49,228 nucleotides of DNA from Synergistaceae bacterium (GTDB lineage: Bacteria; Synergistota; Synergistia; Synergistales; Aminobacteriaceae): the NCBI GenBank assembly GCA_031272145.1, contig JAISUL010000027.1, positions 1 to 49,228 of the forward strand, given 5' to 3'. Made by a program: the position numbers and the translations under genes. Positions 1 through 49,228 of this stretch are shown one piece after another (the stretch's first letter is position 1; every line of letters starts with the position of its first letter). Below the pieces are notes generated by a model. It was given only the letters and a program-made list of their open reading frames with translations, searched no databases and was not told the DNA's origin.

Positions 1-239
1 TTCAGCACGAAAAGCACGTTGGGCTTGCGCTCCTTGAAAAGGTCGTCCGTCTCGTCGATGCCGGCCTCGGTTTTGGCGGGCGCGTTCACGCGCGGCGTCA
101 CGTCGTCCACGCTCGCCTCCGCGGCGCGAAATCCCAGCGGGAGCGCGTAAGTCAAAATTTCGGACAGGAAAAACAGAAGGGAGAGGCTTGCGGCGAACCG
201 CCGCGGGAAAAGCGGGAAAAGAATATTTGGCGAAAAGAT
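1..239 (-). CDS. 5' end of a secreted vWA/PilY1-like protein (partial)
   Basis: A reading frame is open from about 293 down through position 1. It encodes a hydrophobic segment (SLSLLFFLSEILTYALPLGF), an acidic stretch and then ERKPNVLFVL, where the window ends. PNVLFVL is the usual first strand of von Willebrand A domains in PilY1-type pilus proteins, normally followed by DTSGSM, but that part lies outside the window. No ATG occurs in this frame. The start must be a rare codon such as ATT at 222-224, CTG at 174-176 or TTG at 153-155, none with a clear Shine-Dalgarno sequence. The gene points the same way as the prepilin-like gene at 2644-3558, so both may belong to one pilus locus split by the ATPase cassette. 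The end coordinate is nominal. The family call is tentative because only about 75 residues are visible. Confidence 0.5.
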   Translation of the reverse strand, partial: MFSPNILFPLFPRRFAASLSLLFFLSEILTYALPLGFRAAEASVDDVTPRVNAPAKTEAGIDETDDLFKERKPNVLFVL

Positions 240-246
240 TAACCTA

Positions 247-288
247 GAGAACCGAGAACCGAGAACCGAGAACCGAGAACCGAGAACC
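247..288. repeat. Heptanucleotide tandem repeat, 6 copies of GAGAACC
   Basis: Six perfect, contiguous copies of a 7-bp unit. The tract lies between the minus-strand promoter at 298-326 and the first hydrophobic codons of the partial vWA-like gene, so it would form nearly all of the proximal 5' leader. Seven is not a multiple of three, so a gain or loss of units would shift the reading frame of anything translated across it. It would also alter leader length. Confidence 0.9.
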
Positions 289-297
289 GCCCTCTAT

Positions 298-326
298 ATT
301 ATAGCACACTTTGCCCCAAAAGTCAA
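298..326 (-). promoter_or_regulatory. Sigma-70-type promoter for the partial vWA-like gene
   Basis: On the minus strand, TTGACT (-35, 326-321) and TATAAT (-10, 303-298) are separated by exactly 17 nt. Predicted transcription starts near 291, immediately before the heptamer tract. The -35 and spacer resemble those at 1030-1057 and 2561-2588 (TTGA(C/A)T, T-rich, GGGG, then TATA(A/C)T), which suggests a shared origin. Confidence 0.7.
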
Positions 327-473
327 GACCCACCGGCAACTTTTCCGACCCCGTTTCAAGATGATGAGAAGCAACGGGGATGGTTATACCAGGGCGGGGG
401 GAGAAAGTCAAGGGGGTGAGGAGGGAAAATTCTTCGATTCTGCCGGGGGCGTAGCGCGATCTTCTTGCCTCTT

Positions 474-617
474 TCACGCCGCCGAGATCGCCGGCACCGG
501 CACGGCCGTCAGGCGGTCGCCCAGCGGCAGGGGCTCCGCGCGGCAGGGGCTCCGCGAGAGCTTGACCTCGACCGCCGCGACGTCCCCGCGTGCATCCGAC
601 GAGGCTGGCCTCCTCAG
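474..617 (-). pseudogene. Remnant of a second DUF4143 AAA-ATPase gene (C-terminal end)
   Basis: The minus-strand translation ends in LPLGDRLTAVPVPAIS plus two Ala and a stop. It is preceded by RGDVAAVEVKLSR, matching the C-terminus of the intact ATPase at 1086-2324 almost residue for residue. About 33 residues between these blocks (TVSRRD to TGEET in the intact copy) are replaced by a short junction. Upstream, similarity stops near the GEEVDLV segment, and the whole Walker/AAA part is missing. The DNA then runs straight into the second leader hairpin (626-658). This is a decayed copy produced by duplication of the cassette. It cannot encode a functional ATPase. Confidence 0.85.
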
Positions 618-625
618 AAAGAAAG

Positions 626-658
626 CGGAGGCGCCGATTTTACTCGGACGCCCCCTCC
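626..658 (-). terminator. Second leader hairpin, copy A
   Basis: On the minus strand a G-rich arm (GGAGG, GGCG, CCGA) pairs with TCGG, CGCC and TCC around a short A-rich loop, followed by CTTTCTTTCT. A homologous hairpin lies at 2410-2444 upstream of the intact ATPase. It sits after the small ORF at 679-786 and before the ATPase remnant, so it could end transcription of the small ORF. Confidence 0.5.
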
Positions 659-678
659 CGTCGCCTAACCCGCCGACA

Positions 679-786
679 CTACCGCGGGCGGAACGTGACC
701 GTCAGGCTCAGACTCGCCCTCAGCCATCGCCCCAGTCGCACGACAAGCGCGCAACTCAGGCTGTTCAGCCGCCTAAAAATATACAT
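679..786 (-). CDS. Small ORF, 35 aa, hydrophobic/cationic peptide
   Basis: ATG at 786-784, TAG at 681-679. An AAAGGAG ribosome-binding sequence lies about 10 nt upstream. The peptide begins MYIFRRLNSLSCALVVRLGR and continues as a Trp-, Leu- and Ser-rich stretch ending in Arg-Pro-Arg. It has a short hydrophobic core with five to seven Arg, as in membrane-active small peptides. It has its own upstream promoter with a palindrome (906-948) and a terminator-like hairpin downstream (626-658), so it is a self-contained transcription unit. The second cassette copy retains only the last codons (around 2465-2475), so the ORF is absent there. I do not recognise the family. A type I toxin-like peptide is possible but unproven. 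Confidence 0.35.
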   Translation of the reverse strand: MYIFRRLNSLSCALVVRLGRWLRASLSLTVTFRPR

Positions 787-905
787 ACTGGGTCATCTCC
801 TTTCAGAGAGACGTCGCCCCGCTCCTTGGACGACCGGCTCAGGCATGAGCCTTTGCCGCGCATATGACAAGCGCGGAAAGCGGTCCCTAGCACGTATCTC
901 GGCTG

Positions 906-948
906 ATACGGTGACCGTATTATACCCGAATTCTGAGGTGGGAAGCAA
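906..948 (-). promoter_or_regulatory. Promoter overlapping a 15-bp palindrome
   Basis: Minus strand: TTGCTT (948-943), 18-nt spacer, TATAAT (924-919). The perfect palindrome ATACGGT-G-ACCGTAT spans 906-920 and overlaps the last bases of the -10 and the likely start site. This is the classic position for a repressor operator. The nearest minus-strand ORF downstream is the 35-aa ORF starting at 786. Confidence 0.55.
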
Positions 949-1023
949 AAAAAGGCCTTTCCCCGTGTAACCCGACGCAGAGCAACGCCGGAACGGGGAA
1001 AGGAGATGACCCAGCTATGTATG
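947..1023 (-). ncRNA. Short leader RNA ending in an intrinsic terminator, copy A
   Basis: Predicted transcript from the promoter at 1030-1057, about 77 nt long. It folds into a 10-bp outer stem (CCTTTCCCCG at 965-956 pairs with 1003-994) and an inner stem CCGGCG/CGTCGG capped by an 8-nt loop, followed by GGCC and seven U. Copy B at 2479-2554 keeps both stems while the apical loop differs, which supports selection on structure. Orientation and position suggest a transcription attenuator or a stand-alone small RNA in front of the ATPase-remnant cassette. Confidence 0.55.
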
Positions 1024-1029
1024 TTGAAC

Positions 1030-1057
1030 AGTATACCACGAGTCCCCAAAAATTCAA
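1030..1057 (-). promoter_or_regulatory. Promoter of leader RNA copy A
   Basis: TTGAAT (1057-1052), 16-nt spacer, TATACT (1035-1030) on the minus strand. The spacer is nearly identical to that of copy B at 2561-2588. Confidence 0.6.
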
Positions 1058-1085
1058 GGGGCGTAGCGCGATCTTCCTGCCTCTT

Positions 1086-2324
1086 TCACGCCGCCGAGAG
1101 CGCCGAGATAGCCGGCACCGGTACGGCTGTCAGTCGGTCGCCCAGCGGCAGGGTCTCCTCCCCGGTGTAGACCAGCGCGCCGCCGGCGAACCTGTCGCCC
1201 AGGGCGTCACGCAGCGACGTCAGGCCTTTGATGTCCCGGCGCGAGACCGTCCGCGAGAGCTTCACCTCGACCGCCGCGACGTCCCCGCGGGCGTCCTCTA
1301 GGACTAGGTCGACCTCCTCGCCAGCCTGAGAGCGGTAGTGAGAAAGGCTTACTACTCGGTGCTGCGTCCACGTGGCCTGCTTCACGATCTCGCCGACCAC
1401 GTAGGTCTCGAAGAGCCGGCCCGCCTTGGCCGGGTCTCGTGCGGGCGCGTTTTCGCCAGCGACGGCTAGGTGCGAGGCTAGGCCGGAGTCCGCAAAGTGT
1501 AGCTTCGGCGACTTGACCAGCCGTTTGCTGGAGTTGAACGACCATGCGGGGAGGAAGTAGATTATGAACAGCGCCTCGAACAGCGAGACGTACCGCGCAA
1601 GCGTGGTGTTTGGGATGCCGGCGGAGCGCGAGACTTCGGCGGCGTTCAGGAGCGTGGCGGTGCGGGTTGCCAGGAGCGACAGCAGGCGTATGGCCGCGCT
1701 TCTGTCCTGGATGTTGGAGATGTCGCGCACGTCCCTCTCGACCAGGGACGTGACGTACGAGTCGAACCATGCGTCCCGCCTTGCCTGAACCCTGGGCACC
1801 ACGTCGGGATAGCCGCCAGCCAGGACGGTGGCGAACGGGAACTCGCCGTCGGGATTGCAAAAAGGCGGTATAGCGCAAGCGCGGCCATCGAAGAGGCGCG
1901 CGATGAAGTCGTCCCTAACCCCGGCCATCTCTCCGGCGGAGAAGGGGTAGAGGGTCAATAACTCCATGCGTCCGGCCAGAGAGTCGGCCACCTTGGGGAC
2001 GGCGAACACGTTGGCGGAGCCCGTGAGCAGGTACCGCCCCGGCGTCCGCTCGCGGTCGATGTCCTCCTTGAGGGCGAGGAGCAGGCCGGGCGCCCGCTGA
2101 ACCTCGTCGATGACCGCCGGCTTGCCGAGCCCGTGCAGGAAGCCGGACGGGTCGTTCGTTGCCGCCGTCAAAGCCGCCGCCGAGTCCAGCGTCACGTAGC
2201 CGTTGAACCCCGCCAAGTTCTTGACGAGCGTCGTCTTGCCCGTCTGCCTGGCGCCGCGCAGGAAGACCGCCGGCGTGTCGGCCAGGGCCTCCGCGATGCG
2301 CGGCGCGATGTTTCGAGTAATCAT
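1086..2324 (-). CDS. AAA-family ATPase with DUF4143 domain
   Basis: The product has 412 residues. Residues 24-32 (GARQTGKTT) are the Walker A loop, VIDEVQ around 71-76 is Walker B, and LLTGSANV near residue 100 is the sensor region. The C-terminal DUF4143 part contains EEVDLVLE and VAAVEVK, resembling a nuclease-fold core. Proteins of this type (COG1373) are common in multicopy in anaerobes and their biological role is poorly known; DNA- or mobile-element-related roles have been suggested. It starts at ATG 2324 after a leader of about 230 nt with two hairpins. The gene is part of a duplicated cassette whose other copy is the remnant at 474-617. It is flanked by directly repeated leader segments, which suggests acquisition or amplification by recombination. 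Confidence 0.93.
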   Translation of the reverse strand: MITRNIAPRIAEALADTPAVFLRGARQTGKTTLVKNLAGFNGYVTLDSAAALTAATNDPSGFLHGLGKPAVIDEVQRAPGLLLALKEDIDRERTPGRYLLTGSANVFAVPKVADSLAGRMELLTLYPFSAGEMAGVRDDFIARLFDGRACAIPPFCNPDGEFPFATVLAGGYPDVVPRVQARRDAWFDSYVTSLVERDVRDISNIQDRSAAIRLLSLLATRTATLLNAAEVSRSAGIPNTTLARYVSLFEALFIIYFLPAWSFNSSKRLVKSPKLHFADSGLASHLAVAGENAPARDPAKAGRLFETYVVGEIVKQATWTQHRVVSLSHYRSQAGEEVDLVLEDARGDVAAVEVKLSRTVSRRDIKGLTSLRDALGDRFAGGALVYTGEETLPLGDRLTAVPVPAISALSAA

Positions 2325-2409
2325 GTGTAAATCTTACCACGGGATGGTTGAAATTCCACCACGCCGTGGCGCAGAACGCAAAACGCCCGCCCCGTGCGGA
2401 TAAAGAAAG

Positions 2410-2444
2410 CGGGAGCGCCGATTTCACTCGAACGCCCCCTCCCG
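2410..2444 (-). terminator. Second leader hairpin, copy B
   Basis: On the minus strand CGGGAG (2444-2439) pairs with CTCCCG (2415-2410), with further inner pairing, followed by CTTTCTTTA. It lies in the leader of the intact ATPase, downstream of the leader RNA terminator at 2479-2535. It is homologous to 626-658. Confidence 0.5.
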
Positions 2445-2478
2445 TCGCCTAACCCGCCGACACTACCGCGGGCGGGGT

Positions 2479-2554
2479 AAAAAAAGCCCTTTCCCCGTTT
2501 AACCCGACGATAAGCGACGCCGGAGCGGGGAAAGGAGAGTACCTAGTGATGTAT
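2479..2554 (-). ncRNA. Short leader RNA ending in an intrinsic terminator, copy B
   Basis: About 76 nt from the promoter at 2561-2588. Outer stem of 10 bp (2535-2526 with 2497-2488) and inner stem CCGGCG/CGTCGG, then seven U at 2485-2479. Loop bases differ from copy A while both stems are unchanged. The ATPase start codon is about 155 nt further downstream, so read-through of this terminator would be needed to express the ATPase from this promoter. The 319 bp between the two genes (2325-2643) are filled by this leader; I see no other gene in it. Confidence 0.55.
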
Positions 2555-2560
2555 GTTGCG

Positions 2561-2588
2561 AGTATACCACGAGTCCCAAAAAAGTCAA
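2561..2588 (-). promoter_or_regulatory. Promoter of leader RNA copy B / ATPase
   Basis: TTGACT (2588-2583), 16-nt spacer, TATACT (2566-2561) on the minus strand. It lies between the stop codon of the prepilin-like gene and the leader RNA. Confidence 0.65.
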
Positions 2589-2643
2589 GGTCTGTGCGCG
2601 GTCTTCTTGCCTCTTTCACGCCGCCGGGATCGCCGGCGGCGGC

Positions 2644-3558
2644 TTACATGTTATCCACGCGCCATGACCCCATCGCCACCAGCAGGTTATGCCCGCCGAA
2701 CTCCTCGCGCCACGGCGCCGCCTCAGGCCACTCAGTAGGGCGCAGTGATTTTTGCTGCCCCTGCCCCTGCGGCGGGGCATTCGCTCCGGCGTCCGCTAGA
2801 ACCCATGCGTCCAGCACGCGCAGGTCAGGCCTCCACTCGAACCACAGGGCTAGGATTCCCTCGGCTCGGTCGATAGTATCGCCCCAGTCGGTGCGGAACC
2901 TGCTGGAACGGAAAAAGCCGTCCTTTGCGGCGTAACGGATGGCCTCGATGTAGCACATCTCGTCATAGGGCGCTATCAGCGCCGCGCTGGACAGGGTGAG
3001 CTTGCCTCCCGAATAGCCGTTCACGGACACGGGCTGCCCTGAGAGCGGGAACGCAACCCACGACTCGATGTTGCTTCTGTTGCCGAGCGCGATTCGATCG
3101 CTTATCAGAGCCATGTTTGCGCTCTGCCCTAGGAGCGTCACCGACGTGCTCGGCGCGGTGCTTGGCTTGGCCTTCAGGGCCGACGGGATGGTGTAGACCA
3201 GCGCTATTCCCTCGCCGCCGTACACCCCGTCGCGTCTTTCGGCCAGCGCAGTGCCGTCGCCCTTCAGAACCGTCACAGCCGACGGAAACGGAGCGGGCAG
3301 CCCTCCCATGTCCTTGAGGCCGGCGCCGGCGTGAAGCGCGCGGAGCTCGATCGCCGAGAGCACGGCCTGAGCGTTAGCCCACGCCGCCGAGTCCCCGAAG
3401 AAGCGCGCCGCCGCGGAGGAAACGCCGGCAACGGCGCGAAACAGCGCCCCAGCAAGCGTCAAGCATACAAACGAGGCGACCAAAACCTCAGTCAGCGTGA
3501 ACGAGGGAGTATGATTCGCGCCCGTCCCGCTGGCGCCCCTTAGCCTCGGCCTAAGCAT
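2644..3558 (-). CDS. Prepilin-like protein (PilW/pseudopilin type)
   Basis: The product has 304 residues. After an 18-residue basic leader comes SFTLTEVLVASFVCLTLAGA, a type IV pilin N-terminus: Phe at +1, Glu at +5 and a hydrophobic helix of about 20 residues that serves as membrane anchor and assembly domain. The residue at -1 is Ser rather than the usual Gly, which may slow prepilin peptidase processing. The remainder is a soluble domain without a family I can name; length and layout fit a minor pilin such as PilW. Its ATG overlaps the end of the 57-aa ORF at 3540-3713, and a G7 tract directly abuts the start codon. A role in type IV pilus or pseudopilus assembly is inferred. Confidence 0.75.
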   Translation of the reverse strand: MLRPRLRGASGTGANHTPSFTLTEVLVASFVCLTLAGALFRAVAGVSSAAARFFGDSAAWANAQAVLSAIELRALHAGAGLKDMGGLPAPFPSAVTVLKGDGTALAERRDGVYGGEGIALVYTIPSALKAKPSTAPSTSVTLLGQSANMALISDRIALGNRSNIESWVAFPLSGQPVSVNGYSGGKLTLSSAALIAPYDEMCYIEAIRYAAKDGFFRSSRFRTDWGDTIDRAEGILALWFEWRPDLRVLDAWVLADAGANAPPQGQGQQKSLRPTEWPEAAPWREEFGGHNLLVAMGSWRVDNM

Positions 3559-3713
3559 CCCCCCCTACCCCCCCCGTCCTTCCGGGCCAGATCGCTCGCG
3601 CCATCGCCGATCGCCAGCTGCATGACCATATCATAGGCCGCCTCCACGCTCTGGCAGCCCCGCAGACTGCGCGCCAGAACGATCAGAAACGCCTTGAACT
3701 GCACGTCAGACAT
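3540..3713 (-). CDS. Small conserved-looking ORF upstream of the prepilin gene, 57 aa
   Basis: ATG at 3713 follows a strong Shine-Dalgarno (GGGAGGTGA). Stop TAA at 3542-3540. The protein begins MSDVQFKAFLIVLARSLRGC and continues QSVEAAYDMVMQLAIGDGAS, an amphipathic helical stretch. It ends in a Gly/Arg tail encoded by C8 and C7 tracts (plus-strand view, 3568-3575 and 3559-3565). It overlaps the start of the prepilin-like gene by 19 nt in another frame, so translation is probably coupled. I do not recognise the family. A one-base change in the poly-G tracts could fuse it in frame to the prepilin gene. Confidence 0.6.
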   Translation of the reverse strand: MSDVQFKAFLIVLARSLRGCQSVEAAYDMVMQLAIGDGASDLARKDGGGRGGCLGRG

Positions 3714-3738
3714 AGCCCCGTCACCTCCCTGGGGATAA

Positions 3739-5844
<2,106 letters not shown>

Positions 5845-5863
5845 AAATACTGGAGGTTTCCCA

Positions 5864-6980
<1,117 letters not shown>

Positions 6981-6982
<2 letters not shown>

Positions 6983-7006
6983 AAAAGAGGGGGCTGCCGC
7001 CCCCTC
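6981..7006. terminator. Bidirectional intrinsic terminator between FkbM gene and meaB
   Basis: GAGGGGGC (6987-6994), loop TGCC, GCCCCCTC (6999-7006). On the minus strand the hairpin is followed by six U (6986-6981), so it terminates the meaB operon. On the plus strand it is followed by AGTTCTTT, a weaker signal for the FkbM gene. Confidence 0.85.
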
Positions 7007-7025
7007 AGTTCTTTACTGCTCTTTG

Positions 7026-7949
7026 CTACTCGGCCAGTATCATGTCCGCCGCTGAGTATGGGTCGAGCTTTCGATCCATGACGGCCGGCAGTATTTCTGC
7101 CTCCTTGGCCTCCAGCAGCTTCGACGCCTGCAGAGAGAGGCGGTCGACGATGATGTCCTCGATCCTGGCCCTCATGCGCGCGCGCTCGCGCTCGCGTCCT
7201 CTGGCCTTTGCGTATTCCCTGTGGCGCTCCAGGTTCTCGACGAGGCTCGGCACCCCGTCGCCAGTCTCGGCGACGGTTCGGTCGATGGTGGGGACCCAGT
7301 CCTTGTTTTGAAGGAACTCGAGTACTGCCCGCACCTCGTTCACGAGCCGGTCTGCCCCCTGCTTGTCGGCCTTGTTGACGACGAACAGGTCGGCTATCTC
7401 CATTATGCCGGCCTTCATCGCCTGGACGTCGTCGCCGAGGCCCGGTACCAAGACGACGCAGACGCTGTCCGCCACGCGCATGATGTCTATCTCCGACTGG
7501 CCGACTCCGACGGTCTCGATGATGATCACGTCGAAGCCGCAGGCGTCGAGTATGAGGACGCCCTCCCTCGTGCCGCGGCTGAGGCCGCCCAGCGACCCGC
7601 GGGCGGCCAGGCTTCGTATGAAGACGCCCGAGTCGTCGGTGTGGCGCTGCATGCGCAGCCTGTCCGCGAGGATCGCCCCGCCGGTGTACGGGCTTGACGG
7701 ATCGACCGCCAGCACCCCGACGCGCTCGCCCTTGGCCCTAAGCTGCTCTATCAGCTTGTCGGTCAGGGTGCTCTTGCCCGCGCCGGGGCTTCCCGTAACG
7801 CCGACCACCCAGGCCTTCCCGGCGCTTGGGGCCAAGTAGAGCTCCTTCATAAGGGAGTCGAGGCCCTCGTCGCGGTTCTCTGCCATCGAGATGAGGCGGG
7901 CGACGGCTCTGGGGTCTCCCGCCAGAGCCTTATCCGTCAGCGAAGCCAT
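7026..7949 (-). CDS. meaB: Methylmalonyl-CoA mutase-associated GTPase MeaB
   Basis: G3E-family GTPase that protects and reloads the B12 cofactor of methylmalonyl-CoA mutase. The product has 307 residues, within the family range. GSPGAGKS at 53-60 is the P-loop. VLAVDPSSP, the MQRHTDDSGVFIRS segment and VVNKAD are the other diagnostic motifs (switch and base-recognition regions), and DVIIIETVGVGQSE is the Walker B/switch II block. It begins one base after the stop of the small mutase chain, so the three genes form one operon (large chain, small chain, meaB) ending at the terminator 6981-7006. Confidence 0.96.
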   Translation of the reverse strand: MASLTDKALAGDPRAVARLISMAENRDEGLDSLMKELYLAPSAGKAWVVGVTGSPGAGKSTLTDKLIEQLRAKGERVGVLAVDPSSPYTGGAILADRLRMQRHTDDSGVFIRSLAARGSLGGLSRGTREGVLILDACGFDVIIIETVGVGQSEIDIMRVADSVCVVLVPGLGDDVQAMKAGIMEIADLFVVNKADKQGADRLVNEVRAVLEFLQNKDWVPTIDRTVAETGDGVPSLVENLERHREYAKARGRERERARMRARIEDIIVDRLSLQASKLLEAKEAEILPAVMDRKLDPYSAADMILAE

Positions 7950-7950
7950 G

Positions 7951-8367
7951 CTAGGCCTTGACCGCGTCCTTCTCGGAGACGGCCTTCTTGATCCAGTCGA
8001 CCGCGGTAACGGTCGAGGTGCCGGGCCCGAATATGGCGCCGGCGCCCATCTTGAGCAGCGCCGGAACGTCCTGCTCGGGGATGACGCCGCCGCCGAACAC
8101 TATGACGTCCGAGGCGTTCTTCTCCTTCAGGAGCTCGATGATGCGGCGGAAGTAGAACTCATGGGCGCCGGAGAGAATGCTGATCCCGATGCCGTCGGCG
8201 TCCTCCTGGATGGCGGTCGTCACGATCTGCTCAGGCGTCTGGCGCAGGCCGGTGTAGATGACCTCCATGCCGGCGTCGCGCAGCGCGCGGGCTATGACCT
8301 TGGCTCCCCTGTCGTGCCCGTCGAGTCCGGGCTTGGCCACAACGATACGAATCTTCTTATCAGGCAT
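7951..8367 (-). CDS. Methylmalonyl-CoA mutase small chain (cobalamin-binding domain)
   Basis: The 138-residue product is the B12-binding half of a split methylmalonyl-CoA mutase. [12 protein letters not shown] carries the DxHxxG signature, with His18 as lower axial ligand of cobalt. [10 protein letters not shown] and [10 protein letters not shown] are the following conserved loops that cradle the nucleotide tail. It is a stand-alone chain as in many anaerobes and archaea, and pairs with the catalytic chain encoded 30 bp upstream. An AGGGAGGG ribosome-binding sequence precedes ATG 8367. Confidence 0.96.
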
Positions 8368-8397
8368 AAATGAAACCCTCCCTTGGGCAAAAAAACC

Positions 8398-10068
8398 CTA
8401 GAGTACGATGTTTTCCTTGTACTCGCCGAACTCCTCGCGGAGCACGCCGCAGATCTCGCCCTCGGTCGCGTAAACCCTGACCGCGTCAAGAATGACTGGG
8501 ACGAGGTTGGTGTGTTCGTCGCGCGCAGCCTTGCGCACGTCATCGAGGCGGGACTTCCACGCGTCGCCGCGGGTCTCGCGCAGCTTCTTCAGCTTCGCGA
8601 TCTGGCGGTCGCCGACCGAGGAGTCGACGCGCAGCAGCTTCATCCCGGCCGCGTCGTCCTCGTTGGTCTGGAACTTGTTGACCCCGACCACGACGATGTC
8701 GCCGGACTCGATGGACTTCTGGTAGTCGTAGGCCGCGTCCTGGATGTTCTTCTGGGGGTAGCCCTTCTCGATGGCCGCGAGCATCCCGCCGAGCTCGTCG
8801 ATCTTCTTGATGTACTCAGCCGCGCCGGCCTCGATCTGGTCGGTCAGGGCCTCGACGACGTAGCTGCCGGCGAGCGGGTCAACGGTGTTCGTCACGCCGC
8901 TCTCGTAGGCCACGATCTGCTGCGTGCGGAGGGCCACCTCGACGCTCTTCTCGGAGGGCAGGGCGAGGGCCTCGTCCTTGCTGTTGGTGTGGAGGGACTG
9001 GGTGCCGCCCAGAACCGCCGCGAGGGTCTGAAGCGTGACGCGGATCACGTTGTTCTCGGGCTGCTGAGCCGTGAGGGTGCAGCCGGCGGTCTGAGTGTGG
9101 AAGCGGAGCATCTGGGCGGTCGGGTCGGTCACGCCGAAGCGGTCCTTCATGATGTGAGCCCAGAGCCGACGGGCGGCGCGGTACTTCGCGACCTCCTCAA
9201 GCACGCCGTTGTGCGCGTTGAAGAAGAAGGAGAGGCGCCTGCCGAACTTGTTCGGGTCGAGCCCCTTGTCCTTCGCGGCCTGCACGTAGGCTATGCCGTC
9301 GGCGAGGGTGAACGCGACCTCCTGAACGGCGGTGCTGCCCGCCTCGCGGATGTGGTAGCCCGAGATGGAGATGGTGTTCCACTCCGGCACGTTCTTCCCG
9401 CAGAAGTCGAAGATGTCCGTGATCAGGCGGAGCGACGGCGCGGGCGGGAAGATGTAGGTGCCCCTCGCGATGTACTCCTTGAGAATGTCGTTCTGGATGG
9501 TGCCGCCGAGCTTCTCGGCAGGGATGCCCTGCTTCTCGCCGACCGCGATGTACATGGCGAGCAGGATGGCAGCGGGGGCGTTGATGGTCATGGACGTGGT
9601 GACTTTATCGAGGGCGATCTTGTCGAAGAGTATCTCCATGTCGGCCAAACTGTCGATCGCGACGCCGACCTTGCCGCATTCGCCTGCGGCCATGGGATGG
9701 TCGGTGTCATAGCCTATCTGGGTGGGCAGGTCAAAGGCGACGGAGAGCCCCGTTGTGCCCTGCTCAAGCAGGTAGCGGTAGCGGGCGTTGGTGTCCTCGG
9801 CGGTGGAGAAACCGGCGTACTGCCGCATCGTCCAGAAGCGCCCCCGGTACATGGTGGACTGGACTCCGCGGGTGAAGGGGTAGTAGCCTGGGAACCCTAC
9901 GCTCTCGGTGTAGTCACGGTGCGCGGCGGAGTCCGGGTCGTAGAGCCGCTCGATGGGAATGCCGCCGCCCGTGGAGAACGTCTTGCAACGCTCAGGGCGC
10001 TTCTCAAGCCCCTTGTTCACGGCGCTTTCGTACCGTGCCTTGGCTTCCTTGAACTTCTCGTCTGACAA
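8398..10068 (-). CDS. Methylmalonyl-CoA mutase large (catalytic) chain
   Basis: Interconverts L-methylmalonyl-CoA and succinyl-CoA with the B12 chain encoded at 7951-8367; used in propionate/succinate metabolism. Recognisable blocks are [40 protein letters not shown] and FFFNAHNG, typical of the TIM-barrel substrate domain, followed by [18 protein letters not shown]. The frame opens at TTG 10095, but a perfect AAGGAGG lies at 10084-10078, nine bases before TTG 10068. That gives 556 aa beginning [13 protein letters not shown] and is the preferred start. No epimerase or carboxylase gene is present nearby. Confidence 0.97.
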
Positions 10069-10169
10069 AGTGAACAACCTCCTTAATGAAAACAATGAAA
10101 CCGAAAGAGATTTTCCATCTCCTTACGCCTATAGGATACTACATAACATAGAAAATGTGGAGAGAAATA

Positions 10170-10243
10170 TGGAGGCGGCACCCGGATTTGAACCGGGGGT
10201 GAAGGATTTGCAGTCCTCTGCCTTACCACTTGGCTATGCCGCC
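10170..10243 (-). tRNA. tRNA-Cys (GCA), CCA encoded
   Basis: On the minus strand a GGCGGCA/TGCCGCC acceptor stem, D-arm GCCAAGTGGTAAGGC, anticodon loop with GCA and T-arm with GGTTCAAATCC are all present. The discriminator is U, as expected for Cys, and CCA is encoded (10172-10170). A short partial copy of the 5' arm lies just upstream at about 10249-10260. Confidence 0.95.
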
Positions 10244-10275
10244 CCGCCTGGCTATACCGCCCACGGACGAAATAT

Positions 10276-10304
10276 ATTTTAATGATTTGGTCGTGTTTGT
10301 CAAG
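10276..10304 (-). promoter_or_regulatory. Promoter of tRNA-Cys
   Basis: TTGACA (10304-10299), 17-nt spacer, TAAAAT (10281-10276) on the minus strand, about 33 bp before the tRNA 5' end. Confidence 0.75.
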
Positions 10305-10315
10305 AGGGTAAGCCG

Positions 10316-10349
10316 AAAAAAATCGGAGAACGATTTCCATCGCCCTCCG
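10316..10349 (-). terminator. Terminator downstream of the ferredoxin gene
   Basis: On the minus strand CGGAG pairs with CTCCG (arms at 10349-10345 and 10328-10324), with an inner CGAT/ATCG pairing, followed by seven U at 10322-10316. Confidence 0.7.
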
Positions 10350-10350
10350 A

Positions 10351-10442
10351 TGAAGAACGGCCGCCGCCGTCCCCTGAAGAACGGCCGCCGCCGTCCCCGA
10401 ATAAGAACGACCGCCGCCCCCTGATGAGGACGGCCACCGCCC
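10351..10442. repeat. 24-bp tandem repeat in the ferredoxin 3' region
   Basis: Two identical 24-bp copies (10351-10374 and 10375-10398), rich in GCC/CGG triplets, followed by two degenerate copies up to about 10442. They lie between the ferredoxin stop and its terminator, so they are transcribed but untranslated. Confidence 0.8.
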
Positions 10443-10457
10443 TTGATGCCTCACGAG

Positions 10458-10631
10458 CTACTGGGAAATAGCCCCAACCGGACAAGTGGAAACGCAGCTG
10501 CCACACTCGATGCACGTGCCGCTGTCGACCATCGCCTTGCCATTCGAGACCTTTATGGCCTCCACGGGGCAGGCGCCCTCGCAGGATGAACAGCCCACGC
10601 ACTTGTCTTCGGAAACAAACGCCTTAGACAT
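10458..10631 (-). CDS. Small 2[4Fe-4S] ferredoxin
   Basis: The 57-residue soluble electron carrier has two CxxCxxCxxxCP motifs: Cys 11, 14, 17, 21 and Cys 40, 43, 46, 50. Each set donates to the two clusters in the interleaved clostridial fashion. Length and sequence are typical of bacterial-type 2[4Fe-4S] ferredoxins of fermentative anaerobes. The start is ATG 10631 with GAGGAGAT upstream; the frame opens six codons earlier at a TTG that lies on top of that ribosome-binding site. A TATAAT element lies upstream (about 10683-10688, minus strand). The redox partner is not indicated by neighbours. Confidence 0.94.
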   Translation of the reverse strand: MSKAFVSEDKCVGCSSCEGACPVEAIKVSNGKAMVDSGTCIECGSCVSTCPVGAISQ

Positions 10632-10826
10632 AAAAACATCTCCTCGCAATCGTGTAGTCCGTTCTTCGACCGGACGGGGGGATTATAGCACGGCGGGACT
10701 GCTAAGATATATAAATAGGAAGACAGGCGCGCTGGTTTTTCGGCGGCGCGACCGTGCGAGGCGGTGTGGCCGCGCGAGGCGGCACGACCGCGCGAAAAAG
10801 TCTGGGAAACTTCGGAGGGGACGGAA

Positions 10827-12206
10827 TTGACTTACGACGCGATCATTGTAGGGGCTGGGCCTGCTGGGATTTTTGCCGCGAGGGAGCTGGCCAGGCTTGG
10901 CAAGAAGGTGCTCATCGCCGACAAGGGCAAGCTGGTGAGCGAGAGGCGGTGCCCCATTCAGAGCGGGGCGGCGAGCAGCTGCGTGTACTGCCCGTCATGT
11001 GCGATAGTCTCAGGGTGGGGCGGGGCCGGGGCGGCCTCGGACGGCAAGCTGACCCTGACCACCGGCTTCGGCGGCAACCTTGAGGAGTACGTCGGCGACT
11101 CGCTGCTCCAGCTGATAGAGGAGGTCGACGAGGCGTTCGTGTACTTCGGGGCCGACGCGCGGGTCTACGAGGCGAAGGGCAGCGTCGCGCGGGAGACGAG
11201 GAGGCTCGGCGCTCAGGCCGGGCTCCGCGTGCTGCCGGCCCGCATAAGGCACATCGGCACGGACGCCTCGCGTCAGGTGCTGGAGAGGATGTACGATGCC
11301 CTGGCCCTGCGCTGCGAGGTGAGGATGAACTCCCCCGTCGAGGACGTCATCGTGGAGGACGGGGCGGCGGCCGGGGTGCGCTTCGGCGACGGGACTGAGG
11401 CACGGGCGCGGGCGGTCCTCGTGGCGCCGGGCCGCGAGGGGGCCTCGTGGCTTGAGAAGATCATAGGCCGCCTGAAGCTCCCCATCGCGTCCATGCCGGT
11501 GGACATAGGCGTCAGAGTCGAGGTGCCGGACAGCGTGTGCGAGGTTCTGACCCGCGAGTTCTACGAGGTCAAGTGCCTCTATAACACCCCGACCTTCGAC
11601 GACCGCTGCCGCACGTTCTGCATGAACCCGTCAGGCTTCGTCGTGTACGAGTACAACAACTCCCGCAGGCTGGCGACGGTCAACGGGCACAGCCTGAAGA
11701 CGAAGAAGTCCGAGAACACGAACTTCGCCGTGCTCGTGTCGAAGACGTTCACGCAGCCGTTCAACGACCCCATAGGCTACGCCACTCACATAGCCAAGCT
11801 GGCGAACATGCTGGCTGGGGGCGGCATACTGGTTCAGCGGCTCGCCGACCTGAGGGACGGACGGCGCTCGACCACGTCCCGGATCGACCGCGGCATGGTG
11901 AAGCCGACCGCCTCGGCCCAGCCCGGCGACCTGAGCCTGGTGCTGCCGCACCGCTACGTCACGGACATAGTGGAGTTCCTCGACGCCCTGGGGAGCATAA
12001 TGCCCGGGGTCAACCACGGGGACACCCTGCTCTACGGGGTGGAGATCAAGCTCTACTCGCTGCGCCTGGAGCTGACCAGCGGCATGTCCGTCCCGTCCGT
12101 CCCCCGCCTATGGATGGCCGGCGACGGAGCAGGGGTGAGCCGGGGGATAGTGCAGGCCGCAGCGAGCGGCATAGTCGCGGCGAGGAGCATAGCGGATGCG
12201 GCGTGA
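10827..12206 (+). CDS. FAD-dependent dehydrogenase (COG2509-like)
   Basis: The product has 459 residues from TTG 10827, behind GGAGGGG. IIVGAGPAGIFAARELARLG at the N-terminus is the FAD-binding Rossmann motif. It is followed by RCPIQSG and a Cys-rich CVYCPSC segment, then SGWGGAGAASDGKLTL, which is characteristic of the large uncharacterised FAD-dependent dehydrogenase family. The C-terminal RLWMAGDGAGVSRGIVQAA is the second FAD contact. Substrate is unknown for the family. The annotated frame could extend to 10764, but those codons lie in a GCG-rich imperfect repeat and have no ribosome-binding site. The Fic gene follows after a short gap and may be cotranscribed. Confidence 0.9.
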   Translation: MTYDAIIVGAGPAGIFAARELARLGKKVLIADKGKLVSERRCPIQSGAASSCVYCPSCAIVSGWGGAGAASDGKLTLTTGFGGNLEEYVGDSLLQLIEEVDEAFVYFGADARVYEAKGSVARETRRLGAQAGLRVLPARIRHIGTDASRQVLERMYDALALRCEVRMNSPVEDVIVEDGAAAGVRFGDGTEARARAVLVAPGREGASWLEKIIGRLKLPIASMPVDIGVRVEVPDSVCEVLTREFYEVKCLYNTPTFDDRCRTFCMNPSGFVVYEYNNSRRLATVNGHSLKTKKSENTNFAVLVSKTFTQPFNDPIGYATHIAKLANMLAGGGILVQRLADLRDGRRSTTSRIDRGMVKPTASAQPGDLSLVLPHRYVTDIVEFLDALGSIMPGVNHGDTLLYGVEIKLYSLRLELTSGMSVPSVPRLWMAGDGAGVSRGIVQAAASGIVAARSIADAA

Positions 12207-12230
12207 CCCGGACGAGGAGTGGAGAACGTC

Positions 12231-12806
12231 GTGAGGGCGTACAACTCGGTGGCGGAGGAGGTCGCCTCGTCCGGCGCGTGCCGGGCGGACTACGAGCGGC
12301 TGATGCTCGACAACCGGACGATATTGGAGGGGCTTAATCAAAAGGAAGGGGAGGAGCCTGGCAGCATCAGGACGTACTCGGTTCACGTCGGGCGCTACCG
12401 CGGTGCGCCGCCGGAGGACTGCGAGCACCTCCTGCGCAGGCTCTTCGACTGGCTCGGCGAGGACTGGGGACTGGGCAGGACTCACGCCGTCGCGGAGGGC
12501 ATCCTCAAGGCGCTCGTCGCGCACTTGTACATAACATGGATACACCCGTTCGGGGACGGCAACGGGCGCTCCGCGCGCATGACCGAGTTCCGGCTGCTCA
12601 TGGCGGCGGGCGTGCCGCTGAACGCGGCGCACCTGCTCACCACCCACTACAACGACACGAGGGACGAGTACTACGCGGCTCTTGAGGAGTCGTCCGCTCC
12701 GAGGGAGGGCAACCCCATGAGGTTCCTGTCCTACGCCGTCCAGGGCTTCGTGGACGAGCTCGACGCGCATGTCAGCTTCATTATGAAGGAGGCATGTACG
12801 AGCTGA
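12231..12806 (+). CDS. Fic-domain protein
   Basis: The product has 191 residues from GTG 12231 (GGAG six bases upstream); GTG 12219 is an alternative. HPFGDGNGRSAR is the complete Fic active-site signature HPFxxGNGRxxR, with the catalytic His and the phosphate-binding loop, so it is probably an active AMP- or NMP-transferase. In the N-terminal part, NRTILEGLN resembles the glutamate-containing inhibitory helix of Fic proteins with an intramolecular brake, but the Ser/Thr spacing is not canonical. No antitoxin gene is adjacent. The target is unknown. The gene closely follows the FAD dehydrogenase. Confidence 0.9.
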   Translation: MRAYNSVAEEVASSGACRADYERLMLDNRTILEGLNQKEGEEPGSIRTYSVHVGRYRGAPPEDCEHLLRRLFDWLGEDWGLGRTHAVAEGILKALVAHLYITWIHPFGDGNGRSARMTEFRLLMAAGVPLNAAHLLTTHYNDTRDEYYAALEESSAPREGNPMRFLSYAVQGFVDELDAHVSFIMKEACTS

Positions 12807-12902
12807 GGGCGTTTTTGCCGGTGCGCGGTTCATAGGGTGATCTTCCTGCTCTTTCGGCGAAAAGGGGCGAGCGTTTTTGCTCAGAGTGCGCGCGAATTGC
12901 GC

Positions 12903-12908
12903 TATAAT
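12903..12908 (+). promoter_or_regulatory. -10 element upstream of the glycogen operon
   Basis: TATAAT about 60 bp before the amidohydrolase start, in a 163-bp gap that otherwise holds no gene. No convincing -35 at 17 nt is seen. Confidence 0.45.
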
Positions 12909-12969
12909 CGAGTGGGAGTTTTTCCCTTACTTTATGCACAAAGCGGATTATTGAAAAGGGGACGCTCGC

Positions 12970-14643
12970 ATGAACAGCGGCGAAAGCGAAAATAGAGAAG
13001 GACAAACGCAAGGCCGCGGCGGTTTGCGCGGGGACTACGCCCTTGTGAATGGGCGCGTCCACACTCCGCTCGGCGTCGTCGACGCGCTGCGCGTTAAGGC
13101 GGGGCGCATCGCCGCGGTCGGGTCTAACCTGGACACGTCAGGCGCGCGCGAGGTCTTCGACCTCATGGGGAGGACGGTCTTCCCGGGCTTCACGGACTCG
13201 CACATGCACCTCATGTCGTGGCTCGAGTCGCTCGAGATCCTCGACCTGACTCCGTGCAGATCGATAAGCGGCCTGAGGGCCGCGCTGCGCGAGTACGCCG
13301 AGGCCAACCCGGACAAGGACTTCTACCGAGCCAGAGGGTGGAACGAGACCTCCTGGCCCGAGCACCGCAGGCCAACGCGGCATGACCTCGACGACATATT
13401 TCCCGACAAGCCGGTCGTGCTGATACGCGTGTGCGGGCACGTGGCGGTGCTGAACGGCGCCGCGATGCGCTTCTTCGGGCTGGGCGAGGCTGAGCCGGTG
13501 GAGGGCGGACTGGCCGAGCGCGACGAGCACGGCGAGCCGACCGGTGTCTTCGCCGAGAGGGCGCTCTCTCTTATATACGGCAGGCTGCCGCGCCCAAGCC
13601 TCGACGAGATGCGCGAGATGCTGAAAAAATACGGCCCGCTCGCCGCGAGCTTCGGCCTGACCCACGTGAACAGCGAGGACATGGGGCCGTTCCGAGCGGA
13701 CTTCCGGAAGCTGCTGGGGTTCTTCGCCGACGCGGCGCGCGACGGGACACTGCCGTTCCGCGTCAGGCACCAGCTCAACATGCCGAGGCAGGACGTTCTT
13801 CTGGACTTCCTTTCGGACGGCCTGAGGAGCGGCGACGGGGGCCCCATGTCTCAGGTAGGCCCGCTGAAGCTCGTGTGCGACGGGTCGCTCGGCGGGCACA
13901 CGGCGTCCCTGCTGGAGCCCTACTCGGACTCGCCAGACGGCGACAGGGGGATAGCCTCGTTCGAGCAGGAGGAGCTGAATCAGCTCGTCCGCATGGCGCA
14001 CACGTCCGGCATGCAGGTCGCCACTCACGCCATAGGCGACGGTGCGCTTGAGATGTGCCTGAACGCCATAGAGGCGGCGCAGGGCGTTGGCCGACCGATG
14101 CAGATGCGCCACCAGATAGTCCACGCGCAGATAGCGAACGACGCGCAGCTCGACCGTATGAAGCGTCTGCGCGTCGGGGCGATGGTGCAGCCTATGTTCG
14201 TGCCGTCCGACCGCGACATGGCCGTGGAGAGGCTCGGAAAGGAGAGGGCTGAGCGGAGCTACCGCTGGAAGACCATGATAAAAAAGGGTATCTTGACCTC
14301 AGGCGGCTCGGACGCGCCCATCGAAAGCCCGCGCCCGCTCTGGGGGATTCACGCGGCGGTGAACCGCCAGGCGCCGGGCGACGACAGGCGCGAGCCTTGG
14401 ATGCCGGCGGAACGCCTGACCATCGGGGAGGCCATCGCGATGTACACGTGGGCGGACGCGTGGCAGAGCGGCAACGAGCAGCGTAGGGGCGAGATAGCCG
14501 AGGGGCGCGACGCCGACCTCGTCATTCTGGACGATGACCCGTTCCTCGTTCCGCGGTCGGACATCTGGGCTATCGGCGTGGCTATGACGATATGCGGCGG
14601 GCGCGTGACTCACGCGTCGAGCTCGCTGTCAGGAGGCGTATGA
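12970..14643 (+). CDS. Amidohydrolase, YtcJ/AepA-like
   Basis: The 557-residue protein belongs to the amidohydrolase_3 family of metal-dependent TIM-barrel hydrolases. TDSHMHLMSW near residue 76 is the HxH metal site. RARGWNETSWPE, VTHAIGDGA-type (ATHAIGDGALEMCL) and SGGSDAPIESPRPLWGIHAA are family blocks containing further metal ligands, and the C-terminal EGRDADLVILDDDPF is the usual beta-sandwich end. The substrate of YtcJ-type enzymes is unknown. ATG 12970 has AAGGGG upstream. It is the first gene of a run that continues, with overlap, into malQ; why a YtcJ-like hydrolase should head a glycogen operon is not evident. Confidence 0.92.
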   Translation: MNSGESENREGQTQGRGGLRGDYALVNGRVHTPLGVVDALRVKAGRIAAVGSNLDTSGAREVFDLMGRTVFPGFTDSHMHLMSWLESLEILDLTPCRSISGLRAALREYAEANPDKDFYRARGWNETSWPEHRRPTRHDLDDIFPDKPVVLIRVCGHVAVLNGAAMRFFGLGEAEPVEGGLAERDEHGEPTGVFAERALSLIYGRLPRPSLDEMREMLKKYGPLAASFGLTHVNSEDMGPFRADFRKLLGFFADAARDGTLPFRVRHQLNMPRQDVLLDFLSDGLRSGDGGPMSQVGPLKLVCDGSLGGHTASLLEPYSDSPDGDRGIASFEQEELNQLVRMAHTSGMQVATHAIGDGALEMCLNAIEAAQGVGRPMQMRHQIVHAQIANDAQLDRMKRLRVGAMVQPMFVPSDRDMAVERLGKERAERSYRWKTMIKKGILTSGGSDAPIESPRPLWGIHAAVNRQAPGDDRREPWMPAERLTIGEAIAMYTWADAWQSGNEQRRGEIAEGRDADLVILDDDPFLVPRSDIWAIGVAMTICGGRVTHASSSLSGGV

Positions 14644-16169
14644 TGCGCAGAAGCGGGGTTTTGATGCCCATCTCTGCCCTACCGTCGAGGTACGGCATAG
14701 GAGACCTGGGGCCTGAGGCGGTCAAGTTCGCCGAGTTTTTGAAGAGCGCCGGCCAGTCCGTGTGGCAGGTTCTGCCCCTGACCACGGTCGACGGAGCCAG
14801 CGGGAACTCCCCCTACAGCCCTGCGTCGGCCTTCGCCGGGAACCCGCTCCTGATAAGCCCCGAGGCGCTGTTCTCGGCCGGGCTGCTGGAGAGGAGCGAC
14901 GTCGACAACGCCCCGGCCTTCCCGCGCGGACGGGTGGACTACGACCTCGTGAGGGAGTTCAGCGACGACGTCCTGCGGCGCGCATGGGCCAACTTCAAGG
15001 CGGCGGTGCGCAACGGGGGAGGCGCGATGAAGACGGACTACGACCTGTTCTTCTCGGCGAACCGCTATTGGCTGGAGCCTTGGAGCTTTTTCGCCGCCAT
15101 AAAAGAGAAACAGGGCGGCAAGAGCTGGGTCAAGTGGCCGGACGACCTCAAGTACCGCCGCAACGGGGCGCTGCACGCGGTATGGGAGAGGGACTCGGAC
15201 AGAGTGGAGTACCACAGGTTCGTCCAGTTTCTGTTCCACAGGCAGATGGCCGAGCTGCGCGAGTGCCTTGACCAGTTTGAGATAGAGCTGGTGGGCGACG
15301 TTCCTATATATATGACCCTCGACAGCGCCGACGTTTGGGCGAACCCCCAGCTGTTCGAGCTCGACGCGGACATGGCGCCCACGGCCTTGGCCGGGGTGCC
15401 GCCCGACTACTTCTCGAAGACGGGGCAGCTCTGGGGGAACCCGCTCTACAGGTGGAGCGCGATGGAGGCCGAGGGGTTCCGCTGGTGGATAAGCCGCCTG
15501 CGCCACATGCTGGCGTATTTCGACGTGCTGCGCCTCGACCACTTCCGTGGGCTGATAGGGTACTGGGCTGTGCCGGCGGGCGAGACCACGGCGGAGAAGG
15601 GCTGCTGGCGGGGCGTTCCTCATGAGCGGTTCTTCGAGCGGCTCTGCTGGGAGTTTCCGAATCACCCGTTCTGGGCTGAGAACCTCGGTATCTTGACCAA
15701 CGACATAGAGACGGCCCGCAGGGGCATGGGGCTCCCCGGCATGCTTATACTGCAGTTCGCGTTCGGCGATCCCTCTGCCAACCCCTACGCGCCGCACAAC
15801 CACACGCCGGACAACGTCGTCTACACCGGCACTCACGACAACAACACGACGCGGGGCTGGTTCGAGGAGGAGGCGGAGCCCAAGGAGGTGTCGAACCTCA
15901 TACTGTACTTGGGCAAGGAGGTCAACGCCGGCACGATATGCGACGACATGACGCGCATGGCCATGTCGTCGGTTGCGGACACCTGCGTCATACCGATGCA
16001 GGATCATCTGGCTTTGGGCGCCGAGTCGAGGACTAACGTTCCGTCGACGCCAAGCGGCAACTGGGAGTGGCGCATGACGCCGGGGCAGGCCACAAAGGTA
16101 ATGGCCTCGCGCCTCGCAGCGCTGACGAAGCTCTACGGACGCCTTCCGCCAGCGCGGATAAAGGCGTAA
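14643..16169 (+). CDS. malQ: 4-alpha-glucanotransferase (amylomaltase) MalQ
   Basis: GH77 disproportionating enzyme that transfers alpha-1,4-glucan segments. The 508-residue product starts at ATG 14643 (AGGAGG six bases upstream; the ATG directly before it is too close). The N-terminal SGVLMPISALPSRYGIGDLG is the family hallmark. GDVPIYM and the LDHFRGLIGYWAVP block contain barrel residues including the catalytic-region Asp; NLGILTNDIE holds the acid/base Glu-region and YTGTHDNNTTRGW the late conserved His-Asp. It shares one base with the preceding stop (TGATG), so translation is coupled. It acts with the phosphorylase encoded next to trim and recycle glucan. Confidence 0.96.
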   Translation: MRRSGVLMPISALPSRYGIGDLGPEAVKFAEFLKSAGQSVWQVLPLTTVDGASGNSPYSPASAFAGNPLLISPEALFSAGLLERSDVDNAPAFPRGRVDYDLVREFSDDVLRRAWANFKAAVRNGGGAMKTDYDLFFSANRYWLEPWSFFAAIKEKQGGKSWVKWPDDLKYRRNGALHAVWERDSDRVEYHRFVQFLFHRQMAELRECLDQFEIELVGDVPIYMTLDSADVWANPQLFELDADMAPTALAGVPPDYFSKTGQLWGNPLYRWSAMEAEGFRWWISRLRHMLAYFDVLRLDHFRGLIGYWAVPAGETTAEKGCWRGVPHERFFERLCWEFPNHPFWAENLGILTNDIETARRGMGLPGMLILQFAFGDPSANPYAPHNHTPDNVVYTGTHDNNTTRGWFEEEAEPKEVSNLILYLGKEVNAGTICDDMTRMAMSSVADTCVIPMQDHLALGAESRTNVPSTPSGNWEWRMTPGQATKVMASRLAALTKLYGRLPPARIKA

Positions 16170-16184
16170 AAGGGGATGGCAGTG

Positions 16185-17933
16185 ATGATACAAAGGCTTC
16201 ACAAAAGCGATCTCGGGCACTCTCTGAGAAGTCTTATGGAGAACGACCCGGCTTTCAGGCCGATAGCCTATTTTTCGATGGAGGTCGGCCTGAAGGAGTC
16301 CATACCGACGTACTCGGGCGGTCTGGGCATTCTCGCTGGCGACATCTTGAAGAGCGCGGCGGACCTGGGCGTTCCGATGGCGGGGGTTACGCTGCTCTAC
16401 CGCAAGGGGTACTTCGAGCAGGAGTTCAACTCCGACGACTGGCAGAAGGAAAAACCGTCGCAGTGGGACCCGGCGCACGAGCTCACGCTGCTTCCGAACC
16501 GAGTCTCGGTGGTGCTCCAGGGGCGCGAGATACAGATAGGGGTTTGGGTGTACGAGATCGTTGGGTCGAGCGGCTACCCGCTGCCCGTGTACTTTTTGGA
16601 CACGGACATCGAGGGCAACCACCCGGACGACCGCAAGCTGTGCTGGTACCTCTACGGCGGGGACAACACGTACCGCCTCTGCCAGGAGTTCATACTCGGG
16701 GTCGGAGGCCTGAGGATACTCCGCGACATGGGCTACATGAACATCGAGACGTTCCACCTGAACGAGGGACACGCCGGTTTCCTGACCCTTGACCTGATGC
16801 GCGAGCAGGGCTACTACGCCCCGGACAAGATCAGGGAGCAGGTGGTGTTCACGACTCATACGCCTGTGCCGGCTGGGTTTGACTACTTCGACTTCGGCCT
16901 GATACAGCGGGTCTTTCCGCCCGACGCCCTCGCGACCATAAAGCGCATGATGCCCGACGCGCGCGGCGTGTCGATGGTGGACTTCGGCCTCCACTACAGC
17001 TGCTACATAAACGGCGTCTCCAAGAAGCACGCCGAGGTCAGCAACGCGATGTTCAAGATCGACACGGTCGACTGGGTCACGAACGGCGTCCACGCCGACA
17101 CGTGGGTTAGCTCCGGCATGAGGAAGCTCTACAACAAGCACATACCAGGCTGGGACGAGGACCCAGGGCGGCTGGTTCAGGCTCTGACGATTCCAAAGAA
17201 GGACCTGTGGACGGCGCATCAGGCGTCCAAGCTGCGCCTTTTCGCGCGGGTACTGGAAAGCGCCGGCAAGCAGCTCGACCAGGACGTGCTGACCCTTGGA
17301 TTTGCCCGCCGCGCCGCGATGTACAAGAGGGCGGAGCTGCTGTTCTCGGACGTGAAGAGGTTCGTCGAGGTCGTGGGCGACCACAAGATTCAGCTGATCT
17401 TCGCCGGCAAGGCCCACCCCAACGACGACGGCGGCAAAGGGGTACTCCAGAGGATACGCAAGACGGCCAAGGAGCTAGAGGACAAGGTCACTATTGTGTT
17501 CCTCGATAACTACAACATGGAGATAGCGGCTCTGCTGACTCAGGGCGTTGACCTGTGGCTCAACACGCCGCAGCGCCCCCGCGAGGCCAGCGGCACCAGC
17601 GGTATGAAGTGCACCATGAACGGCATAATGAACTTCTCCGTTCTTGACGGTTGGTGGATCGAGGGGTGGATCGAGGACGTGACAGGCTGGTCTATAGGGC
17701 CTGAGCCGAGCGTCGCCGACGACCTGGGGCAGGGCTACGACGAGTCACGGGACGCGGTCGACCTGTACGACAAACTGGAGAAGAAGGTCATCCCCACCTA
17801 CTACCACAACCACGACAAGTGGGTGGACATGATGCGCCACACCATCGCCCTCAACGCCTCTTTTTTCAATACGCACCGCGTGGTCAAGGAGTACGCCTCG
17901 AAGGCGTACTCGATAGACTTCCGGGGAATGTAG
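16185..17933 (+). CDS. glgP: Alpha-glucan (glycogen) phosphorylase, short GT35 form
   Basis: Releases glucose-1-phosphate from alpha-glucans using PLP. About 582 residues, the short form found in Thermotoga-like and other anaerobic bacteria, lacking much of the N-terminal regulatory part of long GlgP. YFSMEVGLKESIPTYSGGLG is the N-terminal signature, LNEGHAGF and TTHTPVPAGFD follow, and EASGTSGMKCTMNG near residue 490 contains the PLP-linked Lys. ATG 16185 has AAGGGG nine bases upstream; ATG 16176 abuts that site and is less likely. It lies 6-15 bp after malQ and 9 bp before glgA, so degradation and synthesis genes are cotranscribed. Confidence 0.94.
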   Translation: MIQRLHKSDLGHSLRSLMENDPAFRPIAYFSMEVGLKESIPTYSGGLGILAGDILKSAADLGVPMAGVTLLYRKGYFEQEFNSDDWQKEKPSQWDPAHELTLLPNRVSVVLQGREIQIGVWVYEIVGSSGYPLPVYFLDTDIEGNHPDDRKLCWYLYGGDNTYRLCQEFILGVGGLRILRDMGYMNIETFHLNEGHAGFLTLDLMREQGYYAPDKIREQVVFTTHTPVPAGFDYFDFGLIQRVFPPDALATIKRMMPDARGVSMVDFGLHYSCYINGVSKKHAEVSNAMFKIDTVDWVTNGVHADTWVSSGMRKLYNKHIPGWDEDPGRLVQALTIPKKDLWTAHQASKLRLFARVLESAGKQLDQDVLTLGFARRAAMYKRAELLFSDVKRFVEVVGDHKIQLIFAGKAHPNDDGGKGVLQRIRKTAKELEDKVTIVFLDNYNMEIAALLTQGVDLWLNTPQRPREASGTSGMKCTMNGIMNFSVLDGWWIEGWIEDVTGWSIGPEPSVADDLGQGYDESRDAVDLYDKLEKKVIPTYYHNHDKWVDMMRHTIALNASFFNTHRVVKEYASKAYSIDFRGM

Positions 17934-17942
17934 GGAGCGGTT

Positions 17943-19406
17943 ATGGCAGCGAGACACGGTACGAACCGCCCAAGCAAAAAGGTTTTGTTCGTCAGCGCCG
18001 AGCTGGCGCCCTTCTCCAAAGTGGGGGGACTTGGCGACGTGGCCGCCTCGCTGCCCAAGGCCCTGCTGAAGTGCGGCGTGGACGTGCGGGTCGTGACCCC
18101 GGCGTGGCCCGGCGTGATGGACAAGGTGCGCGACGCTGGCTATAAGGTTTTCACGTTTCCGCAGAAGGTGACGGCGTCCTACGCGTGGCGCGTGGTCGAG
18201 GCGACGGTCAATCAGGTGGACGTCGACGGCGTGCCGACCTACTTTCTGGAGGCCCCTGAGTACGGGGGCGACGTGTACCCATGGGACGTCAACGCGTGGA
18301 CGGTCAGGCCGTACGCGATATTCTGCATGCACGCCCTCGACCTGAGGAGGGCGGTCGACTGGGAGCCGGAGATATATCACTGCCACGACTGGACGAGCGC
18401 GTTTCTCTCGTGCGCCCTGGCCTGGCACAAGAGCTACGGGCAGCTCTCGGCCAAGAGCGTCATGACGCTGCACAACGTGGCACATCAGGGCATGTTTCCG
18501 AGGGGCGTGTTTCTGGAGGAGTCCGGGCTGGACGCCTCGTGCTTCAACATGTGGCAGCTGGAGTTCTACGGGCAGGTCAACCTGCTGAAGGGCGCGATAA
18601 TCGCCTCGACCGCTCTGACCACGGTCTCGCCGCGCTACGCTTGGGAGATACAGACCTACGAATCCACTCAGGCCTTGGCGCCGGTCATATACGCCAACAG
18701 GGGCAAGCTCCACGGCATACTCAACGGCATAGACTACGACTACTGGAACCCCGCGGCCGACCCGATGCTGCCGGAGTGCTACTCTGTGAGCTCGCTCGAC
18801 AGGCGGGCAGCGTCGCGCGCCAAGCTGATCGAGAACACGCCGTTCGACCCGTCCTACGACGGGCCGATAGTGGTGTGCGTGTCCAGGCTCGTGGAGCAGA
18901 AGGGGTTCGACATCATACTGCCCGCGCTGAAGCAGCTTGACTCGCTCGGGGCCAAGTTCATATTTTTGGGCAGCGGGCATAGATGGATAGAGGATCGCCT
19001 GAGGCAGGCGGCGTCGGAGCACCGCGACTCCCTGTGCTTCTTCCCTGGCTACAACGAGCCCCTGTCGCACCTGATGTACGCGGGAGGTGACATATATCTG
19101 ATGCCCTCGCTTTTCGAGCCCTGCGGCCTGTCCCAGATGATCGCCATGCGCTACGGCGCCGTGCCGGTGGTGCGCGAGGTCGGGGGGCTTATAGACACGG
19201 TGAGGGACGCTGACTGCGACGGCGGCGGCAACGGTTTCACGTTCATAACCTACGACACTCAGGGCATGCTTTGGTCGCTGAGGAGGGCCATAGAGCGCTA
19301 CGCGAACAAAAAAGCGTGGAACAAGATACGCCTGCGCGGGATGCAGGAGGATTTTTCATGGAACAGGTCGGCAAAGCTGTACCGAGACCTGTACCGAAGC
19401 ATTTGA
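17943..19406 (+). CDS. glgA: Glycogen synthase GlgA (ADP-glucose type, GT5)
   Basis: Elongates alpha-1,4-glucan from ADP-glucose. The product has 487 residues, the normal length. FVSAELAPFSKVGGLGDV is the N-terminal KxGGL substrate loop. YHCHDWTSAF, TLHNVAHQG and GILNGIDYDYWNP are family blocks. SRLVEQKGFDIIL and SLFEPCGLSQMIAMRYG carry the C-terminal nucleotide-sugar site with the conserved Glu residues. ATG 17943 has GGGAGCGG upstream. It follows the phosphorylase by 9 bp and precedes glgC by 13 bp. Confidence 0.97.
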   Translation: MAARHGTNRPSKKVLFVSAELAPFSKVGGLGDVAASLPKALLKCGVDVRVVTPAWPGVMDKVRDAGYKVFTFPQKVTASYAWRVVEATVNQVDVDGVPTYFLEAPEYGGDVYPWDVNAWTVRPYAIFCMHALDLRRAVDWEPEIYHCHDWTSAFLSCALAWHKSYGQLSAKSVMTLHNVAHQGMFPRGVFLEESGLDASCFNMWQLEFYGQVNLLKGAIIASTALTTVSPRYAWEIQTYESTQALAPVIYANRGKLHGILNGIDYDYWNPAADPMLPECYSVSSLDRRAASRAKLIENTPFDPSYDGPIVVCVSRLVEQKGFDIILPALKQLDSLGAKFIFLGSGHRWIEDRLRQAASEHRDSLCFFPGYNEPLSHLMYAGGDIYLMPSLFEPCGLSQMIAMRYGAVPVVREVGGLIDTVRDADCDGGGNGFTFITYDTQGMLWSLRRAIERYANKKAWNKIRLRGMQEDFSWNRSAKLYRDLYRSI

Positions 19407-19419
19407 AGGAGGTGCGGGG

Positions 19420-20745
19420 ATGTACGGGGGAAAATACGGGCGCGTGCTCGGCGTCGTCCTGGCCGGAGGCAAGGGTGAACGCCTCATGCCGCTCACCCGC
19501 TACAGGGCCAAGCCCGCCGTCTACTTTGGCGGCAAGTACAGGATCATAGACTTCGCCCTGTCTAATTTCATCAACAGCGGCATATTTGCCGTGTACGTGC
19601 TGGTGCAGTTCAAGAGCCAGTCGCTGAACGAGCACATCGAGCGCGGGTGGCAGTTCGGCAGCGCGCTCCGCGGCCGGGACTTTTTCGTTACCCTTGTGCC
19701 GGCCCAGATGTGGCGCGGCGAGCACTGGTTCCAGGGCACGGCGGACGCCGTGTTCCAAAACCTTCATCTAATATCCCTTTTCAACGCAGACCACGTGTGC
19801 ATATTTGCCGCCGACCACATCTACAAGATGGACATCGACCAGATGCTCGCGTTCCACGTGAGGCGGAGGGCAGACGTCACTGTGGCGGCGAATGCCGTCC
19901 CGATAGCCGAGGCGTCGCAGTTCGGCTGCATAAAGGCGGACATGAACGGGCGAATCATCGAGTTTCAGGAGAAGCCGGCCAACCCGCCGGAGATACCTGA
20001 CAAGCCCGGCTACAGCTACGTTTCGATGGGGAACTACATCTTCGACCGCGCCGCGCTGGAGGAGTCCCTGATAGCCGACTCGCAGCAGCCGACCAGCCAC
20101 GACTTCGGGCGCGACATCATCCCCGGCATGGTCAAGGACAAGGCGCGGGTCTTCGCCTACGACTTCTCCACCAACGTGCTTCCGCACTCCTCGTGGGAGG
20201 TCGAGAACATGCACCAGTGGCGCGAGGACAGGCCATACTGGCGCGACGTGGGCACCATCAGCGCATACTGGCGGGCGCACATGGAGCTCCTGTCCTACGA
20301 GTCCGAGATGACGCTGTACAACCCCATGTGGCCGATACGCACGGTGTCCTTCGCCGACCCGCCGTCCTACTCCTACCCGACGGAGGGGAACGACTGCGTG
20401 GTGCGCAGGGTGCTCATGGCCGAGGGCGGGCGAATACTTGGCGCGCGGGTCGAGAACTCCGTCCTGTCGCGCAACTGCGTCATCCAGCCGAGCTCCGTCG
20501 TCGAGGAGAGCGTCATAGGCCAGGGCGTGATAATCGGGCGCAACTGCCGGATCAAGAGGGCGATAATCGACGCCAACAACTGCCTGCCCGACAACACAGT
20601 CATAGGCGAGGACCCGGAGGCCGACGCGCGGCTCTACACGGTCGACCCCTCCGGCATAACTGTCATGGGGATGCCGCGAATCCAGTACCAACAGGACGTC
20701 GATGAGAAGGCGCTGGATACGTTCTCATGGACGACGTTCAGCTGA
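19420..20745 (+). CDS. glgC: Glucose-1-phosphate adenylyltransferase GlgC
   Basis: Makes ADP-glucose from ATP and glucose-1-phosphate, the committed step of glycogen synthesis. The product has 441 residues. VVLAGGKGERLMPLTRYRAK is the pyrophosphorylase signature, followed by PAVYFGGKYRIIDFALSNF. FAADHIYKMD holds the catalytic Asp, EFQEKP the sugar-phosphate site, and the C-terminal left-handed beta-helix hexapeptides (VIGQGVIIGRNCRIKRAIID) mediate assembly and allostery. AAGGAGG precedes ATG 19420. Its last 19 bases overlap the DtxR-type regulator gene. Confidence 0.97.
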   Translation: MYGGKYGRVLGVVLAGGKGERLMPLTRYRAKPAVYFGGKYRIIDFALSNFINSGIFAVYVLVQFKSQSLNEHIERGWQFGSALRGRDFFVTLVPAQMWRGEHWFQGTADAVFQNLHLISLFNADHVCIFAADHIYKMDIDQMLAFHVRRRADVTVAANAVPIAEASQFGCIKADMNGRIIEFQEKPANPPEIPDKPGYSYVSMGNYIFDRAALEESLIADSQQPTSHDFGRDIIPGMVKDKARVFAYDFSTNVLPHSSWEVENMHQWREDRPYWRDVGTISAYWRAHMELLSYESEMTLYNPMWPIRTVSFADPPSYSYPTEGNDCVVRRVLMAEGGRILGARVENSVLSRNCVIQPSSVVEESVIGQGVIIGRNCRIKRAIIDANNCLPDNTVIGEDPEADARLYTVDPSGITVMGMPRIQYQQDVDEKALDTFSWTTFS

Positions 20746-21407
20746 CGAGGCGGATCGAGGACTACCTCGAGGAAATTTTCCTAATGGAGAGCGCCGGACG
20801 CGAGATAACCGTGACGTGCCTGGCCGAGCGCCTGAAGCTCACCAAGGGCACGGTGACCACCGCCGCCCAGAAGATGGCCGAGGCCGGGATGCTGATCCAC
20901 GAGCGCTACGGCGTCATGCGGCTGACGCGGCAGGGCAGGCTCAGGGGCCTGACGGTGTACCGCCGCCACGAGGGGCTGAAGGCGTTCTTCCACGAGCTCC
21001 TCGGCGTCGACCGCGACCGCGCCGCGACCATGGCATGCAACATGGAGCACTACATGGACTCGGTGACGGACGGGCGCCTCTACGCGATGATGGACTTCTT
21101 CAGGACAGCGCGCGGAGGCCGCGAGCCCTGGGTGGACAGGATGTTCGCCGCCATGGACAGCACGGTGAACCGCCGAATGCACCGATCCATCCCGCTCTCC
21201 GCCATGAATGCGGGGCAAGAGGGAGTTATCTCGCACGTCTCGGCCGAGGACGAGGACTCCCGCGCCCGATTGAAAAACCAGGGCTTTGTTCAAGGCGCAT
21301 CGGTCAAATGTCTGGAGTCGTCCGAGACCTCCGTGGTCTTGAGCATAGCGGGGAACGAGACGTCCATGCCGCCATGCGAGGCATCAGCGATATGGGTGAA
21401 AGAGTAA
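20727..21407 (+). CDS. DtxR/MntR-family metal-dependent transcription regulator
   Basis: The product has 226 residues. The N-terminal winged helix contains IEDYLEEIFLM, ITVTCLAERLKLTKGTVTTA (recognition helix) and GMLIHERYGVMRLT, all typical of the family. A helical dimerisation domain follows with candidate metal ligands in RRHEGLKAFFHELLG and CNMEHYMD. The C-terminal part (about 155-226) looks like an SH3-like FeoA domain. Such proteins repress metal-uptake genes when bound to Fe or Mn. It overlaps the glgC 3' end by 19 nt and sits 10 bp before the epimerase, so it is inside the glycogen transcription unit, an unusual place. No palindromic operator was identified upstream of the operon. Confidence 0.92.
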   Translation: MDDVQLTRRIEDYLEEIFLMESAGREITVTCLAERLKLTKGTVTTAAQKMAEAGMLIHERYGVMRLTRQGRLRGLTVYRRHEGLKAFFHELLGVDRDRAATMACNMEHYMDSVTDGRLYAMMDFFRTARGGREPWVDRMFAAMDSTVNRRMHRSIPLSAMNAGQEGVISHVSAEDEDSRARLKNQGFVQGASVKCLESSETSVVLSIAGNETSMPPCEASAIWVKE

Positions 21408-21417
21408 TAAAACAAAA

Positions 21418-22386
21418 ATGAAAATACTTGTAACGGGCGGCGCCGGCTTCATAGGCTCGCACTTGGTGCACGCCCTTCTGGCCGCGTCGCACGAGGTGAC
21501 CGTGCTGGACGACCTGAGCTCTGGCTCGCTGCGCAACCTGAATGAGGCCGCTTGGCTGGCAGACCCAGTTTGGAAGCTTAAGTTTATCGAGGGCGACATA
21601 TGCAAATGCGCGGCCTGCCAACGCGGCTGCGACGGGGCAGATGTCGTCTTCCACGAGGCGGCGTACGTCTCCGCGCCTGGGTCATTGTCCAATCCAAGGC
21701 GGGCATACTCGGTGAACGTCGAGGGCTTCATCAACATGCTGCTCGCCGCCAGAGAATATGGGGTGCGGCGCTTCATATACGCCTCGTCGAGCGCCGTCTA
21801 CGGCGACGGCCACGAGCTGCCGAAGCGCGAGGACATGGCGGAGTTCGGGCTTGGCCGCGAGAGGATCAAGCTGCTCTCCCCATACGCCGCGTCGAAGGCG
21901 GCAAACGAGATACTCGCCGCCGCCGCCGACTGCCCCGAGTTACGCTGCATCGGTCTGAGGTACTTCAACGTCTTCGGCCCTAAGCAGAACCCGAAGGGCG
22001 CATACGCCGCCGTCATTCCGAGGTGGATCAGCGCCATGTCGGGCGGCAGTCAGGCCGTCATCTACGGCGACGGGAGCGCGAGCCGCGACTTCTGCTACGT
22101 GGACGACGTCGTGGCAGCGAACTTGGCGGCGATGGAGACGGAGAACGAGGCGGCATGGGGACGGGTCTTCAACGTGGCCTCGGGCACGGAGACCACCCTG
22201 AACGAGCTGTTCGCTGTCCTGGCGCGCCTGATGGGCAGGGAGGACGCTCAGGCCGTCCACGAACCACCGCGCGAGGGCGACATAGCCCGCTCCGTCGCGT
22301 CGGTCGATGCAGCCCGCGACGTCCTGGGATGGACTGCCAAGGTCTCGCTGGAGGAGGGGCTGAGACGGATGGTAAGTGTTCCATAA
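21418..22386 (+). CDS. NAD-dependent epimerase, UDP-glucose 4-epimerase-like
   Basis: The 322-residue protein is an extended short-chain dehydrogenase. ILVTGGAGFIGSHLVHALL is the NAD-binding loop, LDDLSSGS is typical of GalE-type nucleotide-sugar enzymes, IYASSSAVYGD supplies the Ser, and SPYAASKAANE the catalytic Tyr-xxx-Lys. GDGSASRDFCYVDDVV is a common block. Residues about 61-70 hold a Cys cluster (CKCAACQRGC) unusual for the family. The likely substrate is UDP-glucose or UDP-GlcNAc; this cannot be resolved from sequence alone. It is the last gene of the run starting at 12970. Confidence 0.9.
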   Translation: MKILVTGGAGFIGSHLVHALLAASHEVTVLDDLSSGSLRNLNEAAWLADPVWKLKFIEGDICKCAACQRGCDGADVVFHEAAYVSAPGSLSNPRRAYSVNVEGFINMLLAAREYGVRRFIYASSSAVYGDGHELPKREDMAEFGLGRERIKLLSPYAASKAANEILAAAADCPELRCIGLRYFNVFGPKQNPKGAYAAVIPRWISAMSGGSQAVIYGDGSASRDFCYVDDVVAANLAAMETENEAAWGRVFNVASGTETTLNELFAVLARLMGREDAQAVHEPPREGDIARSVASVDAARDVLGWTAKVSLEEGLRRMVSVP

Positions 22387-22400
22387 TCTGAGTTAGGCGC

Positions 22401-22406
22401 TATAAT
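22401..22406 (+). promoter_or_regulatory. -10 element for the tamB-like gene
   Basis: TATAAT 44 bp before the TTG start at 22451. Predicted transcription starts inside the left arm of the hairpin at 22409-22442. No clear -35. Confidence 0.5.
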
Positions 22407-22408
22407 AT

Positions 22409-22447
22409 CACTCCGTCAGACCTGTTTTTGCGGAACGGAGTGTTTTT
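22409..22447 (+). terminator. Intrinsic terminator overlapping the tamB promoter
   Basis: CACTCCGT (22409-22416) pairs with ACGGAGTG (22435-22442), followed by five U then GCTTT. It lies 22 bp after the epimerase stop and ends just before the TTG start of the TamB-like gene. It probably ends the glycogen-operon transcript, while transcripts from the overlapping promoter would lack part of the left arm. Confidence 0.7.
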
Positions 22448-22450
22448 GCT

Positions 22451-25400
22451 TTGAGGTTCATCCTTCGCGTTTGCGTGGTGCTCTGCATCTTGGCCTGCGT
22501 GGCCATCGGCTTGGGGGCGGCGCTGTTTTTCGGGCCGGCGGGCATTCTGGCCGAGCCGGCGGTGAGGCTGTGGGGCGGGGGCTTCACTCCGTCGCTGAAG
22601 CTCGGCGGCGTGGAGGGGTCATTATATTCCGGCCTCACGCTGCGGGGCGTGGAGATCGCGTCGGGCGACAAGAAACTGCTCGCCGTGGACGGCCTTGATC
22701 TGCAGCCAACGTGGCAGGACGGCCCTTGGCTTAGCCGCGTCGACCTTCACGGCCTCAGCGCCGACGTGGACGACCTCTCTGCACTCGCGTCGCTCTTCGG
22801 CGGCGGCGAGGAGAAGCAGTCCTCCTTCACGATGAAGCCAATCGACATCTCACTCCGCGACATCCGAATAAAATCACGCGAGTTCTTTATGACTCTGAAC
22901 GACGCAGCCCTGACGCGCGACGGCAAGTTCGCCCTATCGGTGAACGTCAACGGGCTGCCGATCAGCGTGGACGGAGTAGTCTCGCCCGACGGCTCCGTGT
23001 CGCTCGATGCCGTCATAGGGTCGGGGCGCGCGTCCATGCACGGCGACGTCCGATCCTCCTTCGACGGGACTATCAGCTCGGTCAAGGTCAAAGAACTGCT
23101 CATGGCCGTGCCGAACCTGAACGTCGACGCTTACGGCGAGGTCGAGGGGTACTTCCGCGCGCGCGGCGGCACAGGCTCAGGCGAGCTTAAGCTGGTCGGC
23201 GGAGTGGGGAAGATACCGGTGAACGTCGATATACCATGGTCATTGCGCTCGGAGATGCTCACCGTCTCGGACGGGCGCGTCGCAAGCCCCTTCGCGTCGG
23301 CCATGATAAAGGCCTCGTTCGACCTGTCCGAGGCCCCAACAGCCGACCGCGCCTTCGTCCGCGGCGAGGTCAGAGACGCGTCCTTCGGCGCGATGGCCGA
23401 CGCCTTCCCGTCCCTTATGCCCAAGGTCTCAGGCGACAAGGGCATGCTGGATTTTTGGGTCTCGGCTGACGCAACTGCGGGGATGGCAGGGGCGGCAAAA
23501 ATAGCAGGAAAAGTTTTCCTTAGAGTACCGGAAATGGCGCTGAACGGCTCGGAACTGCTCCGCGGACTCCGAGTAATAGCGCTTTTCTCCCCCAACAGCG
23601 CGTCGAAGATGCCCCTCGTGTCCGGGGACATTTCGGCTCAGTCGGCGTCGTTCGGGGGGTACCGGCTGGACGGCATCTTGGCCTCGTTCAGGTACGACGG
23701 GGCCGCGGCTGCGCTCGGTTCGCTCACGGCCAAGTTCAACGACGCGGACTTGGAGGCCTCAGGGTCGTTCTCTCCATCGGACATGGCGATAGAGCTCGAC
23801 GGGACTCTGTCCAAACTTGATCCAGCCACAATTCCGGCTCTGGCCGGGACGGTGGAGGGGCTGCTGGACGCCCAGGTCTTCGTGCGCGGCACCCCGTCAG
23901 ACCCGAAGGTCTCCCTGGTCATCGCAGGCGAGGACACGGCGGTTGCCGGGGTTCCCCTGCGCAACCCCCAGATAGTCTGCAACTACGCCTACGGCAAGGC
24001 CTCGGTGCCGGACACCACCATCGCGCTGCCGGGCGGGTTTGTGTCGTTCGGCGGCGAGGCCGTTCTAAAGGGCGAGCCTCGGCTGAACTTCGAGGGAACG
24101 CTCAGCGTCGACCTCGACACCCTGGGCGACTACCTCTCGGACGAGAGCGACCTGTCCGGCGCGGTTGACGGGCGCTTCAGGGTGCAGGGGCCTGCGGCGG
24201 CTGCGGCGCTGGCGGCGCACGTTCACGCCCCGTCCGTCGCGGCCGGCGGGTTTGCCGCGCGGGACGTGTTCGTCGACCTCTCCGGCACGACGGAGAACGT
24301 CAACGTGAGGCGCGTCGAGGCGAAGATCGAGGGCGGCACGCTCAGCGGCGGCGGAGGAATGACCTTCGGGCGCAGGGGCAGGATAAAGGTCGCGATGAAG
24401 ACGCGCGGGATCAACATCCGCTCTCTGCTGTCGAACATGGGCATAGACGGAGGTGTGGGCGGCACGCTCGACGGGTCTCTGTACCTTCAGGGCACGCCGC
24501 GCAGGCCGGAGCTCGCTCTGAGCGTGACGTCCCCCCTGAGCGTCAAGGAGACCCTGGTGGACAGCCTGAACGTCACAGCCTCGTCGCCTGGGCGAGGCAG
24601 GATAGACTTCGCGGCCAGCGCCAAGCTGGGCGACATGAAGCTGGCCCTGACCGGCCACACTCAGACGAGCCGGCAGGCCATGACATACGCCGCTGAGACC
24701 GACATGCTCGACGTAGACCGGCTCATATCCGCCCGCGCTCCGTCCATGAAGGGGCAGTTCTCCGGCTCGGTGAAGGCGGAGGTCTTCGGCAGAGTCCCAA
24801 GAGAGCCGAGGCCGAGGCGCGCTCCGAGGGCAGGATCGGACGAGAGGCGGATGCGCAGAAGGGTGCGAACAGTGGCTGTGGCGACGGAGCCGGTGCCTCA
24901 GGACAGGCTGGACTTGCTCGTTAATGCCCTTCCTTCGGGCGACGCGGCGATTCACGTCATAGTCACAGCGCCAGTCCTCTCGGCCTACGGAGCCTCACTT
25001 GAGAACGTGGCCCTGCCAATAGTCGTGTCGGGGGACAGGGCGACAGTCGACGGCGGGACAGGGACTCTGTTCGGCGGGACATTATCGCTCAACGCCGCCG
25101 TGTCCATGCCGGACACCGCTTGGAAGGCCGACGCCAAGCTCAGGGACCTTGACCTCGCGAAGGCGTCCGCTCCGTTCCTCGGTGGCATAGAGGTCACCGG
25201 CAGCGCCGACGCTGACGTGAACATGAAGGGCAACTACGGCGCCCTCATGATGACCTTCGCGAGCGGCACGTTCAAGTCGAGCTCGGGGTACCTTCACAAG
25301 GTGGCTGCCCTGTCGAGCCTGGTGCCAAAGGGGCAGGTGCCGTTCAGCGAGGCGCGCGGGTCGTTCTTCTGGGACGGGTCGGAGCTCTGGCTGAACCCCG

Positions 25401-25903
25401 GCACTCAGGTGACCGCCCCTAAGGGCGGGCCTCTCTATAAATACCTGTCGGTTCAGGGGCCCATGGGCTTGGCCGGCAAGAACAAGCTGGGGCTGGACTT
25501 CGCCGGCAACTTCGACGTCGAGGTGCTGAGCAAGCTTCTGAACGCCGTCAAGGGCCTGTTCCAGCTGGTGACCGGCACGCTGAGCGAGGGCAGCGGCTTC
25601 GCGAGGGCAGCGGTGAGCAGGCTCATAGGGCTGGAGGACCACGACTTCGAGGACGTGTCATTCCAGCTTCGCGGGGGGTGGAGCGACCTTCAGCTCCTGA
25701 ACCTCAAGATCGACAAGCCCCTGGCGGACTTCCTGCCGGCCAAGCTGCTCACGGTCGAGGACGAGCAGGAGAAAAAAGAGAGCGACAAAAAGATACAGTT
25801 CAACCTGAAGATTCCGGTGGGCTTCGGCTCGACCGACGACGACGCTAAAGACCAGTTCAAGCGGCAGTTTCTTGACAACCTCCTGAACCAGGTCGCGTTT
25901 TGA
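22451..25903 (+). CDS. TamB/AsmA-like translocation and assembly protein
   Basis: The 1150-residue protein starts at TTG 22451. An N-terminal membrane anchor (about residues 4-27, CVVLCILACVAIGLGAALFF) is followed by a very long beta-rich region with repeated AsmA/TamB-type strands (GVEIASGDKKLLAVDGLDL, FEGTLSVDLDTLGDYL). The C-terminal part from about residue 930 to the end matches a TamB (DUF490) core, with ATVDGGTGTLFGGTLSLNA and WSDLQLLNLKIDKP. Proteins of this kind span the periplasm and move lipid or assemble outer-membrane components. Presence supports a diderm envelope. An Arg-rich, low-complexity insertion near residues 785-820 (EPRPRRAPRAG) is unusual. The next gene overlaps by four bases. 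Confidence 0.85.
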   Translation: MRFILRVCVVLCILACVAIGLGAALFFGPAGILAEPAVRLWGGGFTPSLKLGGVEGSLYSGLTLRGVEIASGDKKLLAVDGLDLQPTWQDGPWLSRVDLHGLSADVDDLSALASLFGGGEEKQSSFTMKPIDISLRDIRIKSREFFMTLNDAALTRDGKFALSVNVNGLPISVDGVVSPDGSVSLDAVIGSGRASMHGDVRSSFDGTISSVKVKELLMAVPNLNVDAYGEVEGYFRARGGTGSGELKLVGGVGKIPVNVDIPWSLRSEMLTVSDGRVASPFASAMIKASFDLSEAPTADRAFVRGEVRDASFGAMADAFPSLMPKVSGDKGMLDFWVSADATAGMAGAAKIAGKVFLRVPEMALNGSELLRGLRVIALFSPNSASKMPLVSGDISAQSASFGGYRLDGILASFRYDGAAAALGSLTAKFNDADLEASGSFSPSDMAIELDGTLSKLDPATIPALAGTVEGLLDAQVFVRGTPSDPKVSLVIAGEDTAVAGVPLRNPQIVCNYAYGKASVPDTTIALPGGFVSFGGEAVLKGEPRLNFEGTLSVDLDTLGDYLSDESDLSGAVDGRFRVQGPAAAAALAAHVHAPSVAAGGFAARDVFVDLSGTTENVNVRRVEAKIEGGTLSGGGGMTFGRRGRIKVAMKTRGINIRSLLSNMGIDGGVGGTLDGSLYLQGTPRRPELALSVTSPLSVKETLVDSLNVTASSPGRGRIDFAASAKLGDMKLALTGHTQTSRQAMTYAAETDMLDVDRLISARAPSMKGQFSGSVKAEVFGRVPREPRPRRAPRAGSDERRMRRRVRTVAVATEPVPQDRLDLLVNALPSGDAAIHVIVTAPVLSAYGASLENVALPIVVSGDRATVDGGTGTLFGGTLSLNAAVSMPDTAWKADAKLRDLDLAKASAPFLGGIEVTGSADADVNMKGNYGALMMTFASGTFKSSSGYLHKVAALSSLVPKGQVPFSEARGSFFWDGSELWLNPGTQVTAPKGGPLYKYLSVQGPMGLAGKNKLGLDFAGNFDVEVLSKLLNAVKGLFQLVTGTLSEGSGFARAAVSRLIGLEDHDFEDVSFQLRGGWSDLQLLNLKIDKPLADFLPAKLLTVEDEQEKKESDKKIQFNLKIPVGFGSTDDDAKDQFKRQFLDNLLNQVAF

Positions 25904-27471
25904 CGCCCCGTTATCTTTCAAGCGATGACCGACGCTGGGGGCTTAGGCTCGCGTTCCTGGCCCTCTCCCTCGTCGCTGTGCCGCGAACGATGGACGCGCT
26001 CTACGGCTCGCTCAACGCCGAGTTCCTCTACGGCTCGTTCACCGATTACGCCTTCTGCCTTCTGCTGACAGGGGCGGCTTTCTTCGCTCCCGGCCCGTTC
26101 TGGCTCTACGCGGACGCCTTGGCCTTCGCCGTTCCGGGCGCTGCGTGGTCGGCGCTCGCCGCGGTCTACGGACGTCCTCCCACCGGCGAGGAGTTCTACT
26201 TCCTGTGGGAGACAAACCTATCCGAGGCCTCCGAGTACGCGGTATTTGTCCTGAGCAGGCACCCATTCGCGCTTTTGCCGGCCGTCGCGGCCATTTTGCT
26301 GCCTTGGCCGTTTCTCAGGCGCATGGCGCGCGTCAGGGCAAAGGCGAGGGCAGCTCTGCCTAGGGCGGAGGCGGCGCTGCTGTGCCTCCTGGCCGCCGCC
26401 GTCGTCTACTTTAGCGGGGCCGCCAGCATCGCGTGCCGGTTTTATCAAACCCTGTTCCATTACGAGGTGAACCAGGCAAGGGCGGTGAGAGCCTCTGAGT
26501 CCGCGAGGGGCGTTTTTGCTGAGTCCCTTGCGCCGTCCGCCGCTGAGACGTTCGTGGTCGTGATCGGCGAGAGCGCGTCGCGGCACCACATGAGCCTCTA
26601 CGGCTACGGGCGCCGGACCGACCCTGAGATGGCGAAGCTGGCCGAGAAGGGAACCCTAATAGTGCTACGAGACGTGGCCGCGACCTCCACCGCGACGACT
26701 TGGAGCCTCCTGCGGGCTCTGTCGTTCATGGACAAAAACACCGGCCTCGAGGCATACAGGGCGTCGGTCGTCGACCTGTTCAAGAGCGCCGGGTTCAAGA
26801 CCTGGTGGCTCTCGAACAACGCGGTCATGTCGCGCTTCGACACGCTGCTCCGCGCCGTCTCGGAGAACGCGGACGTGCGCTTCTTCACGAAGCCGACTCA
26901 CTCCGACTTGGTCGGCATGATAACTGGCCTGTCGCCCAGCGACGCGGCGCCAACCTATGACGAGGCCCTGATGGAGCCATTCCGCGCGGCTCTGTCGGAT
27001 AACGCCGTGAAAAAGATCATATTCGTTCACCTGCGAGGCAGCCACGTGATCTACAAGCACCGCTATCCGCCGCAGCACTCGGTCTTCAGCGGCGACGCAG
27101 GGCTCGGCCCGCGCGTCTTGTCCCTCCCCCTAGCCTCCTCTGACCTCGACACGATAAACGAGTACGACAGCTCGATAGCCTACACCGACCGCCTGCTCGG
27201 AGAAATGGTCGCGGAGCTTGAGGCATCCGCCGGAGACAGCCGGACTTGGCTGCTGTACTTCAGCGACCACGGCGAGGAGGTCTTCGACTTCAGGATGTTC
27301 AACGGGCGCGCCGCCGCCCTGAACGCCGACGAGAGCGTGAGCCGCTACATGGTCGACGTGCCGCTTCTGATATGGAGCCCCAACCCGCCGCGCGAAACGC
27401 CGCCCCCGGCGACGCTCGACGGCCTCATACACACGATAGTCGATCTGGGCGGGATAAGAATATCGGAGTAG
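25900..27471 (+). CDS. Membrane phosphoethanolamine-transferase-like protein (EptA/CptA type)
   Basis: The product has 523 residues from TTG 25900, overlapping the previous stop (TTGA). The N-terminal third has about five hydrophobic segments (LAFLALSLVAV, YAFCLLLTGAAFF, ALLCLLAAAVVYFSG and others). The remainder is a sulfatase-fold domain: VVVIGESASRHHMSLYGYGR holds the first metal ligand, TSTATTWSL supplies the Thr nucleophile, and YFSDHGEEV supplies later metal ligands. Enzymes of this kind add phosphoethanolamine to lipid A or other surface glycans at the periplasmic face. Coupling to the TamB-like gene suggests envelope modification. Exact acceptor cannot be inferred. Confidence 0.88.
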   Translation: MTPRYLSSDDRRWGLRLAFLALSLVAVPRTMDALYGSLNAEFLYGSFTDYAFCLLLTGAAFFAPGPFWLYADALAFAVPGAAWSALAAVYGRPPTGEEFYFLWETNLSEASEYAVFVLSRHPFALLPAVAAILLPWPFLRRMARVRAKARAALPRAEAALLCLLAAAVVYFSGAASIACRFYQTLFHYEVNQARAVRASESARGVFAESLAPSAAETFVVVIGESASRHHMSLYGYGRRTDPEMAKLAEKGTLIVLRDVAATSTATTWSLLRALSFMDKNTGLEAYRASVVDLFKSAGFKTWWLSNNAVMSRFDTLLRAVSENADVRFFTKPTHSDLVGMITGLSPSDAAPTYDEALMEPFRAALSDNAVKKIIFVHLRGSHVIYKHRYPPQHSVFSGDAGLGPRVLSLPLASSDLDTINEYDSSIAYTDRLLGEMVAELEASAGDSRTWLLYFSDHGEEVFDFRMFNGRAAALNADESVSRYMVDVPLLIWSPNPPRETPPPATLDGLIHTIVDLGGIRISE

Positions 27472-27480
27472 CAAATCTGC

Positions 27481-27486
27481 TATAAT
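27481..27486 (+). promoter_or_regulatory. -10 element for the tolC-like gene
   Basis: TATAAT ten bases after the preceding stop codon and 21 bp before the TTG start. No good -35 is visible. Confidence 0.4.
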
Positions 27487-27507
27487 ATCCCCTGGAGGTG
27501 CGTTGTC

Positions 27508-28851
27508 TTGCTCTGGAGATCGCGGCGGCTGATAACACTAATAAAATCCTTGGCCGTTCTGGCCGTCTTGCTTTTGGGCTCCGTCGTGGGCTCTATTCCC
27601 GCTTACTCCGGCATCGCCGCTTCGTCGGCGGATGTCGTGTCTTTGGAACAGTACATGAAGATGATCCGCGAGGGGAACCACGAGCTGCTCTCCGCGGCCC
27701 GAAGCGTCGAGGCCGCCTACTACGCCGCCCGCGCGTCCGTCGCGCCGCAGAGGCCGACCGGCTCGCTTTCCGCGTCCGCGTCCTACGTCACAGACCAGCA
27801 GACCAACGACTCTCACAACAGGAACGCCTTGATCTACTCCACGTCGGCGGCGCTGAGCCAGCGCTTCGACATATCGGGGAAGTACGGGCTGGACGAGCGG
27901 CAGCAGATACTCTATTACGAGACGCGGCGCGCGGACTTCGACGCGGCCGTGAACTCGCTCCTCGCGGCCGCCGAGGGGAGCTACTGGTCGGCAGTCCTTG
28001 CCAGGGAGAACGTCGAGCTCCAGAGGGACGTGCTGCGCCAGAGGCGCGAGAACCACCGCGTGACGGAGGAGAAGTACAACCGGCAGCTCGTGCCGCGGCT
28101 CGACATCGTGAGGTCAGACGCGCAGGTCGTCGCGGCGGAGAGCCTCGTGACCGAGGCCGAGGCGCTGTACAACAACCTCCTCTACGTCATGTTCGTGCTG
28201 ACCGGCGGCAGGCCCGTCGTCCCGGCTGCGCCCCTCGTCATCCCGACGCTCGGCGGCGTGACTAACGCAGAGGACGGCCTCGAAAGGGCGCTGCGCTGCC
28301 GCCCCGACGTCCGATCGGCAAAGCTAGCCCTCGAACGAAGCGAGGTGGTGGCCAAGCTCGCCGCGAAGGGCCTCACCCCAACTCTCACCGGCACGATCCA
28401 GTGGACGCCATGGTCAGACCCCTACAACGCCGCGACGCCCCAGAAGAACCAGCTGGGCGCCAACCTCACGATCAACATCCCGGTCTTCGACGGCGGCGCG
28501 GCGCGGTATAACAAGCGCAGCACGGCGGCCCTGGCCGAGGCGGCCGACGAAACCCTAAGGGCAGTCCTCACCAAGACAGCCGCTGACCTGGCGACGGCGT
28601 TCAACGACTGGCAGAAGGCCTCGGTTCTCGAACAGGACAAAAAGCGCCAGATAGAGAGGTCGGACGAGGAGCTCCGCATCACCGAGCTCATGTACAACGA
28701 GGGCATAGGCGCTCAGATAGACCTGATCAACGCTCAGACCGACAACCAGCAGGTGAGGACCGACTACCTCGTGGCGGTCAAGGACATGTACGCCGCCCTC
28801 GTGAGCATACGCATGGCCATGGGGGACTACGCCCCGGAGGAACCTCAATGA
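27508..28851 (+). CDS. TolC-family outer-membrane efflux protein
   Basis: The product has 447 residues from TTG 27508 (GGAGGTG seven bases upstream). An N-terminal signal peptide (KSLAVLAVLLLGSVVGS) is followed by two homologous alpha-helical repeats with the usual outer-membrane-efflux pattern: SLEQYMKMIREGNHELLSAA, YLLAAAEGSYW-type helices, EEKYNRQLVPRLDIVRSDAQ, and in the second half EELRITELMYNEGIGAQIDL followed by INAQTDNQQVRTDYL. It forms the trimeric exit duct of efflux or type I secretion. No inner-membrane partner or adaptor is encoded next to it. A lytic transglycosylase gene overlaps its end, which may help insert the duct through peptidoglycan. Confidence 0.92.
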   Translation: MLWRSRRLITLIKSLAVLAVLLLGSVVGSIPAYSGIAASSADVVSLEQYMKMIREGNHELLSAARSVEAAYYAARASVAPQRPTGSLSASASYVTDQQTNDSHNRNALIYSTSAALSQRFDISGKYGLDERQQILYYETRRADFDAAVNSLLAAAEGSYWSAVLARENVELQRDVLRQRRENHRVTEEKYNRQLVPRLDIVRSDAQVVAAESLVTEAEALYNNLLYVMFVLTGGRPVVPAAPLVIPTLGGVTNAEDGLERALRCRPDVRSAKLALERSEVVAKLAAKGLTPTLTGTIQWTPWSDPYNAATPQKNQLGANLTINIPVFDGGAARYNKRSTAALAEAADETLRAVLTKTAADLATAFNDWQKASVLEQDKKRQIERSDEELRITELMYNEGIGAQIDLINAQTDNQQVRTDYLVAVKDMYAALVSIRMAMGDYAPEEPQ

Positions 28852-29519
28852 AAAGGCCCGCGCGCGCCGCAGCCCTTGCATTTTTGCTCGCTTTGCTTGC
28901 TTTGCTCGCTTTGCTTATTATGCCGGCGCGGGCGGAGCTTGAGCGGTACGACACGCCGAAGTTCCGTCCGCCCCCTGTCAAGCTGGTCTTCCCCGTGGTT
29001 CGCCCCCGGCCTGCGGCCAGCCCCGCTGCCGAGCAGCAAAAGCCCGCCGCTCCGAAGCGCGACCCGAACGAGGCCAGGCTGGGCGCCATAGCGCGGCTCT
29101 TCCGGCACTACAACAAGAAGCTGACCGACAAGCAGGCGCGCGAGTACGCCGCCCTCACGGTGGAGACGGCGGAGAGGTTCGGGCACGACCCGTGCCTCAT
29201 AGCGGCGATAGTAGTGACCGAGTCGTCGGCGCGGAACGACGTCGTCTCGCGCGGCGGGGACTACGGGCTCATGCAGGTCAGGTGGCGCGTCCACCAGAAG
29301 TCCATACGGGCCCGGCACCCGCACATAGCCAAGGCCAAGGACATGTTCAGCCCAAAGAACAACCTGACGGTCGGGACGGAGATCTTCTCGGCCTGCCACA
29401 AAAACGCCGGCGGCGACGTCCACCGCGCCCTCCTGCTCTACAGCGCTGGCAACAAGGGCATGGCCGCGAAGGTTCTGAAAAGGTACGCCGCGCTCAAAAA
29501 ATCAGCAGAATTTTCTTAA
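28848..29519 (+). CDS. Secreted lytic transglycosylase (SLT domain)
   Basis: The product has 223 residues. The signal peptide is built from three and two-thirds 9-bp repeats (28884-28916) reading Leu-Leu-Ala. A Pro-rich linker follows, then an SLT domain: LIAAIVVTESSARNDVVS contains the catalytic Glu, GDYGLMQVRWRVH the glycan-binding motif and LLYSAGNKG the C-terminal AYNxG-like motif. It cleaves the glycan strands of peptidoglycan. Its ATG overlaps the tolC-like stop (ATGA). Confidence 0.92.
   Translation: MKRPARAAALAFLLALLALLALLIMPARAELERYDTPKFRPPPVKLVFPVVRPRPAASPAAEQQKPAAPKRDPNEARLGAIARLFRHYNKKLTDKQAREYAALTVETAERFGHDPCLIAAIVVTESSARNDVVSRGGDYGLMQVRWRVHQKSIRARHPHIAKAKDMFSPKNNLTVGTEIFSACHKNAGGDVHRALLLYSAGNKGMAAKVLKRYAALKKSAEFS
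28884..28916. repeat. 9-bp in-frame tandem repeat in a signal peptide
   Basis: Unit TTGCTCGCT with one substitution, 3.67 copies, encoding Leu-Leu-Ala repeats in the hydrophobic core of the transglycosylase signal peptide. Copy changes would lengthen or shorten the core without shifting frame. Confidence 0.8.
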
Positions 29520-29527
29520 CATCCCAC

Positions 29528-29555
29528 TTGACAAACCAGGAATTCGCTGTATAGT
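29528..29555 (+). promoter_or_regulatory. Promoter of tRNA-Asn
   Basis: TTGACA (29528-29533), 16-nt spacer, TATAGT (29550-29555), 14 bp before the tRNA. Confidence 0.8.
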
Positions 29556-29569
29556 ACAGCTATTCGCGT

Positions 29570-29645
29570 TCCGCAGTAGCTCAATCGGCAGAGTGGGTGG
29601 CTGTTAACCACTAGGTTCCAGGTTCGAGTCCTGGCTGCGGAGCCA
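29570..29645 (+). tRNA. tRNA-Asn (GTT), CCA encoded
   Basis: Acceptor TCCGCAG pairs with CTGCGGA, D-arm GCTCAATCGGCAGAGT, anticodon loop CTGTTAA with GTT, T-arm CCAGGTTCGAGTCCTGG, discriminator G, encoded CCA. Full cloverleaf is visible. Confidence 0.97.
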
Positions 29646-29668
29646 TTTTTTTACTAAGATGGAGTGCC

Positions 29669-30520
29669 GTGTTCTCTAACGAGTGTTTTGGCCACGTGCA
29701 GCCGTGCTCGGCCAAGTTAAACCTCTCCCTCCGCGTCGTCGGGCTTCGGGACGACGGTTATCACGATATAGTGTCTATTTTTGCGCGCGTGCCCTCAGGG
29801 GAGGCCCTCGTCGTGTCCAGGGCAGAGGCCGACCGAGTTCGCGTGTCGGGGCCGATGCCAGTGCCGATCGAGGGGGAGAACACCGTGGCCCGTGCGCTCC
29901 GCCTCGCCAGGGAGAGCGGCGTCGACGCGCCACCCCTCGACGTGGAGGTCGTCAAGACCCTCTACCCAGGCTCAGGCCTTGGAGCCGGGAGCGGCAACGC
30001 CGCCGCGCTCCTTCGCTGGCTCGCATTAGAACACATGGCTCTCGCCAGGCGAACCGGCGCGGACGTCCCCTTCCTCCTCTCGCCGCACGACCTAGCCCTA
30101 GTCTCCGGCGTGGGGGACGTGATCGATCCGCTGCCGCCGCTGCACCTGCACTACCTCGTTGTCTTTCCCGCTCCTAGTACGGGCATGGGGAGCGTCGGAA
30201 CGTCCGGCGCCTACGCCAGGCTCGACCGCTTCGCCGGCCGCCGCGCCATAACCGAGGCCGAGGCCCGCGAGGAGGCGACATTGCTCATCAGAAGGCTTGC
30301 CGCTGGGGAGGAGATCGGGTTCCTGCCGAACGACTTCGCCGACATGCTCGTCGCGGAATCCCCCTCCTACCTCGACCTGTTCGGCGAGTTCCGCAGGCGC
30401 GGCGCCAGAGCATGGGGAATCACGGGCAGCGGCGGCGCGGCCTTCGCGGTCTTCGGCGCTCCAATCCGCCCGCTCGGCTTCGCATGGCCGTTCCCCGTCA
30501 GGCTGACCCTTTCCGTTTAG
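29669..30520 (+). CDS. ispE: 4-diphosphocytidyl-2-C-methyl-D-erythritol kinase IspE
   Basis: GHMP kinase of the MEP isoprenoid pathway. The product has 283 residues from GTG 29669 (TGGAGTG upstream). SAKLNLSLRVVGLRDDGYHD is the N-terminal substrate motif with catalytic Lys, PGSGLGAGSGNAAALLRWL the ATP-binding glycine loop, GADVPFLL the catalytic Asp region, and ITGSGGAAFAVFG the third GHMP motif. It lies 23 bp after tRNA-Asn, so processing from a shared transcript is possible. The slt gene follows after 22 bp. Confidence 0.95.
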   Translation: MFSNECFGHVQPCSAKLNLSLRVVGLRDDGYHDIVSIFARVPSGEALVVSRAEADRVRVSGPMPVPIEGENTVARALRLARESGVDAPPLDVEVVKTLYPGSGLGAGSGNAAALLRWLALEHMALARRTGADVPFLLSPHDLALVSGVGDVIDPLPPLHLHYLVVFPAPSTGMGSVGTSGAYARLDRFAGRRAITEAEAREEATLLIRRLAAGEEIGFLPNDFADMLVAESPSYLDLFGEFRRRGARAWGITGSGGAAFAVFGAPIRPLGFAWPFPVRLTLSV

Positions 30521-30542
30521 TTAAGCTAGGGGAGTAATAAAA

Positions 30543-32420
30543 ATGATGATAATGAAAATGTTAGGGAAAATCGCCCTGGCTGCCCTCTACGTATCTTACC
30601 TGTTTGCGTCGGCGGCATTCGCGGACGACGATATGTTCAAGCTCTTCCGAGCGCGGGCGTGGAAGGCCATGGACGCGGCCACGGCCAAGACGCCGCGCGA
30701 TTTTTCTCTTATGGCCAACGCGCTGCGCCTGCAGAACCGCCTCGGCGAGGCCGTCGCGGTGCTGGAGAAGCACTCGGCGTCCTTCCCGAGCGAGATACGC
30801 CCCTACGCCGACATGACGGAGCTGCTTTGCCGCGAGAAGCTCGGCATGGACACGCTGGCGCTCGCGACGCGCTTGGACGGCGACGCGGCTCTGCCCTCCG
30901 GCCTGCGCTACCCGGCCGCATACGCCCGCCTCCGCGCCCTTGAGAGGAGCCCCGCCTCGGTCGACATCGAGCCGGCGCTGAACCGCATGCTCGACGTGGC
31001 CGACACGGACGCGAACCGGCTCACGGCTCTGGCGCGCCTCGTCAAGCTCGCCGACTCCCCGAGGCGCGGGGCATACGCTTTGGCCCTGTTGCGCATACGG
31101 CCAGAGGACAAGACGGCGCGCGCACTGGCCGCGGAGCTGGCCGTTCCGCCCAAAAGCACGGAGTGGCGCGAGGTCGCGTACTACAAGGCCCAGGCTCTCA
31201 GGGCGAAGAAGCGGTACTCCGAGGCGCTGAACCTCTGGGGGGCGGTCGCTCTGTCGGGCAACGGCCCAGCCGAGCGCGCGGTGCGGCGCATAGCGTCCCT
31301 TGCCTCGACGCCGGTCAGACAGGACGCGGTAAACGCGCTCCGCCTGGTGGCAGAGAGGCGGCGCGGCAAGGTCCAGGCCCGCGCGATGCTGTCCCTGATG
31401 GAGCTAGTCGGCGAGGACGAGGCAAAAAAGCTCGAGGAGAAACTAATAAAAGCTTATCCCGACCACCCTGACGTCACGAACATATTATGGAAGAGCGGCT
31501 GGGCGGCTTGGACGGCGAACCACGCTCCCCGCGCGGCGTCGCTGTGGCGCACGGCCCGGGCGCCGGGGATATCCGCCGCTTGGGACACGAAGCTGCTCTA
31601 CTGGCTTGCCAAGGCGAGCCAGTCGATGAAGAAGCAGGATGATGCCGACGCCCTGCGAGCCGAGCTTTTGGCGAAGCACCCGCTTTCCATATACGCCTTT
31701 CTGTTGAGGCCGGGGCGGCCAAAAATCGCGGACGGACACGATCCGACTCTGTCATCTGAGGCGCCGCTTCTGGAGCGCTGGGGGTTCGTCTCTTACGCCG
31801 CAATGGGGCTGCGCCGCCCCGAGGCAACGGCAAGAGAACTCTACCGCTCTATGCTGCTCTACGAGTGGCTGGGGAACGGCGACACGACGTACTCCCTGGC
31901 TCGGACGCTGTCGCGCCGCTTAACAGTCCCAGCCCTCTACCGCGCCGGGCTGGAGCGCCTTTACCCGCGCCCGCGCCCGTTTGCCAAGCAGGTCGCGGCG
32001 GCCTGCGCAAAGCAGGGGGTGAAGGAGTCCCTGGTGTGGGCAGTCATGAGGCAGGAGAGCTCCTTCAGGTCCGGCGCGGTCAGCCACGCCGGGGCGTCCG
32101 GCCTGATGCAGCTTATGCCAGGCACGGCGAAGGACGAGGCGAAGCGGCTCGGCATGGCAAAGTACAGGATTTTTGACCCGTCTGACAACATAGCGATGGG
32201 CGTCTCGCACCTCGCGCACCTGAGCCGCTCGTTTGCACTGCCTGAGCAGGTAATGGCAGCGTACAACGCCGGCCCCGTCAACGCCCGCAAGTGGCTGGCG
32301 CAGTCGGGCGAGCTGCCCCTCGACCGCTGGATCGAGGCCATAGGCTTCCGCGAGACGCGGCACTACGTCCAGAGCGTGTCGGGCAACGTGGAGACCTATC
32401 GCGCTCTCTACGGGGATTGA
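30543..32420 (+). CDS. Soluble lytic murein transglycosylase (Slt70-like)
   Basis: The 625-residue periplasmic enzyme has a signal peptide (KIALAALYVSYLFASAAFA), a long alpha-superhelical U/L domain rich in TPR-like helices (YKAQALRAKKRYSEALNLWG and others), then a C-terminal SLT domain from about residue 485. VWAVMRQESSFRSGAVSHAG holds the catalytic Glu. GLMQLMPGTAKDEAKRLG and VMAAYNAGPVNARKWL are the substrate-groove motifs. Architecture and length match Slt70. It is the second lytic transglycosylase within 2 kb. Confidence 0.94.
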   Translation: MMIMKMLGKIALAALYVSYLFASAAFADDDMFKLFRARAWKAMDAATAKTPRDFSLMANALRLQNRLGEAVAVLEKHSASFPSEIRPYADMTELLCREKLGMDTLALATRLDGDAALPSGLRYPAAYARLRALERSPASVDIEPALNRMLDVADTDANRLTALARLVKLADSPRRGAYALALLRIRPEDKTARALAAELAVPPKSTEWREVAYYKAQALRAKKRYSEALNLWGAVALSGNGPAERAVRRIASLASTPVRQDAVNALRLVAERRRGKVQARAMLSLMELVGEDEAKKLEEKLIKAYPDHPDVTNILWKSGWAAWTANHAPRAASLWRTARAPGISAAWDTKLLYWLAKASQSMKKQDDADALRAELLAKHPLSIYAFLLRPGRPKIADGHDPTLSSEAPLLERWGFVSYAAMGLRRPEATARELYRSMLLYEWLGNGDTTYSLARTLSRRLTVPALYRAGLERLYPRPRPFAKQVAAACAKQGVKESLVWAVMRQESSFRSGAVSHAGASGLMQLMPGTAKDEAKRLGMAKYRIFDPSDNIAMGVSHLAHLSRSFALPEQVMAAYNAGPVNARKWLAQSGELPLDRWIEAIGFRETRHYVQSVSGNVETYRALYGD

Positions 32421-32431
32421 GGGTAATTGCG

Positions 32432-32437
32432 TGTATA
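32432..32437 (+). promoter_or_regulatory. -10 element for the small secreted protein gene
   Basis: TATAAT 12 bp after the slt stop and 57 bp before the TTG start at 32494. A matching -35 is not evident. Confidence 0.4.
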
Positions 32438-32493
32438 ATGCGAGCCGCGTGGACTTCGCATCCACCTTACTTTCAGTATTAGGGGTGTTGGTT

Positions 32494-32925
32494 TTGAAGA
32501 AGCGTTTTTTGGCGGCCATGCTGGCCGTGTGTCTGGCGGCGGCCCCTGCATCGGCCATCGACCTGGGCGACATCATAAAGGGCGGCGCGCTGATCATCGG
32601 AGGCGGCGCGGTCGTTAAGGCCATAGCCGGCCCTATCGACGAGTTCATCAACACGGTCACGCTGAACAAGGGCGCGAAGTTTCAGGGTCACACGAAGGTG
32701 GTCCCGATAGTCTCGATTGGCAGCGGGACTCACATCGGCGCCGCCCAGGTCGGTGGGACGGACAAAGCCTCTGTGGACAAGACCCAAGCCGTTGGCCAGC
32801 TCGAGGCCGAGTTCAAGGGCATACGAATCAAGATATTCATCCCCCTCGACAACGTGAACCCGCTGGAGGGCCTGCGCCGCGTGCAGGGAGTCGGGGTCAC
32901 GGCGATTATCGACGTGCAGATATAG
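32494..32925 (+). CDS. Small secreted protein of unknown function
   Basis: The product has 143 residues from TTG 32494, behind AGGGGTG. It begins with a clear Sec signal peptide (KKRFLAAMLAVCLAAAPASA) cleaved before IDLGD. The mature part has a Gly-rich hydrophobic stretch (GGALIIGGGAVVKAIAG), then a beta-rich region (VVPIVSIGSGTHIGAAQVGG) and ends in VTAIIDVQI. No family is recognised. The frame is open further upstream to 32431, but those codons lie over the -10 element and lack a ribosome-binding site. Position after slt suggests a cell-envelope role; this is inference only. Confidence 0.75.
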   Translation: MKKRFLAAMLAVCLAAAPASAIDLGDIIKGGALIIGGGAVVKAIAGPIDEFINTVTLNKGAKFQGHTKVVPIVSIGSGTHIGAAQVGGTDKASVDKTQAVGQLEAEFKGIRIKIFIPLDNVNPLEGLRRVQGVGVTAIIDVQI

Positions 32926-32930
32926 GCGAA

Positions 32931-33026
32931 AGGGCGGCTCTGTCGCCAAGAGGATTCTCAGATTTGGAGCTCCGCTGAAATCATCCTCCATCCACTGCGT
33001 TTTGCTCTTGACATCCGAGCCGCCCT
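32931..33026. repeat. 10-bp inverted repeat spanning 96 bp
   Basis: AGGGCGGCTC (32931-32940) and its exact complement GAGCCGCCCT (33017-33026). An inner AGGATT/AATCATCCT pairing could extend the fold. No U-run follows, so this is not a simple terminator; it may be a structured 3' end of the preceding gene. Confidence 0.45.
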
Positions 33027-33218
33027 GTGCTACGCTCTGGCCAGAAGCGGCATTATCCCCCTGCGACTTCGAGTGCGCGGGACTCGTTGCGGACATATAG
33101 GGTAGGGTTGCTTTATCTTTCCACATCGTGACCAGTTCGAGTGCTGCCCTTCACACTGTGCCTCGCCTTCCCGTGTCTTGTCCACGCCATCACCCCGACG
33201 CCCATTATACCTCAGAGC

Positions 33219-33299
33219 ATTCTGAAGGGGCGCCTCGAGATCGCCCGCGAGATGCTCGACGGCGGCGTCTCCCTCGGCGGCATGCTCAGCTTGGTCCCG
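33219..33299 (+). pseudogene. Possible C-terminal remnant of an Rpn-type nuclease gene
   Basis: A short translation LKGRLEIAREMLDGGVSLGG resembles the helical C-terminal tail of Rpn/PD-(D/E)XK transposase-like proteins (GRLEIARxML, then a Gly/Ser/Leu helix). No catalytic part is present in the surrounding 300 bp. Similarity is short, so this is a weak call. Confidence 0.3.
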
Positions 33300-33310
33300 A
33301 CGTATAGGGT

Positions 33311-33818
33311 GGGGGGGTGCGGATATATGGAAACCAAACCCCCGCAGAGCCCCTCCACCACTGGGCTCACGGAGGTTGCCATAAATTCTGAGATATGGCA
33401 ACCTAATTTCCATAGCGGGGCAAGGCCGCTCCATTGCTGGACTTACGCTCGTTCTTGACGGTTAGGAGTCCCTCCATGCCGAATGCTCGGCCTCCTCTAG
33501 AGAGACTCCGTCTAATTCTACGAATTTTTTAGCTTTTAACCAGGATGGGGGGATCGTATATCTTTATAGACATACGAGAGCGCCTCCTCAAAATTTAGTA
33601 TCTGCATTATATATCTGGCCGATCTTGAAGTCAAGATATTTTTCGTGAAAAATGAAAAATATTGAAAAATTATGGACACGCGTGAGGCCAGTAAGGATGG
33701 GCTTTGTCCCGCTGCGGAAATTAGGTTGCCATATCTGCAGAATTTATGGCAACCTCCGTGAGCCCAGTGGTGGAGCGGCTCTGCGGGGGTTTGGTTTCCA
33801 TATATCCGCACCCCCCCC
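33311..33818. mobile_element. 508-bp element with long terminal inverted repeats
   Basis: The left arm 33311-33426 is repeated in inverted orientation at 33700-33818 with about five mismatches, one single-base indel and a G7/G8 difference. Each arm contains its own hairpin (GTTGCCATA with TATGGCAAC, for example 33375-33403). The internal 270 bp are markedly AT-richer than the genome and contain no convincing gene; a minus-strand frame across 33536-33811 is mostly the repeat arm. No obvious target-site duplication is seen. It could be a MITE or fold-back element, or a structured regulatory locus. Apart from this element, the gap 32926-33954 contains only the inverted repeat and remnant listed separately. 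Confidence 0.6.
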
Positions 33819-33972
33819 GCAGAGCAGTTTTAGGCTTGCTCGACCCTAAAACAAAACGCGCGCTGAAGGACTCCCGCGTGTACTTGCGCGGCCGGGGCGC
33901 GGTAATGTACAATTCGCAGGGAGGGGAAGCTAGCAAAGCCGTCTCCCATATGACTTGAAAGACTGTGATTTT

Positions 33973-36528
33973 ATGAAAGAACCCGCGAACGAGCCGCAGA
34001 CGCTCGCAAACGAGGATGGCGAGGGAAAACTGATCGGCCTGCGAGCCGCGAAGTGGAGGCTGTCACCGGACAAGCTTCGCAGGACTGCCGACCCTAAGGC
34101 GCTTCGCTCAGGCTCGTGCCAAACCACCGAGGGGATCAGGCCCCTTACTGGGCCAATCGGGCAGGAGCGCGCCGTTGAGTCCATGTCGTTCGGCCTTGAG
34201 GTGCACGGACGCGGATACAACATATTTTTGACGGGACGGCCCGGCAATGGCCGCACCAGCTACGCGCTCGAGCGCCTCAGGAAGCGGGCGAAGAGCCTGC
34301 CCCCGCAGGACGACTGGGTCTACGTTTACAACTTCGACGACCCGGGCGAGCCGCTTGCCGCGTGCCTTCCGGCCGGAAAGGGCAAGGAGTTCTGCTCCGC
34401 CCTCGACGAGCTGGTCGGCGAGCTCAAGGTCGCCATAAGCAAGGCCTTCGAGCAGAACCAGTACGAGGACGCAAAGGCGCAGTTCGTGAAGGTCTTTCAG
34501 GAGAAGGCCGGCGCGATCATGGACGAGCTCAAGGCTTGGTCGGCCAAGAAGGGCTTCTCGCTCAAGCGCACCCCGCAGGGCTTCGTGAACATCCCCCTCA
34601 TAGTGGTGAAGGACGAGGAGGGCAAGGCCGTCGTCCGCGAGATTCAGCAGGAGGAGTTCGAGGCCCTCCCCGACGAAAGGCAGAAGAAGTACCAGAACGC
34701 CTCCGAGGAGGTCTCCCAGAAGACCCTGCTCTCCCTGCGCAAGATCCGCGACATGGAGAAGGAGCTCAAGGAGAAGATCGGCAAGCTGGAGGCCGAGATA
34801 TGCCGCGCCGCGATAGCCCCGTACCTCGCCGACATCCGCGAGAAGTACGAGAGTAGTAAAGATGGCAAAGAAGGCGGGGAAGGTAAGGAAGATAAGGAAA
34901 AGCTCGCTTTGTCGGGCTGGTTTGACCTTCTGGCGGAGGACATCATCGAGAACTTCGGCGCGTTCGTCGCCGCCGTGAGGGATGAGTCCGCCGAGGTGGA
35001 CTTCAGCCGCTACTCGGCGAACCTCTTCGTCGGCCACGACCCGAAGGCCGGCGCGCCAGTCGTGTGGGAGACGAGCCCGACCTACTACAACCTAGTGGGG
35101 AAGGTCGAGTACGAGAGCCGGCAGGGCTACCTCTACACCGACTTCCGCCGCATCGTGGCCGGCGCGTTCCACAAGGCCAACGGCGGCTACCTCGTGCTGG
35201 ACGCCGAGAAGGTGCTCATGAACTTCATGTCGTGGGAAGCCATCAAGCGCGTCCTCCGCACAGGCGAGGCGAACATCGAGAACCTCGGCGAGCAGTTCGG
35301 CGCCGTGCCGGTGTCCTCCCTGCGCCCGACCCCCATCCCGATTGACCTCAAGATAATCATGATCGGCACGCCGTACATATACGAGCTTCTGCAGTACTAC
35401 GACCCGGAGTTTCACAAGATATTCAAGGTAAAAGCCGCGTTCGACTTCGACATGCCGAGGAACAGGAAGACCGAGAGGTCGATGGCGGCGTTCGTTGCGG
35501 GGGTGGTTCAGGCTGAGAAGCTGCTGCCGTTCAGCATGGATGCCGTGTCCGAGGTGCTCGACTGGGCAGGGCGCGAGGCGGAGGATCAGAGCCTGCTGTC
35601 GGTCGAGGTCGGCCCGATACGCGAGATTCTGATGGAGGCCAACGCCTGGGCTAAGCTGGACGACAAGGGGGCCGTGCTAGTCGACCGAGCCCACGTCAAG
35701 AAGGCCGTCAAGCACAGGAGGTACCGAGTTAGCCTCTACGAGGACAAGCTGCGGCGCGCGTTCGAGAACGGCGACGTGAGGGTGGACACGGAGGGCGAGG
35801 TGGTCGGGCAGATAAACGGCCTGTCCGTGGTGGACATGACGGACTACCGCTTCGGGCATCCGTCGCGCATAACGGCGAACGTCTACATGGGGCAGGAGGG
35901 AGTGGTCAACATCGAGCGCGAGGTCAAGATGACAGGCCCGATTCACAACAAGGGCCTGATGATCCTGTCAAGCTATATGGGGCGCAAGTACGCGGGCGAC
36001 ATGCCCCTGTCTCTGACCGCGCGCCTGACGTTCGAGCAGAGTTACGGCGGCATCGAGGGAGACAGCGCCTCGTCGACGGAGCTCTACTGCCTGCTGTCCG
36101 CGCTCTCCGGGCTGCCGCTGCGCCAGGGCGTGGCCGTGACTGGCTCGGTCGACCAGTTCGGGTCGGTGCAGCCCATAGGCGGCGTGAACGAGAAGATCGA
36201 GGGCTTTTTCGAGTACTGCCGCGCGAGGGGCTTGACCGGCGATCAGGGCGTGATGATCCCCAAGCAGAACGTGCGGCACCTGATGCTGAACGAGGAGGTG
36301 GTCGAGGCCGTGAAGGAGGGGAAGTTCTCGGTATGGGCGGTGGACACGGTGGACGAGGGCATAGAGATACTGACCGGCGTCAAGGCTGGGCGGGAGCGCG
36401 GCGGCGCCTTCCCGCGGCTTTCTGTCCACGGCCGGGTGAAGGCGCGCCTGAGGAAGCTCATGGAGGACGGCGCGAAGCTGAAGAAACGGCTGGAGGGGGA
36501 GGCCGGCAAAAATGACGCAGAACGGTAA
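33973..36528 (+). CDS. Lon-like ATP-dependent protease (COG1067, S16 family)
   Basis: The 851-residue protein lacks the classical Lon N-domain. TGRPGNGRTSYALERLRKRA is a Walker A in which Arg replaces the usual Lys, a substitution I recall in this subfamily. A long charged helical insertion follows (about residues 160-330). GGYLVLDAEKVLMNF includes Walker B. The protease domain from about residue 620 has GIEGDSASSTEL with the catalytic Ser and IGGVNEKIEGFFEYC with the catalytic Lys. Such proteins degrade misfolded or regulatory proteins. ATG 33973 is chosen; TTG 33955 is also in frame. The REase ORF begins inside its last 17 bases. Confidence 0.92.
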   Translation: MKEPANEPQTLANEDGEGKLIGLRAAKWRLSPDKLRRTADPKALRSGSCQTTEGIRPLTGPIGQERAVESMSFGLEVHGRGYNIFLTGRPGNGRTSYALERLRKRAKSLPPQDDWVYVYNFDDPGEPLAACLPAGKGKEFCSALDELVGELKVAISKAFEQNQYEDAKAQFVKVFQEKAGAIMDELKAWSAKKGFSLKRTPQGFVNIPLIVVKDEEGKAVVREIQQEEFEALPDERQKKYQNASEEVSQKTLLSLRKIRDMEKELKEKIGKLEAEICRAAIAPYLADIREKYESSKDGKEGGEGKEDKEKLALSGWFDLLAEDIIENFGAFVAAVRDESAEVDFSRYSANLFVGHDPKAGAPVVWETSPTYYNLVGKVEYESRQGYLYTDFRRIVAGAFHKANGGYLVLDAEKVLMNFMSWEAIKRVLRTGEANIENLGEQFGAVPVSSLRPTPIPIDLKIIMIGTPYIYELLQYYDPEFHKIFKVKAAFDFDMPRNRKTERSMAAFVAGVVQAEKLLPFSMDAVSEVLDWAGREAEDQSLLSVEVGPIREILMEANAWAKLDDKGAVLVDRAHVKKAVKHRRYRVSLYEDKLRRAFENGDVRVDTEGEVVGQINGLSVVDMTDYRFGHPSRITANVYMGQEGVVNIEREVKMTGPIHNKGLMILSSYMGRKYAGDMPLSLTARLTFEQSYGGIEGDSASSTELYCLLSALSGLPLRQGVAVTGSVDQFGSVQPIGGVNEKIEGFFEYCRARGLTGDQGVMIPKQNVRHLMLNEEVVEAVKEGKFSVWAVDTVDEGIEILTGVKAGRERGGAFPRLSVHGRVKARLRKLMEDGAKLKKRLEGEAGKNDAER

Positions 36529-36970
36529 GCCGTCCGTGAGCTGCATGCCGCGCACAAAAGAACCCCTCACTCTGCCATTGCTTTTTGATGCAGCTAAGGC
36601 GTTTTGTGTCGCGGAGTCGAAGATTGGCTTTCCCGAAATGTTCGGCGTGACGGACGGGAAAGCGGTCGGGACTTTTGTCGAGAAGCGACTGACAAACTAT
36701 TTACTGGAGCGCTTCGACTTTACGTGCGGAAACAGCGCATCCGGCATAGACCTGCCTGACCCATGCGTCAATACCGACATAAAGATCACAGAGGACGTCA
36801 ACATCCCCGGCGACGAAATCACTCGGAAGCTTTTAGCCGACGAGATCATCGCAAACGGCGTCACTCAGGGGTATCTAACAATATCCAACGCGTTGCAGTG
36901 GCGGCTTCAGTACAAGAGGGTCATTTCTCTAGCAAACGGCGTGAAGGGTGTCTTGAACTTTGATCTCTAA
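36512..36970 (+). CDS. Restriction endonuclease-like protein, apparently internally deleted
   Basis: The 152-residue product contains FGVTDGKAVGTFVEKRL and SGIDLPDPCVNTDIKIT, resembling the start and PD-(D/E)xK core of a type II restriction-enzyme family that is encoded with N6-adenine methylases. It then passes almost directly to QGYLTISNALQWRLQY, which I recall as the C-terminal block of the same family. Known members, from memory, are about 250-300 residues, so roughly 100 central residues seem to be missing. Catalytic activity is doubtful. ATG 36512 overlaps the Lon-like gene; ATG 36545 is an alternative start matching the point where base composition drops. The methylase gene overlaps its end by 11 bases. 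Confidence 0.6.
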   Translation: MTQNGKPSVSCMPRTKEPLTLPLLFDAAKAFCVAESKIGFPEMFGVTDGKAVGTFVEKRLTNYLLERFDFTCGNSASGIDLPDPCVNTDIKITEDVNIPGDEITRKLLADEIIANGVTQGYLTISNALQWRLQYKRVISLANGVKGVLNFDL

Positions 36971-38522
36971 GGATCAACCCACTGCGCGGGAGATCGTTGA
37001 ATACGGAGATTATCAGACTCCAGCGCCGTTTGCCGCGGCGGTATGCCGAAAACTACGGGCGTTCTATGGATTGGCGCCTATGACGGTGATCGAGCCTACC
37101 TTTGGCAATGGTGGCTTTTTCAGAGGCATCTTGTCAGAGTTCCCTGGCGTTAGGGCGCTCTACGGCGTTGAGATCAACGAACAGCATTACGCGCAAGCTA
37201 TGCGGCTCGTTTCCGAAATGGGAAAAGCTCTGCCAGCTGCTCTCCACGTTAAGCTGTTTAACGATGATATATTTTCTTTCGATTTCGGCAGTATCAAAAA
37301 AACCCTGTTGCCAGACGAACCCGTGCTGATAGTTGGCAACCCGCCGTGGGGCACAAATGCGCGGCTTTCGTTGATGGGGAGCTCAAACCTGCCAGTCAAA
37401 AGCAACTTCAAGAAATGTTCGGGGCTGGATGCCATCACGGGGAAAGGCAATTTCGACCTGGCCGAAACGATCATCATTCGGCTGCTGCACGAGTTTGGCG
37501 AGTACGACTACACTCTAGCTATGCTTTGCAAAAGCGTCGTCGCCAAAAACATGGTTCGTGATATGAACGTGCTGCCGTTTAACATGTCGACGGTCGATTT
37601 CTTTACCTTCGACGCCCGCGAAGTCTTTGGCACGGACTGCGATGCCGGGCTTTTGGTTATACGCGCCGGTGATACTAGAGCTCATTTTTGTAGCGTGTAC
37701 GACTTAGAAAGTCTTGCTCCGATAAAACAGTTTGGTTGGTCCGGCGGCTTATTTTGCTCGGATTTAATGCAGTGCAGCTCCGGCATCAACGGTGCATGCC
37801 AGTTCGAGTGGCGGCAGGGAATTAAGCACGACTGCTCCAAGGTCATGGAGCTGAAGCGCAAGGGCGAAGTAGGTCGGTACGAAAACGGTTTTGGGGAGAT
37901 ATGCGAGTTTCGTTTGGGGAAATACGTCTACCCGCTGGCCAAAAGCTCCGACATAAGGTCGCGGGAGGTAACCGAAACGAAAAGGTGCGTGATCGTGCCC
38001 CAAAAGAGAGTAGGCGGCGACACGTCGACGATCAAGAACGACGACCCATCTCTGTGGAGCTATCTGACGAGGCACGAAAATCTCCTAAGCTCGCGCAAAT
38101 CGGTATTAAACAAAAAATCTCCGCCATTCTCGATATTCGGCGTCGGAGACTATTCGTTCGCTAAGTATAAGGTGGGAATTTCAGGATTTTATAAGACCCC
38201 TGTGTTCTCTCTTGTACACGGTGAATATCCGGTCATGCTTGATGATACGTGCTACTTCATAGGATTCGACAGATTGAGCGACGCTTTGTTCACGGTTGCC
38301 CTGCTGAACCAAAATGAAACGATCGATTTTTTGAGGTCGATCGCGTTCTTGGACTCAAAACGCCCATATACAAAGGAAATCCTTAAGCAGATCGACCTGC
38401 TTAAACTAGCACGGCGCGTCGATTTCAAAGCCGTCGCCGAGTTTGCGGCATCGATGCCTGGCATGTATAGTGTTACGGAAGAAGCGTTTGATCTTTATAG
38501 AAAGATGGTGTTGCCGATATGA
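36960..38522 (+). CDS. N6-adenine DNA methyltransferase of an R-M system
   Basis: The product has 520 residues from TTG 36960 (AAGGGTG upstream). VIEPTFGNGGFFRGIL is the SAM-binding motif I and VLIVGNPPWGTNARLS contains the NPPW catalytic motif of N6-adenine methylases (gamma-type order). The C-terminal half (YSFAKYKVGISGFYK, then DLLKLARRVDF) is the target-recognition part. Base composition is lower in G+C and codon use differs from neighbours, which suggests transfer. It overlaps the REASE-like ORF and is itself overlapped by nth (ATGA). The recognition sequence cannot be predicted. Confidence 0.9.
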   Translation: MISKDQPTAREIVEYGDYQTPAPFAAAVCRKLRAFYGLAPMTVIEPTFGNGGFFRGILSEFPGVRALYGVEINEQHYAQAMRLVSEMGKALPAALHVKLFNDDIFSFDFGSIKKTLLPDEPVLIVGNPPWGTNARLSLMGSSNLPVKSNFKKCSGLDAITGKGNFDLAETIIIRLLHEFGEYDYTLAMLCKSVVAKNMVRDMNVLPFNMSTVDFFTFDAREVFGTDCDAGLLVIRAGDTRAHFCSVYDLESLAPIKQFGWSGGLFCSDLMQCSSGINGACQFEWRQGIKHDCSKVMELKRKGEVGRYENGFGEICEFRLGKYVYPLAKSSDIRSREVTETKRCVIVPQKRVGGDTSTIKNDDPSLWSYLTRHENLLSSRKSVLNKKSPPFSIFGVGDYSFAKYKVGISGFYKTPVFSLVHGEYPVMLDDTCYFIGFDRLSDALFTVALLNQNETIDFLRSIAFLDSKRPYTKEILKQIDLLKLARRVDFKAVAEFAASMPGMYSVTEEAFDLYRKMVLPI

Positions 38523-39205
38523 CGCCAGCACGTCGCGGCAGTCATTCCTCGCAGCTGCTCCACCTCCTGGACGTCCTCGAATCCCGCTACCACAACGAAG
38601 CCGACCCAACCCTCGCCGAGAGGCTGCGCCACGACGAGCCGCTCGACGGGCTTATCTTAACCCTGCTCTCCCAGCACACAAACGACCGCAACCGCGACGC
38701 GGCCTTCGCCAGGCTGAAGGAGAGATACCCAATATGGGAGGACGCAGCGAACGCCGCTCCCGCCGCCGTGGAGGACGCGGTGAGGCCGGCTGGGCTCGCC
38801 CCGACAAAGAGCGGACGCATACTTGAAATTCTCGCCATCGTGAGGTCGGACTTCGGGGCGTACTCCCTGAGCTCGCTTAGGCGCCGCGAACGGGACGACG
38901 CGAAGAGCTACCTTATGTCACTGCCAGGCGTAGGGGAGAAGACCGCCTCGTGCGTCCTGCTGTTCGACCTTGGGATGCCGGCCTTCCCGGTCGACACCCA
39001 CATAGCGAGGGTGTGCCGCAGGATCGGAGTAGAGGCCTCCACGCCAGAGGAAATATGCGCCACCCTGGAGCGTGACGTCCCTCAAATTCGCTATCTCGGA
39101 GGGCACGTGAACATCATTCAGCACGGCAGAACCATATGCCGGGCACGCTCTCCTCTGTGCGACGAGTGCCCAGCGGCGTCGCTGTGCCAAAACAAAACGC
39201 CGTAG
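38519..39205 (+). CDS. nth: Endonuclease III (Nth), DNA glycosylase/AP lyase
   Basis: The 228-residue protein removes oxidised pyrimidines from DNA. LSQHTNDRNRDAAFARL is the N-terminal helix, LPGVGEKTASCVLLF the helix-hairpin-helix with the catalytic Lys, and PVDTHIARVCRR contains the catalytic Asp. The C-terminal Cys set CRARSPLCDECPAASLC (C-x6-C-x2-C-x5-C) binds [4Fe-4S]. ATG 38519 overlaps the methylase stop. GC content returns to the genomic norm here, so nth belongs to the backbone while the R-M pair looks inserted. Its stop is 5 bp from the convergent ATPase gene. Confidence 0.95.
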   Translation: MTPARRGSHSSQLLHLLDVLESRYHNEADPTLAERLRHDEPLDGLILTLLSQHTNDRNRDAAFARLKERYPIWEDAANAAPAAVEDAVRPAGLAPTKSGRILEILAIVRSDFGAYSLSSLRRRERDDAKSYLMSLPGVGEKTASCVLLFDLGMPAFPVDTHIARVCRRIGVEASTPEEICATLERDVPQIRYLGGHVNIIQHGRTICRARSPLCDECPAASLCQNKTP

Positions 39206-39210
39206 GCCGC

Positions 39211-40146
39211 TTATATTGCGACTTCGTTGATTTTCACGTTTACTTTCTTGACCTCCATGCCGGTAAAGAAGCTTAACCCGACTCTTATCTTTTTCTGGAG
39301 CAGCCGGCCTAGGTTGAGCATGGTCATTCCGTCGAGGGCTATGTCGATCACGAGGTTCACGACTAGCGCGTCGCCGTCGGTTTCGACTCCGAGCTCTTTG
39401 ACCTGCCTGACGTGGTCTCCGACTATGACGAGGCGGCGGATCATGGCCAGTATTGCCTCCTCCTCAACGACAACGCGGCCGTCGAAGCTGAACGGCGGCT
39501 TGACCACGGTTCGGTCGGCGTCGGCGCCCTTGTCTCTGCCCTTGAAGAGGTCTTTCAGCTGGCTCACCAGCTTGCCGGCGAAGTTACGCTGAATCTGCGT
39601 GCGCGAGACCGGCACGACGTGCTGCTTTTTTTCGCGGCGTTCGCGCAGGGCGCTGTCTATGTCCTCGGCTGATGCCACGTCCGCTATGTCCAAGACGCGC
39701 GACGGCGCGCTCAGGCCGAGCTTTTCGGCGATCTTCTCCATCATGCCGCGCGACGTGGCTATGACCATCACGCGGCACGGGGCGTGGGCTGCGAGGAACT
39801 CCGTCACCTCGCGCCTGTGCGGTTCGTACTCGAATATCGCCCGCCTTATGGCGCGCACCATGTTCTTCTCGGCCTTCGCGCTCTTGCCCGCCATTATCTG
39901 CCCCCGCGCGACAACGAGGCCGTCGTCCACGACGAAGTCCACGCCGTTCTGCCGCGCGACCTGCGACGCCCTTTGGCTCTTGCCCGTGCCTGCCGCCCCG
40001 ACAAACCCGATCACCTCAATTGATGAAAGAGCAGTAGCAGGAGTAGGGGCAGGGCCGGGGCAGGGGTCAGGGTCAGGGTCAGTAAAATACTCAGGCATCG
40101 GCGGTCTCGAAGGCGACGGTTGCTCCGAGTGAGCGGAGTTTTTCAT
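39211..40146 (-). CDS. P-loop ATPase fused to an Asp23-like domain
   Basis: The 311-residue protein has a Pro/Asp-rich N-terminus (FTDPDPDPCPGPAP, from a 6-bp DNA repeat near 40060-40082). The P-loop GAAGTGKS at 50-57 is followed by DFVVDDGLVVARGQIMAG and AEKNMVRAIRRAIFEYEPHR, then VMVIATSRGM, a kinase/ATPase-like core. Residues about 225-311 resemble Asp23/Gls24 proteins: VVVEEEAILAMIRRL, a beta-rich middle and the ending GMEVKKVNVKINEV. Asp23 proteins are associated with envelope stress in Firmicutes. I do not know a characterised protein with this fusion. The start at ATG 40146 (GAGG upstream) lies inside the murA 3' end, so the two genes are cotranscribed. Confidence 0.75.
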   Translation of the reverse strand: MKNSAHSEQPSPSRPPMPEYFTDPDPDPCPGPAPTPATALSSIEVIGFVGAAGTGKSQRASQVARQNGVDFVVDDGLVVARGQIMAGKSAKAEKNMVRAIRRAIFEYEPHRREVTEFLAAHAPCRVMVIATSRGMMEKIAEKLGLSAPSRVLDIADVASAEDIDSALRERREKKQHVVPVSRTQIQRNFAGKLVSQLKDLFKGRDKGADADRTVVKPPFSFDGRVVVEEEAILAMIRRLVIVGDHVRQVKELGVETDGDALVVNLVIDIALDGMTMLNLGRLLQKKIRVGLSFFTGMEVKKVNVKINEVAI

Positions 40147-41377
40147 CCATATCCTCGTAGCCGCGAAGGACGTGCTCCACGTTTTCCACGAGGGACTCGC
40201 CCTTGGCCGCGAGGCCGGCTAGGATGAGCGCTGCCCCGGCCCGAAGGTCTGTCGCAGCGACCGACACCCCGTCCAGGCTCCTCACGCCGCTTATGACGGC
40301 CGTGTTTCCCTTTATGTCGATCTTGGCGCCCATGCGGTTGAGCTCCGCCGTGTAGAGGAAGCGGCCCTGGAATATGTTCTCCTCGACCAAGCTGACCCCG
40401 TTCGCAAGGGAGAGGGCAGCCACGATCTGGGGCTGCATGTCGGTCGGGAAGCCGGGAAACGGCATGGTCTTGACCGAGACGGGCTTCAGGCGGCCAGTCG
40501 GCTGCCTCACCGCGACGGAGGCCGAGCTTTCCGAGCGCGCCACGGAGAACGCCACCCCCGCCTCCTCCAGCTTTGCGAGGAGCGCGTCGATGTGCTCAGG
40601 CACGACGTCCTCGACCGTGACGTCGCCGCCCGTCATGATCCCAGCTAAGATGTAGGTGCAGGCCTCGATCCTGTCCGGTATGACGCGGGCGGAGCAGCTC
40701 TTGAGGTCGTCCGAGCCGGCGACGCGGACGCAGCCTATTCCGTCGGCGTCCACCGCCACGCCCATTCCGCGCAGGGCTGCGACGAGGTTCTCTATCTCCG
40801 GCTCCCGCGCTGTGTTCTCCAGTATGGTCTCTCCCTTGGCGCAGGCCGCGGCCATCATGAGGTTCTCTGTGGCGCCGACCGAGGGGAAGTCGAGGTATAT
40901 GCGGCGCCCGACGAGGCGCCGTGCCTTGGCGTAGACCGCGCCGCCGCGTATGTCGACCTCGGCGCCCATCTGGACGAGTCCCTTCAGGTGCAGGTCTATC
41001 GGGCGGCTGCCTATGGAGCACCCGCCGGGAAGCGGCATGACGACGCGTCCGCACCGCGCAAGGAGCGGCCCCAGCACGAGGGACGACGCCCTCATCTTGC
41101 GCACAAGCGGCTCCGGCGCCTCGCAGCTCACCGAGTCCGGCGTGTCGAAGACCACGGTGTTCCTTTCGTCGGGATCGCGCTTGACCGAGACGCCCAGCGC
41201 GCTCAGCAGCTCGATCATAGTTCCGGTATCGTTGAGGTCAGGGACGTTGGCCAGTCTCATGCCGCGTCCCCTGAGCAGAAGGCAGGCCGCCATGACCGGC
41301 AGCGCCGCGTTCTTAGCGCCCTGCGTCTTGACCCTTCCCTTGAGCGGTACTCCGCCCGCGATTCTCATTCTCTCCAT
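40091..41377 (-). CDS. murA: UDP-N-acetylglucosamine 1-carboxyvinyltransferase MurA
   Basis: First committed step of peptidoglycan synthesis: transfer of enolpyruvate from PEP to UDP-GlcNAc in the cytoplasm. The product has 428 residues. GGVPLKGRVKTQGAKNAALP contains the catalytic Lys-Asn pair, PLPGGCSIGSRPIDLHLKGL carries the active-site Cys (the fosfomycin target), and FPGFPTDMQPQ is the later substrate loop. The last 56 bases overlap the ATPase-Asp23 gene on the same strand. A TATAAT lies at 41413-41408 on the minus strand. Confidence 0.97.
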   Translation of the reverse strand: MERMRIAGGVPLKGRVKTQGAKNAALPVMAACLLLRGRGMRLANVPDLNDTGTMIELLSALGVSVKRDPDERNTVVFDTPDSVSCEAPEPLVRKMRASSLVLGPLLARCGRVVMPLPGGCSIGSRPIDLHLKGLVQMGAEVDIRGGAVYAKARRLVGRRIYLDFPSVGATENLMMAAACAKGETILENTAREPEIENLVAALRGMGVAVDADGIGCVRVAGSDDLKSCSARVIPDRIEACTYILAGIMTGGDVTVEDVVPEHIDALLAKLEEAGVAFSVARSESSASVAVRQPTGRLKPVSVKTMPFPGFPTDMQPQIVAALSLANGVSLVEENIFQGRFLYTAELNRMGAKIDIKGNTAVISGVRSLDGVSVAATDLRAGAALILAGLAAKGESLVENVEHVLRGYEDMDEKLRSLGATVAFETADA

Positions 41378-41407
41378 GCACCGAGCACTCCCTTGGCGAG
41401 ATGGTTT

Positions 41408-41413
41408 ATTATA
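41408..41413 (-). promoter_or_regulatory. -10 element for murA
   Basis: TATAAT on the minus strand, 31 bp before the murA ATG in the divergent 88-bp gap shared with the MT-A70 gene. A matching -35 is not strong. Confidence 0.45.
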
Positions 41414-41465
41414 GCAGGGACGGCGCAGGCCGCGCCTTAGGAAAGCATTAGGGGAGGTAAAAATT

Positions 41466-42032
41466 ATGAAGTATCAGGTCGTTTACGCCGACCCGCCGTG
41501 GAAGTACCTATGGGGAGAGGGCAAGGACGGCGGGTATTTCGCGCCGGAAAAACACTATGAGACCATGAGCACCGACGACATCTGCGCCCTCGACGTCAAG
41601 GTTCTGCGGGACAAGAACTGCGCCCTCTTCCTCTGGGCTACGATGCCAGCCCTGCCGGACGCCTTCCGGGTCATGGAGGCGTGGGGCTTCAAATACAAGA
41701 CGTGCGCCTTCTCGTGGATCAAGACGCGGAAGGACGGGCTGCCTCTGAGCGGCATGGGGAGCTACACCAAGTCGAACGTCGAGCTCTGCCTGCTCGGCAT
41801 GAGGGGGCACATCAAGTCCGTGGACAAGACCGTACCTCAGGTCGTGATGCACGAGCGGCTGGGTCACTCCGTCAAGCCGCCGGTCGTCCGGGAGAGGATC
41901 GTGAGGCTCTTCGGGGACGTAAGCCGAGTGGAGCTATTCGCGCGGCAGAGGGTAGACGGGTGGGACGCCATAGGATATGGGATAGACGGGGTGAGCGTTC
42001 AGGATAAAATCCGGCTGGCTAGCGGAGCATAA
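41466..42032 (+). CDS. MT-A70 family adenine methyltransferase (solitary)
   Basis: The product has 188 residues with a strong AGGGGAGG site before ATG 41466. VVYADPPWKY is the catalytic DPPW motif. LFLWATMPALPDAFRVMEAW, FKYKTCAFSWIKTRK and SKSNVELCLLGMRGH-type (KSNVELCLLGMRGH) blocks are typical of bacterial and phage MT-A70 enzymes, and KPPVVRERIVRLFGD with VELFARQRVDGWDAIGY closes the fold. It methylates adenine N6 in DNA, probably as an orphan modification enzyme since no nuclease is adjacent. A strong terminator follows. Confidence 0.94.
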   Translation: MKYQVVYADPPWKYLWGEGKDGGYFAPEKHYETMSTDDICALDVKVLRDKNCALFLWATMPALPDAFRVMEAWGFKYKTCAFSWIKTRKDGLPLSGMGSYTKSNVELCLLGMRGHIKSVDKTVPQVVMHERLGHSVKPPVVRERIVRLFGDVSRVELFARQRVDGWDAIGYGIDGVSVQDKIRLASGA

Positions 42033-42047
42033 AACATAATAATATGT

Positions 42048-42077
42048 GGATGGGGACGTTCCCATCCGCTTTTTTTT
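42048..42077 (+). terminator. Intrinsic terminator after the MT-A70 gene
   Basis: GGATGGG (42048-42054) pairs with CCCATCC (42061-42067), followed by GC and eight U. Confidence 0.9.
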
Positions 42078-42117
42078 GCTCCGCCTTTTTCCGCGGGGTT
42101 TACCTATCAATTCCCCC

Positions 42118-42144
42118 TCAAGCTATCCCCCCTGCCTCCGATTA
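42118..42144 (+). promoter_or_regulatory. Candidate sigma-28 promoter for flagellin
   Basis: TCAAGCTA, 11-nt spacer, TCCGATTA: similar to the sigma-28 consensus TAAAGTTT-N11-GCCGATAA (5/8 and 6/8 matches, exact spacing). It leaves an untranslated leader of about 135 nt before the flagellin ATG. Confidence 0.5.
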
Positions 42145-42284
42145 GGATAAACGGGCATGGATGCTCGACTTGTCGCGCATGGACGCGCGAAAACATAGGC
42201 GCTGCAATAAGTTGACCAAGGAGGGTCTCGTTTTATCGGTTATGTGTCAAGAGGCAATAGGAGCCTCGAAGACAGGAGGTAGCA

Positions 42285-44660
42285 ATGAGGATTTATCACA
42301 ACATCCCAGCGCTGTACGCACAAAACGCGCTCAGCGAAACCAACAACGCGATCCAGAAGTCCATCCGAACTCTCTCCACAGGGCTGCGCATCAACTCCGC
42401 AGCCGACGACGCAGCGGGGCTCGCCGTCTCCGAGAAAATGCGCTCGCAGATCAGCGGCCTGGGCATGGCCATACGCAACGCTCAGGACGGGGTCTCCATG
42501 ATCCAGACCGCCGAGGGCGCCCTGACGGAAACCCACGCCATGCTCCAGCGCATGAGGGAGCTGGCAGTTCAGGCCGCCAACGACACCCTGACCCAGCAGG
42601 ACAGGCAGTACATCCAGCTGGAGATCGACGAGCTCAAGGACGGGGTCGACCGCATCGCCAGGACCACCCAGTTCAACAAGAAGCGCCTGCTCGACGGCAG
42701 CAGCGCGGCGATCTTCTCCTCGGACAAGCTCAACACCAAGGCCTACGTCAGGGGTTCGCTCCGGCAGGTCGACCGCTTCGGGCAGAAGGCCGCCTTCGAG
42801 GGCAACTACAAAATCACCATCGACGCCAAGCCAGGCCAAACCCAGATACAGAAGACCGACATCTTCACCATCAAGCACGAGAACGTCGTGCTCGGCGAGA
42901 CCCGCAACGTCGGCGCCGGAGTGGTCGGCCTGCGAGTGGACAACCTGCCAGCCGGAGCCTACATAGCGTCCGGCAGCACCAGCCTCAGCGCAGCCAGCAG
43001 GATCGTCGGGCTGTTCAACAACCACGGCGTCCTCGGCGTCGGCGGCCTCAGCGCGGCAAACGTCGCACAGGCAGCTGGCGTCGCCATGAGCGTGAACGCC
43101 AGCGTGCTCTTCGAGGTCACTCAGGTCAACGCAGCGGCCAACACCATGACGGTGCGGGTGACGGCCTCGGTCTTGACAACGGATGGACAGGTCTACGACC
43201 ACGTCAGGGATGGGGTAGTTATAAGCCTTGGCTCCCCCACGAACGCCATCACAGGCGTCGGCGTCGAGATGAACTTTGACGCCGCCTCTATGGCCGCCAG
43301 CGCCGTGTCGGTCGGCCACAAAATGGTCGTCAACATCACAGCCGGAACAGGAACAGCGGGAACAGCCCCCAACGTCAACGTCGGAATAAGGGGCGCGCAG
43401 AACCCCAACTGGGAGTACAAGTGGGGTACCAACGTCCTCTACACTGGCACTGGCTCGACCAAGCTCAACTACGGATTAAACGCCGCCGCGGTGCAGAACA
43501 GCGAGGTTCAGTTCCGCAACTTCTACGTCAACGCAAACAACGGAACTGTCTACGAGGGCAACGTCATTCTGGGGCTGAACGGCGGCTTCGACGCGGCTAA
43601 CCTCGCAGGAGGCGCCATGCTTGCGTCGTTCAACGCGGCCTACGTCGGGCAGACTGCCACGCACGACACGGCACTGCGCGACATAAACAAGTTCTGGAAC
43701 TCCCAGGGCGTGTTCATGCTTACCGACCCTCAGACCATCAAGATCTCCCAGGGCAACGGCAAGAGCACCAGCATCACGATCTACTCCACCGACACGCTTG
43801 AGATGGTGCGGGACAAGCTGAACGACGCCATAGCAAACGGCCTCGGACAGGCCCAGTACGCCCTGGACTCATCGCAGTACTTCGCCACGTTCGTCGACCA
43901 GGGGTACACCACGCCCGGCATCGAGTCCGTCGCTGGAACTATGGTCATCAGGTCGATGGTCGCCGGCACAGCGGGCGAGTTCAAGTTCTCAGGCGACGAG
44001 GATTTAATTAACGCGCTATCGCTGAACGCCGTTCAGGAGTCCAAGGAAAACTCGTTCACCGTGTCGGTTCACAACGCTCACACCAGCGTGCAGATAGCGG
44101 GCGGAGTGAACATCGCCGGCAACATGATGGTCGGCATCATACACCCCAACGTCGACATCGAGTTCGACCCCATGGCGAACATCAGGGCCACCTGGAGCGA
44201 CGCCATGAAGTCCTTCGTGCTGGAAAAGGAGGCCACGTCCTACACCACGGTGGTTCACCTCGTGGACAACAGCACTGTGTTTCAGGTCGGGGCCAACTCG
44301 AACGAGGACGTCACGGTGGACATCGGGAACATGACCTCCGCCGCCCTCGGCATCGAGCGCGTGATCGTGACAGACCGCGAGTCCGCCGGACGCGCGATCA
44401 TGATCCTCGACTCAGCGATAAGCCGCGTGTCGTCGCAAAGGGCAAGGCTCGGCGCGTACCACAACTCCCTCGAGTACACGGCCACGAACCTTAAGAACAC
44501 CAACACGAACCTCACGGCAGCCGAGAGCCGCATACGGGACGCGGACATGTCGGCAGAAATGCTCGACTACACGCGCCTGCAGATCCTGTCGCAGTCGGGA
44601 ACGGCGATGCTGGCCCAGGCAAACCAGCTCCCGCAGACCGTCCTGAGCTTATTAAGGTAG
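42285..44660 (+). CDS. Flagellin, large form
   Basis: The 791-residue filament protein has conserved D0/D1 ends. The N-terminus contains LSTGLRINSAADDAAGLAVS and NAQDGVSMIQTAEGALTET, and the C-terminus ends QILSQSGTAMLAQANQLPQT. The central region of about 450 residues is Asn/Gly/Thr-rich and variable, much longer than the roughly 270-500 residues of common flagellins. The AGGAGGT site lies seven bases before ATG. It stands alone between terminators. The N-terminal sequence MRIYHNIPALYAQNAL is, to my recollection, close to Synergistota flagellins. Confidence 0.96.
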   Translation: MRIYHNIPALYAQNALSETNNAIQKSIRTLSTGLRINSAADDAAGLAVSEKMRSQISGLGMAIRNAQDGVSMIQTAEGALTETHAMLQRMRELAVQAANDTLTQQDRQYIQLEIDELKDGVDRIARTTQFNKKRLLDGSSAAIFSSDKLNTKAYVRGSLRQVDRFGQKAAFEGNYKITIDAKPGQTQIQKTDIFTIKHENVVLGETRNVGAGVVGLRVDNLPAGAYIASGSTSLSAASRIVGLFNNHGVLGVGGLSAANVAQAAGVAMSVNASVLFEVTQVNAAANTMTVRVTASVLTTDGQVYDHVRDGVVISLGSPTNAITGVGVEMNFDAASMAASAVSVGHKMVVNITAGTGTAGTAPNVNVGIRGAQNPNWEYKWGTNVLYTGTGSTKLNYGLNAAAVQNSEVQFRNFYVNANNGTVYEGNVILGLNGGFDAANLAGGAMLASFNAAYVGQTATHDTALRDINKFWNSQGVFMLTDPQTIKISQGNGKSTSITIYSTDTLEMVRDKLNDAIANGLGQAQYALDSSQYFATFVDQGYTTPGIESVAGTMVIRSMVAGTAGEFKFSGDEDLINALSLNAVQESKENSFTVSVHNAHTSVQIAGGVNIAGNMMVGIIHPNVDIEFDPMANIRATWSDAMKSFVLEKEATSYTTVVHLVDNSTVFQVGANSNEDVTVDIGNMTSAALGIERVIVTDRESAGRAIMILDSAISRVSSQRARLGAYHNSLEYTATNLKNTNTNLTAAESRIRDADMSAEMLDYTRLQILSQSGTAMLAQANQLPQTVLSLLR

Positions 44661-44673
44661 CGAGCCACCCTAT

Positions 44674-44700
44674 CCCCTAGGGGGTCTAAGCCCCCTAGGG
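44674..44700. terminator. Hairpin between convergent flagellin and ychF
   Basis: CCCTAGGGGG (44675-44684) and CCCCCTAGGG (44691-44700), loop TCTAAG. There is no strong U-run on either side. Each arm is also palindromic in itself. Confidence 0.55.
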
Positions 44701-44703
44701 CCT

Positions 44704-45762
44704 CTACACGTTGAACCTGATCTCGATCATGTCCCCGTCCCTAACGACGTACTCCTTGCCCTCGAGCCTTAGTACTCCCTTGTCGCGGCAGGCAGGGATC
44801 GAGGCGCCGCATTTTATGAAGTCCTCGTAGGACACCACCTGCGCCCTTATGAACCCCCGCGCCAAGTCCGAGTGGATCGTGCCTGCCGCGTCCTTGGCCG
44901 TCGAGCCGTCCCTCAGAGTCCAGGCCTTGACCTCGTCCTTCCCCGTCGTGAAAAACGACACCAGCCCAAGCAGCCTGTACGCCTCCCCGATCAGCCGGTC
45001 CCGGCCAGACCGCTCCAGCCCCGTGACGCCGCGCGTGAACTCCTCCCGCTCCTCCGGCGCCAGCTCCGCCAAGTCCATCTCCAGCGCGCCAAACATCGAG
45101 ATGGCACCGCAGTCCCCAAACGCTGGCGGCGTTTCCGGCATTTTTACCCCCTCACCCAGGTTGAAGACCACGATCTCAGGCTTCAGCGTCAAGAACGAAA
45201 AGCCGGAGATGGACTTCATCTGCGCTGGAGTCATGGCCCTCTCGCGAAGCGGGCGCTCGGTCAATAAATGCTCCTGAAGCTCCTTGAGCAGCGCCGCCTC
45301 GTCGGCCTCCTCAGGCGTCGTCTTCTTCTTGGCCGCGAGCCGCGACAGACGGTTCTCGATCACGCCCAGGTCGCGGTATACCAGCTCCGTCTCGACGAGC
45401 CGCCAGTCCCGCACCGGGTCGACCGAGGGATCAGGCAGGTTCTTGTTCTCGAAACCCCGCACCACGTGCACCAGCGCGTCCGCCTCCGCCGCAAACGACA
45501 GGAAGGAGTTCCCCGAGCTCCCCCCCGAGCTGCGCGTCACCCCCGCCAAGTCCACGAACTCGACCACGGCCGGCGTCGCCTTCTTCGGCTCAAAGACCTC
45601 CACCAAACGATCGAAGCGCCCGTCCGGCACGTTCACCAACGCCCGGTTCGGCTCGGTCTTCCCGCTGGCGTAGGGCTTGACCTCCGCACCAGCCCCGGTT
45701 ATGACGTTGAACACCGTGGACTTCCCGCACAACGGCAGCCCAACAATCCCGCACTTCAGCAT
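44704..45762 (-). CDS. ychF: Obg-like ATPase YchF
   Basis: The 352-residue protein starts at ATG 45762, which has GGGAGGTG upstream; the frame opens six codons earlier without support. GIVGLPLCGKSTVFNVI is the P-loop (Leu-Cys replaces the common Asn-Val). VEFVDLAGVTRSSG is switch II, and VVFNLGEG is the altered base-recognition motif that gives YchF ATP preference. A coiled-coil arm occupies about residues 125-190. The C-terminal TGS domain ends GKEYVVRDGDMIEIRFNV. It is a conserved translation- and stress-associated factor. Confidence 0.95.
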   Translation of the reverse strand: MLKCGIVGLPLCGKSTVFNVITGAGAEVKPYASGKTEPNRALVNVPDGRFDRLVEVFEPKKATPAVVEFVDLAGVTRSSGGSSGNSFLSFAAEADALVHVVRGFENKNLPDPSVDPVRDWRLVETELVYRDLGVIENRLSRLAAKKKTTPEEADEAALLKELQEHLLTERPLRERAMTPAQMKSISGFSFLTLKPEIVVFNLGEGVKMPETPPAFGDCGAISMFGALEMDLAELAPEEREEFTRGVTGLERSGRDRLIGEAYRLLGLVSFFTTGKDEVKAWTLRDGSTAKDAAGTIHSDLARGFIRAQVVSYEDFIKCGASIPACRDKGVLRLEGKEYVVRDGDMIEIRFNV

Positions 45763-45798
45763 CCGGAACACCTCCCTCATTTAATTCTAACACCGAGC

Positions 45799-45826
45799 TT
45801 GACTTCCAAAAAAGACGTGATATACT
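45799..45826 (+). promoter_or_regulatory. Promoter of the metNIQ locus
   Basis: TTGACT (45799-45804), 16-nt spacer, TATACT (45821-45826). The leader of about 65 nt has a small inverted repeat (ATTCATAC/GTATGATT) and a GGGGA...TCCCC-type pairing; no SAM riboswitch core was recognised. Confidence 0.7.
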
Positions 45827-45899
45827 TTCGGAATTCATACTTAATTTGTATGATTTAATTTTTGGGGGACTCGCTTCCCCTCGAACGAGGGTGTCACGC

Positions 45900-46952
45900 A
45901 TGATAGTGCTGCAGAACATCTCAAAAAGCTTCCCGTCGGAGGGCGGCGGGAGCGTCGAGGCGGTTAGAAACGTCAGCCTCAGGGTCGGCAAGGGCGAAAT
46001 TCAGGGCGTCATAGGCTTCTCTGGCGCGGGCAAGTCGACGCTCGTCCGGTGCATCAACCTGCTCGAGCGCCCCGACGCCGGCGAGGTCTTCGTGGGCGGG
46101 GTGGAGCTCACCGCCCTGTCGGACGGCGACCTGCGCGCCGCACGGAAGAAGATCGGCATGATCTTCCAGCAGTTCAACCTCTTCGCCTCGCGCACGGCCT
46201 GGGGTAACGTCGCCTACCCGCTTCAGTACTCCATGACGCGGGCTGACCGGGCGGAGAAGGTCGCCGCCCTGCTGCGCTTGGTCGGGCTGGAGGACAAGGG
46301 CGACGCCTACCCGTCCCAGCTCAGCGGCGGGCAGAAGCAGCGGGTGGCCATCGCACGCGCCCTCGCGAACGAGCCGAGCGTCCTCCTGTGCGACGAGGCC
46401 ACCAGCGCCCTTGACCCCCAGACCACCCTCTCCATCCTGCGCCTGCTGAAGGAGCTCAACGTCAAGCTCGGCCTCACCATCGTCGTCATAACCCACGAGA
46501 TGCAGGTCGTGAAGGAGATATGCGACCGAGTCGCAGTCATGGAGAACGGCGAGATCGTCGAGGAGGGCGACGTGTTCTCCGTGTTCGCCGCGCCGAAGAA
46601 GCAGATCACGCGCGACTTCATCGACACAACCTCGAACCTCTCCAAGATTCACGCGCTCATCGCCGAGCGCTCCCCGCTGGTGCGCCTCAAGCCCGGCGAG
46701 CGCATCGTACGCCTGCGCTACGTCGAGAAGAACGTCTCCGAGGCGCTCATCTCCACCATCTCGCGCAAGTTCGACGTCAACGCCAACATCATCTTCGGGG
46801 ACATCGAGTTCCTCGGCGGCGCACCGATAGGCGGCCTCATCATCATCGTCAGCGGCCAAGAAGACCGCATCGAGTCCGCCCTCTCGTTCCTGCGCTCTAG
46901 AAACGTATCCGTGGAGGTGATCAGCGATGAGCCAGACCGCCGCGCTGCTTGA
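45900..46952 (+). CDS. metN: ABC transporter ATP-binding protein MetN
   Basis: The 350-residue ATPase energises D/L-methionine (or related) uptake. GFSGAGKSTLVRCINLLERP is Walker A, QLSGGQKQRVAIARAL the ABC signature, VLLCDEATSALDP Walker B, and ITHEMQ the switch His. The C-terminal NIL domain (RLRYVEKNVSEALIS to ESALSFLRSR) is diagnostic of MetN and senses methionine. ATG 45900 is preferred to ATG 45846. metI overlaps its end by 26 bases. Confidence 0.95.
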   Translation: MIVLQNISKSFPSEGGGSVEAVRNVSLRVGKGEIQGVIGFSGAGKSTLVRCINLLERPDAGEVFVGGVELTALSDGDLRAARKKIGMIFQQFNLFASRTAWGNVAYPLQYSMTRADRAEKVAALLRLVGLEDKGDAYPSQLSGGQKQRVAIARALANEPSVLLCDEATSALDPQTTLSILRLLKELNVKLGLTIVVITHEMQVVKEICDRVAVMENGEIVEEGDVFSVFAAPKKQITRDFIDTTSNLSKIHALIAERSPLVRLKPGERIVRLRYVEKNVSEALISTISRKFDVNANIIFGDIEFLGGAPIGGLIIIVSGQEDRIESALSFLRSRNVSVEVISDEPDRRAA

Positions 46953-47616
46953 GTCCATCATCCCAAACGTCGCGTCAAAATGGCCGGTCTACTTCCGCTC
47001 CATAGCCGAAACCATGGTCATGGTCGGCATATCCGGCGCCATCGCGTTCGCCATCGGCCTGACCCTCGGCGTCACGATAACCATCACACGGCCCGGCGGC
47101 GTCATGCCACGACCGCTTGTCTACCACACGATAGACAAGCTTGTTAACTTTTTCCGCTCAATCCCGTTCATCATCCTGCTGGCCGCCTTGATCCCACTGA
47201 CGCGCTTCGTCGTCGGGACGGCCATAGGCGTAAAGGGGGCGATAATTCCATTGGTCTTCGGCACCGTGCCGTTCTTCACGCGTCAAATCGAGGCGGCACT
47301 CGCCGAAGTCGACGCAGGCGTCATCGAAGCAGCCCAGTCAATGGGCTCAAGCACAACAGGCATAGTCTTCAGAGTCTACCTTAAGGAAAGCCTCTCAGGC
47401 ATAGCACGCGGCACCACCATCACAGCCATAAACCTGATAGGCCTCAGCGCCATGGCAGGCGCAGTCGGAGCCGGCGGCCTCGGCGACTTCGCCATCCGCT
47501 ACGGCCACCAGCGCAACCAGCTAGACGTCACCTACGTCACCGTCCTCACCCTGGTCCTCATCGTCAACATCATCCAAGCCATCGGGAATGGCGCGGCGCG
47601 TTGCGCGCGCAAGTGA
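46927..47616 (+). CDS. metI: ABC transporter permease MetI
   Basis: The 229-residue inner-membrane protein has about five transmembrane helices (MVMVGISGAIAFAIGLTLG, IPFIILLAALIPL, VTVLTLVLIVNIIQ among them). The EAA loop EAAQSMGSSTTGIVFRVYLK contacts the ATPase, and the LIGLSAMAGAVGAGGLGDFA block is typical of MetI. It is translationally coupled to metN and followed by a hairpin before metQ. Confidence 0.95.
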   Translation: MSQTAALLESIIPNVASKWPVYFRSIAETMVMVGISGAIAFAIGLTLGVTITITRPGGVMPRPLVYHTIDKLVNFFRSIPFIILLAALIPLTRFVVGTAIGVKGAIIPLVFGTVPFFTRQIEAALAEVDAGVIEAAQSMGSSTTGIVFRVYLKESLSGIARGTTITAINLIGLSAMAGAVGAGGLGDFAIRYGHQRNQLDVTYVTVLTLVLIVNIIQAIGNGAARCARK

Positions 47617-47624
47617 TGTCGGCG

Positions 47625-47665
47625 GGGAGGGGGACCTCCACCCCTCCCGTTGGTCGGGGCTTTTT
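47625..47665 (+). terminator. Hairpin with U-run between metI and metQ
   Basis: GGGAGGGG (47625-47632) pairs with CCCCTCCC (47641-47648); a U5 run follows 12 nt later. The gap before the U-run makes it a weak terminator, which could lower metQ read-through or stabilise the upstream mRNA. Confidence 0.45.
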
Positions 47666-47708
47666 ACCCATTTGAGGGCTTATGACCCTCTTTGAAAGGG
47701 GAAGTACT

Positions 47709-48506
47709 GTGAAAAAGTTTTTGGGAGTACTCTTGGGGGTACTGTTAACTAGTGCTGCGGCTTATGCTGCAGTAGACAAAGCTGTCACCATCGGCGTGTC
47801 TAGCGAGAGCTACCGCGACGTGTGGCAGCCGGTGATTGACGCGCTCGACAAGGAGGGCATCAAGCTGGAGTTCATCGTCTTCTCCGACTACACGCTGCCG
47901 AACGCCGCCCTCGACGCCGGAGAAATCGACCTCGACGCCTTCCAGCACCACAACTACCTGAACAACGAGATCAAGACGAAGGGCTACAAGCTTACGCCCA
48001 TCGGCGACACGTACCTCGTCTCCATGTCCGTCTACTCCAAGAACATCAAGAGCCTCAAGGAGCTCAAGAAGGGCGACAAGATAGCCATTCCAGGCGACGT
48101 CATCAACACAGGCAGGGCTCTCATGGTCATTCAGGGCGCAGGCGTCATCAAGGTGAACCCCGCCAAGGGCAACACACCTGAGGTCACCGACATCATCGAG
48201 AACCCGCTCGGCATCCAGTTCGTCCAGGTCGACGCCGCACAGGTGCCGGCACTACTGCCGGACGTGGCAGCCGGCGTCATCAACGGCGGCTACGCACACG
48301 ACTTCGGCCTCAGCCCCAAACGCGACGCCATCTTCTACGACGACCTCGCTTTCTACAAGGACAAGGGCTACGTCAACCTCATAGCCGCCCGCACAGCCGA
48401 CAAGGACAACCCGGTCTACAAACGCGTTGTCGAGGCCTTCCACTCCGACGCCCAGAGGAAGTACATCCTCGAAAAGTTCGACGGCGCCTACCTGCCAGTT
48501 TGGTAG
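47709..48506 (+). CDS. metQ: MetQ/NlpA-type substrate-binding protein
   Basis: The 265-residue periplasmic binding protein starts at GTG 47709 (AAAGGGG upstream). The signal peptide KKFLGVLLGVLLTSAAAYAA has no lipobox Cys, so the protein is probably free in the periplasm rather than a lipoprotein as in typical MetQ. NAALDAGEIDLDAFQHHNYL and the GYKLTPIGDTYLVSMSVYS block are family hallmarks that line the ligand pocket. It delivers methionine or a related amino acid to MetNI. A near-duplicate gene follows after 36 bp. Confidence 0.94.
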   Translation: MKKFLGVLLGVLLTSAAAYAAVDKAVTIGVSSESYRDVWQPVIDALDKEGIKLEFIVFSDYTLPNAALDAGEIDLDAFQHHNYLNNEIKTKGYKLTPIGDTYLVSMSVYSKNIKSLKELKKGDKIAIPGDVINTGRALMVIQGAGVIKVNPAKGNTPEVTDIIENPLGIQFVQVDAAQVPALLPDVAAGVINGGYAHDFGLSPKRDAIFYDDLAFYKDKGYVNLIAARTADKDNPVYKRVVEAFHSDAQRKYILEKFDGAYLPVW

Positions 48507-48542
48507 CGCCGATATTTTTCTGTTTAGAAAGGGGAAACACCA

Positions 48543-49228
48543 GTGAAAAAGTTGCTCGGTTTCACTCTGCTGCTTGCGTTCTTCGCCGCTTCGCCATCCG
48601 AGGCCATCGAGACGACCAAGGACGGACGGACTAAGCTCAAGGTCGGCATCGTCGGCGAGAGCTACGAGGTCATATGGGCGCCAATCATCAAGAGACTGGC
48701 CGCCGAGGGCATCGACGTCCAGCTCGTCAACTTCGCCGACTACATGACGCCCAACGAGGCACTCAACGCCGGCGACATCGACCTCAACGCCTTCCAGCAC
48801 CACGCCTTCCTCAACAACCAGATCAAGGACAAAGGCTACAAGCTGACGCCCATCGGCGACACCTTCCTGTCGGCCATGTGCCTCTACTCCAAGAAGATCA
48901 AGAGCATCAAGGAGCTCAAGGAGGGCGACAAAATAGCCTTCCCTAACGAGGTCATCAACCAGGGCCGCTCCCTCACCGTCCTCCAAGGCGCCGGATTAAT
49001 AAAGCTTCGCCCTGGCTCCGGCCTCACCCCGGACGTGACCGACGTGGCCGAAAACCCGCTCAAGCTGGAGTTCGTGACGGTTGACGCCGCTCAGGTGCCC
49101 TCGATCCTGCCCGACGTGGCCGCAGGAGTCATCAACGGCAACTACGCGATAGACTTCGGCCTCAGCCCCGAAAAGGACTCCATCTTCTACGACGACCTCA
49201 GCTTCTACAAGGACAACAGCTACGTCAA
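48543..49228 (+). CDS. Second MetQ/NlpA-type binding protein (3' truncated by window)
   Basis: GTG 48543 follows the same AAAGGGG motif as the first metQ. About 228 residues are visible before the window ends. Signal peptide KKLLGFTLLLAFFAASPSEA again lacks a lipobox Cys. NEALNAGDIDLNAFQHHAFL and GYKLTPIGDTFLSAM match the upstream paralogue closely, while the pocket segment differs (VDAAQVPSILPDVAAGVING is shared; the preceding segments diverge). It is a tandem duplicate, perhaps with altered ligand preference. Confidence 0.94.
   Translation, partial: MKKLLGFTLLLAFFAASPSEAIETTKDGRTKLKVGIVGESYEVIWAPIIKRLAAEGIDVQLVNFADYMTPNEALNAGDIDLNAFQHHAFLNNQIKDKGYKLTPIGDTFLSAMCLYSKKIKSIKELKEGDKIAFPNEVINQGRSLTVLQGAGLIKLRPGSGLTPDVTDVAENPLKLEFVTVDAAQVPSILPDVAAGVINGNYAIDFGLSPEKDSIFYDDLSFYKDNSYV

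Follow-up and report, generated by a model that had tools for sequence, protein, structure and literature searches.

The window (the whole stretch of DNA analysed, 49,228 nucleotides from a Synergistaceae bacterium) carries two copies of a promoter followed by a hairpin and a U-run, at 947-1057 and 2479-2588 on the minus strand, as the initial annotation had described. This duplication is part of a longer tandem repeat whose unit comprises a small RNA, a small ORF and an AAA_14/DUF4143 ATPase (Table 1). Scraps of further repeat units are found at 433-597, 2402-2475 and 2575-2635; the first of these, a 3' fragment of the ATPase, indicates that the cassette was once repeated in tandem. In the unit at 1057-433 the ATPase is reduced to this scrap, and of the small ORF in the unit at 2588-1086 only the last codons and the terminator are left. 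Leaving the ATPase aside, the window contains one complete module (1057-618) and one module without a peptide gene (2588-2402). Outside any evident gene, at 247-289, we also observed a perfect 7-bp tandem repeat (GAGAACC, six copies).

Table 1. Features of the repeated region, in window coordinates
Feature	Position	Strand	Basis and remarks
ATPase second copy, 3' scrap	433..597	-	Repeat comparison
Peptide mRNA	618..912	-	Putative start ACCGU at 912, terminator about 660-618; alignment of ten mRNAs
35-aa peptide ORF MYIFRRLNSLSCALVVRLGRWLRASLSLTVTFRPR and stop	679..786	-	65% identical homologue on contig C70; dN/dS 0.32; family alignment
Hairpin H3, predicted to hide the Shine-Dalgarno sequence	795..812	-	Fold; covarying hairpin
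Leader hairpin H2, putative kissing partner of the RNA apical loop	813..834	-	Covarying stem; loop match weak in this copy
Leader element GATACGTGCTAGGG	885..898	-	Cis pairing with start region CCCAGTATGTAT; MFE fold, 16-mRNA permutation test
-10 box TATAAT of peptide mRNA	919..924	-	Sequence; alignment with C70 and eight other loci
Antisense RNA 1, about 75-80 nt, 5' end approximate	947..1024	-	Fold z -4.5; covariance-model match E 4e-17
Two-tier terminator hairpin with U7, RNA 1	947..1006	-	Apical loop UUGCUCUG, putative kissing loop
5' antisense tail, RNA 1	998..1023	-	Complements SD/AUG of peptide mRNA; inverse blastn match 778-804, duplex energies
Promoter, antisense RNA 1	1030..1057	-	TTGAAT-16-TATACT, TG before -10; consensus scan, kept in copy 2
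AAA_14/DUF4143 ATPase	1086..2324	-	Pfam; co-duplicated with the module here, not a conserved part of it
Second peptide gene remnant (last codons and terminator)	2402..2475	-	95% identical to 618-691
Antisense RNA 2, orphan, different tail	2479..2555	-	Fold, copy alignment, covariance model
Promoter, antisense RNA 2	2561..2588	-	TTGACT-16-TATACT; consensus scan

In each RNA copy, a TG-extended promoter precedes a 5' tail of about 25 nt that is largely unpaired; the two-tier hairpin and a run of seven U follow. A consensus scan of positions 560-2620 returned three promoter-like matches where 0.3 would be expected, and two of the three are the promoters of RNAs 1 and 2. The minus-strand RNA forms two stems ahead of U7, the outer one of about 10-11 bp and the inner one of 6-7 bp, with z-scores against dinucleotide shuffles of -4.5 for the copy at 947-1057 and -3.5 for that at 2479-2588. 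Folding is better on the minus than on the plus strand, since a conserved G.U pair of the inner stem turns into A.C on the latter. A plus-strand reading, with a Shine-Dalgarno (SD) sequence and an ATG on the other strand, was rejected: the corresponding ORFs differ from copy to copy and extend antisense into the ATPase, and full pairing of the inner stem is seen on the minus strand only. Both stems had been described as identical between copies; they are indeed conserved, but the outer stem differs slightly at its base and top, and the apical loops differ as reported (UUGCUCUG versus UCGCUUAU). No Rfam 15 family scored above its gathering threshold at the window locus or at a related locus on contig C70 of the same genome, and elsewhere in the window Rfam identified tRNAs only. 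The whole genome assembly contains exactly four such RNAs, two in the window and two on C70.

The initial annotation overlooked the target of the RNA, a 35-aa ORF at 786-679, and the antisense pairing to its start. A whole-genome blastn search with the RNA sequence matched the SD/ATG region of this ORF in inverse orientation. The ORF belongs to a complete transcription unit that follows RNA 1 in the same orientation and has a promoter of its own, a 126-nt leader rich in structure and a terminator; a candidate -35 box (TTGCTT), 18 nt upstream of the -10 box, overlaps the U-run of RNA 1. The SD sequence is AAAGGAGA and the ATG lies at 786. The tail of RNA 1 is complementary to the start region over 17 nt and, past a one-base bulge, over 7 nt more. 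For antisense RNA 2, no matching mRNA was found among the peptide mRNAs that we identified.

A second module on C70 shows the same layout without the ATPase: an RNA, a leader, a 34-aa peptide (65% identical to that of the window) and a terminator, followed by an orphan RNA. The two leaders are nearly the same, whereas the stretch from SD to start differs (CCCAGT versus CCTCACGC), a difference mirrored in the RNA tails. The C70 RNA forms a duplex of -48.7 kcal/mol with its own mRNA and of -20.7 kcal/mol with the window mRNA. The same genome also encodes a glycosyltransferase-like ORF (L025, 4606-5844, minus strand) with an Arg-Glu repeat run arising from a GAGAGA tract, a possible slippage site.

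We searched 188 Synergistota genomes for relatives, using a covariance model of four RNAs, a peptide profile and a covariance model of the mRNA; covariance-model E-values are rough owing to a shortened calibration, and several genomes are incomplete assemblies, in which absence is weak evidence. A covariance-model search for further copies and their neighbours had been proposed with the initial annotation; it does yield further copies, and none of the neighbours tested at these loci is an AAA_14/DUF4143 ATPase. About a dozen further modules were detected, all accepted loci lying within the Synergistaceae, the window's own family. They comprise two modules and a fragment in Synergistales bacterium MS502-76 (G004), and modules in G006, in Synergistaceae bacterium Th196P3bin106 (G010), in G089 and in G035, a genome that matches Fretibacterium sp. 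Tb.RUG.11. The G035 modules are distributed over contigs C93 (one), C18 (two in tandem) and C135 (one), and C262 carries one module with a cut-off ORF and one leader-only remnant. An RNA is present at a contig end in G012, and in G070 and G072 (L142, L143) related peptide genes stand in tandem pairs that have the cis leader element but no adjacent antisense RNA. Within the family, most weak matches of the RNA model cover no more than 30-45 nt and resemble ordinary terminators; L006 and most other peptide matches with E > 0.01 were rejected as homologous loci, and at the mRNA-model matches in G001 and G099 no module is present.

In the 16 loci with a peptide, its length ranges from 29 to 42 aa, within the size usual for type I toxins (mostly below 60 aa), and nearly all sequences are strongly basic. 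Their hydropathy (GRAVY -0.94 to 0.47; best 12-residue score 1.0-1.9) is moderate and below that of many membrane toxins, and the predicted structure is a single helix (pLDDT 71, low-to-moderate confidence). Neither Pfam, NCBIfam nor PHROGs gave a match for any peptide scanned, and none was found in plasmid, phage and IMG/VR collections. Five of six pairwise comparisons gave dN/dS ratios of 0.20-0.32 (the sixth pair is too similar to tell), values that are approximate since a hairpin inside the ORF also constrains codons. Substitution patterns thus indicate that the peptide ORFs are under purifying selection.

Covariation in the RNA hairpin is extensive. Among 15 RNAs and 16 base pairs, 97.8% of cells are paired and 15 of the 16 pairs show double changes, although the alignment was fitted to the model and the figure is therefore biased in the model's favour. 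The covariation score is 0.716 versus 0.341 for shuffled alignments, and slid controls are 47-65% paired; an alignment of four RNAs made without the model already contained five double-changed pairs. The initial annotation had suspected a selected RNA, with stems that should be preserved in any additional genomic copies. They are preserved, and the covariation of 15 of 16 base pairs across 15 homologues strongly supports this view, as the conserved promoter, terminator and covarying hairpin strongly support a stand-alone small RNA. The other function then envisaged, an attenuator or leader controlling the downstream ATPase, can hardly be correct: the copy at 2479-2588 does lie in front of the ATPase, upstream of its start at 2324 and on the same strand, but the equally conserved copy at 947-1057, which had been placed there too, lies 3' of the ATPase stop codon, a peptide-gene remnant with a terminator separates the 2479 U-run from the ATPase, no such ATPase was seen beside the other loci among the neighbours tested, and the 5' tail of the RNA covaries with the peptide start site.

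This last relationship was assessed in 12 RNA/mRNA pairs. Tail-to-start duplexes average -37.7 kcal/mol for cognate and -20.0 kcal/mol for non-cognate combinations, the cognate partner is the best in 12 of 12 rows, and the start codon is covered by every duplex. Complementarity between the apical loop and the leader follows the same trend, with the cognate partner best in 11 of 12 rows; the longest match falls in the loop of hairpin H2 in 9 of the 12 pairs. It is weakest in the window's own genome, where the loop-loop pair of the window is limited to four Watson-Crick pairs and a G.U. Permutation counts were 0 of 300,000 for either interaction, though relatedness among some loci (two in G004, several in G035) means that these counts overstate independence and are not strict probabilities. 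On this comparative evidence, both the tail-to-start and the loop-to-leader pairings are cognate-specific. We also considered that the tail-mRNA match might reflect a generic anti-SD/SD resemblance or be a by-product of duplication rather than a sign of regulation, since SD regions are similar to the complement of the 16S 3' end and one unrelated SD of the window yields -31 kcal/mol with the tail of RNA 1. Such an explanation is very improbable. Non-cognate pairs have the same SD and AUG but pair far less well, and these shared elements therefore cannot account for cognate specificity; in all 12 loci the match instead tracks the first codons and the variable spacer, and the independent loop-leader match covaries too. 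The non-cognate control led us to reject a chance SD resemblance.

The mRNA also appears to be folded upon its own start site. Across 16 mRNAs, the 5' element of the leader pairs in cis with the start site (mean -24.7 versus -19.9 kcal/mol; 0 of 200,000 permutations), and this element also resembles the RNA tail (331 of 200,000 permutations). Three mRNA hairpins covary: the putative kissing hairpin, the SD-hiding hairpin and one inside the ORF. A pairing of the mRNA 5' and 3' ends, a lock frequent among other toxin mRNAs, seemed conserved by eye but was not significant (p 0.32). Occlusion of the ribosome binding site in the primary mRNA, by both the SD hairpin and the cis anti-start element, is thus predicted from these folds.

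Several modules are found in a mobile context. In G004, contig C132 starts with a Rep_3 replication initiator and the module comes directly after; C132 and C106, both plasmid-like, carry primase-like genes and weak excisionase-like or terminase-like matches. The G006 module adjoins a gene for a 2449-aa large polyvalent protein, and several other copies lie near ordinary chromosomal genes. G004 also contains a CRISPR array of at least 36 repeats (GTTTCAACCCCCTATCGAGGATTCATAGTTGCTGAC). Spacer 35, the last one (L109, about 2453-2486, on G004:C1), shares 34 identical nt with the peptide genes that C106 and C132 of this assembly carry, and would be self-targeting if these contigs belong to the same cell. 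This identity ties the module to conflict over mobile DNA.

Antisense RNAs occur in arrays as well. On contig C135 of G035 (L108, about 3260-3660, minus strand), four tandem RNAs precede one peptide gene; each U-run runs into the -10 box of the next RNA, and only the last RNA matches the peptide. G006 has three RNAs in tandem array, and orphan RNAs are present in the window and on C70. The C70 orphan (L022, 1812-1898) and the first RNA of the C135 array have in common a tail of about 15 nt, GCATTTTGGG(G)TACC, and come from two genera. No matching peptide mRNA was found for this tail in the 188 genomes. The corresponding specificity, GGTACCC(C)AAAATGC, has four matches in these genomes: two are the RNAs themselves, and the other two, which have no module, apparently lie inside unrelated genes. 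We may speculate, with considerable reserve, that arrays with different tails constitute an RNA-based anti-addiction repertoire against toxins of incoming plasmids or phages. RNAs would then be retained after loss of their own peptide gene, or acquired from elsewhere, each with a two-part address formed by kissing loop and tail.

The layout of the genes, the covarying hairpin, the cognate pairing at two sites and the purifying selection on the ORF all follow from the computation. We consider it probable that the duplicated hairpin represents the antitoxin of a module resembling type I toxin-antitoxin systems. This RNA, about 75 nt long, would be made from its own promoter, 5' of and on the same strand as the gene for a basic, partly hydrophobic peptide of 35 residues. 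The peptide mRNA would be locked twice in cis, by the local hairpin over the SD and by the 5'-proximal element paired with the start region. Acting in trans, the RNA would first contact the leader hairpin loop with its apical loop and then zip over the start site, its 5' tail pairing with the SD, AUG and first codons and thereby blocking ribosome entry. We infer that both units are transcribed, that the RNA is short-lived and the mRNA stable, that the peptide is toxic and that the module contributes to maintenance of mobile DNA. Should the RNA disappear, for instance together with a plasmid, peptide mRNA left behind could be translated and arrest growth.

The same RNA logic could serve a small peptide that is not a toxin, such as a membrane regulator or a signal, with no growth inhibition. 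Some of the peptides are only weakly hydrophobic, the C-terminal tails vary, and G070 and G072 have peptide genes with no adjacent RNA, all of which would suit this alternative. Against the type I reading we also count the overall moderate hydrophobicity, the weak loop pairing in the window and the non-significant pairing of the mRNA ends. We nevertheless regard this alternative as rather unlikely: layered repression by cis locks and dedicated antisense RNAs is typical of addiction modules rather than of housekeeping peptides, and so are a location on plasmid-like contigs, targeting by CRISPR, a patchy distribution and the persistence of orphan RNAs once the peptide gene is gone.

As a toxin-antitoxin module, the locus has no precedent in the literature that we searched: no paper connects Synergistetes with type I systems, or Synergistota with toxin-antitoxin and small RNA. 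A 2025 paper counts earlier type I systems in Proteobacteria, Firmicutes and Tenericutes only and adds Cyanobacteria; it blames this narrow range on search bias and makes no mention of Synergistota (PMC12390103). Given that Synergistota are absent from the phyla counted and that Rfam, Pfam, NCBIfam and PHROGs gave no match, the best reading is that this looks like a new type I family with a putative toxin, combining par(pAD1)-like action with tandem genes that do not overlap and with antitoxin RNAs in arrays. A single hairpin has thus led to a whole Synergistota family with three-way covariation between RNA tail, mRNA start site and mRNA leader, and with a second covarying site for kissing. 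A few base changes in a reporter should allow direct tests of specificity, of partner switching and of how antitoxin arrays evolve.

Known systems resemble this module in different respects. The aapA/IsoA system of Helicobacter also has a small basic peptide, but IsoA is cis-encoded and overlapping. In aapA, hairpins upstream of and within the ORF hide the SD and keep the primary mRNA untranslatable (PMC6733600), and we observe covarying hairpins at both places. The 5'-3' lock of aapA has no significant counterpart here, and the comparison is one of published descriptions. The msoT1/msoA1 locus of Microcystis, likewise compared by description, is another type I-like locus outside the classical phyla, in a different phylum. 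In the E. coli pairs tisB/istR-1, zor/orz, shoB/ohsC and dinQ/agrB, as in ours with its putative toxin, adjacent, non-overlapping genes encode a toxin and a small RNA that complements the long leader of the toxin mRNA. However, their genes are divergent and the RNA attaches to an upstream part of the leader, clear of the initiation site (PMC4147584), whereas here the genes are in tandem, the predicted duplex covers the start codon itself and the loop would make a second contact.

The closest parallel is with par of plasmid pAD1, where RNA I encodes Fst (Fst/Ldr family) and RNA II is the antitoxin. It has a small peptide of about 33 aa; kissing occurs at the terminator-hairpin loop of the antitoxin RNA, after which pairing extends across the start codon and SD; an intramolecular hairpin covers the SD and the mRNA 5' end is sequestered (PMC7472228). 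The course of events inferred for the present module, from a short-lived RNA and a stable mRNA to release of the peptide once the RNA is gone, is the way in which par(pAD1) operates (PMC7472228). Interaction sites are poorly conserved among par paralogues, which restricts each RNA to its own mRNA (PMC7472228), and the pairing predicted here follows the same pattern. The par RNAs are transcribed from convergent promoters across shared repeats and end at a shared bidirectional terminator, whereas the present genes are in tandem on one strand, do not overlap and have separate terminators, and the putative kissing partner is a leader hairpin. Lacking any Pfam match, the peptide has no detectable relation to Fst. 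With gene order and peptide both different, we do not class the module as a par member; by its predicted mode of action, par(pAD1) would nevertheless be its best mechanistic analogue.
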